From the NCBI GenBank assembly GCA_025617375.2, contig JAMYGW020000009.1:744001-808000 (forward strand): a stretch of 64,000 nucleotides of DNA, given 5' to 3'. This DNA comes from Acarospora socialis. Taxonomy: Eukaryota; Ascomycota; Lecanoromycetes; Acarosporales; Acarosporaceae. Position 1 is the first letter of the stretch; every line of letters starts with the position of its first letter. The translations under genes were made by a program, and so were the position numbers. Positions 1 through 64,000 of this stretch are shown in pieces. The notes under the pieces are model-generated. The model worked only from the letters and a program-made list of their open reading frames with translations, searched no databases and was not told the origin of the DNA.

Positions 1-2950
<2,950 letters not shown>

Positions 2951-3320
2951 TGTTGATGTATGGAATATAGTTGTGGAGGTTGTGAACTTTGTTTTGTGAT
3001 GATAGAGTGAGTGAATATGAGGGTGACAGGATTTACTAGAAAAAGTGCTGATTTTTTCATCTATGATGTGAATGGCACAGAGGTTTTTTTGGCACTGTAT
3101 GTTTCTGAAATGTCTCTGACTCAGAGCTAAGCTGCGCCAACAAAACCCAATTCAAACAATTACTCCACAACCACTTCCTCCTCCCAATTCTGCGATCTGT
3201 ATGAAAAAGGTGTTCCCTCTGTACAGAAGAACCCTTTCTCCAGTCCATTCTACAGTGAACCCCGACTCAAAAAGACTCAGACCCAATCTCAACCTCACCG
3301 CAAGCTCTCACACCAGCACC

Positions 3321-4217
3321 ATGTCCCCACGCGACCGTCGAGGCGGCGGCGGCGGCGGCGGCCCGCTCCCACGAGAAGTGACCGTCTCAAAAGCCATGAG
3401 CTTCGTGCTCCGACACGGCGCCGAGAAGGAAGGCATCAAGCTCGACGCGCAAGGATACGCCAACGTCGCGGACCTCGTAAGTCGGCATATCCCCTCCCTT
3501 CCGCTCCCCTCTCCGCTCCTCTGTTCTCCCCCCCCCCACCCCACCAGCACATTCTACAGTAATACGCTGACAAGACTTCCGCAACAGCTGGCATGGCACA
3601 AACTCCGTAAACTGCAAGTGACGCTGGCAGAGGTGCAGGAAATCGTGCGCAACAACGACAAACAACGCTTCGCCCTCATCGCCGCGCCACCTACCTCCGC
3701 ATCCGCCTCCGCCTCGCCCAACGACGGCGCCTCACAACTCTCCTCCGCCGACCCTACCACCTACCTCATCCGCGCCACCCAAGGCCACAGCATCCCCACC
3801 CTCACCTCCGCCTCCCTCTCCCTGACCCCGCTCACCCCCTCCACCGCGGGCCCCACAATCGTCCACGGCACCTTCCCCGCCGCCTGGCGGCTGATCCTCG
3901 CCTCCGGGGGATTGAAGCGCATGGGGAGGAACCACATCCATTTCGCGACGGACGTGCCGGACAACGAGCGGGGGGAGGTGGTGATTTCGGGGATGCGGAG
4001 GAGCGCGTCGGTGTTGGTGTGGGTGGATGTGCGGCGGGCGATGCAGGTGGGGGGATTGCGGTTTTGGAGGAGTGAGAATGGGGTGGTGTTGACGGAGGGG
4101 GATGAGAGGGGGATGGTGGGGTTGGAGTTTGTGGGGAGGGTGGTGCAGAGGGTGAGGGGACAGGGGGAGAAGGTGTTGTGGGAGGGGGCGAGGATGGTGG
4201 GGGAGGCGGTGGGTTAG
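3321..4217 (+). CDS. TPT1: tRNA 2'-phosphotransferase
   Basis: Transfers the splice-junction 2'-phosphate of ligated tRNA to NAD+ in the last step of tRNA splicing. Exons 3321-3476 and 3588-4217. The intron is 111 nt, phase 0, GTAAGT to CAACAG, and lies in frame without stops, so an unspliced reading looks open. The spliced protein has 261 residues. After a seven-glycine N-terminal run come the family marks: SKAMSFVLRHGA near residue 23, an NNDKQRF segment, RATQGHS near 114, and HGT...W...GL..MGRNHIHFA from about 145. The start is the ATG just before MSPRDRR, where homology begins. The TAG at 4215 is followed by 77 more in-frame codons (see findings). The C-terminal end is therefore less certain than the core. 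Confidence 0.9.
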   Translation: MSPRDRRGGGGGGGPLPREVTVSKAMSFVLRHGAEKEGIKLDAQGYANVADLVSRHIPSLPLPSPLLCSPPPHPTSTFYSNTLTRLPQQLAWHKLRKLQVTLAEVQEIVRNNDKQRFALIAAPPTSASASASPNDGASQLSSADPTTYLIRATQGHSIPTLTSASLSLTPLTPSTAGPTIVHGTFPAAWRLILASGGLKRMGRNHIHFATDVPDNERGEVVISGMRRSASVLVWVDVRRAMQVGGLRFWRSENGVVLTEGDERGMVGLEFVGRVVQRVRGQGEKVLWEGARMVGEAVG

Positions 4218-4448
4218 GAGGGGATGGGAACAGGGAAGGGGAAGCGGGGCGGTGGGAGAGGCGGGGAACGGGGTGGTGGTGGTGGTGAGAGAGGAAGAAG
4301 AGCCGGGACAGGTGCTGCTGACGTTGATGCTGATGCTGACGTTGAGGCTACGTCCACTTCTCCTACGACCGTTACGAATGGTACGCATACGTCGGACACT
4401 GGAGCTACAGCTCTAGATAGTCGACCTAGTACAATTACAGCTACATGA

Positions 4449-5108
4449 TATTCCTCGTTCCTCCACCGACCCTTCCCTCCGACTACCCTTCTTAAATCAC
4501 ACACACGTCCTCTCTTCATCTAGGCAGAGGTCCTCAACTTTTGTGTTCCTAAATAGTAACTGAACAATCGCCACACCACGTCTCTTTGTCCCTCGCTGCT
4601 CACCTGACATACATTCTGCTACACAGGGAGCAGTAGAGTTCACGTCAGCCATCTCTGCTGTACTCTATCTAGATACAAGTCAATAGCCCACGCCATGGAG
4701 GTGGGGACAAGGTATGGGAAGGAGACGGAGGACACCGACAGACAATTAAGATACTCCGGAATTAAATGCTTACGAGGACCAGCGAGCGGGTGAGGAATGG
4801 GACGAGCTGCGGATCAGTAGGTGCTATAGCCTGGGACCGATATTCCGAATTCCTCAGATTCCCTTGCCTATTTCTGGTGTAAGGGCGAACATGGTTCTTT
4901 CTGTGTCTACTTGGCCGCCCGTTAAACTGGCGATACGCGAAAGGAAATTCTCTGCGTCGATGTTCGGAGTGCTGAAAGAGCCCTGTTCCGCAGGACGTTG
5001 ACCGCGAGCAGGTCTACTCAGAGCAGTATGGATTCTATGTCCAAGTCCATTATAGCGCCTGTCAGTCTCAATCTTCATCTAACAAACTTCTCCCGTCATA
5101 ACAATCCT
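4449..5108. other. Convergent intergenic region
   Basis: Lies between the 3' ends of TPT1 (+) and SEA4 (-). It presumably holds both 3' untranslated regions. I see no gene, repeat or structured element. Confidence 0.6.
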
Positions 5109-8100
5109 TCAAGCCCCAACGCCACAAAGACACCGACACTCCGACACGGGACATATCCGATGAAGCCCAAACCACTCCCTCGCGTGCCGCGCATGAAAGC
5201 CATGATTGCACACCATGCAGAAAGTCAAGAAACCCGCCATCAGGTCCTGCGTCCGGTCCAAGCCGCGCCCCTCCGCAGTTGCCGTCGTCGCAGCCACCAC
5301 CGCACCGCGCGATGACGGGTCCGGCACTCCAAGCCACTTCATGCAAACGCCGCAGCGAGGCAAACGGCGGCCGCATTTGAGACACACGGTTCCGGACGTG
5401 GGGCCGCGGCCGGCAAGGGGATGGTGCTCGGTGGGATGGACGCCTTCGTTGGTCGCGGCGTCGTCATCTTCGTTCTCGTTGTGTGCAAGAGGTCGTTCGC
5501 AGTAGGTGCAGCGGAGAGAGATTTGGCGGGGTGGGGGCGCGAGGGTGATGCGGCCGGCGGAGGTTCGGGAGAGTTTGGTGGCTTGGATGTCGAAGCGGAT
5601 GCGGGCGTGTTGCATGCTCCAGGATTGGATGGCGTGGCGATAGGTTTCTTTCCAGTGCGAGTGACGCGAGTCGGTGATGTAGCGAGGGCTGGTGAAAGAC
5701 ATTGCCAGGGCGGGCGTCTGGACATCGTTGGATATGTTGATGTAATTTTGGAACAGGTCCATGCCCTGTTCGGTCTGACCGGTTAAGACAATCCCTTCCA
5801 GGTCACCGTCTCTTATGGCAACGGTTGTTGCGGCGTCCAGATACTGTGTAAGTGCGCTGTCCGGCAGATGCATCAATGCAACGCCGACTCGATCGCTTAC
5901 AGGCAGTGACACATCGTCGAGGATGGACCACCAATCTTCACTGCCTACAAACGCCATAATCGCCCTGGCATATGGATCGTCTAGATCTCTGGCGATAGTC
6001 TTGCAAGTTTCGTTCCAGTCCTCGTTGTAATCTCCTTTCGCGAAGCCTCTGATGCCCATCGCTAGTAACTTGTGAGCGGACGAGGTTGGGCTACTCAGCA
6101 GCGCACTACAAGCAAATCCTGCATTTCCATGGAAGACTGCAAGCGCGGCCGCTTTGGTCCGTTGGCCTCGACGCACCAGGCTCTTCGCCAGCGTCTCGAG
6201 CTGTGTGGAAGACTGGGGTGAGCCGCAGCAGAAGAGGCAGAGTTGACGGAGTTCAGGGAACTGGGTGTCCGGTCCTTGTGCCTGGAAGTCGGGCAACTCA
6301 AGCTCCCGAACTAGCCCCTTGACCGCCTCAATGAAGTCCGGACAAGCTTCGGGATTCTCTTGGGTTATACGAGTCTCTGGATGAGAACCTTCGAGGCAGC
6401 TGAATCAGTAACTGTTTCGAGGAGAAGTACTTGACTGGATCTTACCAAGGTTATGGTGCCAGAGTCCATGTACCCCTAGATAGCTAAAGTCCAACCCGTT
6501 GCAGATCATACCACCGTCATTGGCATACGCCCGAGCACCTATGTACGGTCAATGAAATCCACAGCACCTTGAAGATCCAAGACCCACGGCCAATCCATAA
6601 CCACAGCTCCCGCAACCGACGATCATCAGCAAGGACCTGGATGTTTTTCTCGGTATCAAAAAGATAGCCTTCTTCACATCTTTGACGCTCGACAGCCGAA
6701 AGGGTAAGAGCCTCTTGTACTCTAAGTTTGTACCCGGGGGGTCCTATGGAAAGCAACTTCTGGTGAGCACCCTGGCTTGCCACCTGCATGATTCTTGACA
6801 TCCTTTTTACTCTTCTAGGAGTATTATCTGTTTCATTGAGTCCAAGCTTGGTCATGTCGAAAGCTATTTGGGCCGCTTCGATCTTTGCACGGAGGGTCTG
6901 GAGGGTCTCCGCAATCTTTCCCTGCAAGATAGGGCATTTCTCTCCGAAACTCCAGTGTTGTGCGTCTTGGATGTCTTCCACTCGGTGCAGGGATGTTCCA
7001 TTTGCAGGCTTATTTCGTGAACGACCTTGACTGACCTCACCGTAGCCGAAATTAGCCCTTGAGGAAAGGTCGAACATTGGAGGTCGTTGCGATAGTTCAA
7101 AAATACGGACATCATTTTTCCCACGTAATCCAACAATGAGATGACGGTAGAACCAATCGCCCAGAGTGACAAAGTCGAAAGACACAACGCGCTTGCACGC
7201 ATCATATCCGTGGTACTGACTATAGTATGGATACTGAACATCGTGGCTGGTCGTTGCATATAGCTGCTCTGGCGCCTGGTTGACGTCTGTCCGGTTGTTT
7301 GACTCCAAGTCTATCAGATTTGAATGTTCTCTGGCCAGCTCATAGACCTTGATCTGCCCAGAGCTAGAAAGCATTCCCAAACAACCTCGCTTCGTTTTAC
7401 TGAAGCGGACGCTCCAAATGTTGGAGGGATCCGTGCCGTTATTGCTGATGGGATTCTTTAGTTCTAGAGCAGCTTGTTCAGCTGAATGATGTCCTGATGC
7501 TAACGTAGTTGCACTGAATCGAGGACTGGAGCGCCGATCCCAGACACAAACTGTCGAGTCTCTGCCAGACACGGCGGAAGCAAAGTAATTCTCATCTTTC
7601 AAATCAATGGCAAGATTCTGAACGCAGCGTGTAGGGAATTGAATAGCAGGGTTACCCGGGGAGTCCCTTAAGTCGTAGATCCTGATGAACTGTCCTTTAA
7701 CACCAGTAACCAATGTCTCCGGCTGATCTGAGAAGAACTTGATGCTCGTAATGGTTTCATTGATGGCGTATTTCCTGAGCGGTTCCGAGACGCGTCTTTC
7801 ATATTCAAAGCTGGCAGACTTGCCGGCCGCGGCGCGCTGGGTGATGTCCCATATATTCAGACAGAAGTCGTTGCGGACCTTGTCCAAACCAGCTGCTAAG
7901 AGACCATTGGTACTGAACGTGACGGCGTTGCAAAGACGCGGCATCTTGACCGGAAGAGAAAAGGCATCTTGGGTGTCTCCGTTGATACGAAGAACGGTTG
8001 TCTCTCCATTCGATTGGCCGACAGCTACAAGAGCCTCATCTGTAGGAGACCAGTCAAACGCCCGAAAAGCCGGAACCTTGCTCTGCATGCATATCGTTTC

Positions 8101-8229
8101 ATATTTGAGCTCACTCCCTTCTTCAGATGTGACCTTGCAAAGCCTGAGAGTGCTTCCAGCAACATCAACGAGCAAGAAGCGTTGTTCATCAACCGTCGAA
8201 TGAGTTGACCACCGGATTGCGGTTTCCAT
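5109..8229 (-). CDS. SEA4: SEA/GATOR2 complex subunit Mios (Sea4) homolog
   Basis: Subunit of the vacuole/lysosome-associated SEACAT (GATOR2) complex, which relieves SEACIT inhibition of TORC1 in response to amino acids. Exons on the minus strand are 8229-6588, 6538-6446 and 6388-5109. Introns are 49 nt (GTGGGT to CATAG) and 57 nt (GTAAGA to CGAAG). The joined protein has 1004 residues. Residues 1-420 form WD40-type repeats. The small middle exon carries the conserved FSYLGVHGLWHHN block. Residues from about 867 to the end hold a Cys/His-rich RING-like zinc module with CTYC, CLKC, CGVC, CMVCNHGFH and CPVSECRC pairs. Length and order (propeller, helical middle, C-terminal zinc fold) fit Mios/Sea4. 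The first ATG is at 8229. Confidence 0.9.
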
Positions 8230-8940
8230 TGCCAAGAAACGGTCGAAAGTACCCCCATCCGATGGAATGGGAAATGGTCAAACGGAGGAAAGCTAGAAAC
8301 ATGCCAACGAAAAAGAGTAAGATTTTATCTCATAGCTACATCGTGTAGTCTCCCCTGGGTTTTTGCATACATGGCTGGAGCAAAAGCGATTACCCAACAA
8401 AGACTGATGGTAACATAAAAGGTCAAATTTGCTCATCAACCGTCCGCATAAGTAGGCCAGTCGTCATCGGATACATCTGTCTTGGTCTTGGAGCTGTGGG
8501 TCGTGGTATGTCGGTAGTACAAATACTGGAGACTCGAAGAAAAGTGTAGAAATTACCCGACGCTTGGGATGGGAATCAGGCCGGCAACCCTCGGCACAAG
8601 ACACGTCAACTTGCATCTATAATTGCTAGGGTTAGGAATCTACAGACATTGTTCAGAACGACAGTCCTTGTAATGCATGTAGTAAGTTCGTATATGGGAC
8701 AAAGTCTAGAGATGGTTGAGGACAGCGGAAAGGTACCGGCAAGATAGAACATTGTGTTTACACCACTATTCGAGGTCGGACTAACCTCCATGTTACACAA
8801 GATATAGTAAGTGACTTTGCATTGATCTAGCCATGTACAGATACGCTGTTCATATTGACAAGACGTTTCCAACGAATGTACAAGTCTTCTCAAATCAGTC
8901 CTGACCTCCTCGTAGTCCCAAACCTCCTCACATCAGCAGT
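8230..8940. other. Intergenic region between SEA4 and defensin gene
   Basis: Presumably the SEA4 promoter and the 3' untranslated region of the defensin gene. Short frames here lack homology or composition typical of genes. No repeat is seen. Confidence 0.5.
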
Positions 8941-9296
8941 CTAACCGAAGACGCAGGTGCAAGTACTAAGAAGTGCCAGTCAGTGTCTTCCCATGACCAT
9001 CGATCATTGTAGGAAGGACTCACGTGCGAAAGGTCCCAGCACAGTATCCACCGGTTCTTCCGCCCTTGAGGGTGATGCACTGCAACAGATCAGCTAAGTA
9101 GCGGCAAAGAATGGAGGTTAGAATATAATACATGATCGTTGCATGCCTGACGATTGAACGGGCAGCCGAAGCCCCGTTTGAGCATCTCGGGAGCTCGAAC
9201 GGCGAGCTCAGGGGCCGCCTCAGCTTCGGCCACCGGGGCAGCAGCGGCAAGAGTAAGGACGAAGGGAAGGAAGAGGGCGATCTTGGAAAGATACAT
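8941..9296 (-). CDS. Secreted CS-alpha-beta defensin, micasin/plectasin type
   Basis: Small secreted antimicrobial-type peptide of 81 residues. Exons on the minus strand are 9296-9132, 9079-9024 and 8965-8941. Intron 1 is 52 nt (GTATTA to TTGCAG, phase 0) and intron 2 is 58 nt (GTGAGT to CTTAG, phase 2, CTGAC branch site). Residues 1-20 are a signal peptide. Residues 21-41 are an acidic, Ala/Pro-rich propeptide ending in Lys-Arg, a Kex2 site. Residues 42-81 are a 40-residue mature peptide starting GFGCPFN. It has six cysteines spaced C-x6-C-x3-C-x11-C-x7-C-x-C and the GGYCAG gamma-core. This is the CS-alpha-beta pattern of fungal defensins such as plectasin and especially micasin. Known relatives act on bacterial cell walls, plectasin by binding lipid II. 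Activity here is inference. It stands alone, with no immunity or transport partner nearby. Confidence 0.92.
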
Positions 9297-9410
9297 AGTG
9301 CGTCTGTGTGGTTTTCTTAGGACGTGTTTGGTAAAAGGATTGTTGTTTGCTGTTGGATGTGGAGCTGTCTGATGAGATGAAGTACGGTCATGTTGGGAGA
9401 ACATCCCCTT

Positions 9411-9416
9411 CTTATA
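9411..9416 (-). promoter_or_regulatory. TATA-like box of the defensin gene
   Basis: TATAAG on the minus strand, about 115 nt upstream of the defensin ATG. The position would allow a leader of roughly 80 nt. This is motif and distance only. Confidence 0.4.
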
Positions 9417-11077
9417 GAGAAAGGGGCATCTCCAACTAGCACTTCCCAGCCGTCGAGATGAGAACGGTATGTAGCTGAACCTAGGTACTTGTCGGTGCGT
9501 GCAAGGAGAGCGCTTGGCTTCCAACACAGAGCATGCTTGTGAACCTAAGGTAGGACAAGATGTGCATCAGCTCGTTGTAAGTCCTCGGTGACACGTGCAA
9601 GTGATGCCCGGCCGATGTCGAGGGATCCCGCAATGAGTCGAGACTGCGTCGAGTCCATTCTTCCTGCCACTGCTGATGCCATGTTTGGTTGTCGATCTTA
9701 TCATATCCGACCCTTATGGAGGGGTGCAGTGCCATCGCCTTCGTATCAAGGTCTCGATACGCTGCTGCAACGTCTAAATGGGCAGAAGACAGGCGCTCCA
9801 CCGGGAGAAGTAGCCGTCACTCATGCTGAAGTTATTGGGGCCAAAAGCTGTTCCTCGACCAATCGGCAGGGCTTCAGTGAATCTTGGCAGGGTCGAGGCT
9901 GGACCAGAGGAGCGACGAATTAACTGAGCTTGAGTAAAGCTTGCTAAACGTCTCGGCACCTCTCTGCTTTCACTGGATATATTAAGAATATGCTTTGTGA
10001 GTCTCATTGGACAGACATAGACGAGTAGCCCTCATCAACATCTAACTTCAAGGATTAGCGGAAGTCTGTCAAAAGTGAAGATCGGTCTGTCGTACCTCGT
10101 TCCTCTACTCGAGTGTCAACGAAACAGTCTTGGCGAGCGGGATAGGGCAAAACGTTGGCGGTAACTTGTAAGATGTTATGCATGGTGGCTTGTTTAGAGA
10201 GTCGAGAGCTGAAGATGTAGTAATGCTGAGCTTCTTGTTCGATACACCAACCCGCTCTGCACATCGTTCGGGACTATCAAATTGAGGAATGATGTCAAGG
10301 GTCCTCTCCCGCCAACGTGCTCTTTCTCGATTCTTGGACGACTCATGATGCCTTCCCGGCTCATACAGTCCAATCTCAAAGCAGAATCCAGACCTGATCG
10401 TTGTTGCCAAGCCGCTTGACCCCGCCTTGAAGCCCCGTGGAAGTTGGTGGTGATCAGCGGGGCGGGCTGAAGTCAAAAGAGCGGCTGGATGCCAAGGCCC
10501 ATAGCGTAACCGTCACGAAAGGGTCGTGTTGTCACATGGGGCGGGAGAACCAGTGGTAGAGGACTATCACATGGCAGTAAGCCGCGGTTCGACTCCAAAA
10601 TAACAGAAATATAAATAGGAACCTGACGGGTTGGATCTTTTGTTCCTGTCAAGATCAAGCCCCTCCCTTCCCGTCCGCGAGCCTTCCGCTGTGGCTTGCG
10701 CCAAGCACTTTAGTGCAGATGCAAGACGCCATCTTGAAACTGAGACCGCGCCTTCATCAGCAAGGCATCGTTTCCATCGAAACCCAATATACGAGTACGA
10801 GTACGAGCGCTGCGCTGTCAAAGCAACATTCGCGGGTCTCCAGCGCAGTTCAGGATTACCCCGCAGACGGCCCAGCAGAGCAACTGGCAGCAATTAATCT
10901 ATTCTTGCTCTTCGAATGACGTAACTGTTCGCCTTTCAGCTCTCCTTACAACGACATCTACGCATCTTGTTCCTTACGTGGTAGGCCACCTACCACTTCG
11001 CTTAATGCCCGTATCGGTCTTGCTCCTCTCGCAGCGGCCTATACGAGTTTTTAGCCTCTCTTCAGATATAAACAGCA
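9417..11077. other. Intergenic region
   Basis: About 1.6 kb without a supportable gene. It contains a tRNA T-arm-like GGTTCGACTCC near 10586 that does not fold into a tRNA, and a short tandem run of ACGAGT units at 10791-10807. The rest shows no structure I recognise. Confidence 0.5.
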
Positions 11078-11369
11078 ATGCCGAGCCTTTCTCATGCCTG
11101 CTCGTTGTGCTCTTGCAAGGCTCGAAAGGGCAACCGTCACTTGGTTGGATATGGTACCCTTACCTTTTCCCGGACAACGAAGGTAAGCGTAACATATTCT
11201 CCCACCTGACGTCGCGAGTACGTTCGTTGCTGTCTTCTCTAGGAAGCCTACCTTACTATCATGCATTTCAGCGTAAGGCTATTGTCACTCAAGAGTCAAC
11301 CGGTAGCCTTTCCTCCTTGCCTTTCAGATAGCGTCTCTGTTTTACTCTCAAAGGGATCCGTTAGACTGA
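11078..11369 (+). CDS. Candidate small cysteine-containing protein (58 aa), unproven
   Basis: A three-exon model: 11078-11182, 11243-11272 and 11328-11369, giving 58 residues. Both introns have fungal-looking signals. Intron 1 is 60 nt, GTAAGC to CTCTAG, with a CTGAC branch site and a pyrimidine tract. Intron 2 is 55 nt, GTAAGG to TTTCAG. Both are phase 0. The product starts MPSLSHACSLCSCKARKG, with three clustered cysteines and a basic stretch, and has no signal peptide. I recognise no family. The support is splice-signal quality and preserved frame only, so chance remains possible. It lies upstream of and convergent with EFG1. Confidence 0.3.
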
Positions 11370-11478
11370 GCCCTCAAGTCAAGGACTTTCAAGAAGGTAA
11401 TAGCCCAGTATGCTCTCGTGAACCGAGGCGCCGTATTTTCCCAACCAACACCAACACTAAGAACTCCAGAAACGCTCC

Positions 11479-12378
11479 TCATTCCTCGAAGAATCCACCA
11501 TCACTTCCGTCACCCTCATCCCGTTGTTCCCGAATCTCAACTCGCTCCTCTCGCCGACTCTTCTTCGACCTTATCGGAATCCCTTCACTTCGCTTCACCT
11601 TCACCTTATCCCCCGTCCCCGCAACCGCGCCCACCTCGTCCCCCACCTCCCCAACACTCCCAACATCCCCCGTACCATTCCGCAACGCCTCCAACGTCCC
11701 ATCCTCCATGCACCTCTCCACAACCTTCCAAAGCGGCAACCACTCCTTCTCCCCCATATGCCTAGCCACAACGGCCTCCTCGTCCTCCCCATCTCGCTTC
11801 TGCGGATAAAGACTCGTATACTTCTCATTCAGCGGACAATAGACCGCGTAATTGAGATCAACCTCCGCAACATGCACCCGCGCCTGCACCTCCCTCCTCT
11901 CCTCGTCATCCGTCGTGTCCGCCAGCCGCCGGCGGAGCTTCTTCAGATGCCGTGTCGCTTTCTGCCGTTCTGTGCGGTTCATCGGCCCAGATATCAGCCC
12001 CCCCCTGGCCCCTTTTGCACCGTAACAAGCGAAGATGTAGGGGGAAAAACACCCACCGAAAAACCGCACCATGTGATATTTCCCGATCATCTTCGCCCGC
12101 CGCTTCCCCTCCTCCACCGCCGTCAGGTCCTGCCTGTACCCCGCCAGCGCCCGCTCGTATTCGATGCGGGCGTCGGCGGGCAGGTGCGAGGCGTGGGCGA
12201 GGAGGCGGGTCGTGTCGCGGATCTTTTTGCGCAGGAGGTGCGTGGATGGTCGGGTTGAGGGGAGGGGGTCGGCGTTGCGGGCGGCGCGCTTGTGGGCGTG
12301 GTGGGAGTGGAGTTGGAGGTTTGCTTTGCGGGAGGCGTGCACGGAGGTGAGGTCGGGGTTGGGGCGTTTGGTGCCCAT
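11479..12378 (-). CDS. EFG1: rRNA-processing protein Efg1
   Basis: Nucleolar factor needed for early 18S rRNA maturation in the small-subunit processome. Exons on the minus strand are 12378-12057 and 11969-11479. The 87-nt intron (GTGGGT to GCACAG) is in frame and stop-free, so an unspliced reading inserts 29 foreign residues. The spliced protein has 270 residues. The conserved core spans roughly residues 48-135: LLRKKIRDTTRLL, LPADARIEYERALAGY, then GKYHMVRFFERQKATRHLKKL, which is continuous only after the intron is removed. The rest is charged and helical. The C-terminus is acidic and Gly/Glu-rich, with a basic KSRREER patch. ATG at 12378 is the first in frame. Confidence 0.9.
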   Translation of the reverse strand: MGTKRPNPDLTSVHASRKANLQLHSHHAHKRAARNADPLPSTRPSTHLLRKKIRDTTRLLAHASHLPADARIEYERALAGYRQDLTAVEEGKRRAKMIGKYHMVRFFGGCFSPYIFACYGAKGARGGLISGPMNRTERQKATRHLKKLRRRLADTTDDEERREVQARVHVAEVDLNYAVYCPLNEKYTSLYPQKRDGEDEEAVVARHMGEKEWLPLWKVVERCMEDGTLEALRNGTGDVGSVGEVGDEVGAVAGTGDKVKVKRSEGIPIRSKKSRREERVEIREQRDEGDGSDGGFFEE

Positions 12379-12825
12379 TGTAGCGAGGGGATTGAAGGGG
12401 TGCGTTGAGGGGGGAGATTTGATGGAGAGGAGTGTGGAAGTGGGATGCTGGTTTTAGGTTGGGTGAGTGGAGCGGTGTTTAACTAGGTTGCGGGGAGGCT
12501 GTAGAGACCTTTATGGCAACTCCGATGGTTGGTGAGCGAACTAGGGTAAGCTGTACACAGTATTCTTTGGCTAGGTAGGTAGTGAATTACTTTATTTGAT
12601 GCTTGAGCTTAAAGTGTCGTGTAGGTGGTGATGAAGTTCTATTTGAGCTTATGCCCGATAAAAAGAGATAGCATCGCCGTGCAGTTTCTGGTCCTCATGC
12701 TCTGGGCAACCCAGCAGAGCTCGGCGAGATATACGGAGAGCAGGCAAGTGAATTTCACAGTTTCTACCTCATTACCGGTATCAACACGACGCAGATCTTA
12801 CGGCTTCCTTTCCATCCGACCGACC
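12379..12825. other. Intergenic region upstream of EFG1
   Basis: 447 bp between two minus-strand genes. It should hold the EFG1 promoter and the 3' end of the DUF2306 gene. No motif stands out. Confidence 0.5.
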
Positions 12826-13945
12826 TTAAACCACAACCTCCTTCTCCCCCTGCCCCTCGCCCATAGGCACCTGCCCCTCCAACCCCTTCGCCCCACGCCC
12901 ACCCCACCTCTCCCTCTGCCTCTGCGCACTAACCTCCCTCAACCTCCTCGCCTCCCCCGGCGTGAGTCTCAAATAAAGCTCGACACCAACCAGATGCACA
13001 AACAGAGCGAGCCAAATGGCCATACCGAAATTGATATCCAAACTGGCGCCGATCTGCTCGGTCCTGCCGTTTAAGTCCGCGTGGACCGCGACGTAAGTGT
13101 CTGGTAACATCGTGGTGTTGTCGGAAGGGGAGGAGCATTGCGGGTAGTCGGCAAGCGGGTCGCCCGTGCCGTCGTTGGTGTAGAACCAGGCGATCTGGGC
13201 GCAGGAGAAGGGGATGTAGTAGTTTTGCATGGCGGTGGTGATGAGGGCGGCGAGGAAGAGGATAAGGCGCAGGGTGATGATGGAGGCGAGGGCGAACATT
13301 CTGTGCGCGTTGTTTAGCTGATGTTGGAGAATGTACGTGCATCTGCTTGCGTTGATGAACAGAGAATGAACCGGGTAGGAATTGGCAGGCAAGAGGTGCT
13401 ACTTACGAGCGGAGCATCCAGGCGCGGTGTTGGTCAATCTGCAGACGCTTGATGTTGTAATAAGCCAAGGCGATGCCGACGGTAGTGATGACGACCAGCA
13501 GTCCGATACCAGCTTGGGTCTCGACAGTCCCGCCAAAGCCGCGGCGTGCGATCATGAGAGCGCCAGCGTTGGAGGCGGCGATAAGCAGGATGATGAGGTA
13601 GCCGCTGATGCGGTGGAGGAGGATGAGCTTGTGCCGGATAACGGGCACGAACTGTAGGATGATGAGGAACGAGGCGGGGAGAATGCAGCTCAGATGTAAC
13701 AAGAGTCCCTTCTTGTAATGGCCGTTGCTCTGCCAGTAGCCTTCTCCTGGTGCGGCGTCTGGGAGGTAGATGCCATTGTAGTTGAGATACTGGATACGGG
13801 CAAGGGTGAATCCGAGCAAAGCACCGGCGGTGAGAAAGAAGAGGGAGAAATTGTAGCCTTTCTTGAAGCCAAAGGGCTGGTAGATTTTGCGAAACCCTCT
13901 GCGCAAGGCGTTCGGGGTTTTTGAAGGTGGAGCAGAAGATGCCAT
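12826..13945 (-). CDS. DUF2306 multi-pass membrane protein
   Basis: Predicted integral membrane protein of 337 residues and unknown function. Exons on the minus strand are 13945-13407 and 13300-12826. The 106-nt intron (GTAAGT to GCACAG) joins HRAWMLRS to MFALASIITLRL, a junction typical of the family. Hydrophobic segments lie near residues 30-50, 80-105, 110-135, 148-168, 180-205 and 260-285. The conserved DUF2306 signs are the H-R-x-S-G-Y motif (LLHRISGYL), QAGIGLL, and the QHRAWMLRS loop after a membrane segment. The C-terminal tail is cytosolic-like and charged. Histidines in these loops could bind a metal or haem, but that is speculation. Confidence 0.8.
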
Positions 13946-14946
13946 CAGGTGGTCGGAGCCCAGTATAAGACAGATTCAGAGCGAAGTGGACAATACTCTA
14001 GAAAATTCACGCCGTAAACGCAAGGGACAACAAATCAACTCTTATAAGTGTGACGAGGTCTTCGAATCTTTGTCTTATCAAATTTGGAGATATACATAAT
14101 ATATATCCTTGAGCACCGCTGGTGACTTCCATGATTTGTAGAGGAATATCATAATCCATCACTTCAAAATGTCTCCTTCGAGCCAAAGTCGGACAACGTT
14201 CCTCCGTACTGCGTAAGAGGAACATTAAGTAGCATTCGAAGTACAGTGTGAAATGTCCGGCAATGTACATTTGTGTGGCTCGTGGTCGATGCTCGGGCGT
14301 GTATGACAGGATCGGGTGTTTGTCTGCAGCTGTTAGACTTCAATACGGAAGACCATAGACGTGAGTTGTGATGATTCAGCCTTTACAAATCCACCAGATC
14401 ATACAGATTTACGAATCGGCCAAAAGTGCTCCGTCGGTTCAACCAACAGAATACTTCGTACTGGGCAGTTGAGATTCAAGGAACGGGAGCTCATTGGTCA
14501 ATGGTGATCCAAAGGCCCAGGACAGTGCAGGACAAGGACAATCTAATTGGTCCGTTACTCAAATGTGGAGATGTGAGCCGACCACCCAGACATAAGGCTT
14601 GGTGTGATCCTTATGGTTGTCTCTTGTGTTTTCTCAACCCAACCGGCAGGAGCATGAGATGCATCTTCCATTGAACAGTCAGCAAGCATGCGCTGCGGTA
14701 TTCAAGTGGAGGATTGCATGCGGAGTTAAGAATATACATGCGCCGCTGTCCGATTGATGCTCCAAATGCCAGAAATGATAAGCTAATGCGAAGACAGACA
14801 ATGCTGCCAAGGGTATCGTAAAGACATATTGGTGGAAAAAAACCCCGATCCTCTTCTTTCTAATGCACCCATCCTTCTATAGCCTATCCACAACAAGGAT
14901 TCAGCAGTATAATATATGATTTTTGCGGCCGTTATGTTGTTATCCG
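13946..14946. other. Intergenic region
   Basis: About 1 kb between two minus-strand genes, presumably the DUF2306 promoter and the PAS-kinase 3' untranslated region. A CTCCGTACTG string occurs near 14205. No gene is supported. Confidence 0.5.
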
Positions 14947-17900
14947 TCAGTCTTCAATCTGGCACCACGGGTGCTCCATGACTTGCGTAATCGTCAGGCG
15001 TTGATCCACATCTCTTTCCAGCATTGACTTGATCAGGTCAATGTTCTGCTCGCTCATAATCCATGGGATCCGAAGTTCACGATCCATGATTTCATCGATG
15101 CTGTAGAACGGGTTTTCCTTGTATACGATAGTGTAAAGAAGGATCCCAAGCGCCCAGACATCTTGCTCTTTGCCTCGGTAGGGCCTGCCTTGAAGGACTT
15201 CGGGCGCGGCGTAGTCTGTTCGGTAGCATGTTAGCCAACGCGTTTTCAGCTTGGAAGGCGGTGGACTACCGATGGTTCCAACAAAGACCTCAAAGGGTCC
15301 GTTCTTGATATACGCCGCGCTACCAAAATCGATGAGCTTGATCGCTCCCTCGCCGTCAAGGACGACATTCTCATCCTTGATGTCTCTATGCACTACCAAT
15401 GCTTTAGTGTGGAGATGGTGAACCGCAGCCACGACTTGTCTGAAAATGTTGCGGCATTCTGCCTCATCCATCGTGGAGCGCATCTCAATATAATCGAATA
15501 GATCCATGCCTGGAAGACCATGGGGTATCATCTCAATGTAGTAGTTGATGTCATCTTCGAAGAAATCCGACATCTCCACAATGTTGCGATGCTTCAGTCC
15601 GTCCCGCCGCAGATAGTCAAGGACGTGAATCTCTAACGGCACGGTACCGAGGCGGCGGTCACGGGTCCAGGTGTCAACAAGGATACGCCTCTTCGTCACA
15701 TATTTCAAGACCATCTTTTTCGTATTGTTTTTTCTATAACGTACGAGCTTGACCTGACCATAAGCACCTTGGCCCATTTCTTCAAGTATCATAAAATCTG
15801 AGATCGTCTTCTTCGCTGGCGGGCTTTGCACGCTCTGAGACGTCGCGGCCGAACTCGCATCCGCGGCTGCCCTTAGATCGGAGGCTGCAGAGATGGGGTG
15901 CGAAGCTGCTTCTTCGATCTGTCTTGTAAGTAATGCAGAGTTCGACTCACTTGAACTTGAGTCATCCGAGTCCAGTACCTCTGGTGGTATAGAGCTGACA
16001 ATTTGGCCGGGCGAGTGACGATGCGGTGTAGCGCACCTGGACAGCAACGGCGAAATCCCGCCAGCGTTGTTGGTGACCGAATGCAAGTGCCGCGAGTACG
16101 TAATCCACAAAGCGTATACTACCTCCGTCGTGGCAATACCACTCTTTTCGGTTGTCGTCCCATCTTCGTCCTCACTTCCTTCCTCGATAACGTTCTCATC
16201 GGGCACAAAGCTTTCACTCTTGACAACCCTCATCTGAACGTCAACCTTGATCTCCGCACCGTCCCGATGTCTCGCTGGTAAACCTGTTGGACGGAGGAAG
16301 ATCGCTGCTGCATTTGCGTTGCCTTCTCGGAGCGCTAGCAAAGCTCGTGCTCGACGGAAGCTATGTTCAGGAATGACGATACCATCAATGAGCTGAACTT
16401 TGTCCTCTTCAGTCAAGATGCGAAGCATTTGATCGAAGTCTGGGATGAATGCAGAAATAGGCAAACCATCCGGCCTTGCTTCACCGAACAAAGCAGCAGA
16501 GAATACAGCATTGGAACTAATGATCTCGAGACTGGATGCTGAGAGGACCATCATTCCGGCAATATGCGGAAAGCTTGAGACTCGCAGACTGCGTAGACCA
16601 TCGCCTCGAGTAACGGTTACAGGCATGTTGTTCCCATCACTGCTGGGCACGGTGAGTTGTTGGGTTTCCTTCAACTTTGCCCAGTCCACATTGTTGTCAG
16701 CATTCCCACTTCCTGGAAGATGAGGAATCAGTTTCCTAATGCTTATGTTAGGCTTCCATTTAATGTCACCCCAAATCGGTTCGACAGTTCCGGTAGCCTG
16801 TGTCACTTTATCGTTGTCGTCCAGCTTCACATAAACAACATCTTCGGATATCTCTTCAAGTACCCAGATCAGACCACCTTGTTTTTCTTTGACCCAAAGG
16901 CTAGCTGATCCTGTTGCCCCGTTACGCTTCTGTATAGGCACAACATCACCGCAGAGCAGGACGCCGCGCGACTTGGTGGGCATATGGTTCGAACCCGGTT
17001 TATTTGCTCGTTTCTTCGTAAAGCTAGATCCGCTCCCATCGTCGGTGTGCGCTCTGCGGGTGGAAGTCTGACGAGATGATGGTTTGCTAAGAAGTTGAGC
17101 CGTGATACCTTTACCCATCGTCGTCACTGGGCTTGGACTAGTACGCTGAGTCTTGGTATGTGAATGCTTCAATCTGACTTGAGCGTCTGAGCCTGGAGCC
17201 CTTAACCGTTCCTCAAGCCAAGCCCTCCGATCCTCTCGTACCACCTCGAGTATACCAAGCTTCCGCACCTCTGCCTTTGTAACACCGAAGACAAGACATG
17301 CAAGATCATTAGCAGCAAGTATAGTCCATGGTGCATGTGCCTCGGTCGTGAAAATTGCCTGTGGGGTCGGAACCCATCGGTGACCATGAACTGCTGTGCC
17401 TTGAGCAGTTGGGCCTCTCGCTAAAGAATGGCCAGAAGTAAGGAGACTGGTAGGTGAAAAGGATTGACTGCCATTTGCGCCGTCACCGGCGGCATATGGC
17501 CGCGCGAGAGTTTCTATGAGCTTGTTCTGAAGTGATAGCGGTGATGTATCCGTGTAGGTACGTTTAAGACTTGCCCGCCTCGGTGATAGAGAATCACTCC
17601 GCACCGGGGACTCATCTGCTGCAGTGGTAGTTTTTGAGAACGGGTCAGCCAAGACAGGAACTGTCGCTTTGCCAGGTGGCCCACTCGTTTCTACATCAGC
17701 CCTTCCATTGTCACCATTCAACAAAACATGGTCCTCCTTTGCAGTACTCGCCTCGCCTTGCTTGTCAAATCTAGTATCCTCTCTTGTTGGAACTTCTTCT
17801 GAGTTAGATGGACTTTCCGAACGTGGTGCGAAGCTGCTTTCAAAGATATTCAACCCGTCGACGTCCGCAGGTCCGGTGAGTGGCCCATTGATCGCACCGG

Positions 17901-18606
17901 CAAGGGATGCTTCTCCAGAGCCGTGACCCAGCAGATTCGCACGCGCTAGGAGCTCCATAATACTCTGTAACTCTACATCTCCGCTCACTTTAGCTTGTGC
18001 ACTAGCTATTCCTGGATTCTTCGCCGCCCATCCCAATCTATCCCGGATGAAGTCTATCGATTTCTGTAGAACGTTCTGGCGATCATGTAATAAGTCCTCT
18101 GTTTGATGCGCGAACGAAAAGGAATGAAGCGACTCGGATGGAAAGCGCGAAAGGTCTTCACTGAAATTCAGAGTTGGCGATGCGGGGCCGGCAGACGCGG
18201 TTGTGGGGGGCCCATGTGACGAAGGTAAGGGAAGTGTCATCGAAGCGGATCGCGGAGGTCGTGTGAGGTCGCTTGATGATTCTGGTGAGGATGGAAGTGT
18301 TGGAGCTCGAGATAGCACAGGCTGTTGTCGGATCCGTCGTAACCCAGAGGTTCCGAGTCCATGCTCGTGTTCTGGCATAAGCGGTGCTCTGGCCATAGCG
18401 TCATACTCCATGATCGAGCCAGCGTCAAATGAAAAGCGTATCCTTGACGTGTCGGCTGCCCTAACTGATTGCCCCAGTAGATTGCCTGTACTTCTGTTCT
18501 TAGGCAATGAGACATTGTCGGCTGGGTTCCTCGATTTACGCTGGTCCGATGTGGTGTGCTGGGCAGTGGAAGCACCTGCACATGACTCAAGATCAGCCTC
18601 AGACAT
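14947..18606 (-). CDS. PSK1: PAS-domain serine/threonine kinase
   Basis: Homolog of yeast Psk1/Psk2, nutrient-responsive kinases that direct glucose toward glycogen or cell wall. Exons on the minus strand are 18606-15270 and 15215-14947. The 54-nt intron (GTAGTC to AACAG) is in frame and restores FVGTIDYAAPEVLQG in the activation segment. The protein has 1201 residues. The N-terminal 400 residues are Ser/Pro-rich and disordered. A PAS-like region lies near 407-470 and a second near 680-760. The C-terminal kinase domain runs from about 935 to the end, with GQGAYGQV, HRDIKDEN near 1072, DFG and YAAPE. The start could instead be ATG 18671 with a 68-nt intron (18643-18576), which would swap the first residues. 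I could not separate the two models. Confidence 0.9.
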   Translation of the reverse strand: MSEADLESCAGASTAQHTTSDQRKSRNPADNVSLPKNRSTGNLLGQSVRAADTSRIRFSFDAGSIMEYDAMARAPLMPEHEHGLGTSGLRRIRQQPVLSRAPTLPSSPESSSDLTRPPRSASMTLPLPSSHGPPTTASAGPASPTLNFSEDLSRFPSESLHSFSFAHQTEDLLHDRQNVLQKSIDFIRDRLGWAAKNPGIASAQAKVSGDVELQSIMELLARANLLGHGSGEASLAGAINGPLTGPADVDGLNIFESSFAPRSESPSNSEEVPTREDTRFDKQGEASTAKEDHVLLNGDNGRADVETSGPPGKATVPVLADPFSKTTTAADESPVRSDSLSPRRASLKRTYTDTSPLSLQNKLIETLARPYAAGDGANGSQSFSPTSLLTSGHSLARGPTAQGTAVHGHRWVPTPQAIFTTEAHAPWTILAANDLACLVFGVTKAEVRKLGILEVVREDRRAWLEERLRAPGSDAQVRLKHSHTKTQRTSPSPVTTMGKGITAQLLSKPSSRQTSTRRAHTDDGSGSSFTKKRANKPGSNHMPTKSRGVLLCGDVVPIQKRNGATGSASLWVKEKQGGLIWVLEEISEDVVYVKLDDNDKVTQATGTVEPIWGDIKWKPNISIRKLIPHLPGSGNADNNVDWAKLKETQQLTVPSSDGNNMPVTVTRGDGLRSLRVSSFPHIAGMMVLSASSLEIISSNAVFSAALFGEARPDGLPISAFIPDFDQMLRILTEEDKVQLIDGIVIPEHSFRRARALLALREGNANAAAIFLRPTGLPARHRDGAEIKVDVQMRVVKSESFVPDENVIEEGSEDEDGTTTEKSGIATTEVVYALWITYSRHLHSVTNNAGGISPLLSRCATPHRHSPGQIVSSIPPEVLDSDDSSSSESNSALLTRQIEEAASHPISAASDLRAAADASSAATSQSVQSPPAKKTISDFMILEEMGQGAYGQVKLVRYRKNNTKKMVLKYVTKRRILVDTWTRDRRLGTVPLEIHVLDYLRRDGLKHRNIVEMSDFFEDDINYYIEMIPHGLPGMDLFDYIEMRSTMDEAECRNIFRQVVAAVHHLHTKALVVHRDIKDENVVLDGEGAIKLIDFGSAAYIKNGPFEVFVGTIGSPPPSKLKTRWLTCYRTDYAAPEVLQGRPYRGKEQDVWALGILLYTIVYKENPFYSIDEIMDRELRIPWIMSEQNIDLIKSMLERDVDQRLTITQVMEHPWCQIED

Positions 18607-18671
18607 CTATTTATGACAGTCAAGTCAGACAGAAAGGGCTCACCAGATTCATGGACGTCAGGCTCGGGCAT

Positions 18672-19774
18672 TGCTCGATCCGCAGATGCTTCAACAAGGC
18701 TTCCACACGAAGGATCGCCGGAGCAGGGGACACCGCCGGCGGACGTTATATTATAGAGAAGAGCTGTAATGGCTTTCTGGATACATGAGTTTCGCTATGA
18801 ACAAAGTGCTGCACGTAGCCGGCAGGGATGCGTCTTCACGAAGGGTCCGCTGTCGTGTTCTGGCAAGGGATAGTAAGCATGTGACGGTCGCAGCAGATGC
18901 CTTGTTGCTTGCTTATAAGATCCTCCTGCAAATGCCCACCACCGTCTACCAGTAGCCCGACTTTTGAAATAGGATAGAGGTGGCAGCAATACCTAGTAAA
19001 GTACTCGATCCCCGGCAATGTGTCCGAGTGAAGCGGATAAGTTTCAAAAACAAAAGATCAGTCAGTTTATGGTGGGGCACTTGTTTGATCCTCTAACCAT
19101 GGCTGTGGTTCGTTCAACAAAACACACATCCATCTACAAGAACATCTCTCTTTTTGAGTGGTCACGATGTATATTGAGATCTCAATCTCACATTCTTCGT
19201 AAGTCTTGCCTTGTCGTAGTACGTATGGAGAATTTCGAACGCAACATGACGTGCATCGGCTGGTTTACAATTGCCTCTGGACCCTGAAGAAGTAAGGTTA
19301 CTTTAGGTAAGGTAGGTAAGGGTAGTGCCGGATCAGGTATGTGGGAGAAGTCTGGCTAGGGAGGTACTCTTACTACCTTAGCCGAGGGTAGGGTAAATTG
19401 GTAGTGCTCAACACACTACTCGTGATAATGAGATCATGCCAGCCGTCATCTAATATCAAGGCAGACGACGTGAAAGAAAAGAGAAAGGGTGCGCGGTGAG
19501 GAAAGTGGGCCGCATGTTCTTGGCCTGGCTCATTACAGAGCTCGGCTTCGCGACCTCTGATGGATTTGACGGTTAATTCAGGTATAAACGACAAACTCCT
19601 GTACCCCTAAACCCCTGAACTCTAGGGCGTCAACCAGCTGTGAGACCTCCATTCATAACACCAGTCCCAAAGTACCATCTATCGATCAGTAACCGGCCAC
19701 AACCTCGTTCTTGGTCTTCCGCAACCATTATTGCGCCGCTACTCGTTAGAACCGAAATCCAAAATGTACCAGCT
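18672..19774. other. Intergenic region
   Basis: 1.1 kb between two minus-strand genes. Near 19300-19390 there are many loosely repeated GGTAAGG/GGTAGG blocks. No gene or known element is recognised. Confidence 0.5.
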
Positions 19775-22281
19775 TCAGTTCCTATTTCCCTTCAATGTAC
19801 CGAGGGTGAAGCCTTCCAGATCCGAACTCTCGGCTTTGCTCAGTGACGGATCTTCGGCAAGTGGAGGCTTGTCGTCTCCAAACAGATAACCTGCCTTTCC
19901 CCTTGCATGACTTCTTCTTCTCGTCTCCGGAGGCAACGATGACGCGGAAACAAAGCTTGACCGGCGTTGATCTTCGCCAAGCATCCAGGAGAACGATGAT
20001 TGTGCAAGCGATGGGCGCGGTTGATGGAACGGAGAAGGCTGTGTTGTGGTCACCGAGCTTACTCCAAGCGCAGGAAAAGGTTTGTTGGTTTCGGATCGTC
20101 TCTCATTCCTCAGATTGACATTGCTATCCGTTGGTTTCGAGTCGTCCCGACTCTCCGACGCCACTTCCGTAGCATTTCTGGCGTCGGTTGCTTCGGATGT
20201 GGCTGGACTGCTTGACGGCACATGCTCTTCCGCATTGTCGGGATTGTTCAAAGGCTGCGACGGCTCTCCGTGCAACGGTACTGGCATTGTAGAGTCTTCA
20301 AGATAAACCTGAACGAATTGCACTTTGGCAATTGCTAGACTCAAGGCGTCCACATCGAGCTTCGTTTTGTTCTCCGCGACGGTTTTCTGATGATCCCAGA
20401 GCCCTTTCAGGCTATCCTCCAGCATCCTCGCCAGACTCTTATTACGTGCTTCAAGAAAGTCGATCCGCGCGGCGATCTGCGATGCGTTCGGAGAGACAGA
20501 GTAGATGTCCGGCCGAATAGGCTGGCGGACACCCACATCTTGACGCGGCGGACTTCCACCATTTAGAGATTGCATATTCTGTTTCAGCTCACCTATTGCA
20601 CCTTTGATTATACCCTCAACACCGCCTCGTTCTTGGAGAAACCGGACTGGAGAGGGCAACGGCAAAGAGGTCCTCAGGTTAGCGTTCCGCGGCTTCGCGT
20701 TTGATCTTTGCGAGGGACTCGATGACTTGGACTGAGGATCAAAAACGCCGTGGGGCTTCACAGGCACAGAAGACCTTACGTCCGCCTTTTGTTCCAATAT
20801 CCTCTTTCTGGAGTGTCTAAAAACGATCTGGTGCCCACCCTCAGGTGTCAAATTTTTGCGGAGGTAAAGGGCGTCTGTAACGAAATCTGATGGCGGTGTC
20901 GATGGCTGGGGATATCGTAGAAGCAACGACAGAGCAGTAGAATAATCAGCCTCGAGAACTGAAAATCACCAGGTCAGCCCGTAACATTAGATCGTTAGCC
21001 CCTTAGTAGAGCTTACGCTGCCAACGGATCCGTAGCAACATTGCAACACACACCATGTCTACCAACTCCAGAGCAGGGTCTTCTGCGAACAACGAGTCCC
21101 AGAGTAAGAGCAAGTCATCGAAACCGAACTCGCGTCCAAACAGAAGTCGTATCCACCGTCTAAGACAGGGTGAGTCGGACTCCACGCGCATGATGTTCCA
21201 TGATTGAAGGCTTACATCAGAAACACCTGAGGTAGAACTTCTATTTCTTTCAGCCAATTGGCAAGCTCGGGATCGACCCTGGCGAGTAGATCCTCATGAA
21301 TGCGTTGACTTCGTGTTACTATTGCGGAATGATTTTGAGGTATGGTCTTCCTCCCTGAGTGCGCTGTCGTCGCCTCAGACACTTGCCCACCCAGCTCGTA
21401 GAAAGACTTTGCACTTCGCATGATCACGTTAAAAATGGTGAACGTGTCATGCTCAATAAAGCGAGAATCTAGAGTGATATCCATCAAGACATCGCCATTC
21501 GCATCAAGATTCGATTCGTCCGATGTGATCCTTTGCAGCGCATCTCTTTCTATAACCCAGAGAACAGGGGCGAGAAGTTCATGCATTCCTTGCCGATATC
21601 CGACGTCCTGGTTAAGCTTGCAGAATATGAAAAGTATGTCCAGAAGCATTGTCTGTGTCCTTGGTTCACGGAAGTAGAAATTGTCAGGCATGCAGCGCTC
21701 CACGTCTTGAAGAATCTCCTCCCTAAGGATTTCATCTTGACGGAGTATATTCCAAGGAGACTTTCACGACTTAGTAATAGGTCAGACAATATTCTTTCGA
21801 AACTCGGTTCGAGTGTAACGCCGCTGAGGGCTTGAGTTGACGCGGCTGGGAGGAGCACGGCGCTTACCTCATCGTCAATTGTCAAGGGGTCTCCCATAGA
21901 CTCGAGCTCTTTCGGGTGTTCGACATTGTGGAGAAAACGCTCTCGAAGAGCGGAATATGCACTCCTCGAATCCGAGAGCTTTTTCGGCCACGTTGCTTGA
22001 TCGAGGTCCTGGAACAGTAGGAAAGCCTGTTATGCAAAGAATTAATCGACGTCGCAGGCTTACTTCAGGGGCGAAGTGGTTCTTCACCTTCCAGGACACT
22101 GATCTAAGTCCAACTATACAGGGGCTGTCTTTCGTACCATCGGTGACTGCGGCACCCAGCTCGGAAAGGCTGGATACTCCGGCGAGTGTGAGCTTCCATC
22201 TCTCCCTAAATCCTTCATTAACCCTTGCTGGCTTGAGAAAGTAAGGGCCACGGCTCACCTCGCTACCTCCAGTGACAGCAT
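19775..22281 (-). CDS. TBC domain Rab GTPase-activating protein, TBC1D5-like
   Basis: Likely GAP for a Rab of the endosomal/retromer route. Exons on the minus strand: 22281-22259, 22205-22088, 22026-21868, 21760-21216, 21159-21017 and 20958-19775, giving 723 residues. The frame closes at every join. The TBC domain spans about residues 35-330. Its marks include GLRSVSWKAFLLF, CMPDNFYFRE, the glutamine-finger motif GYRQGMHELLAP and the VFLIRWIRLLFGREF block. The region after about 380 is Ser/Pro-rich, with one helical stretch (SQIAARIDFLEARNKSLARM) that may form a coiled coil. No ATG exists in the frame of exon 2, so I infer a 23-nt first exon giving MLSLEVAR followed by ERWKLTL, joined through a 53-nt intron. 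That first exon is the weakest part of the model. Confidence 0.85.
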
Positions 22282-22629
22282 GGTACGGTAACAAAACTGC
22301 AGTATTACATAGCTTTGGACAGCGTGTTGCAAACCGTACGAATAGAGCTGTGGTTGACGGCGGTTGCCGAAACGTTCCCTCCTATGTTTGATCTGCATCT
22401 GTAGTAATATTTTTGAGCTCTGACAACACTTGTTGCTATCATTCCGTCATATAAATTGGAGGCTGCTGTTGTTCTATTAGTGATGTGAAGCTTCGAACAT
22501 ACACTTTGCCGTCGGTGCTCAATAATGCGGCTGCTTCATTGAGTACGCAGCTGTCTATGACAATGCTAGACAATATCATCTCTTGGTGATACCTCAATCA
22601 ATCCAGTGTCATACTACCTGATTTTACAA
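22282..22629. promoter_or_regulatory. Divergent promoter region
   Basis: 348 bp between the starts of the TBC gene (-) and the aftiphilin/Ppk6-like gene (+). It must carry both core promoters. No clear TATA or known factor site is evident. Confidence 0.5.
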
Positions 22630-24150
22630 ATGTCCGCGAGATTACTCTCAGAATTTGACACTTATTATCGGAATCCACAGCCACAGCAACAACTGCGCCC
22701 TGCGTCATCCATTAGTGAGCGTGCCGGCTCGGTCTTTGATGACCTAGCTTGTCTTGATAACAACGGTGCGCAGCCGCCGAGCAATTCATCTGGGAAGCTG
22801 TCAAATGGGTCTCTATCATGGTCAAAGGAGAAGAGTGAAGATGACTTCTTGCAGTCAAGCAATACCGGCAAGGCTAAGGATGCTGGTCTTTCCGCGATCA
22901 CTGTACCGCCCCAAGTAGGCTCAAAGTCTGTGGCTCTCAGCAATCAAACTGGGGAGACCAAGTCTGAGGGTCAATCTGAAGTACTCTTTGATGCTTTTGA
23001 AGAGATGGGAAAGGTAGATGACGAAGATGAGTTTGGCGGCTTCGAATCCGGGGTCCATGTCCTGCAGCCAGAAACTTCCAACTTAGCCCTAATATCTAGT
23101 CTTGATGATGGTCTCGAAATGGATCACGCTGGGTCCGAGCCCGCTTTCCCTGGTGTAACAGCATCACAAACCACCCTGAGGAATGGTACACAATTGGGAT
23201 CCTTGCAATCTACGAGGAAGACTCCCTCAGAGGATGAATGGGGAGACTTTGAATACGCAGCAAAGACTGCTCCAATCACGAGAAATACTTTGAAGCAAGG
23301 CACAGATGAAACTAGTGTCTCGCCGGGAGTCTACTCATCAACTAAATCGTCCTCCAGCTCGACCCCGGAAGCAGCTGTACTCGTTACCGTTGAGTCAGAC
23401 GCGATAATTAGTGCCCGTAGTTCAACGTGGGGATCACCGACTAGGAAAGCTGGATGCCTATCACCAACGCCCGAAGCAGTATCACCACTGAATGAATTCC
23501 GGTCGCAGACCCTGCAAACCTCAGCCGCTCCTTCAAACATTCCTCCGCCGTCAGTACTCCTCCCACTCCTCACAGCTATTCTTCAACATCACTACAATGC
23601 CATCTCCTTCCTCCAAGAGCGCGTCACATCCAACGCCGTGAAAACAGACCCAGCATACGACCTACTAAAGCTCGCAACCGTCGCCGCACACATCATCGCC
23701 GGGCGAAAAGTACGGTGGAAACGGGACATGCTGTTAGCCCAGAATATGAGAATCGGGCCCTCGCACTCCGGCAAGGCGGGCGGCATGAAACTCGCCGGTA
23801 TTGACAAAGCCGAAGCCCTCCGAGAAGATCGAGAAGTCGTTGACCTTGTCCGGATATGGAAAGATCACCTCGGCCGCGTTCGAACTGCGGTTGGGGGAGT
23901 CAGTCCGAGTGGAGCTTCAATGCCAAAATCGATACCCAGCCTAACGGAGACCTTGCCAGTAAGAGTTGCGAAAGGGGCGCTGAGTGCCACGAGGGCGTGT
24001 GCTTTGTGTGGTTTGAAGAGAGAGGAGCGAATTGACAAAGTGGATGAGCTGGTTGAGGATAGTTTCGGCGAATGGTGGGTTGAGCATTGGGGGCACACCA
24101 CGTGCAAGTGGTTCTGGGATCATTATCATGAGAAGCTTCGACAGCGGTGA
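22630..24150 (+). CDS. Aftiphilin-like / fungal 'Ppk6-like' protein
   Basis: Single-exon gene of 506 residues. It is not a kinase despite the label such proteins often carry in databases; no kinase motif is present. Residues 1-280 are acidic, Ser-rich and disordered. They contain motifs typical of clathrin-adaptor ligands: FDDL near 34, a DEFGGFES acidic block near 135 and DEWGDFEYA near 200. The second half is folded and helical. Near the end there is CALCGLKREERI, then WWVEHWGHTTCKWFWDHYH, a conserved C-x2-C...H-x3-C arrangement that probably binds zinc. By analogy with aftiphilin it may act in AP-1/clathrin traffic. This is inferred from motifs. The start is ATG 22630; the open frame before it has only non-ATG codons. 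Confidence 0.6.
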   Translation: MSARLLSEFDTYYRNPQPQQQLRPASSISERAGSVFDDLACLDNNGAQPPSNSSGKLSNGSLSWSKEKSEDDFLQSSNTGKAKDAGLSAITVPPQVGSKSVALSNQTGETKSEGQSEVLFDAFEEMGKVDDEDEFGGFESGVHVLQPETSNLALISSLDDGLEMDHAGSEPAFPGVTASQTTLRNGTQLGSLQSTRKTPSEDEWGDFEYAAKTAPITRNTLKQGTDETSVSPGVYSSTKSSSSSTPEAAVLVTVESDAIISARSSTWGSPTRKAGCLSPTPEAVSPLNEFRSQTLQTSAAPSNIPPPSVLLPLLTAILQHHYNAISFLQERVTSNAVKTDPAYDLLKLATVAAHIIAGRKVRWKRDMLLAQNMRIGPSHSGKAGGMKLAGIDKAEALREDREVVDLVRIWKDHLGRVRTAVGGVSPSGASMPKSIPSLTETLPVRVAKGALSATRACALCGLKREERIDKVDELVEDSFGEWWVEHWGHTTCKWFWDHYHEKLRQR

Positions 24151-24732
24151 TTAACTGGAAGATATGCCGCGGGTTGGATGCCCCTTTGGAAGTACCGCAG
24201 CTTCGAAGCCATCAAAAACTAAAGACAATCGAAGCTACTCGTATCCTCCGCTTACATACACGAGCATTCAGTACTGAATTTGCCATCCGCTCATTGCTTC
24301 CACTTCCCAATCCCATGCTTGAAAAAGGACGATAACTCCAATTACACTTCAATGGGACGCAGAGAGAGAGAAATCTTGCGCTTACCGTAGTGGATGATTA
24401 CAACAATATGGGATTGGATTATCGGATATGGTCGGTGTCAGCTATAAGGTATTGTAGGCCTAGGGCATGGCACGCTTACTGAAGAAGATATACAAGAGCT
24501 TGTCGCTTCTCAGTCACTTGCGCCGCTGTGACTTCCGACTCATCCTGTCAATAACATCCGTTGCCGTTCCTAAAAGTATGCTCGCTTGGTGAATACTCTC
24601 AAGCTGCGCCACAGATGCACAGTAACTTGGTATGACTCAACCTGCGATCGCTCAACATCTTCAGGACCTTTTCGTACCATTCTTTACATCTTCATCTCAA
24701 TCGTGTCTATGGATTATTATTGAAAGAGACCG
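24151..24732. other. Intergenic region
   Basis: 582 bp between two plus-strand genes, presumably a 3' untranslated region and promoter. No feature is recognised. Confidence 0.5.
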
Positions 24733-25575
24733 ATGGTGTTTATTCACTCTGTGTCACGCCGTCGATACCTTTCTCAGGATCGCTCGCCCCTTCTTGCATT
24801 ACCCGCCGAGATCCGCAACCTGATATACGAGTTGGCGCTCACTGATTCATTACCTTCGGTCTTCAACTACGAATACAAATACGGCCCCAAAATCTGGTCA
24901 GACGGATCATTGAGTCAGAACTACGAATACCAAAGGCCTCCAAGACATCTGCATCGTCCGTCCTACGCACCACTCCGTCTTGCTATACTGCAGACATGTC
25001 GGCAGGTTTACAGAGAAGCCTACCACATCTACTACGCTTGCCATACGTTCGAGTTCCGATACACGGAGGATCTTCGGCTGTTTCTCAAAGAGATCGGGAG
25101 AAGACGACGGAGAGAGATCACTTCTCTTGGAATCGACATATCTGATATCCCGGACGTGCGAAGACCGGCTGTCATACCGCTGCTCCAAGAGTGTGTGAAA
25201 CTGCGCCATCTGCGGCTCGTTTGCGGTCGCAGTTTCCCACAGCATCCAGAGCCCAGGCACATAGTAGCCTTAAAAGCTCTTGGTGGGCTTCGGGGCCTGG
25301 CAAGAGTGGAACTGCCTAGTGGTTGCTGGTTGGGCGAACGGAGGGGTGCAGAAATGAAAGGCAAGCCGTGTGACCTGTTCGAGTATTGTCTATGGTGTCG
25401 GATGAGTTTAGAAGATTTGAGAGTGGAGCTTGAGGAGGCGATGATGAGGCCAGGGGAGCGGAAAAGGCTTGAAGCACTGCGCGTAAGCTCGAGGGTGAAG
25501 AGGGTGGAAGAGCTGGGAGGATCGGGAGCCCTAAACAGTTGCACACACCTCAGAACCGTTTCCACACAAACATGA
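24733..25575 (+). CDS. 2EXR/DUF7730-type hypothetical protein
   Basis: Single-exon gene of 280 residues. It begins with the PLLALPAEIRNLIYELAL motif common to a large fungal family with an F-box-like N-terminal helix (2EXR and related domains). It continues with LRLAILQTCRQVYREAYHIYY and TFEFRY, the standard next elements of the family. The C-terminal half contains leucine-rich helical segments (LLQECVKLRHLRLVCG) resembling degenerate leucine-rich repeats. There is no signal peptide or membrane segment. No biochemical function is known. A role in substrate recognition for ubiquitylation is sometimes suggested from the F-box-like start, but nothing here tests it. Confidence 0.7.
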   Translation: MVFIHSVSRRRYLSQDRSPLLALPAEIRNLIYELALTDSLPSVFNYEYKYGPKIWSDGSLSQNYEYQRPPRHLHRPSYAPLRLAILQTCRQVYREAYHIYYACHTFEFRYTEDLRLFLKEIGRRRRREITSLGIDISDIPDVRRPAVIPLLQECVKLRHLRLVCGRSFPQHPEPRHIVALKALGGLRGLARVELPSGCWLGERRGAEMKGKPCDLFEYCLWCRMSLEDLRVELEEAMMRPGERKRLEALRVSSRVKRVEELGGSGALNSCTHLRTVSTQT

Positions 25576-26700
25576 CAGCTTACAACATATATGAGCCTTA
25601 ACCTCCAACCTTATAGCTATTTTTGACGGGTGGACCATGTAAAGCAACCAAGCTGTCGCTGTGAACAATGGCAATCGAGGACGGTCAATTGAGAAAAGAG
25701 ACAATATTCAGATTTGTGCCACCATGTTCGAGTGATAGTATGTGTAGAGATAGCGCTTATCCTAAGAGAATTCAATCTCATGGCCTGGTCTTCGCACAGG
25801 GAGGCTCCCAAGATGATGGCCGAAGTGCTACTCAGCATTGTCATACGGTAGCCTGAAACATGATTGGAGCCCACGGGATCTCTATCGATAAGGTCAACCC
25901 CAACGATCATCATACAGCATTGCTCTTTACCATGGTAAGACCCTGATTTCCCTGAACTAGTCGTAGATTTTTGTCATAAATTTGATGGGGTGCTACTCTG
26001 ATAGTTGACAATTCTGAAAACCAGTATGCGTACGAGTATGTGCAGATTATAACTCCATTCATGGGATAGGTAAGGCAATCCAGGACCTCTTCTGCAGCTT
26101 ATCCGTACAACTTCACAGCCACCCCCACTTCGTTATTCAACTTTCACCAGGTTGACTTCATCCTCCATTCCTATCAATGCTCAAACCAACAAACAATCTC
26201 CTGCTTACTGTTTCTTCTAATTGTACACAGCTCCAACACACCTCGAACAGCTCTCTCTTACAGCTACTAGCATCTGCTAGCAGATCCTCCAAGCCCCTGA
26301 AATCGCAACCTCAGAGTTCTCTGCACGCAGGCACAAAGGCCCTTTCGTAAGCTTTATAACGGACATAAACAGCAAGCAGCCTTTCAAAGCTGCAGTACCT
26401 GGCAGAATCACTTCACCTACGAAGGGCCCCATTCACAAAAGAAACATCCGGTACCATCAGGTGACCGCGACACGGGACCCTTATTCACCGGATCTCGTGA
26501 GATATAAGCATCCTCAGCACCCGCCATCTCAACCTCACATCCTCACCGAAACGACTCTGTCTGCTACGGACCTCACTTCAAGCTTGAGCACGCTCATCGA
26601 CCAACCCCCCTACTGCTCTACCACTCCGGCGCCTGTCCCAAATCTACCACCCTAAAGCATCGCGAAGGCGGCGACAGATTGCCGTGAGCCACGCTCGACG
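25576..26700. other. Intergenic region
   Basis: 1.1 kb leading to the Yippee gene. It contains a small palindrome around 26267-26282 (CTAGCATCTGCTAG core). The last 500 bp are C/A-rich and could be a long 5' untranslated region. No gene is supported. Confidence 0.5.
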
Positions 26701-27190
26701 ATGGGGCTGGAATACAACGTCTACCTGACCTCGGACCGCATCTTCGGCTGCAAGCACTGCAAGACACATCTCGCGAACCACGACGCCATCATGAGCCGAG
26801 TAAGCCTCTCCTTCCTTCCCCCTCTCCTCTCCGCCCCTCTCCCCACATCCCATCCAGTATCATCCCAAAGCCACAACCCGCACTCCCCTACTCCCCCCCT
26901 CACCACAACGTCCACCGCACCACACCGCACCACTAACCCCCATGCCCCCAACACAGGACTTCCGCGGCGAACACGGCCGGGCCTACCTCTTCAACGCGGT
27001 GGTCAACATCACGCAAGGCGAGGCCGTCGACCGCAACATGACGACGGGCCGGCACGTGGTGCGCGACATCTGCTGCCGCCAGTGCAAGAAGACGGTCGGC
27101 TGGAAGTACGACAAGGCCTATGAGAGCTCGCAGAAGTACAAGGAGGGCAACTACATCCTCGAGGCGGAGCGATTGTGCGCTGTTTCGTGA
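26701..27190 (+). CDS. Yippee-like zinc-binding protein
   Basis: Homolog of YPEL proteins and yeast Moh1; small, highly conserved, with a proposed role in stress or stationary-phase survival. The yeast and animal YPELs associate with CTLH/GID-type ubiquitin ligases. Exons 26701-26799 and 26957-27190, with a 157-nt intron (GTAAGC to ACACAG, phase 0), giving 110 residues. Zinc ligands are C17-x2-C20 and C73-x2-C76. The family signature GRAYLFNAVVN follows the splice join, and VGWKYDKAYESSQKYKEGNYILE ends the domain. Length and motif order match the family almost exactly. The C-terminal AERLCAVS tail is short. ATG 26701 is the family start. Confidence 0.93.
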
Positions 27191-27794
27191 GAGTGTGAGC
27201 GGTCTGGGCGGGCGGCGTGCGGCGGGCGATAAGGGGAGATTTCGGGGGAAGGTGTAAAGGGAGTGGTGTTAGAGAGACTACTGTCCTGGCGTGGATGTCT
27301 TTCTAGGTTGGAGATTTAGGGCCGGGCATGAGGATTGTGAGGTTTGGATCCGGACGGAGTTGGGACGGAGTTTGGTTGGCGTGGCGTATCTCGTGTGTGT
27401 ACGTCCAGAGCCGGGAGGCGGCAGATGTCATCTTTTCACACTTGAAGAAGCCATCCAATCTAAATCCTGCTGATTGTGATATGTGCTGCGGAAGAGGCTC
27501 TGGAGTCGTCGAGCATTCATCTAACTTGTCCCAGAAACCGGTTGTTGCCAAGACCCCGAATTAGCAGGGATGCATGAACCCACTCCGCGGTAAGGTACGG
27601 AGTACCGCTGCGCCGGCTTAAGGCATTGCGGGGCACGTCCACGACCCCACCATGACCTACTTCATCAAATTCGTACCTTAAGAGATTGCTTGACCTGACT
27701 TTCAGATCAACTAACACTCAGGTCTGATTTCAACCTCACATCTACTAAAACCTTGCCGTCAATTGGGGACCAGACAAAAAGAACAGAAGAGACA
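27191..27794. other. Intergenic region
   Basis: 604 bp between two plus-strand genes. It contains one exact TACGGAGTA nonamer at 27596-27604, within a short self-complementary context (GGTACGGAGTACC). No gene. Confidence 0.5.
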
Positions 27795-29282
27795 ATGGCA
27801 AAAGACACGATGCGGGCGGTGATCTTCAAAGGCCCGCACAAGATCGCGCTCGAGGACCGGCCGGTGCCGAAGATCCAGGACCAGACGGACATTGTCGTCA
27901 AGGTCATCTACTCGGCGCTTTGTGGGAGGTACGTCTCTCTGTTCTTTTTTGCGTCCCGACTCTCCTTTGGCTCCGATGAACGAGTCGGAAACGATGGCTG
28001 ACCGTCTGTTTTGATATCTGGGAAGTTAGTGAGCTGCATGTTTTCCGCGGGCACCAGCCGAGTCCGACGGGGTTCATTATGGGTTCGTGGAGGCGGCGGT
28101 GATGAGGGGGCTTGAAGGGGAAGTCTGTGGCTGACGGGTGGGCTAGGACATGAGTTTACCGGGACGGTGGAGGAGGCCGGGTCCGAGGTGAAGAACTTTA
28201 AGAAGGGCGATCGGGTCGTTTCGCCGTTTACGGTTTCTTGGTAGGATTCCGGCGAGTGTCGGGTTGGCAGTTCGATATGGCTAATGGCAGGTAGTGGTGA
28301 GTGTTATTATTGCAAGAACGGATATTCGTCGCGGTGCGCCAAGAGTTTGTTGTTTGGGACCGCAGCGCTGGATGGCGCTCAGGCGGAATATGTATGAAAA
28401 TCCGAAAACAGCCGCAGTCGTGAGAGTTTCTGATCTGCTGCAGGTTCGGGTGCCGCTGGCGGATGCGACGGTCATGAAAGCTCCGGAAGGGATCGAAGAC
28501 AACGCCCTAGTTCTGATGGCTGATATCTTCCCAACTGGTAACTACTCTCGAAACTGTATGACAAACGGATACTGATTGCGAGGAAGGATATTTCGCCGCG
28601 CACAACGCATTCAAAGACCTTTCAAAGCAGCAGATTGCTGACGCTACGGTGGTTGTGATCGGGTGTGGGCCTGTAGGTCTTTGCGCCTTGATCAATGCGG
28701 AGTCGTACAAGCCCAAGCACCTCCTCGCCGTCGACTCTGTTCAGCCACGACTCGACCTGGCAAAGTCACTGGGTGGAGAGCCGTGGAACTTTCAAACGGA
28801 TCGAGAAGGACTCGATAAACGGGTTAAAGAACTGACCGACGGCCGGGGAGCAGACGTCATCATTGAAGTGGTCGGCCTGAGTCCAGCGCTGAAGATGGGC
28901 TTTGAGCTGCTGAGACCATGGGGTGTCATAAGTAGTGTTGGCGTACACAATGGAGAGGTGAGTCACACATTTTTCTTTCCAAAGAATCGAATCTGAAACT
29001 GTGCAGATCCCGTGGAGTGGAAATCAGGCCTATGGCAAGAACCTCAGGATCCAAATGGGCAGGTGTCCAGTGCGGTCGATATTCCCTCAAGCATTGGATA
29101 TGTTGAAACAAAAGCAGCACCTCTTAGGGTAAGGTATCCGGTGTGCTTGAGCCGGTCCAGAGCTGACAGTTGCACGCAGGTTTATGTCTGACAAGATCAT
29201 GCCTCTGTCGCAGGCTGAGGAAGGCTACGACCTGTTCGACAAGATGAAGGTCCAGAAAGTTGTGTTCGAGGCTCAGAAATGA
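27795..29282 (+). CDS. Zinc-dependent medium-chain alcohol dehydrogenase
   Basis: NAD(P)-dependent dehydrogenase of the GroES-like MDR family; substrate unknown. Eight exons: 27795-27928, 28030-28082, 28147-28240, 28295-28391, 28444-28537, 28587-28957, 29007-29128 and 29180-29282. All joins keep frame and give 355 residues, the usual length. The catalytic zinc site shows C43 (SALCGSELH) and H64-E65 (MGHEF). The structural zinc loop has C94, C97, C100 and C108. The Rossmann motif is GCGPVGL near 190, followed by LLAVDSVQPRL; the aspartate favours NAD over NADP. Best match by memory is to glutathione-independent formaldehyde/alcohol dehydrogenase-like fungal proteins. Introns are 49-101 nt. No neighbouring pathway gene is seen. 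Confidence 0.9.
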
Positions 29283-30574
29283 GCACAGGAGAAGTGGACA
29301 AACGTCGGAGCGAAGACTCCTAGGGTTGCCGCCCGTTTGAGTAGCTGTACATACATTCACTGTAATTGTACGTCAGTCATGAAGGTCTTGTTCTCCTTAT
29401 ACTCAGGCCAAGCAGTGTCCGTCGTCTCTCCGAATACGTGGATGCTTCAGCAGTAGCCCCAGGAGTATTGGAGCGTGTTGATCTGGCAACGTACGGAGTA
29501 CTGCTCTTAAGTTTCATTACTCGGTGAGAGATCAAGGCTGATGAGAACCCCACCCGTCGTGGCTGGGGTGCCAACTCGATCGGCCGATGGCTTGCAGCAC
29601 AAGGATCCACGTGTTCGGAGAATAAACACCAACCAGTTGGTTCGAAAACTGTGGGGGCCGCTGTCTGGAGTCAAGCCAGAAAGCCTGTGGGAGACGAGGG
29701 ATCCAGCCCCACGCTGGCACTGCACGCACTAGCCCCCTTGTGATCAGCGCTGTCGTCCGGTCGGCTTAGATATCATGCCGGCATTTCTATTTGACAGTGA
29801 TGTGATGATTGGAGATATGGATCTTGCCCCAGATATCAGGCATCCCTGAGTGTATCGCCCATCTCACACCAGAAAAGAGCTGAGCAATGAAGTGAAGATC
29901 TCGTGTGCAATCATGAAAGTGAAAAGAGTGACAATGGTATGTATGAAGAACAAGTTGTCCAATAAGACAATGACTGCAAAGGTGATAAACACATGTTGTT
30001 GTCTTCAGAGTCTCTTTAGGAGATAGTTTTTGTAGAGAGAGCTTCTGTGGGTTGCGAAACAAATACAGTAAATAATGATGCGGGGCTAGTACAGTACGGG
30101 AGACAGCAGGCAGGCAGATTGCTCGCCAGAAAATAAATTTGATGGGCGAAAAAGCTACGCGCGATCTTCTCGTGCGTCAATAACTTATTCCATTCACCAC
30201 AGCTGCCAAAAAAAGCTATCACCAGCCTTCTTCCTGTCAACCTCTCTACTCAGCCGCACCCGACCTCCGCCTCTTCAGGCTCCACTCTTCTGCTCCAATC
30301 CTCTCTCAATTAGCTACCTCCTGAACCGAAGCTGCCTGCTGCAAATTTCATTGTCTTGGTACGCTGCTCCGGTGAAAGAACTATTATATTGCAACGCATG
30401 GTAGCTGACGACGATATTTTAGCTTGACAACTTGCTGAAAAAGTCAGAAACTTGCTCAGTCAACACTGAAACTTGAAGACGTGCACGTTTGAACATCAAC
30501 GTGCTACACCACATCAAGTCTTTTCGCTGCAGCAGAGAAGAAAGATAGTTCACTGCATATCATAGCTCTCCATT
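29283..30574. other. Intergenic region
   Basis: 1.3 kb before the KH-domain gene. It has an exact TACGGAGTA at 29492-29500. The 200 bp before the ATG are pyrimidine/adenine-mixed leader-like sequence. No coding region is supported. Confidence 0.5.
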
Positions 30575-31832
30575 ATGGCTAATGCGGATGTTCGAAATGA
30601 AGACAATTCCGGCCTTGCCGATGCGGTGGGTCGTATGGGATTGAACGACGCTGGCGGCGACGACAACCGCGTCGGTGCCGATGGTGAACCTGCGCCTCGG
30701 ACGGAGGAAGAATATGCTCAATCACAACTGACACTACGCGCAATCGTCTCCTCCAAAGAAGCTGGCGTCATCATTGGTAAGGCCGGAAAGAATGTGGCCG
30801 ACCTCCGGGATGAGACGGGCGTCAAGGCGGGAGTCAGTAAAGTCGTCCAAGGCGTGCATGATCGTGTTTTGACCGTCACCGGTTCATTGGAAGGCATTTC
30901 CAAAGCGTATGCTATTGTGGCCAAGGGGCTGTTGGAAGGTGCACCGCAGATGGGCATGGGTGGGGTTATTTCTACAAATGGCACGCATCGTAGGTCAACC
31001 CTCCCATTCCACCAGTTCTCAAACGAAGCAGCCATGATCTCTGCAACACATTAGCCCGGGCCTACTCCATTCATAGTTCGTGACGGAGTTGCGGTTCGGT
31101 AAGGAGCAGCTGCTGATGTATCACTTGACAGCTGTCCGTCTCCTGATATCTCATAACCAAATGGGCACCATCATCGGCCGGCAGGGCCTGAAGATCAAGC
31201 ACATCCAGGATGTTTCCGGTGTTCGTATGGTCGCTCAGAAAGAAATGCTGCCTCAATCGACCGAGAGGATTGTGGAGGTCCAAGGCACACCAGACGGAAT
31301 TCAGAAGGCTGTCTGGGAAATCGGCAAGTGTCTCGTGGACGACTGGCAACGCGGTACTGGGACTGTGCTCTACAATCCTGCCGTGAGAGCTGAGGCTGGA
31401 CGTGGCGGAGGCTTGAACGCTGCTGCCGGAGGTTCCGGGTTTGGCGGCGGTAACCGTTCATATAACCGCACTGGCAACGGGACCGACTTCAGTGACAATA
31501 CTGGAGGTTCCTACAACCGGCGGTCAAACTCGGATGCCGCGAACCGTGGCCAACCCATGGCGACTGAGGATGGAGAAGAGGTGCAAACCCAAAACATCAG
31601 CATCCCGGCGGACATGGTTGGTTGCATCATTGGACGCGGCGGCAGCAAAATCAGCGAGATACGCAAAAGCTCCGGTGCTCGTATCTCGATTGCAAAAGCC
31701 CCGCATGACGAGACTGGCGAGAGGATGTTCACCATCATGGGAGCCGCGAGTGCTAATGAGAAAGCCTTATACCTGCTTTATGAAAACCTCGAGGCTGAAA
31801 AGATGCGAAGGAGCCAGCAACCGCAGGAATAA
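30575..31832 (+). CDS. Three-KH-domain RNA-binding protein (Pbp2/Rnc1-like)
   Basis: Poly(C)-binding-type protein that binds mRNA through KH domains. Fission yeast Rnc1 stabilises MAP-kinase phosphatase mRNA, and budding yeast Pbp2 is a relative. Exons 30575-30989 and 31132-31832. The 142-nt intron runs GTAGGT to TTGACAG and gives 371 residues. KH1 centres on GVIIGKAGKNV near 65, KH2 on GTIIGRQGLKI near 150 and KH3 on GCIIGRGGSKI near 301, so each has a GxxG loop. A Gly/Asn/Arg-rich linker lies between KH2 and KH3. A two-intron alternative using an acceptor at 31053 breaks the reading frame, so I prefer the single longer intron. Confidence 0.9.
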
Positions 31833-33028
31833 AGCCTCAAGGTTCACACGCACGGAAGATTCGATTGGAAGTTCTTGATCGGGAAAACCTACACCAATTG
31901 GAGCTTCCGATTGCGCTGCCAATCGCCCGCAGAAATCCGTATTCGCAAGCTCAAGGTGTACGGAGTGACTGCGGCAACATAGATACAAAGTTCGGACTTT
32001 CCTACCTCTCTACGACCGGTTATGCCTTTCCTATCCCAAAAGCGCTATCCTGCCTTCCTTTCCCACCAATTCCGAAGTCATGGTACCTCCTACGAGTCGG
32101 ACCGTTCTACTTTCCCTAATCCTCACACTGGGTTGGGCCGTGCTTCATCCGGGCGCACAAGCTTGGTAACGAGTTATGATGGTCTTGTTCGATTCAGCGA
32201 TGCTCGCAGTCTACCAATTGTCAGCTGATGCCTAGAGCGTTTTCGTCGTTTCTCCCTCCCCGAACCATCCGTGCTCATTCTCACGATCAAAACTAACAAT
32301 TTTCTCTCCTCATTAATCCCTTCTCCCTTTCCTCTTCCCCTTTCTCACTCACAGTCGTTGACCGCAGACAGAGGATGACTCGTCAACCCCCCACTTCGCT
32401 TCTCTCCTTCCTGCACCACACCCACATCTTGCTCGTTCCCTCCGTCGGGGCACTTTTTCAACCATCACCTTCTCCGTCGAGCGGCGTCTTGTCACCCGAT
32501 TCTCCCGCTCTGTATCTATACGTAGCTGCGGCTATACCAGACGATTGACAAATCTATGAGTGAGCGCTGTCTACCTTTTCAGATTGTGATACTAGCCGGT
32601 GCAGTGCTTTGTGACGGTTGACATCGGACTACTAGTGTCTCAGAATAGAGGTATCTGCTAGCCATAACTTGGAGCCCTCTTCAATCTTTCGCTCCTACCT
32701 AGCCGTATCATCAACTACTATGGTAATCACACTATCAGATTTTCAAGCCTGCAGCCCTTGCCCCGAGACATGGCACTGCGTACAGTAGCCATTGACGAAA
32801 CGAATTAATCAACGTATAGAACAATAAGTAGCTTATAGATCACCAATTACAAAATGGACGATGACGCACTATTTAGAGCTACGGAAAGGGCTTTGAGATC
32901 GGCCCAATACTCAGAGGGTATCGGAAAAGCAGCAAATTTCCAGGGTTCCTTCTAAGATTAGGGTATACATGAGCAGCAGGATCCAAAGCAAACGCGCCTC
33001 CAACACGCCAGGACTCCACTAATCAAGG
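31833..33028. other. Convergent intergenic region
   Basis: 1.2 kb between the 3' ends of the KH gene (+) and the MFS gene (-). The middle (32240-32480) is pyrimidine-rich. No gene or repeat is recognised. Confidence 0.5.
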
Positions 33029-34695
33029 TCACTGTTCCTCCGCCGCCCGCTCATCAGCCGTCAACTCGCTCTCGGCCGCCTTGATGCGCACAAACGCCAG
33101 CATGACGACCAACGCCAGCGCCGCACACGCAAACTGGTACCAGAACACGGCCTGATAGCTGCTCTTCAGCCCCAAGTGCGCCGTGCCCGTCTGCAAGACG
33201 TCCGCAAACGCGAGCAGGACGGCAATGCCCAAATACAGCAGGCTGTTGATCAGGGCGCCGGCGAGACCCTGCCGTTTCTGCGGCAGGTTGGTGGTGATGA
33301 AGATGCCGGCGACGTTGAAGGTGATGTCGATGCCGATGGTGGCGCCGATCATGGCGGGGAAGACGTAGGCCCAGTAGCTGGCGCCGGCGGGGGCGAGGGC
33401 GAAGAGGAGCGAGGTCAGGAGCCAGCCGAGGCCGGAGATCAGGCAGAGGGCGGTGCCGGGCACCAGGTGCAGGATGTAGCCGCCCGCCACGGAGATGAGG
33501 ACGCCGCCGGCGCACATGGGCACGTACCAGGCGACGACTTGGAGGGGGCTCGCGTGCATGATGTCTTGCATGTAGAGGGTGGCGTACAGGAGGAAGATGC
33601 CGAGGACGCCGTAGGAGAAGAAGAGGGCGATGATGAGCGGCCTGAGGTACGGGACGCAGAAGAGGTCCGGCGGGATCAAGGGCGTGGTGGCGATCCAGCC
33701 TTCGACGTAGAATGCTAGGGCGAGGAGGATGGCCCCGGCGACGAGCGTGGAGTAGATGTACGGCGTTCTCCATCCGTCGGGCGCATGCGAGCTGTCCGTG
33801 ATGGCGAAGACGACGAGTATGAGGCCGGACACGATCAGCGCCGAGCCGAGCCAGTCCATCTGCACGTTCATCGCCTTCCGCTCTTGCATGTCCGACGGCA
33901 CGGTGAAGTACGCCGTCACGGCCGTGGTGAAGACCAGGATGGCGCCAAACCAGAAGTACCAGCCGAAATAAAGATACTGGCCCGTCAGCCCCGCGAAGAA
34001 GACGCCGGCGAAGAACCCCAGCGGCGCGGAACCGCCGTACAGACTGAAGACCAGATTCTTGCGCGGGCCCGGCCGGTAGATGCTGCCCATCAGCATGACG
34101 CCGGAGGGGAGGAACGCAGAGGGTCCGAGGCCCTGCAGGGCGCGGCAGAGGTCGAGCATCAGCTGGTTGCGCGAGAAGCCGGCGACGAGCGACCAGACGA
34201 AGAACCAGAGGAGACCGAATTGGTAGACGGGCAGGCCACCGTACATGTCGGCGAGACGGCCGAAGGGCAGGAGGAAGGCGGCTGTGACGAGCGAGAAAGC
34301 GCTGGCGGGCCAGACGGCGGATGCTTGGGGGATGTCGAGCTTCGCGATCAGGGTGGGGAGGATGACGTTGAAGCCGGATACGAAGTACTCCTGCGTGAGC
34401 GTTAGCAGTGGCTTCTTCTGTTTCTTGAGGTGAAGATTCATCCAAGGCCTAGAAGGAGACTCACCGCCATGAACTGCGATGCGAGGATCGAGTAGCAGAA
34501 CCCGATTTCCGCCCAGATGGTCTTGAACTTTTGCGGTCTTTCTCGACCCAGACGCTCGATACGCGCGAGTTCTGACTCTGCTTCCGCTCCATCGTCTAGA
34601 TTCTGTGGCTCGGACTTCTGCGTGTTGTCTACTGGAGGAGATGCAAGCTCTGTCATGACAATGTCATTGTCGGTTGTTGTTCTTGAAGCAGTCAT
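33029..34695 (-). CDS. MFS multidrug/metabolite exporter, 14-TM DHA2-like
   Basis: Proton-coupled exporter of the major facilitator superfamily, close in type to the aminotriazole-resistance Atr1 group. Exons on the minus strand are 34695-34465 and 34390-33029, with a 74-nt intron (GTGAGT to ACGCAG), giving 530 residues. The join yields LASQFMAEYFVSGFNVILPTL in the first membrane helix. The N-terminal 60 residues are soluble and acidic. About 14 hydrophobic helices follow. The loop-2 motif is GRLADMYGG, and the LCRALQGLGPSAFLPSGVML segment matches the family's helix-4/5 region. Codon third positions are strongly G/C, so long antisense frames appear on the other strand. A TATA-like TATTTATATT lies about 105 nt upstream. 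No cluster partner is seen. Confidence 0.88.
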
Positions 34696-35238
34696 ACTCC
34701 ACTTCGGTATCAACTCAAGGAAGTCTCGAACACCCAATTGAGTGTTTGCACTTTGAGAAAGTAGTGAGGAACATCGACTGACAGGACTCAAGTGAAATAT
34801 AAATACAATAAACAACTTTAGTACTGCTCTGTTCTCCACCTAGGGATTTCACGGATGTAAGGTAACACCAAAAAGTCCGCTTTGGTCGTTATTCAGCATC
34901 ACTTATCGCAAGCAGGTGACGAGATTCTCTTTTACAGGGGCGTGTTGGTCACCACTGAGTGGCAGAGTGTCCCACTCATTTGCGGGTTTGTGAGTTTGGT
35001 CGTCATGGAGCGTCAAGTAGTTTATCAACCCGCTGACAAAGAACCGTGTTCTGGTCGTCATTGTTGATTATTGAGCATCAGATATTCCAAATGCTGCCTA
35101 CGTGACGAAACGGCAGTTCTGCAGCAGGATTCTTCTTTTGTGTAGTGCTAGCCCGTGCTCTCTTGCTATTCTATTGTGTTCTAGGGTTGTAAAAGAAAGA
35201 AGTGAGATTCGAAGATGCATTTGCCGCTTGAACTTTCC
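34696..35238. other. Upstream region of the MFS gene
   Basis: 543 bp containing the MFS promoter (TATA-like run near 34797-34808 on the minus strand) and otherwise featureless sequence up to the SINE target site. Confidence 0.5.
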
Positions 35239-35254
35239 TATTGAGGGCATGCCC
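35239..35254. repeat. Left target-site duplication of the SINE
   Basis: TATTGAGGGCATGCCC, identical over 16 bp to 35649-35664. It directly precedes the tRNA-like head of the element. Confidence 0.8.
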
Positions 35255-35648
35255 ACGTCGGCTGTTTGGCGCAGTGGTTAAAACTTCTAAGCAAGGTAAC
35301 GGGTTCGAGTCCTGTAGTCGACACTGTGGATGCTGGCTTCTACAATGTGGCAAGACAGAGTAGAAGGACCTCTTGAGATTGATCACTCAATGTCTATCAA
35401 TTAGATCTATCACAAATCTTAAAGACCATCTGGCTGAGCAGACTAGAGCATGGTTCTCGATTAGTTGTGACTTGGGTTGATGACGAATCAGCTCCCATTA
35501 TACTTAGAATAAACATTCAGTATCATTGCTTTCAATGATCTGTGTTGCACATGCAGTAAAGGTGCTAAAAGTCAGGAAGGTACGGGGTGTGAATCCTCTA
35601 TATGCTAGAGCATGCCCTTTAAGACTATAAAATCGATCAATACATTTT
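35255..35648 (+). mobile_element. tRNA-derived SINE, 394 bp, with perfect target-site duplications
   Basis: The head (35257-35322) folds like a truncated tRNA. It has a 7-bp acceptor stem (GTCGGCT with AGTCGAC, one G-U) and a 5-bp T stem closing loop TTCGAGT. A 4-bp anticodon stem carries loop CTAAGCA, so the anticodon-like triplet is AAG. The D stem is degenerate and no long variable arm exists. Box A TGGCGCAGTGG (35267-35277) and box B GGTTCGAGTCC (35302-35312) match the pol III consensus. About 320 bp of unrelated body follow, ending in an A/T-rich tail with a T5 run. Identical 16-bp repeats flank it exactly, as LINE-mobilised SINEs create. Intact duplications suggest a recent insertion. 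The mobilising LINE is not in this window. Confidence 0.8.
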
Positions 35649-35664
35649 TATTGAGGGCATGCCC
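35649..35664. repeat. Right target-site duplication of the SINE
   Basis: Exact 16-bp copy of 35239-35254, immediately after the A/T-rich tail of the element. Confidence 0.8.
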
Positions 35665-36371
35665 GCGAGTCAGTTCAGGCTCGAACTACTCCGCACAACA
35701 TGTTTTGCGGTCTGAGTCAGCAAAAGACTGTATGTGGGGATCAAACATAAATACTTGTTGAAGGAGGACCCCATTCACACGATTATTATACTCATTCCAT
35801 TGCTCTAGACATGATTAAAACCTCATACTCGTATTGTGAAGTTGTACTCATACGAGTAGTACAGATGTGGCGCAGTCGAGAAACGAAGGAGTTTCCCCTG
35901 TCCATCCCACGCTGTGCCTGCAGTACAGATGGGCGAAGTGCAGCTATACTTGTTTTCGCCCCTACAGGGCAACGAAGCGACACGCCGCGGCGATCCAGTT
36001 GCTGCAAGCTGGTTGGGGGGCTGTCGGTAGATCTGTCAAGCACAATCAATGGCTGTTCAACCCCCCTTCCTCGTTCCGGAAGAGAATAGCGGGAGCTTAC
36101 GACAATCCTCAGCTCTACTGTAGAGGCTCTTTAGGCGTCCAGAAGCAACACTTGTATTTGATCTGCTGCGGACCTATCCAATCTTTTACTGTATTTTGGA
36201 TGATCGTTTCTCTGTCCGATTTACTCTAACTGTTATCGAATGTCAGTTCAAAGGTTTGATTTTGATGCTATGTGCGACAATCGTTATTCATGGCGCGACT
36301 CAGCTACCCTACCTGAAGAATCCACACGCGATAATGGACTATGTTTAGACTCTTCCTAGGCCTGAAGCAAT
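35665..36371. other. Upstream region of the Helo-like/ankyrin gene
   Basis: 707 bp, with a small inverted repeat ACTCGTAT...ATACGAGT near 35827-35858. No coding region is supported. Confidence 0.5.
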
Positions 36372-38905
36372 ATGGATCCAGCATCATTTGTGGGTTTGAT
36401 AAGTGCCTCTGGCACCATTGTCTCTGCAATCACGTTCACCGTTAAAGGTCTCTCCGATCTTCGTGGCAGATATGCTGGTGCTGATCTGAGAATCCGACTC
36501 CTGATCGGAGAACTCTCCACTGTCAAATCTGCATTGAATCAGATCCGGGACTGGGTTGAGTTCAACCTTGTCGGCACACCCACGGAAGCGGAGCTAGTGG
36601 ATGGACTGCACGTCTCATTAGACGGGTGCAAAGTGGCCATGACTGTGCTGGCGGAAGAAGTTGCAGCTCTGACCGGAACAACTGCCTCGAACCCGGAGTT
36701 CAACTTGAGGTTCAGTGGTCGAGCCAAATATGCGTGGAGTGAAAGCAGCATGAAAGAGCACCAGGATCGATTGCACGCCCAGGTAGCTGCTTTACAGCTT
36801 TTGCTCCAGGCGGCTCAATGGTATGTGACTTCCTCGTAGCGTCTTTGAAGGTCTGTCTTTCTGATCCCGGTCAAAGTCGAACAAATACGGAGCAGGGGGG
36901 CCTCCTTCGAAGTCCGGCGAATAGGGTTATTATCCAAAAGGTTGTGGATGATACAAGTAGTCTGAAAGCCACGATGAGTGCCGCCAACTCGGAAGCGGGC
37001 TCTGCATCTGTACTCAGTCAGAATGACTCAGCCATTGATAGCAAAGGGTTTGAATGGGACGACGAGATTGTCAACGCTGCGACTTACCGGCGTGCCCTGG
37101 CGCACGCCCGATCAATGGCAAACATTGTCGGGACAACAGAGAAAAGAGAGATAGGCAGTGAGGCTAGACATCAGGCTGAGACTGATCGTTCAAACCTTCC
37201 GCTGCCGGCCAATGAGCTACCAAACTCGAAGCGAAAGGAAAAGCTTCTGCCAAACTGAGCTTTGGTGATGTCAGAACCAGTTGGAGCTTACCCTCAACGA
37301 AGCAGTCAAGTCCCGCAGTTCTTGTCCGGGTCAGGTCCAACACTGGGACGAAAGAATGTTTTCTCTCTTCCACCAATACCGGAGCGAAAGTCCTTTTGGT
37401 CCTCGCTAAGCGTCACTCAACGCAGTCGTCGCAGATCAGCTGGACAGCATGTAAATCAGTCTCTCCAGATACCGACAACGCCTACTTCTGGCTCTTTTCG
37501 CTGCATAAGGGAATCGCAGAGCAGCTTTCATATCAGCATCGGATCTAGCCCTACAGATGCCCTGGCGGCACCCGCGATCGTCAAGGCCGCGCAGGCAGGC
37601 TCAGTGGCGGAAGTCGAAGTGCTACTCGATCAAGGGGCTAATATAGAAGCGCGCCATCTCAAGACCAAACGTACAGCGCTCTCGGTCGCAGCCCACTGTG
37701 GGAATGTGGATGTCGTCCATCTACTGCTTCAGTACGGCGCCAAAGTTGATGTGCGTGATGCTTTTACACAGACACCACTGCACTTGGCCGCGTCTAGGGG
37801 TCACTATTTGGTTGTCGAATCGCTTTTACAGAATTTTGCGGACGTCAATGGCAAAGGACCCAATGACGAAACCCCTCTACGGATTGCGTCAGATAATGGC
37901 TATATTGACGTTGTGGAGCTCTTCCTGGGAAATCGAGCCAAGGTCAATGCTAGGGATTGCCAACAGCGTACAGCCCTTCATATGGCAGCAAAGCGAGGAG
38001 ATGAAGCCATGGTCAACCTTCTCGCGAGCAACGGTGCCCACCTGGATGCCAAAGATGCGAGTTTCATGGCTGCAATTCACTATGCATCCGAAGAGGGTCA
38101 TGATGGGGTGGTGAATCTGTTATTGAGTAAGAAAGCAGACATCAACGCGCCTGGCAAGGAACTGCAGACTCCGTTGGCTTGTGCTTGTTCGGCCGGTCAA
38201 ACTCAGGTCGTGGAGCTACTTTTGAAGAAGAAGGCATCAACGAAGCATAAATCAGAAGGAGACATGAACCCACTGCACTTGGCATGCTCCAACGGCCACG
38301 TTGAAGTTGTCGCCCTCCTGCTGCAGAAGCGCTTGGCGGTCAATTGGCCCAACAAAGACGGCCTGACACCCTTACATTTCGCTGTGAGGTCGGACAGATT
38401 CGCGGTCGTTGAGCTTCTGCTTAGGAAGGGCGCCTTGATTGAAGCAAGGTGTCGGTCCACGCTCGGCCCACTCCACTACGCCTGCCGTGAGGCCAGTCCA
38501 GATGTCGTTCAGCTTCTGCTGAGCTCCGGTGCAGATCTCGAAGCCGAGGATAAATCTGCCAGACGACCTCTACACTTTGCTGTCACTCGTGGTTCAGCTC
38601 CGCTGGTCGAGTTATTAGTGCTGCGAGGGGCTGATACAGAAGCCCAAGACGCAGCAGGACATCGCTCGTTGTATCTAGCGAGTGCTCTTGGCCATCTGGC
38701 TATAGTGAAGACGCTTTTGGACAGCGGCTCCCCTATGATGGCCAAGGCCTCGGTAGGACCGGCACGCAGTGGCAAGGGTGATGGTTGGAGGAGCGTACTA
38801 CCTGGTTATGACGGTCAAGACAGCCGCAACAACGAAAGAGGTGGCGATCTGAGAGCACAGATCAGCGCGCCCATCATGGCGGAGAATTCGCTAGGGTGGC
38901 ATTGA
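36372..38905 (+). CDS. Helo-like N-terminal domain plus 12 ankyrin repeats
   Basis: Proposed exons 36372-36820, 36877-37157 and 37260-38905, giving 791 residues. The N-terminal 150 residues (MDPASFVGLISASGTIVSAI..., KGLSDLRGRYAGADLRIRLLI) match the fungal Helo-like/STAND N-terminal domain found on NLR-like and ankyrin proteins. A disordered linker follows. About 12 ankyrin repeats run from 345 to 745, with motifs such as TPLHLAASRGH, ALHMAAKRGD, NPLHLACSNGH and RPLHFAVTRGS. There is no NACHT or NB-ARC domain between them. Intron 1 is 56 nt (GTATGT to CAAAG). Intron 2 (102 nt, GTGAGG to CTGAG, phase 1) removes an in-frame TGA at 37256, and both sides lie in the same frame. Role is unknown; such architectures are linked to fungal self/non-self or scaffold functions. 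Confidence 0.75.
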
Positions 38906-39669
38906 GCATTTGTTTAGAGCGAGAACCATGTATGGATGGTTCGGTCAAGGGTTATTATTTTGGCACGCTATATGAAGTTATGTATCGGAAACTGCTCTCT
39001 GACTATGGGGAACATGTCCCATGAGAGGTAAGAAGTCGCCGAGTTGAAGGGTATGCTCGGATGGAACTAATCCGATGTTTATTTATCGTTTCTGCCCTTG
39101 GGTTTTGTGGAATGAGAATTGGAGGTGGCTTTTAAATTTTATACTTGGTCTACTCAGGTGTCCTCCGCAGATGCCTTTGGATAAAGATCGTGTACGAAGT
39201 TGGATTATCATGAGTAATCCATTGTGGGAAGAGAGAGATATACTCTATTGCGACTAGTCTCATAGCTGTATAGAAGTATGTCTGAGCTTCAAACACGCGT
39301 TGCTATGGAAGAAGGATCTCTAGCCATATCATCCTGGCTGTAAGCGTCAAACCCTGGTAGTTCTGTAGCATCTGACACTGCAGTTCTCCGTAGTTACACA
39401 CGTGCATGGAACAATATGCTGCCGAGCCGATCCCGCATGCTGACCTCAATAGGTAAGGCATGCGTGATACCACCTTGACCCGAATCAGCCAGCCATAACC
39501 AAAACCTACCAGCTTCAGGGCAACACTGTCAAGTGACATACCAATACACCCTACATATAGTAGGCGAATACATCCTCCGTTCAACAATGCTGTAAGAAAG
39601 TCGACTGTCCAACACACAAATATACGCATCACCTCTCCTCGGTCGACAAGCACATCCTCATCCGCAACC
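38906..39669. other. Intergenic region
   Basis: 764 bp between two plus-strand genes. No gene, repeat or motif of note. Confidence 0.5.
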
Positions 39670-41237
39670 ATGTCCACCAAAACAGCCGTCCCCTTCCTCG
39701 TCGCCATGATGCTGCTGACCGGCGTCTGCAACACCCTGCTCACCAAATACCAAGTACGTTTTCTTGCCCACCATTCCCCTTCCCGGCCACCGTCCACTTA
39801 CACATGACTACTTACGCAGGACCTACAATGCGTGCGCAACTGCCACTCCCCCGACCCCAAGAAACGGCAACACTTCGAGCAACCCGTCATCCAGACGTAA
39901 GTATCCCTCCTCTACTCCCCGCCAGCCACGGCCGCATCGTTGACAAACCCTTCACAGAGCGCAGATGTTCGTCGGCGAGATGGGCTGCTGGCTGGTAGTG
40001 GCGGGCTTCGCGCTCTACAAGCGCTACTTCGCGCCCGCCGCACCCATGCTGCACGGGGGGTATCGACCCGTCCACGACGCCTCCGCCGACGGCGGGCTGG
40101 ACTCGGAAGAAGACGACGGTGGCCTGCTGGACCGGGCGCCATCCGCGCAGGAGGCCGCCAGCCCGGCCGTGAAGCCGCTGGTGCCGAACGCCGACGGCCG
40201 GCGGCCGCTGGTCGGATGGCGCGTGGTGCTGCTGGCGCTCCCGGCGTGCTGCGACATCGCGGGCACGACGCTGATGAACGTCGGGTTGCTGTTCGTGGCG
40301 GCAAGCATCTACCAGATGACGCGAGGGGCGCTGGTCCTGTTCGTCGGGCTGTTCAGCGTGCTGTTCCTCGGCCGCAAACTCCACTTCTATCAATGGAGCG
40401 CGCTGCTCGTCGTCGTGCTGGGCGTCGGCCTCGTCGGCCTCGCGGGCGCCCTCGCCCCGAACCCGCAAGCCAAGCCGGAACCCAGCACCCCGCTGCAGAC
40501 GACCGTCCTCCTCCTCGTCCGAGCCGCCGCGCAAGATGCCGTGACGGTCGCCCGGACGCCCGAAGCGCTCCAGACCGTCGTCGGCGTCTTGCTCATCGCC
40601 GGCGCGCAGATCTTCACCGCCACGCAGTTCGTGCTGGAGGAATACATCCTCGAGCAGTACGCGCTGGAGCCGCTGAAGGTCGTGGGCTGGGAGGGCGTCT
40701 TCGGCTTCGGCGTCACGCTGCTGGGCATGTTGGTCCTGCACCTGGCCGTCGGCCGCACGGACGCCGGCCGCTACGGCTACTTCGATGCGCGGGAGGGGTG
40801 GCGCGAAATCACGCATTATCGCGCCATTGCGGTGTCGAGCGTGCTGATCATGTTTAGTATCGGGTATGTTGTCTCCGTCGTCGACCCTCTTTCCCTCTCT
40901 CTTCTGTCCGTCCATCCGTCCATCCGTTCGTCAGACACACTGACAGCGGAATAGAGGCTTCAACTTCTTCGGCCTCTCCGTCACCCGCACCGTCAGCGCC
41001 ACGGCGCGCTCCACCATCGACACCTGCCGCACCCTCTTCATCTGGCTCGTCTCGTTGGCCCTGGGCTGGGAGACGTTCAAGTGGTTGCAGATCCTCGGCT
41101 TCGCGTTGCTGGTTTACGGCACTTTTCTGTTCAACGATATCGTGAGGCCGCCGTTGAAGGTCTGTCTGAAGGGTGGGGGAAGGGAGGCGGGCAGGAGGGA
41201 GAGTCTGTTGCCGGAAGAGCCGATCGAACATGTTTGA
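39670..41237 (+). CDS. SLC35F6-like drug/metabolite-superfamily transporter
   Basis: Multi-pass transporter of the DMT/EamA group, close to human SLC35F6 (C2orf18); substrate unsettled. Exons 39670-39753, 39820-39896, 39958-40863 and 40955-41237 give 449 residues, with introns of 66, 61 and 91 nt. The first helix (VAMMLLTGVCNTLLTKYQ) is followed by the EQPVIQTAQMFVGEMGCW motif, the counterpart of the family's HPFLQ...MFLGE. An acidic Gly/Asp-rich loop lies near residues 90-140. Then come helix pairs with ACCDIAGTTLMNVGLLFVAASIYQMTRGALVLFVGLFS, a hallmark of this group. GFNFFGLSVTRTVSATARSTIDT crosses the last splice join. The C-terminal tail is cytosolic and basic. The reading frame is very GC-rich, so antisense frames are spurious. 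Confidence 0.88.
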
Positions 41238-41717
41238 TCACTTTTGGGTTTTCTAGGGATGCGAGGACATCGGGATGGCGTGAAGCGAACGGTTCGGGAC
41301 TTTCGGGTTTGGGACGTGGGATTGAAGGGCGTTCGGAGGACGGATAGGGAGAAGCTCGAAGCTAGACATCGTTGAGCTGGATACGTTTCGTGGTATGCGA
41401 TACGCTTGTACGTGATTACTTGGAAGACGTGTGTGACCATCATGCACGAATTGGTGAGAATGGAGTTTTGATTAACTTTCTATAATATCTTACATGATCC
41501 AATCTGCTCGAGGCCCGTTGATCTTTCCGTCCCGATAAAACCATCCCTTCTGGTCCGAGCTAAATCCTAACAACCGACCATACCCGTCCCAAGCCATACA
41601 GACCTGACGGGGCCATTAAAGCGGACATGTGCACATAGCCACAACGCTCTGCGGATTCCACAACGAAATATCCCCATCCCGTCACTCCTTTCCCCTCCCC
41701 TTCTCCTCTACCGCCCC
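41238..41717. other. Convergent intergenic region
   Basis: 480 bp between two converging genes. It holds both 3' ends. No motif of note. Confidence 0.5.
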
Positions 41718-42864
41718 TCAGGCCCCACCACCATACAGATACCACGCAGCCCCCACCACCGGCACCATCACAACGCCCACCCACCACCCCACCCTCCTCA
41801 ACACCCTCCCCAACGCCTGCTTCTTCAAGATCGCCACCCTCTCCACAAACTCCTTCGTCTCATTAACCCTCGGAAACTCCCCTTCCGGCACGGGCACCTC
41901 CAAAAACGCACACAACCTCTCCCAGCCCTCGCCCATGCGATAGTCCAACAACTTTTCCTTCGGCACCAGCCGCCGGATCTCCTCGTGCATGGCCACGTAT
42001 ACCTCCTGCCCGTGCGTGACGAAGCGGTCGCGTCCGCCGAAGATGCCGTCGAACATGACTTGGTTGAGACGCGGTTTGAGGGGTGAGGCGGGGTCGAGGA
42101 AGTGCATTAGTCGTGCCATTGGGGCGCTGGGATCGCCCGCCCGCATGATGGTGTCCATGACGGACTTGTGCCATGATTCGGGGGAGCGTTGCGTCAGGAC
42201 GACTTTGGCGTCGGGGTAGGCGGCGATCAGCTCGGGGACGAAGGGGGCTGGGGGGAGGTCGCAGACGGCCTGGGGAGTGGGGGGCGATCGCGTTAGTCTG
42301 TCGGTGGGGGCTGGGTGGGAGGAGGGGTTGTTATTGTTGTAGAGGTGGGGTGAGGATTGGGAAAGTATGTGGTGAGTGTGTGGATTGTTGGCTCCTCGTG
42401 AATGAAGGTTGGCAGGGTCGGTACTTACCTGGCAGTGACCCAGCAGCTGGTCCCAGTCCTTGCGCTCGAAGGGCTTGCCCTTGCCAAAATACTTGGCCTC
42501 GTACGCTTCGATCCACATCTGGCTGTCCATCGGGTTCTCCCACAGCGACATCATGTGGTAGGTGTCGACGAAACCGAGTTGTTTGAGCGCGACGCGCATT
42601 GCTGCTCACAAGATGCTTGGTGAGTGGAAAGGGTTCATTGAAGATTGAGAGTGACGTTGGGGGTGAGTGTAGATGGCGGTGAGTTCAAAAGGCTGATGAT
42701 GCCAGGGCGGAGAGGTGGCACTGACATGCTGTCCCTGTACGCATCATCCCGAACACGAGCACTTTCATGGGAACTTCACGTTTGCATTTGCGCCGGTCAA
42801 TGCGCTTGTCTTCCACATAAAGCTCGGGGAAACGCTCGCGGTCGCTGAGGGCTTGACGAGACAT
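41718..42864 (-). CDS. Sulfotransferase-like P-loop protein with C-terminal membrane anchor
   Basis: Member of the fungal Sulfotransfer_4-type family, often annotated 'NAD dependent epimerase/dehydratase' in databases although the fold is a P-loop sulfotransferase. Exons on the minus strand are 42864-42726, 42601-42429 and 42269-41718. Introns of 124 nt (GTCAGT to GAGCAG) and 159 nt (GTAAGT to GGCAG) give 287 residues. The PAPS 5'-phosphosulfate loop is GMMRTGTASMRVALKQLG near 39-56, complete only after splicing. A 3'-phosphate-type TQRSPESWHKSV follows after KVVL. The last 25 residues (WWVGVVMVPVVGAAWYLYGGGA) form one hydrophobic helix, so it is probably tail-anchored. Acceptor substrate is unknown. 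Confidence 0.8.
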
Positions 42865-43681
42865 GGTGATTGTGGAGAGGTGGCGAAGCAGTTCGACAAG
42901 GGTGGTGAGTAGGAAGAAGATGAAGAAGATGAAGGAAGTGAAGACAACAATGACGAATGTACGGAGTAACGAAGTCTGAAGTAGAGATAAGGCCAAGAGA
43001 AGTCTCGATGAGCGGGATCTTCGCCGGGAGAGTAGTGTCGACTAGTAGGAGACAGGGAAGAAATAGTTGTAGAAAAGTAGCTAGCATCTTGGCGTTCGAT
43101 GTTCGGGAACGGGCTCGGGCCCGAGATGTGTGATACTGGCAAGAACTCTGTAGGATCCGGGGCTCATGACAGGATACAAAGTCATCCTATGTCATTGTGC
43201 CTCAAGTGCACCTATCCGTATGGCACAAACGGTTGAGTTCATTTTCATCTCTACCCCTGCCGTTACGTCGTAGGATGCGAGCCGGACGGATAAACGGCGT
43301 GCAAGCGATCCGCGTAGCCTTTGAAGAGTCATGTGGGGTCAGAGGCGATCGAAATCAGGAGAGAACTTCGATGCGGTGAATGAGCAGAAGCCGCGAAGGA
43401 TTTCACCTTTTCGTGCTCTACATTCTAGCTCCGCGCTTCAAGAACCCACTCCCGGGCCGTCGCCGTGAGGAGGAAGCCGCAAGTGGATGTGGATCTGTGG
43501 AGTGGAGTTGAGTAGAGTATGTGTACTTTGTAGATGCTCTGTCATGGTTCAACCCAGCAAGCAAGCACCGTTTGAAGAATCCGGCTTTTGAAGAAAAGAC
43601 CGATGCCGACAGACGTTGAATTTGCGACTACACACTAATCAATGCATGTGACGATCAGGTACGGAGTACGAGGAGTACGAG
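42865..43681. other. Intergenic region upstream of the sulfotransferase-like gene
   Basis: 817 bp, with exact TACGGAGTA nonamers at 42960-42968 and 43660-43668 and a short run of GTACGAG units next to the first MITE. No gene. Confidence 0.5.
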
Positions 43682-43683
43682 TA

Positions 43684-43920
43684 CGAAGTGGGAAGACATA
43701 AGTCTGCATCTTAGGCGAGCACATACCTGGAGATTTCACCTCCTATTGATGCAACTAAGTTACAGGTAATCATAGGATATTCACAAATACAATGACTATC
43801 TTTACCTACATTTTGAAGCTGCAGACTTGTGTGGTTGTCACTCTATAATCCGTTGGGAGTTGGTTGTGAAATCTGATGATGGGGCTCGCCTAAGACACAG
43901 ACTTATGTCTTCCGACTTCG
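43684..43920. mobile_element. MITE A, 237 bp, long imperfect terminal inverted repeats
   Basis: Terminal inverted repeats (left CGAAGTGGGAAGACATAAGT..., right its complement) pair over about 37 bp with three mismatches. Pairing resumes further in (AGATTTCAC at 43731 against 43866-43874). TA dinucleotides flank both ends (43682-43683 and 43921-43922), as expected for Tc1/mariner-type target sites. The interior has no open frame. This is a non-autonomous DNA element; no transposase is in the window. Confidence 0.7.
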
Positions 43921-43942
43921 TACCAAGACCCCACTAAACATA

Positions 43943-44095
43943 CAGGGTCATGATACTGCAGGTTGAAAGTTGCATATGCTAAAATGACTAATACAATCCC
44001 TGAATTCTGATACTCCCATATAAATCGTGTCTGTGTCATCCATGGAGGTAGTGGATCTTCATATGCAACTTTCAACCCGCAGTGTCATGACCCTG
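43943..44095. mobile_element. MITE B, 153 bp, 36-bp terminal inverted repeats
   Basis: Left end CAGGGTCATGATACTGCAGG... and right end complement match at 34 of 36 positions, continuing to GTTGAAAGTTGCATATG. Flanking TA dinucleotides (43941-43942 and 44096-44097) fit a Tc1/mariner/pogo-type target duplication. The interior of about 80 bp is non-coding. It lies 22 bp from MITE A but has different ends, so it is a separate family. Confidence 0.78.
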
Positions 44096-44097
44096 TA

Positions 44098-44703
44098 AGA
44101 AAAAGTGTCTCATGACCCTGACTAACACCACCTAACCTATCTTGGCAGTTGATCTTAGGGTTGGTCTCGTGGCCAGAGCTCCGTACTGTGACTTGTCCCA
44201 TCAGATTATAAATACATATCTGCTCTGGACTTCGCATTATCCTTCCAGTAATCCTCCCCGCCGGGTTGATTCGGAGGAGCGGTGATGTTTTTATGTATAG
44301 ACAGCATTTCGAGCCGGATGGTTGCGTACGATTCTTGGATGTTCTCGTATTACGTTGTACGAGCAATATGTGTGTTATCCAGTCCTCCCACCACCTCTAT
44401 TGCCAGCCTCAACGGCGTCGAAGCATTACAGTACTTGAAACAGCAAAGAGAATTTGCTACTGAGAAGAATCTAGTGCAGACGTACATGAACATGATGGAA
44501 TCAAAGGACAAGACGCCTCCGGTCTATGCGAAGAAATGCTCCCTCGAACCTTCGCCGTGTTACGCCTGAGAGCAAAACCGCGGGTATCAATCCAAACATG
44601 GCCATGCAATTCGTTCCCGTTCCATTGAAACCCAGCGTGCTTCTAACCCACTCGTAAACCTGCCCCTCCAACGCCGAAAAAGCGACTCCGAACAACGACT
44701 CCA
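44098..44703. other. Intergenic region with a MITE-end fragment
   Basis: 606 bp downstream of MED15. TCATGACCCTG at 44110-44120 repeats the right end of MITE B, so a solo end or abortive copy is present. Otherwise no feature. Confidence 0.5.
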
Positions 44704-47700
44704 TCATCCCCTCACGAACAAATTCGGATTCCACGCGGGGCTCGGCGCCCATTGCAACTCATCGCTACCGCTCCCCTTCACCGTCATGTCCTTGTCCGTT
44801 TTCTCCTGCCAGTTCTCCCAATCCATCATCACCAGCTCCTCGCCAAATTTCAGGTCTTCCAGATCCCCGGTAAGCCCGTCGTACAAGCCGAACGGGTTCC
44901 AGTGGGAATCCTCGTCCGCCGCGATGCTGATCTGTAGCTGGTCGTTCTCCGAGATGTCGCTCTCGCGGGGGCTGTCTTTCTTGTCGCCGCGGCTGCTGCT
45001 GCTAAGGGATCGCGTGGACGCGGGCGTCAGGCTCGCTTGCATCTGCGCGAAAGATCCGATGACCGGTAACGTGTCGATGCCACTAAAACATTGCAGTAGA
45101 TCGGCTGGACGGATCGAGCTGTCGGCCCACATGTCCGGCGGCGTTGGGGACTGCTGAATAGGCGGGTGCACGATCTGGACTGGCGTGGCCGTAGACTCGC
45201 CTTTGCTGGATCTCTTCGGTAGAGATTTGGTGACTGGGGCTGCAGGTCCGGGTGTTCTCATATTCGTCGTTTGCGGCGTCTTTAGCAGACTGGGAGCGGG
45301 TGATGATCCGGTTTGAGTGGGCGGTCTCACCATAGGTGTCGTGGTCCTCGTCACTGGCGTTCCTGCTTCGAGCTTCGGCTTCGGCGTTTCCCCCTGTTTC
45401 GAAGGCGTGGCTTGCATATTCTGGGCTCCTGCATTCTTTTTGGTGGTACTTGAGTCAGGAACTTTCAATTTGCTCTTTCCATTACTATCGAGGCCCAAGC
45501 CATGTGCCAAGCTTTCCAAGGCCCAGGACAACGGATCTTCGATGTGTGGTTCTTTCATTTCGTGTGCCTCGGTAGTGTGACGGTCTAACTCCGTCTGAGA
45601 TGTGAAGCCCTTGCTATGGTACTCGCAACTGTCGTTCGGACACTTGAATGTGGACATCGCTTCCGCATCTACTTTGATACCTGCTTGTCTCTGCGTCTCG
45701 GGTGATGCAAGCTTTGTCAACTGAGGAGACGCAGCTGAGCCTGGCGTACCAAGAGGCTGAGCCGGCGTAGATGCGGCACTCCCTGCTTGATTTGGTTTCC
45801 GCTTTTTCGCAGGCGGCCAATTCAGTTTTTCTTGTGTGAGGTCGTTGGGTCCGTACGCTTGTGGTACACCGTGTGGAGAAGCAGCCCCGATGGGGAACGG
45901 TGGCTGCGAAGAAGTTGGAGCAGCAGGTGGACGAGAGTCTCGAGCGCTATGGTGTCTCTGAAGCGAAGCATTGCGAGCCATTTGCAGCGCCTGTTGTTGT
46001 TGCTGCAAGTTCTCTGCATTGAGAGGATGCATCCGTGCTTGGGGAGGTGGTGGAATGGCTTGCTGTTGCGAATGCTGAGGCTGGCGAGCCTGATCTTGGC
46101 TGTTGATTTGCTTCTGTGGAAGCATTTTCTGAGAAACAAAAATGAAGTATTTGCGTAATATCTGGATTGACGTGTCAAGCTCCTCTGGACTGATTGTAAA
46201 CCTATCCAGAGGATTGTACTCTGTGCCCTGATACTGTTGTACGAGCAGCACCCGCTGAACTACTGTAAGCAAAGGCATCGATAAGGGAGAGTGAACTGCT
46301 TACAGTGCTAATAAGCTCTCTGGTCGTTTTCTCATCCAGGACAGACGTCCTGAAAGAAATGGGAAGGGACTTCTCCATCCTGAGCACCATGGCCTTTGCA
46401 TCACGAAGTTTCCGCGCCATCATAGCCTTGATCTCCGGACTCATGTCGATCGGCTGGCGTTTCGGACTACTCTGTACTACTTCTTGTATAATTTGCTTCA
46501 ACCGGGCATCCTTTCTCTCAAACTCATGAATCTGCTTTTCGAGTTCAACCCGGTTGTCTGCAAAGGGAACCTGGCCCTGCTGGCTACCGTTCGAAAGATT
46601 ACTCGGTTTCGCCATCTGTGCCTGCTCACGCATGCGTGCTTCCAGATTTGCACGCTGCTTTGGCGGCATCGATGCTAATTGCTCGGCGGTGGGGCCCAGC
46701 GTCGGCGGCCTTCTCTCTGGTTGACTCTGCTCTGGTTTCATCTGTTGTGCTGGCTGCACGTTCGAGAGATTAGGGTTTGGTACTTCCACAACATCGTCGT
46801 AGCTAGCCCGCTTCAGGTTCTTCTGATCTTGCGACACTTGGGGCTGAGGAGCAGCACCAACACGGCGTTGCGGCGCTTGCTTCCCCGATTTCGCACCCCC
46901 TTGAGCACCCGGAGCTTTGCTCTCCTGCGTAGGTCCCATCTGACGGGAGCGTTGCAGTTGCTGTTCCTGTGCGATCCGCGCGTTGGGGTTGGTTTGGTTG
47001 GGCTGTCTCCTGTTTTGCTGAAGTTCATCAGGTCCTTGCTGGGGTGCTTGCTGCTGAGGTTCCTGTTGCTGGGCTCTAGGCGCAGGGGTCTGTGCACCTG
47101 GTAGCTGTATGGTGTTTGGCCCTTTCATGGAGTTAGGGAACTGGTTCAGTGCCTTACTCATCCTCATCTTCATCATCAGTGTTTTGACTTGGTCATCAGT
47201 CGCTTCCTTCAGATGTTCCGGAAGGCGCAGTCTCGCAGCTTGAACCTCCTGTGCCGACGGTGGCTGCAGAGGAGGCATTCCGGGAGGCATCTGGAATTGC
47301 TGCGGCATTGGTCGTTGTAGTGGAGCTTGTCCATTTTGTGATCCCTGGGGCATCATCTGAGCGGCCGGAGCGAGACCGAGACCGAGACCGTAGTTTTGGG
47401 GCATCGAGCCTGGAACCATCTGGATCGGGAATGTCTGGCCACCTTGTTGGGCCACTCTTCTGTGATTTGAGTTTGATAGCTCCGAGTAATGAAGGAACTG
47501 AAGAGCTTTCAGCCTCTCGAGGCTTTCAGCAGGCATAATATGGGAGTTTCGATGAGCCCATGCCTTGAGATGACCCCAAGTCCTCACGTTGGGCGGAACT
47601 TGAGAGATTGTATTGTTCTGTGCGTTAAGGTATCCAGGCGGAACCTCCATGTCATCCATTTCCTGTACCTTCTCTGGGGGCAGCGATTGCAGGGCGTGCT

Positions 47701-49934
47701 GCCGTTGGATTTCTTGCCGGCGAATGGCTTCGCGCTGCTGCTGCTGCTGTTGTTGAGATCTCTGCTGCAATTCCTGCTGACTCATCATAACTTGAGCTAT
47801 ATTTTGCTGCGTCGATGGTGGTCGCTGTTGGAAGACTGAGTTCGGTGTATGCATGACCTGATTATTCGTGGCTTGCCCTGGTGGCATGGGCTGACCTAGG
47901 AGCTGCATTTGAGCTGGAGACATCTGATTTTGCATTGGTACAGGCCCTTGAGGCATAGGTGTTCTGCCACTGGCCGACTGGACCTGGGCGTTCCGTGACT
48001 GATTATACCATCGGGCGAGCATTGCTCTTTTTTGGTCGTCCGGAAGATTGGCAATCTGCTGCTGTATGAAAGGAGGTATGTTGGCTGAGATCGGCGGTCC
48101 CTGTGTTTGGTTATTCGTTTGTAACTGAGGGGTCATTGCGTTTCTCGGCTGAGGGGCATCCTGTTGTGCTTGCTGTGCATTTGGCTGTCCCATCTGGGGG
48201 AAGCGCTTCTGCTGTTGAGGCGTTGCCTGAGGCTTTGCCTGTTGTCCGGCAGCTCCAAGAGCTCGGTTGATGTTCGGCATTGCTGGACTTTGCGAAAGTG
48301 CTATCTGGCCGATGTGCGCGTTCACGTCAGGTTGGCCCTGCAATGCAATTTGATTCGCTTTGGCCTGAGCGACAGCACGAGCATGAGTTTGCGATTGAGC
48401 TTGCATATGAGCAGCTTGAGGCATGAACTGTTGTTGCGACTGGGCCATGGTGTTCGGCGCCATAGCTCGACTAGTACCGGCATGGCCAGGATTCTGACTC
48501 GTTTGTGCTTGTTTCATCCCAATCGGACCAGCCACCGGCTGCTGCGCCATGCCTTGATTGTTGCTCGCTGGAACCACGAGTTGTCCGGCGTCCTGAGACC
48601 GTAATGCTTCCGCTTGCTGTTGCCCGATGATCTGACCCATCAACGAGGGGTCGAAAGCCTGATTAGGGTTCATCCCTCCAAGTTGCTGCGCCTGTCCATT
48701 CATGGCATTTTGCGAGCGAGGCCTTGCCTGCTGCGGCATGACCCCGACCCCAGGAGGTAATGCTGCTATTCTACCGCCCACACCAGCGCTTTGCTGAGGG
48801 TTCCCTAGTTGCGCTTGCAGCCTCGCCTTGTTGAGTCTGACTTGCCGCGCTGCCTCCCTTCGTAGACAATAGTGAAGCGGATCGATTTTCTGTCGTGCAA
48901 GTTCCTGCAACAGCTCCGGGGCGATGTTCTGGAGATTGGCTTTCTTCTCCAGTTCAGCCCGAGGTGTGCTTTGAAGCATTTTATGCACCATCAAATTGAT
49001 CTGCGAGTTCTCTTGAGGCGTAAATGGATTCAAGTCGTCACGTGCTGCCTGAGGAGGTCCTTGTCGCTGCATATTTGCTTGTTGTTGTTGTGGCATGCCA
49101 CCTGACGCTTGAAGATTCGCAAGGTTCATTCCCATGGCCATTTGTTGCTGCGGTATCTGCGGAGGGAGAGGAGAAGCCTGCATTGGATGTTGGAGTTGAG
49201 GGTTTGGGAAACCTTGCTGTATTTGATGGGGTTGCTTCGGCATCATCCCTTGCATAGATGCCTGTTGAGCGAACCCTGGTTGGGTGCCCTGAGCGTTCTG
49301 GGAATGTTGTTGTTGTAGTTTAGCAATTTGGTTCGCCCGAGCTTCTTTGATCTGCATAAGTTTCTGCCTGCACTCCGCGTCGTATGATGCCTAAAACGGT
49401 AATTAGTGTACTTCTCAGATCCGAAGATATGCGGCGGTCATCGATTCACCTTATCTGCGACGTCTTGAAACGCCTTTTGTTCAAAGTTCATCGCAATTGA
49501 CATCGCGTCTTGTGTGTTCATGTTTTCCTTGACTAAACGTAGCGAAGATACCCTGCCGTATGGAACATAGCGGTTAGCATCCGTAGTGAAAAAGTCTGAC
49601 CACAGACTTGGGGCTGTGGTCAGTTGGTTGTGACAACAGCGCTCGAAATGTCAACCAGGGTTATCAACGAATGAGTTGTAGCAACACTCATAACGCTTGA
49701 CCATACTCACAGCTGAACCACATTTTGTACTCGCTCTCTGACAGATACAGCAGTCTGCCAGCCTTGCGGATGAGGAGGTTGCTGCAGGGTCTTGTATATC
49801 TGCTGCTGCATAGCTCGCTGCTGCATGCTCTGCTGCTGTATCGCTTGCTGTTGCATAGCTTGCATCCCGCTCTGACCTCCTCCGCTAGGCCCTCCGTTGG
49901 AAGCTGCCATGTTCTGATAATCGACCGAGTCCAT
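44704..49934 (-). CDS. MED15: Mediator tail subunit 15 (Gal11-like) with KIX domain
   Basis: Tail-module subunit of the RNA polymerase II Mediator, the target of many activators through its KIX domain. Exons on the minus strand are 49934-49711, 49552-49450, 49390-46304 and 46254-44704. Introns are 158, 59 and 49 nt, all in phase, giving 1654 residues. The KIX domain begins near residue 58 (HPQGWQTAVSVRERVQNVV) and crosses the first two introns (VSSLRLVKENM, SIAMNFEQKAFQDVADK). In fungi KIX binds zinc-cluster activators such as Pdr1 orthologs. About 1000 residues of Gln/Pro/Met-rich low complexity follow, with several polyglutamine runs. A charged helical block near 1060-1140 and a C-terminal WNP segment match fungal Med15 tails. 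The last intron uses the acceptor TTCAG at 46255, the only one in phase. Confidence 0.9.
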
Positions 49935-51486
49935 GCGTCGCCAGCCAGCAGCAGACGCAGTAGGAAGTCTGGATTCACGTTCCCAACGACAATCGACTTC
50001 ACGGGACCCTCGGCATCAAAACATCAAGAGTTTTCCAGTATCGGACAAGGTGGAACGAAGCAGAGTAGGGCCACCACAAAACATCTGTTTGAAGTGCTGC
50101 AACAGTGTCATGAGTTGCGAGAAGAAGGTGTAGCATGTAAGAATAGGTGGAAGACGCCTTGCGGCTCTGTAGTGATAAGCCTTCAGTCGCCCCGTGGCAT
50201 GAGAAGTCTAGAGCGCTTTAGACTGGGCTATCTGGTGGTCTGAATATATGGTAGATATGAAAACCGAAATGGTGGTGAAAATATGGGTGTGGGTGTGGGT
50301 GTGGGAGGTGTGTACGAGTTGGAGTCAGGTAAGCTCCTCAGCCTGGCGTTGATGAGCAGTTTCGGAGTGAGGCGGCGAAGCGATGGTGCGTGAGGGTTGC
50401 CTGGGAACAACGCATGCGTCAATCAATCAAATCGATCCACAACCAGATCAGATGTCCAAGGTCACACAAGTGTCTATAATTGTCAAAGTACGAGTAATTG
50501 TCTGTCCTTTGCCCAACCACACCAGCCATGCAATAACAAATAGTGATATTCCATATAGATGTTCAAGCTGGGAGGAGTCTGTTTGAACTCACCCAACTTT
50601 CCCGCAGAAATCTGCTTTGTCTCTACCAAGTGAGAAGCTCGCAGCAAAATTCACACAGGAGTACAGGAGCCTCCAGCCGCGAAATGGATGATCGAAGCTG
50701 AAGAGTGAAGGCCAGCACACACAGGGATGTGCAACCGGGTTATATGATCCAGGGCGCACCTCCATGTAATGGTCGAATATGATCACCTGGTATTGGCTGA
50801 TGAAAGGCGCCCAAGGAGTGAAGCCCAACGGTTTTTTGGAGGTATCTTTGAACAGCGCATTCCCGGAATTTCATGAGTTGCTCTTGCGACCACGTATCTG
50901 CTGAAGATGTTGACTGGAACGCACACAAAGTCGAGTGCCTGGCCACCAGCTACGGAGTGTAAGGTGCCTAAGGTACACGACTAGAGTGGCGGTACGAGAA
51001 GGTACTTTGAAATTGTTACATTACATCTGCGATTGGCCGATATCATAAGTTACATTCTTAGCGATGAACGGAAGCAGTTAGCTGTAATTTAACTTGGGGC
51101 CACTTTACAATCCCTTAAAGTAACTGGGGCGGCTGCGGATCATCGCTTCGGAACAACCTGCCTCCTCAAGCTCTATCGTTCAGCTATCGTGAGAGACCTT
51201 ATGGGGCTCTTGATAGCAGCCCATGGGATGGGGAAATATCCACTCACCGCAAGCTGTAAAGACTCAGCACCGTGAACAACGCGATCTGGGGCATTTAAGT
51301 CAAGAGCAGGTTGTAGGTCCGTCCGGGGCAATTGCAAACCTCGTGAATTTCCTATCAAAACCGAGAAGCTATGCTGGACATTATTTCAAAGCATACTGTA
51401 CTTGGGAAAAGGGGTATACTTGAGACATCGGTGTGTTGTGAGGTTAAGATGTATCGCCGCGAGTCTAACTCGCTGCTATGTATTCA
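49935..51486. other. Intergenic region upstream of MED15
   Basis: 1.55 kb between two minus-strand genes. A short GGGTGT tandem repeat lies at 50283-50309. Several GGTAC/AAGGTAC blocks occur near 50945-51005. No gene is supported. Confidence 0.5.
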
Positions 51487-54172
51487 TCAACCACCACCCT
51501 CCGACGTCCTCACCCAAGCCTCGTGTAACTTCTTCTGCCGTTCCCAGTCCTTCCGCAACTTCTTCGCCTTACTCTTCGTGATCTCCACTCCCTCGGCGTC
51601 CGTGATAGGAAGCCCCTCCGCGTCCCACGACGCGTATTCGCTCGTGCGGAACATGTCCAGATGGCTCAAGCGGCCTTTGCCAACCTTCTCCGCTGCTTCT
51701 TGGTCGCGAAGCTCTTTGGCCTTTTGTTTCTGCCGCTCCCGCTCCGCCTTCTCATCGCGCGCTGCCACCAGATCTCGAGTCACTTTTCGCACTAACGCCG
51801 GTCGACCCTCGCGGTCCTCGAGGTAGATGCTCAGATTCCACAGGTCGACGTCTCGGACTGCGTCACACAAACGAAGGACTTCTTTTGTTAGGGTTGGGGT
51901 ATCTTTCAGCTCGGCAACCTTTTGACGGAACGTCGTAAGAACTAAGTGGAAGGGACTCGGTTCTAAGACTTCTTTTTCCTCGTCACTGTTGAAGCGGTCG
52001 TGATTCAATATGTCTCGGAGCTGGTTCGTACTGATTCCATCCGATGATCTCACTGTAGAGCGTAGCTCATCTCGAAGAGATGACAACGGCCGTAGATACC
52101 GCTTAGCTTTCTCTGAAATGTCAATGCCAGACCAGCCGATTCCAGTGTCGCTGAGTGTCGCTGACTCGTTGAGGCCCAAAGTATTCAATATCTTCGTGAC
52201 CCACCGGGCAATGTTCTCGCTCGTTGGACTCTCTATTCGCATCTTATCGGCGGAGTTGTACTTCGATATCAGGTCAGATATGACGGTCATCACTGTCGGT
52301 GTGTTGAATGAGTCGCAGAGCGCTTCGAAGGTGGCATCCTGTGCTGCCTTCAAGTCACCGGCTAGGGTGTCATCCAATTCAGATACTTCATTGCTGTCTG
52401 ATTGGCTGTTTAACTGATCTTTGACATTGATGAAAAAGTTCTACGCCAGATCAGCTTGTGGGCATCTTTAGCACCAAGGCACAAGGCAAAAATGCAGAAG
52501 CGAACGTATGCACGAGCATAGAGATACCAGGTAGTTGGACGATTTGTGCTTACATTGACCTTGTCTTCCCATGCATTGCCAGCTTTGACAAGATCATCCG
52601 TGATCTCAACGCCTTCTTTCCACCCTCCCAACAGGAAGACAATCCGAAGGCCTCGCGGAGTCCAGTCGCCCCTTCCGAGAGCCTCCCGTATCGTGGTAAA
52701 GTTCTTGAGTGATTTAGACATCTTCGATCCTTGGATTGAGAGGTGGCCCATATGCATGAAGTAATTGACCCACTGATGTGAGTGACAGTTCTTCGACCAA
52801 TAGGCCTCACTTTGCGCCAGCTCGTTATCATGATGCGGGAAAGCCAGATCGATACCGCCTGAATGGATGTCCATTTGCTCTCCTAGTTTATCAGAAGCCA
52901 TAGCCGAGCACTCGATATGCCATCCCGGTCTGCCTTTACCCCAAGGACTAGGCCAGCTCGGTTCTCCAGGCTTTGACGATTTCCAAAGTGCGAAATCAGA
53001 CTCGGATCGCTTCTCAGACGTCTTCTTCGTCAATGCCCCTTCTCCATCGGCCAGGAGTTCCTTGTCATTGCGATTCCATGGCTCCAGCCGCGCATAACTG
53101 TTACCTGCCGCTTCGAACGCGCTGATATCGAAGTAGACCGACCCGTCCGACGTTACGTACGCAAAACCATTGTCTACCACTTTCTCCACAAAGGCCACAA
53201 TCTGGGGCCCATACTCGGTGACCCGCGTGATCTGATCAGGATCTAAGCAGTTAAGCGCCCTCACATCCTCCATAAACCGTTGCTCGAACTTTGCGGTGAG
53301 ATTCGTAAACATAGTATGATCATCAGCATCGATAGAGGCGCCGTGGAGAGAATCAAGATATGGGAGTAATATATCTCGCGTGGAAGTGTAAAAAGCAGTT
53401 GTTGGAATATTTGAATCCTTGAGGGAGATTAAAGCCTTTGAAGCCGCCACAGCGGTCTTGATATGCATTTTGATCTTCGCTTCCTTGTCCCCTGGCGGGC
53501 CAACCCCCGACACACTCCCACCAGCAAGCACTGTCGCATATACCTCCTGCGCCGTCTTCTCGAAGTGTTCCGTGGAGATGTCCGATGGTATACGATCAAG
53601 ATTTTTTGAGAGGTAGGCCTTAAAAGCAGCTAGGGCTGTCGCAAGAACTTCGGGGTCTGAGACATCAGCATGCTCTGACAAGAACTGAGCCAACAAGTGC
53701 TGTTGTCGACCGCGAACTATGATCTAAGGCAGCATAAGCTGAGCCTGACGAGGCATGAAGTAAATGGTGGTTTTACCTTGTCATCCACATCCGTAATGTT
53801 CATAACAAACACCACATCATACTCAAAGTAATCTCGTAGAATTCGGCGTATAATATCCGTGCTCACATAGTTTCTGGCATGGCCCAGGTGGGCATCATCA
53901 TATACTGTTGGTCCGCACGCATACCAGCCAACCCGCTTTTTCTTCCAATCGAGAGGTACGAAGGGGGTTTTGGACCTTGCCAACGAGTTCCATATGTATA
54001 AAGGTGGTAGTTTGGTTCCCGAATCAGGTTGAGGCGGAGGGTGCCACGGCGGCTGTTGGCGCGCACCTGTCGCCATTGTTTGGTGGTGGGGTGTGAATGC
54101 AGAGGACAATCTAGGTCGAAATTGGGGTATTCGTTGGGACAGTATCAAGCAAGGCCGTAAAGAGACTGACAT
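51487..54172 (-). CDS. CRS1: Cysteinyl-tRNA synthetase, probably dual-targeted
   Basis: Class I synthetase charging tRNA-Cys. Exons on the minus strand are 54172-53777, 53723-52554 and 52440-51487. Introns of 53 nt (GTAAAA to CTTAG) and 113 nt (GTAAGC to CGTAG) give 839 residues. The HIGH motif is HLGH at 95-98, the zinc cysteine precedes it in YACGPTVYD, and KMSKS lies near 466. The family motif [19 protein letters not shown] and [12 protein letters not shown] carry the other zinc ligands. The first 32 residues ([13 protein letters not shown]...) have arginines but no acidic residue and look like a mitochondrial presequence. A second ATG at 54076 starts [11 protein letters not shown], the likely cytosolic form of 807 residues. 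It is divergent with TRM61. Confidence 0.92.
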
Positions 54173-54429
54173 CAAGGAGCGACGAGGTGAGTACTCCGTA
54201 GGCGACTCAAGAATGTTTACAGCGTGTCCCTTCGGGCTGCAGTAGCCTCGACATGTGTCAAGGTCCACATTGATGCGCCTAACTTAAGGTACAGTAGAGT
54301 CTCCGTGAATAGCGCCAACTTCGATTGAAGTTCACGTTAGGTACAGTACCTTATCTGTAGACTTTCGGGATACAGTATAATTGATCAATGCGCAAATTCA
54401 TTCAATCATCTTCACTTTAGCCCATCACC
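54173..54429. promoter_or_regulatory. Divergent CysRS/TRM61 promoter
   Basis: 257 bp between two tRNA-related genes transcribed outward. GGTACAGTA occurs twice in the same orientation (54288-54296 and 54340-54348), each beside AAGG/CCTT, and TACTCCGTA occurs at 54192-54200. Shared control is plausible but unproven. Confidence 0.5.
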
Positions 54430-56246
54430 ATGGCCTCAAATTGTGCATCAACATTTCTTCATCCTAGTCATATAGCTCGAGCAGATTCATTGGCAGTGTT
54501 GCATCTCCGGAGAGACCAGCTCATTGCCGTAACACTTGAGGACCGGGACCTTTTGAATGAAGGCTATGCGGAAGGGAAGGTTACGAACACTCGTTTTGGA
54601 TCCTTTCCACACAGCACCTTAATCGGGGTACCTTGGGGAACGCAAGTGAGAGCATCAGCGGTGGACACGGGATCGAGAGGGCGACGAGGCACCAACGGCA
54701 CCGTCCCGAGAGGTGTCAAGCGCAAAAGACCCGCGGATGGCAATGTGGAGGCTGCAGAGGAACCTTCAACGCCCAAGACTGCTGTTACGGCTGCGACCGG
54801 CTTCATACATCTATTGCCTCCGACACCAGAGTCATGGACAAGTTCGTTGCCGCATAGAACGCAGGTAGTGTATACTCCGGACTACAGTTATATCTTGAAT
54901 CGTCTCAGGGTTCGACCAGGTAGCGTCATCATCGAAGCGGGAGCGGGTAGCGGGTCCTTCACTCACGCTGCAGCAAGGGCTGTTTTCAATGGCTGCCCTC
55001 CTGAGCACGAGTCCAGGTCCAGGAAGCGAAGGCGGTTTGGCCAGGTATGGAGCTATGAGTTTCATGCACAAAGGGTGGAGAAGTTAAAAGCTGAAGTGAA
55101 AGCACATGGGCTTGACGCCATCGTCCGAATTGCACATCGAGATGTGTGTCAAGACGGCTTTGCAGATACGCAAGAAGAGCAAGGCTTGAATGAAGGCGGG
55201 CACAAGAAAACAGTGACTCTTGGGCCTAAGGCTCAAGCTATCTTCTTGGATCTTCCGGCGCCGTGGTACGTAGTCCTGAATGCTTGAAGCGAGCTATGGA
55301 CGTCTAACTAACAGGAGATTCGCCAAGGCTGGCCTTGAGACATCTCTCTAGATCTCCTGTATCACCTGGAGCTACAGATGTTGCTACAGAGCGTCCCGTA
55401 AAGGACGCAACGCACTCGGAACGAACCTTAGATGGTTCGACACCTGATGTGGGACCCAGAGAAGCGGACTTGGGCAATGTTCAAGTTGCTCAAGTTGTAG
55501 GTCAAAATGCGGATTCGCCACTTGATCCAAAGACGACAGTCCGCCTATGCACGTTTTCTCCCTGCATAGAGCAAGTTCAGCGGACGATATCAACCTTGCG
55601 CCAACTCGGTTGGGTGGATATCGAGATGGTCGAGATTGCAGCTAGGCGTATTGAAGTCCGCCGTGATCGTGTCGGTCTTCATGAGGAGGGACTTCGGGGC
55701 GTCACCGTTTCACCTGCATCTGTCGAAGAAGCCGTGACGCGGCTCAAGGAGGTTGAAGGTCGTTCCAAGTTATTCCATGGGGTGATGGCGCAGCATGCGG
55801 AGGTTTTGGAGTCGGGTCCTAGACCCAGTCCTATGGAGTTGTCACTCCCCAAAAGCACCAAACAAGAACGTATCGGAAGCGTCAAGGAAGGACTCGCAGA
55901 TCGCAAGCTTTACAAGGAAGGTCGGCTCGTGCACCGGACGGAGCAGGAGCTCAAGACACACACCTCGTACCTGGTATTTGCTTTATTGCCGCGTGAGTGG
56001 ACGGCCGAGGAGGAGGAGAAGTGTCAGCAGAGTTGGCCGGCCGAAGCTCAAGTCCCGCCGACGGTTGCGGAGAACTTGAGTAGAAGACAGATTAAGAAGG
56101 CCGCGAAATTAAAAGCTGGCGGCAACAAAGCTTACGAGCAAATGCAAGAGCAGGTTACGGTGACGGCGAGCGTCGAGTCCTCACAGCATGACGAGATTCA
56201 CAGAGATAGCGAGCCTTCTATAGATGCTAATCCGTCTACCTCTTGA
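54430..56246 (+). CDS. TRM61: tRNA (adenine-58-N1) methyltransferase catalytic subunit
   Basis: Catalytic subunit of the Trm6-Trm61 nuclear complex that makes m1A58 in tRNA, essential for initiator tRNA-Met stability (also known as Gcd14). Exons 54430-55265 and 55328-56246. The 62-nt intron (GTACGT, CTAAC branch, ending CCAAG) gives 584 residues. The N-terminal beta region contains HSTLIGVPWG. S-adenosylmethionine motif I is VIIEAGAGSGSFT near 168, followed by WSYEFHAQRVEKLKAEV and motif IV FLDLPAPW near 272. The splice join gives PAPWLALRHL. The C-terminal part has FSPCIEQVQRTISTLRQLGWVDIEMVE, the family's core. An insertion of about 60 residues between them and a disordered tail make it longer than yeast Trm61. 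Confidence 0.93.
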
Positions 56247-57006
56247 AACGCGACTCTTTTCGAGTCTATAGAGGACGTTTGATTCGGTGTGATACGGAAT
56301 GTGTGAGATGATGTGTCGCAATCAATGCCAGTAGCGCGTAAGCTCTCTCGTGTACCATCAAAGGACTCTGGAGGGTTCCCAGGCTGAGGTTTCAGCATAC
56401 TCGACTATTCCAAGGGCTCAATCTTGAGATCCGATAACAGTGGTATGACATGACTACAAGTGAAGTGGATCGCTCGGTGCGGAAACCCATCAAAGACCGT
56501 AGACAGTCCCACTAAGATACGGAGACATATCCGAAACATAAAACCATAAGGTAGGTATGCACAAAACTTCAGCGTGAGTCAACTTCCGATCCGGATGTTC
56601 GGTTCCCGACTAACCCGGCTCGGCGGCTTATCTTGCTCTCGGTACCTTATCGTTGTGTAAATGCAGAGACTACGGAGTATGCTGAAAGGAGACTGGTCCT
56701 GCGAAGCATACGCCAATAAAATTGTTGGACCATCAATTGGGCCTGACTCATCCTTTCGCCGAGAGTCACATAACGGGCAGTCACGGTCAGCCTTACGTAC
56801 AGCATAATACCTCTGCCTTAGCCCTTTCTGTGAGACTACGCGTACGACTGTATGAGTCGTATAAGGTAAGCTTACCTCGAAGGCAGGCATGACATTACAG
56901 GTCATCCTGCTCAACCACCCTAAGGCAGAGTAGCTGGTCCAGTATCTAAATCTGCAAGGTATTGAAAGAGCGCGCCGAGCCCGAGCATTAAATATACCCA
57001 CTACTT
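56247..57006. other. Intergenic region
   Basis: About 760 bp before the ABC transporter leader. An exact TACGGAGTA lies at 56671-56679 and a TATA-like TTAAATATA at 56989-56997. No gene. Confidence 0.5.
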
Positions 57007-57027
57007 ATGAATTTTTATTTATCTTGA
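57007..57027 (+). promoter_or_regulatory. Possible upstream ORF in the ABC transporter leader
   Basis: A seven-codon ATG-to-TGA frame about 300 nt upstream of the transporter start. It would reduce translation only if the transcript begins upstream of it; the TATA-like run at 56989 is too close to say. Confidence 0.2.
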
Positions 57028-57326
57028 GCTCAGCTTTCGGAGATATCGTTGCAAAACCCTTCCGTTCCGTTGGCATTGCTAAGCAAAGCGGCATCTCGGA
57101 CCATTGGAGGGATTACCTCAAGAGTAAACTCCTTAAAAGTCTCCAACTTCCTCTTCGTAGCTGTCCAACTCCAGATTCTTTATTGAGGTGTTCACTGATT
57201 ACTGAGATCCCTTTCGCACTCCGAGGACCGAGGTTGTTGTTAACTATAGATACCTTATCCCCGGATCTAATAGCTTTGCGAGAGCACTCGCTTATCGGGT
57301 CCGCTAGGCCCCGCAGGGTGTCCGAG

Positions 57327-60300
57327 ATGAACGTTATTGACGAGCTCAAGAACGGAGAACATCAACATCCTGTTCACAGTACCCAACAAGTGGGCGAGGC
57401 AGGGGAGTACATTGCGCCCGCCACATTGAACGAGTCGTCGAGTTCAGATACCCTTGGCGATGATCTCCAAGAACGGAGAGAATATGTGCGTTCGACGAAC
57501 CCCCGGGGTCTCTCCCGAACAGAGGGTGGAGTGGATGTTCAACGAGCAGAGGCAGAGTTCGCACAGCTCAGCAGGGAGTTTTCAGGATTGTCGCAAAACA
57601 GCAGACGGGCATCTCGGCAAGTCTCCAGAGTTCAGAGCCGGCGAAGCGAACCAAAGGAGGTAGATGTCGAGAAAGACGCAAGCTCGGACGGTTCCGAGGC
57701 AGAACCATGGGATCTGGCAGAGGTGCTCCGTGGATCGAGAGCTGCCGACTACGAGGCAGGCATCAAGTCTAAGCGGATAGGTAATGACCCTTCAATTTGC
57801 TCTTACCACGACTGTACTGAGCATTTTCCTATAGGTGTCATATGGGAGAACTTGACTGTCAGCGGTATTGGTGGAGTCAAGAATATTATCAAGACCTTTC
57901 CTGACGCCTTCGTCTCCTTTTTCAACGTCCCTGAGACATTGATGCACATCTTCGGATATGGCAGGAAAGGAAGAGAATTCGATATCCTCAAAAACTTCAG
58001 AGGTGTCGCAAAACCAGGGGAGATGGTTTTAGTGCTTGGCAGACCCGGCAGCGGGTGCACTTCGTTTCTGAAAGTCATTGCCAACCAACGGTAGGTGATT
58101 ATCTTAGAGTGAAATCCCAGCTCTTGCTTTTACTGATTTTACTTCTACAAGGTTCGGATACACAAAGGTGGATGGCGAGGTTTTGTACGGCCCGTACGAC
58201 TCAAAGACATTTGAGCAAAAGTATAGGGGAGAGGCAGTGTACAATCAAGAGGTGGGAGCGAGCACTACTTTGCAATTAAATGTTGAACTACGCTGACCTT
58301 TCTACAGGATGATGTACACCACCCAACACTCACGGTCGGTCAAACTCTGGGATTTGCATTGGACACCAAAACCCCTGGCATGAGACCAGGCGGGCTGTCG
58401 AAAAGAGAGTTCAAGGAGAAGGTCATAAGTCTCCTCCTCAAGATGTTCAATATTGAGCATACCCTGAACACTATTGTCGGCAACCCATTTCTACGAGGGG
58501 TAAGCGGGGGTGAGCGAAAGCGGGTGTCAATCGCGGAAATGATGGTCACTTCTGCGACGGTCTGCGCTTGGGACAACACAACACGCGGTCTGGATGCCTC
58601 AACAGCACTAGACTACGCCAAGTCTCTACGCATCATGACCAACATCTATAGGACCACGACGTTCGTTTCACTCTACCAAGCTAGCGAAAGCATATACAGC
58701 CAATTCGACAAGGTTCTGGTGATCGACGAAGGCAGACAGGTCTTCCTAGGTCCGATCGGCGAAGCCCGAGCGTACTTCGAAGGTCTTGGATTCAAGGAAA
58801 AGCCACGCCAGACTACGCCAGACTACTTGACCGGTTGTACCGACCCTTTCGAGAGAGAATACAAAGATGGCAGGAGCATTGAGAATGCGCCAGGTTCCCC
58901 AGAGTCTCTCGAAAAGGCCTTCACCGACTCGATCTTTTCTGCTCGCCTCAATGAAGAGATGGCTGCCTACAGGAAGGAACTCGAGCGCGAGAAAGAAGTT
59001 CGAGCAGACTTCGAAGTCGCAACAGAGCAAGCAAAGCGCAAACACACCTCCAAGTCGTCTGTGTACTCGATTCCCTTCTACCTGCAAATCTGGGCGTTGA
59101 TGCAACGGCAATTCCTGATCAAATGGCAAGACAAGTTCTCATTAACTGTATCCTGGATAACGTCTATCGTTATTGGCATCGTACTCGGTACTGTGTGGCT
59201 CAACACTCCAAAGACCAGCCAAGGTGCCTTCACCAGGGGTGGATTGTTGTTCATCTCTCTGCTGTTCAATGCTTTCCAAGCTTTTGGTGAATTGGCTTCT
59301 ACTATGCTTGGTCGACCAATAGGTGAGCAATCCATTCATCGCTGAACGTAGCTGAAGAACCTTCTCGGATGCCGTTTTGGTTAACTAATTCGACCTAGTC
59401 AACAAACACAAGGCATACACTTTCCACAGGTGCGTGCACCCTATTCGTTTTAAGCGGTTGTGAGACCCAAACTGACGTACGAGTACAGACCTAGCGCCCT
59501 ATGGATCGCTCAAATTGCCGTTGATCTCGCTTTTTCTGCCGTACAGATTCTTGTCTTCAGCATCATCGTATATTTCATGTGTGGTCTGGTAAGAGACGCG
59601 GGGGCCTTCTTCACTTTCTACCTGGTCATCGTCAGTGGATATCTCGCCATGACGCTCTTCTTCAGGACAGTGGGATGCCTCTGCCCGGACTTTGATTACG
59701 CGATGAAGTTTGCCGCCGTTATCATCACCCTTTTCGTACTGACATCTGGATACATGATCCAGTGGCAAAACGGACAAGTTTGGCTACGGTGGATCTTTTA
59801 TCTCAACGCACTTGGGCTAGGATTCTCCGCACTAATGATGAACGAGTTCAAGCGTCTTACGCTTACCTGCACATCTACTTCTCTGATACCTTACGGTTCA
59901 GGGTACACCGACGTGGCTCACCAAGTGTGCACCTTACCCGGTGGTGCCCCTGGATCGAATCAAGTACCTGGCTCAAACTACATCAACCTCAGCTTTTCAT
60001 ACAACTCTTCTGATCTCTGGCGCAACTGGGGTATTATTGTTGTCCTGATTGTTGTTTTCCTCTTCTTGAACGCCACTCTTGGGGAAGCCCTGCAGTTTGG
60101 GGCAGGTGGGAAGGTCAGTGTTCCTTTTTGACGCTTCGGATGAATTGGCATTGACTTTTCTTCAGACCGTAACCTTCTACGCCAAGGAAGACAAGGAACG
60201 CAAACGCCTAAATGAAGAATTGAGAAAGAAGCGAGAGAGAAGGCACCTCAAGGAAGTCGACGAGAGCGGTTCGGATCTCAACATCAACTCCAAAGCCATA

Positions 60301-62411
60301 CTCACATGGGAAAACCTATGTTATGATGTTCCTACGCCGTCCGGACAACTCCGGTTGCTCAAGGATATTTTTGGTTATGTCGTTCCAGGCCAGCTCACCG
60401 CTTTGATGGGTACATTCTCCACCCCACCCTGCTGTGTAGGCATCGTTGCTAACTGATCAAAAGGCGCGTCCGGTGCTGGCAAGACAACTTTACTCGATGT
60501 CCTCGCGGCCAGAAAGAATATTGGGGTTATTTCAGGTGATATTCTTGTCGATGGTATCAAGCCCGGCACTGCCTTCCAGAGAGGAACTTCCTACGCCGAG
60601 CAGCTCGATGTGCACGAATCCACCCAGACTGTACGAGAAGCTCTTCGGTTTTCAGCAGACCTTCGACAGCCGTATGCAGTCCCTCGCGAAGAGAAGTATG
60701 CGTACGTTGAGGAGGTTATCTCGTTATTGGAGATGGAGGACATAGCCGACGCCATTATTGGGTCTCCCGAAAGTGGTCTTGCTGTGGAGCAACGGAAGCG
60801 GGTCACCATTGGAGTTGAGCTTGCAGCTAAACCTGAACTTTTACTCTTCCTGGACGAACCTACTAGGTTAGTAACTTCTTGATATCGACCTCCGCCATTA
60901 CATCTGCACGCTGGCAATCCAAGCGAACATCTCACTGTCTCAGCTTGGAATAAATACACCTTACTGATGATGAATTAGTGGTCTTGATTCGCAGTCGGCC
61001 TTCAATATCGTTCGGTTCCTGAGGAAGCTCGCTGCCGCTGGTCAAGCTATCCTCTGTACCATTCATCAGCCGAATTCTGCTCTGTTCGAGAATTTCGACA
61101 GACTATTACTCCTCCAACGTGGCGGTGAATGTGTTTACTTTGGAGATATTGGGAAAGATGCCAACGTTCTGCTCGGTTATTTCCGTCGCAACGGTGCAGA
61201 TTGCCCGCCTGACGCCAACCCTGCCGAGTGGATGTTGGACGCTGTTGGAGCGGGGCAAGCACCTCGAATAGGCGACCGTGACTGGGGTGAGAGATGGCGG
61301 TCATCCCCTGAGCTAGCAAACGTCAAGGATCAAATCGTTAAGATGAAAGAGCAGCGCTTGCAAGAGGTTGGGGCGAATGTCAAAACCGATGAAAAGGAGT
61401 ATGCCACACCGCTATGGCATCAGATCCAGGTTGTCAACCGTCGCACACATCTATCCTTCTGGCGGTCTCCAAATTACGGATTCACCCGGCTGTTCAACCA
61501 TGTCGCCATTGCCCTCCTTACAGGTCTGGCGTATCTCCAGCTCGATGACTCGCGTTCTTCCCTGCAAACCCGTGTCTTCGTTATCTTCCAAGCAACCGTC
61601 TTGCCCGCCTTGATTCTCGCACAGGTCGAGCCGAAATACGACCTTTCCCGGTTGATCTTCTATCGCGAGTCTGCCGCCAAAGCCTACAAGCAATTCCCAT
61701 TCGCATTGTCCATGGTCCTGGCCGAGATACCCTACAGTATACTGTGTGCCGTCGGCTTTTTCCTTCCGCTGTACTACATCCCTGGCTTCCAGTCGGCCTC
61801 CAGCAGAGCCGGATATCAATTCTTCATGATTCTCATCACCGAATTCTTTGCGGTCACACTCGGCCAGACCGTTTCAGCACTTACGCCAAGCAGCTTCATC
61901 AGCATGCTTCTGAACCCATTCATCATCATCGTCTTTGCACTATTCTGCGGCGTCACCATCCCAAAGCCGCAGATCCCCGGCTTTTGGCGTGCCTGGCTCT
62001 ACCAACTCGACCCTTTCACTCGTCTTGTCGGAGGAATGGTTGTTACGGAGTTGCATGATCGTAACGTGCAGTGCACACCTGCCGAGTTCAACACCTTCAC
62101 CGCACCGGCTGGTCAGACATGTGGCGAATACATGAGCAAGTTCTTCGAGAACGGAGGGCCTGGATATCTGGCGAAGAATGCAACGGATCTGTGTCAATAT
62201 TGCGCCTACAAGGTCGGAGATCAATTCTACGAGCCATTGGGACTCAGCTTCGATAATCGGTGGAGAGATCTCGGGATCTTTGCCGCTTTCGTTGGCAGTA
62301 ACTTGATACTATTGTTCGTCGGAGTAGGTTTTCCTTTCCTTTCTATCTGTAAAGCGGGTACTGACAGGGATTTAACATTAGTCTCGATATCTCAACTTCA
62401 ACCGCCGATAG
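57327..62411 (+). CDS. PDR-type ABC-G full transporter
   Basis: Plasma-membrane drug or metabolite efflux pump with the PDR order NBD1-TMD1-NBD2-TMD2. Ten exons: 57327-57780, 57835-58090, 58152-58251, 58308-59322, 59399-59429, 59489-60113, 60166-60409, 60464-60866, 60979-62323 and 62382-62411, giving 1500 residues, the family length. All joins keep frame. NBD1 has the degenerate Walker [10 protein letters not shown] near 219 and signature [13 protein letters not shown]2 has canonical Walker [10 protein letters not shown] near 909, [10 protein letters not shown] near 1015 and [13 protein letters not shown]. The asymmetry is normal for PDR pumps. TMD1 starts near 530 and TMD2 near 1200, with a Cys-containing extracellular loop ([11 protein letters not shown]) before the last helix. 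Exon 5 has only 31 nt. ATG 57327 is the first in frame, although the frame is open about 300 nt further upstream. Confidence 0.93.
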
Positions 62412-63401
62412 TTTCAACCCCCCCTCACTCACCCTAATATCTTACCAACACACCACCTACATATCTCATAAACTACGGTTTCCTATGTTCGCTGGCATCC
62501 GACGCCCACTATAGACTTGCTTTCTGTACTCGCATAGACAGCGCTTTCCGCTTGCCATCAACGGCCTCTAATGAATAGGCTACATAGATACCATACGAAT
62601 TCATACGGGCGGAACTTCTTCCCCTTGACTTCCCTTAATGTACTTTCTCTTTCTCCTGAGCTTTTCATAATACGCTACTGAATAGTACTTCGAACGAGGA
62701 AACCAATTTCCAGATCCACACACTCAAATGCACGACCTTATTGTCCGCACTCTTAACATGAACACAGCTCTTTCTGAAACGAAACGCGATTGATCAAACG
62801 CCCTTGGATAATCTCGCAATTCATCAACCTTCCACCATGCTTGACCGTCATTCAACACTACTGGCATACCTATTCTGTCCAGCAACCACCGCGCCAAAGC
62901 CACGACGCGCCACGTCACGTCACATCACGTACTCCAGCACCAGCCCTCGCGGCCGAGTACTACCTCTCTCAATCCCCATCCCCATCCCGGTTCCCACTCC
63001 TCCATTCTCCTTCCCTCCCAGTTCTCCTCCCCCAAAACCGGACCACAACAACCGGATCATCAAACGCAACCAGCTGTTCCCAAACACAAACACAAATACG
63101 CACCCAGAACCCAGGTTCGGATCCAAGATCTTCATTGGACCGAGATTCCAGACCTTACGCCACTCCCTCACTTCGCTCTTCTCTTACACGTCCCTTCTCG
63201 TCTCGTCTCGCATACGAACACGGAGTTGGAAAAGGGGAAAATCGCACACTTACGCGATTTAGTAGGAGGGATAACTCAACTCAACACAAACACGGCACAC
63301 AACACAATCCAATCCACCACCACCACCACTTTACCCTCCCTTCCACACTCGACCCCTGCACCGCACCGACCAGCCTACTAACCCCCCCACACAGCCAGAC
63401 G
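62412..63401. other. Intergenic region
   Basis: About 1 kb between two plus-strand genes. The last 500 bp are C/A-rich and leader-like. No gene is supported. Confidence 0.5.
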
Positions 63402-64000
63402 ATGCCTTCTTCCCTCGCGAAAGAGGACGACAACGCGTCGTCTCCAAGCGACAGCTCCGTCTTCATCGCCGCGGCCCTGCCCGCCGTCGTGGTGCTCGCC
63501 AGCACGTTCTCGCTCTTCGTTCTTTGGCGCTGTCGATGGCGACGACGACAACGGCGGCGGAGCGGGAGGTCAAGGTCGAGATATAGACGCGTTCGTCCGT
63601 GCCGTTGCCAGTGCCCTGGCTTCGGCTCTGGCTTTTCGGCAGATGGGTTTCACGAAGACGTCGAGATGGGCGTCCTGCGCGCGACGGACGGTGTTTGTGC
63701 TTGTGTGGGTGATCGAGTTCGAGGGCGGGGGGATGGTGGTGGGGGGTTGGATTGTTGCGGTCGTGATTGTGAAGATGGTGAAGATGAAGGTGATGATGAT
63801 GGTGAGAGCGAGAGCGAGGGTTGGGTTGATGAGGCTTCGTCCGAGTCGTCGACGTTTGCGCTCGTGTCGGAGTCGGAGTCGAGTGAGGGTGGGCCGTCGT
63901 CGTCGTCGTCGTCGGTCAGGATCGTGCGGGTGTCGGGGGATGGTGGGTGTCGGGCACGGACGCTGAGGCGGTTGAGGATGTCTGGAGATGGCGGGGGGAG
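63402..64000 (+). CDS. Single-pass membrane protein, partial (runs off window)
   Basis: An open frame from ATG 63402 to the window edge, 199 codons without a stop. The first 20 residues are acidic and Ser-rich. Residues about 21-43 (VFIAAALPAVVVLASTFSLFVLW) form a membrane helix, followed at once by a strongly basic stretch (RCRWRRRQRRRSGRSRSRYRR). By the positive-inside rule the N-terminus is outside and the C-terminus cytosolic. The cytosolic part has a Cys-containing segment, then Asp/Glu/Ser-rich low complexity and a run of six serines encoded by TCG repeats. Fungal single-pass proteins with this short ectodomain are common, and I recognise no family. An intron may follow beyond the edge. 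Confidence 0.6.
   Translation, partial: MPSSLAKEDDNASSPSDSSVFIAAALPAVVVLASTFSLFVLWRCRWRRRQRRRSGRSRSRYRRVRPCRCQCPGFGSGFSADGFHEDVEMGVLRATDGVCACVGDRVRGRGDGGGGLDCCGRDCEDGEDEGDDDGESESEGWVDEASSESSTFALVSESESSEGGPSSSSSSVRIVRVSGDGGCRARTLRRLRMSGDGGG

What the first reader, a model, noticed from the sequence alone, without database searches (positions are those of the whole stretch)
8941..9296. Uncalled three-exon fungal defensin of the micasin/plectasin type
The mature peptide is split over three exons by 52- and 58-nt introns, so single-ORF scans miss it. Spliced, it gives a signal peptide, an acidic propeptide ending in Lys-Arg, and a 40-residue peptide starting GFGCPFN. It has six cysteines in the CS-alpha-beta pattern and a GGYCAG gamma-core. 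As I recall, micasin starts with the same seven residues. The spacing before the fourth cysteine is x11, about two residues longer than I recall for micasin, so the loop is different. This is a strong candidate for an undescribed antibacterial peptide.
Basis: partly seen in the sequence, partly recalled or inferred. Interest (0 to 1): 0.85.

Follow-up and report, generated by a model that had tools for sequence, protein, structure and literature searches.

The report
Fungal antibacterial defensin gene, three exons
This stretch of fungal DNA holds an intact, intron-split gene for a small defensin of a kind already known from other fungi, where tested relatives stop bacteria from building their cell wall; it looks like a good new member rather than a new kind of thing.

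Summary
On the minus strand, 9296-8941, exons of 165, 56 and 25 nt with GT-AG introns of 52 and 58 nt give an 81-residue precursor: hydrophobic leader, acidic propeptide ending Lys-Arg, and a 40-residue peptide with six cysteines spaced 6-3-11-7-1. Of 1205 intron combinations from that ATG (346 distinct proteins) one gives the defensin cysteine pattern. Of 100 shuffled windows, none gives it with leader and Lys-Arg. The peptide passes Pfam's Defensin_2 cut-off (41.6 against 20.4 bits); its best relatives of solved structure are eurocin (E 5.5e-10) and micasin (E 9.1e-10). Intron phases and places are those published for micasin and some other fungal defensin genes. No close paralogue was found in the 31-Mb genome. 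Likely action: secretion, cleavage after Lys-Arg, and binding of Lipid II in Gram-positive bacteria. That is inferred; expression, fold and activity were not tested. A new member of a known kind.

The parts
9411..9416 (-). TATA-like box (TATAAG), about 115 nt upstream of the ATG
   Evidence: read by eye; promoter role inferred
9132..9296 (-). exon 1: leader, acidic propeptide ending KR, mature residues 1-14 (GFGCPFNRQACNDH)
9080..9131 (-). intron 1, 52 nt, phase 0, between His14 and Cys15 (helix region by homology)
   Evidence: same phase and region as stated for micasin and others
9024..9079 (-). exon 2: mature residues 15-32 and the first two bases of codon 33; holds GGYCAG
8966..9023 (-). 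intron 2, 58 nt, phase 2, in the c-loop between the fourth and fifth cysteines
8941..8965 (-). exon 3: last base of codon 33 to Gly40, with the fifth and sixth cysteines, stop TAG

Best explanation
An intact gene, without close paralogue in this genome as far as searched, for a secreted fungal defensin of the ancient invertebrate type (eurocin/micasin branch, GXGCP subfamily). Shown: gene structure, cysteine framework, family match, intron places. Inferred: the precursor is secreted, cut after Lys-Arg by a Kex2-type protease, forms three disulfides (1-4, 2-5, 3-6) in a CS-alpha-beta fold, and kills Gram-positive competitors by binding the pyrophosphate region of Lipid II through its N-terminal GFGC, the helix histidine and the fifth cysteine, blocking cell-wall synthesis.
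For: Pfam Defensin_2 1.2e-10, 41.6 bits against cut-off 20.4. PDB phmmer: eurocin 5.5e-10, micasin 9.1e-10. In alignment A1 of 7 peptides (some given only as the stretches printed) G1 F2 G3 C4 P5 C11 H14 C15 G25 C27 C35 C37 are invariant. The Lipid II hydrogen-bond set modelled for Pyronesin4 from plectasin (N-terminus, Phe2, Gly3, Cys4, His18, Cys37; passage of PMC8877149) corresponds to F2, G3, C4, H14, C35 here. A passage of PMC8877149 says that, of the few tested fungal defensin-like peptides, only those resembling animal AITDs (such as eurocin and micasin) were antibacterial. PMC12284004 passages infer conserved Lipid II binding across GXGCP peptides and cite eurocin as a Lipid II binder. 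[quoted passage not shown] Net charge about +2.8. Chance control: 0 of 100 shuffles with the full set of features.
Against: No transcript, mass spectrum, fold model or activity datum. Of nine plectasin residues tied to Lipid II in PMC12284004 (F2, H18, K20, I22, K23, Y25, K26, Y29, Y40), by alignment A1 only F2, H18 and Y29 are identical and I22 is conservative (Leu); K20 is Ile, K23 falls on Gly (a Lys is next to it), Y25 is Arg, K26 is Thr, Y40 is Val with Phe next to it; eurocin shares the Arg and Thr. Plectasin's Gly33, reported as indispensable in plectasin though Ala in the active Pyronesin4, falls on a gap in A1. More than 60% of putative fungal defensins are anionic and some tested peptides lack antibacterial activity (PMC6181372 passage). 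Intron 1 has a weak donor. The intron layout is not exclusive to the micasin group: the same section gives it to all fDEF8 genes and three fDEF2 genes.
Confidence: 0.85

Rival explanations
1. A real defensin-fold peptide that is not antibacterial: it regulates fungal growth or serves another role, as reported for some fungal defensin-like peptides.
For: PMC5234102 (part 1 of 4 read) says that some classical insect-type fungal peptides gained growth regulation and lost antibacterial function, and that most Zymoseptoria peptides might have lost activity; several plectasin Lipid II residues are replaced here.
Against: The peptide is of the GXGCP/AITD type, whose tested fungal members are antibacterial according to the passages seen; the N-terminal Lipid II set is intact.
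Confidence: 0.12
2. A silent or mis-spliced gene: defensin sequence intact but not expressed.
For: Weak donor GTATTA at intron 1; no transcript data.
Against: No stop or frameshift in the three exons; TATA-like box about 115 nt upstream; intron phases and places match relatives.
Confidence: 0.05
3. Chance assembly of cysteine codons by choosing introns freely.
For: The bare cysteine pattern does occur in shuffled windows (mean 0.49 products per shuffle) and in two other fetched loci without a family match over cut-off (L009, L015).
Against: Pfam and PDB E-values from 1e-10 to 1e-9 stay very small after allowing for 346 distinct proteins; 0 of 100 shuffles give leader, KR and pattern together.
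Confidence: 0.001

Closest known systems
Eurocin (PDB 2LT8)
   Same: Best PDB hit, E 5.5e-10; GFGCP start; cysteine spacing 6-3-11; identical GGRTGGYCAG; 62% identity in alignment A1
   Different: c-loop x7 here against x10; net charge about +2.8 against -0.1; eurocin's gene structure was not seen
Micasin (PDB 2LR5)
   Same: E 9.1e-10; same first seven residues; 6-3 and 7-1 spacings; phase 0 and phase 2 introns in helix region and c-loop
   Different: loop before the fourth cysteine x11 here against x9; 60% identity over the 35 residues given
Plectasin (PDB 1ZFU)
   Same: GFGC start, His before the third cysteine, GGYCA
   Different: E 0.017 only; N-loop x6 here against x10; 46% identity
Actinodefensin (NCBIfam NF038042)
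   Same: E 6.1e-10, 39.5 bits for the precursor; actifensin is placed in the same GXGCP subfamily
   Different: below the curated cut-off of 65 bits; a model of bacterial peptides

Membership tests
CS-alpha-beta defensin (Pfam Defensin_2) | score over curated cut-off | tested here: met
   41.6 bits mature, 38.8 precursor, cut-off 20.4
CS-alpha-beta defensin (Pfam Defensin_2) | framework C...CX3C...C...CXC | tested here: met
   C4 C11 C15 C27 C35 C37
CS-alpha-beta defensin (Pfam Defensin_2) | helix-sheet fold with disulfides 1-4, 2-5, 3-6 | not testable with these tools
Supported only by similarity to solved structures
Ancient invertebrate-type / GXGCP defensins | GXGCP start, short N-loop, His before the third cysteine | tested here: met
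   GFGCP, x6, H14-C15; definition from PMC12284004 passages
Ancient invertebrate-type / GXGCP defensins | binds Lipid II, inhibits Gram-positive bacteria | not testable with these tools
   needs the peptide
Micasin-type fungal defensin genes | two introns, phase 0 in helix, phase 2 in c-loop | tested here: met
   layout shared with fDEF8 and three fDEF2 genes
Micasin-type fungal defensin genes | secreted precursor with propeptide and basic cleavage site | tested here: inconclusive
   hydrophobic leader (11-residue Kyte-Doolittle up to 2.39), propeptide net charge about -1.2 from an assumed cut, KR present; no signal-peptide predictor was available
Actinodefensin (NF038042) | score over curated cut-off of 65 bits | tested here: not met
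   39.5 bits

The most novel reading that the evidence does not exclude
The peptide joins eurocin's 6-3-11 front half, with the same GGRTGGYCAG, to micasin's x7 c-loop and micasin's intron places, in a fungus that may lie outside the lineages known for them (organism not identified). It could be an intermediate showing that eurocin-type and micasin-type defensins descend from one intron-bearing ancestral gene, and a cationic eurocin-like antibiotic with a spectrum of its own.
Probability: 0.3. Interest if true: 0.4.

Novelty: new member of a known kind. Interest (0 to 1): 0.27.

Why it matters
Plectasin, eurocin and micasin are studied antibacterial leads; the plectasin derivative NZ2114 reached clinical trials (start of the abstract of PMC13139365, listing) but failed to progress (PMC12284004 passage). 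A cationic peptide that mixes eurocin and micasin features adds a natural variant for testing which loops govern potency. With exons of 56 and 25 nt it also shows how such genes can escape single-frame scans. It does not open a new class.

Tried and rejected
Paralogues in the same genome. The Pfam Defensin_2 profile finds 1 place, below cut-off (17.5 bits, E 0.185, contig C13). The frames read there show a CX3C stretch without the rest of the framework, and the splice scan of that locus (L002) gives 0 products, so it is probably chance. That profile search works exon by exon and did not list the real gene either, so it is a weak negative. GFGCP codon pattern: 8 places against 11 for the reversed control. 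GYCAG codon pattern: 11 places against 7. Unspliced frames at these places were read by eye, then all 25 fetched loci were scanned for spliced products. The window gene appears in 5 of the 25 (L001, L008, L023, L024, L025, overlapping copies of one place); two other loci hold the bare cysteine pattern, L009 (18 products) and L015 (8 products); the remaining 18 give none. One L009 product touches Pfam Stig1 below cut-off (19.3 against 24.1 bits); two L015 products have no Pfam match at E up to 1, and its C-terminal piece has no PDB match at E up to 10. They are not counted as defensins; L015 is listed under Noticed in passing. The whole precursor by translated search matches 2 places, exons 1 and 2 of this gene. 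So 'no close paralogue' is supported, 'only defensin of the genome' is not.

Relatives elsewhere: none confirmed in viral contigs (80 pattern matches) or GTDB genomes (594). These collections are of viral, bacterial and archaeal DNA, so this says little. No text match for four peptide fragments in 5.39 million held papers; an earlier search with a badly chosen term was mostly noise (40 of 214 papers listed); no paper holds both 'defensin-like peptide' and 'Chaetothyriales'; none met three of four gene-mining terms.

Upstream start: an in-frame ATG at 9404 would add 36 residues. It lies 6 nt after the TATA-like box and would bury the leader, so it is rejected by inference.

Organism: not named. 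rDNA was found; from memory the ITS resembles that of filamentous ascomycetes, perhaps Chaetothyriales, which was not tested.

Structure prediction was not attempted, for the reason given in Membership tests.

Full report
What is in the sequence. On the minus strand of the window an ATG at 9296 opens a gene of three exons, 9296-9132, 9079-9024 and 8965-8941, with introns of 52 and 58 nt, both GT...AG. The spliced frame encodes 81 residues: a hydrophobic leader, a propeptide with net charge near -1.2 (from an assumed leader cut) ending in Lys-Arg, and a 40-residue peptide, net charge about +2.8, with cysteines at 4, 11, 15, 27, 35 and 37.

Is it more than chance? From this ATG, 1205 combinations of one or two GT-AG introns of 40-120 nt end in a stop and give 346 distinct proteins; 1 has the CS-alpha-beta cysteine pattern. 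Over the whole window, both strands, every ATG, 0 to 2 introns, 2 products match, both this gene with different starts; 1 of the 2 has leader and Lys-Arg placed as required. In 100 dinucleotide-preserving shuffles 0 give the pattern together with a leader-like stretch and Lys-Arg, and 0 with G[FYW]GC. The bare six-cysteine pattern alone does arise in shuffles (mean 0.49 products at 0.13 places per shuffle, up to 29 products in one), so the pattern by itself would not have been enough.

What it is. The mature peptide matches Pfam Defensin_2 at 1.2e-10 (41.6 bits, cut-off 20.4). The other four families listed for it, three of them scorpion-toxin-like or gamma-thionin and one a DUF, lie below their cut-offs. 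In the PDB the best of 19 distinct sequences at E up to 1 are eurocin (5.5e-10) and micasin (9.1e-10), then BmKDfsin3, an 'Arthropod defensin' (2ru0) and MGD-1; plectasin stands at 0.017, and the weakest of the 19 is a urease. The bacterial actinodefensin model hits the precursor at 6.1e-10 but below its cut-off. In an alignment of seven peptides twelve positions are invariant: the six cysteines, G1, F2, G3, P5, H14 and G25.

The loop. That is correct, but eurocin also has x11 and shares the ten residues GGRTGGYCAG. The peptide combines eurocin's 6-3-11 spacing with micasin's 7-1.

Gene structure as further evidence. 'The Fungal Defensin Family Enlarged' (PMC4165938; outline with abstract, part 1 of 2 of section 4, and section 6 read; [quoted passage not shown] Here intron 1 is phase 0 after mature residue 14, between the second and third cysteines, and intron 2 is phase 2 in codon 33, between the fourth and fifth. 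The phases were not used in choosing the model and agree with it.

Expression signals. A TATAAG lies at 9416-9411, about 115 nt before the ATG (by eye), and branch-like CTGAT and CTGAC sequences lie near the 3' ends of the introns (by eye; the consensus is recalled). The donor of intron 1, GTATTA, is weak. No expression data were available.

Copy number and surroundings. The whole-precursor search of the 31.1-Mb genome finds only exons 1 and 2 of this gene. Two codon-pattern scans and a splice scan of the fetched loci give no second peptide of this family, though two other loci (L009, L015) hold the bare cysteine pattern without a family match over cut-off. Apart from the frame that contains exon 1, no stop-to-stop frame of 150 aa or more lies between 8277 and 10744. 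Its neighbours look like housekeeping genes: two frames with MIOS-type domains (5112-6404 and 6520-8277), Efg1 (11482-12453), and further off a Tpt1-type RNA 2'-phosphotransferase (3120-4214). In the 20 of 69 listed frames that were scanned, no further defence or secondary-metabolism family was recognised; nothing right of 49390 was scanned.

How it most likely works. A passage of PMC8877149 (12 of 16 places seen) describes the network of the N-terminus, Phe2, Gly3, Cys4, His18 and Cys37 with Lipid II, modelled for Pyronesin4 on plectasin. These places are kept here (F2, G3, C4, H14, C35). Passages of PMC12284004 (12 of 32 places seen) define a GXGCP subfamily in bacteria, fungi and invertebrates, infer conserved Lipid II binding, and cite eurocin as a Lipid II binder. 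Against this, of nine plectasin residues listed there only three are identical here and one conservative; two of the replacements, Arg and Thr in the loop, are the same in eurocin; and plectasin's Gly33 has no counterpart in the alignment. I therefore expect an antibacterial Lipid II binder, but this step is inference.

Verdict. An intact, correctly predicted gene for a fungal defensin of the eurocin/micasin branch: a new member of a known kind, useful but not surprising. The species and any existing annotation are unknown to me.

Noticed in passing
L015:676-864 (minus strand; contig C3 near 1.2077 Mb): A frame ending in a 39-residue piece with C-x10-C-x3-C-x6-C-x9-C-x-C, whose last exon is reached over a GTAAGT intron of phase 2 between the fourth and fifth cysteines, with a short tandem repeat upstream. 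It has the defensin-like framework but no Pfam match (E up to 1) and no PDB match (E up to 10). It could be a divergent defensin-like peptide or chance.
   Followed up: partly
L009, plus strand from about 2370: A cysteine-rich frame with repeated CSAGACxCTNSG units, near Pfam Stig1 but below its cut-off.
   Followed up: partly
L003 about 1852-2074 (minus strand), and the same place in L004: The SSU rRNA 3' end seems to carry an insert of about 220 nt before GTAGGTGAACCTGCGG (by eye; the usual end is recalled), and the SSU match covers 1112 bases for 624 model positions in L003, suggesting further inserts; no intron family reached its gathering score.
   Followed up: partly
L003 and L004: The two rDNA copies differ by many single-base insertions or deletions, also inside 5.8S (154 against 151 bases), which looks like assembly error or a degraded copy.
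   Followed up: no
window 37259-38902 (+): A 548-aa frame with many ankyrin repeats.
   Followed up: no
window 14950-18606 (-): A 1219-aa frame with a C-terminal protein kinase domain and a DUF7891 domain.
   Followed up: no
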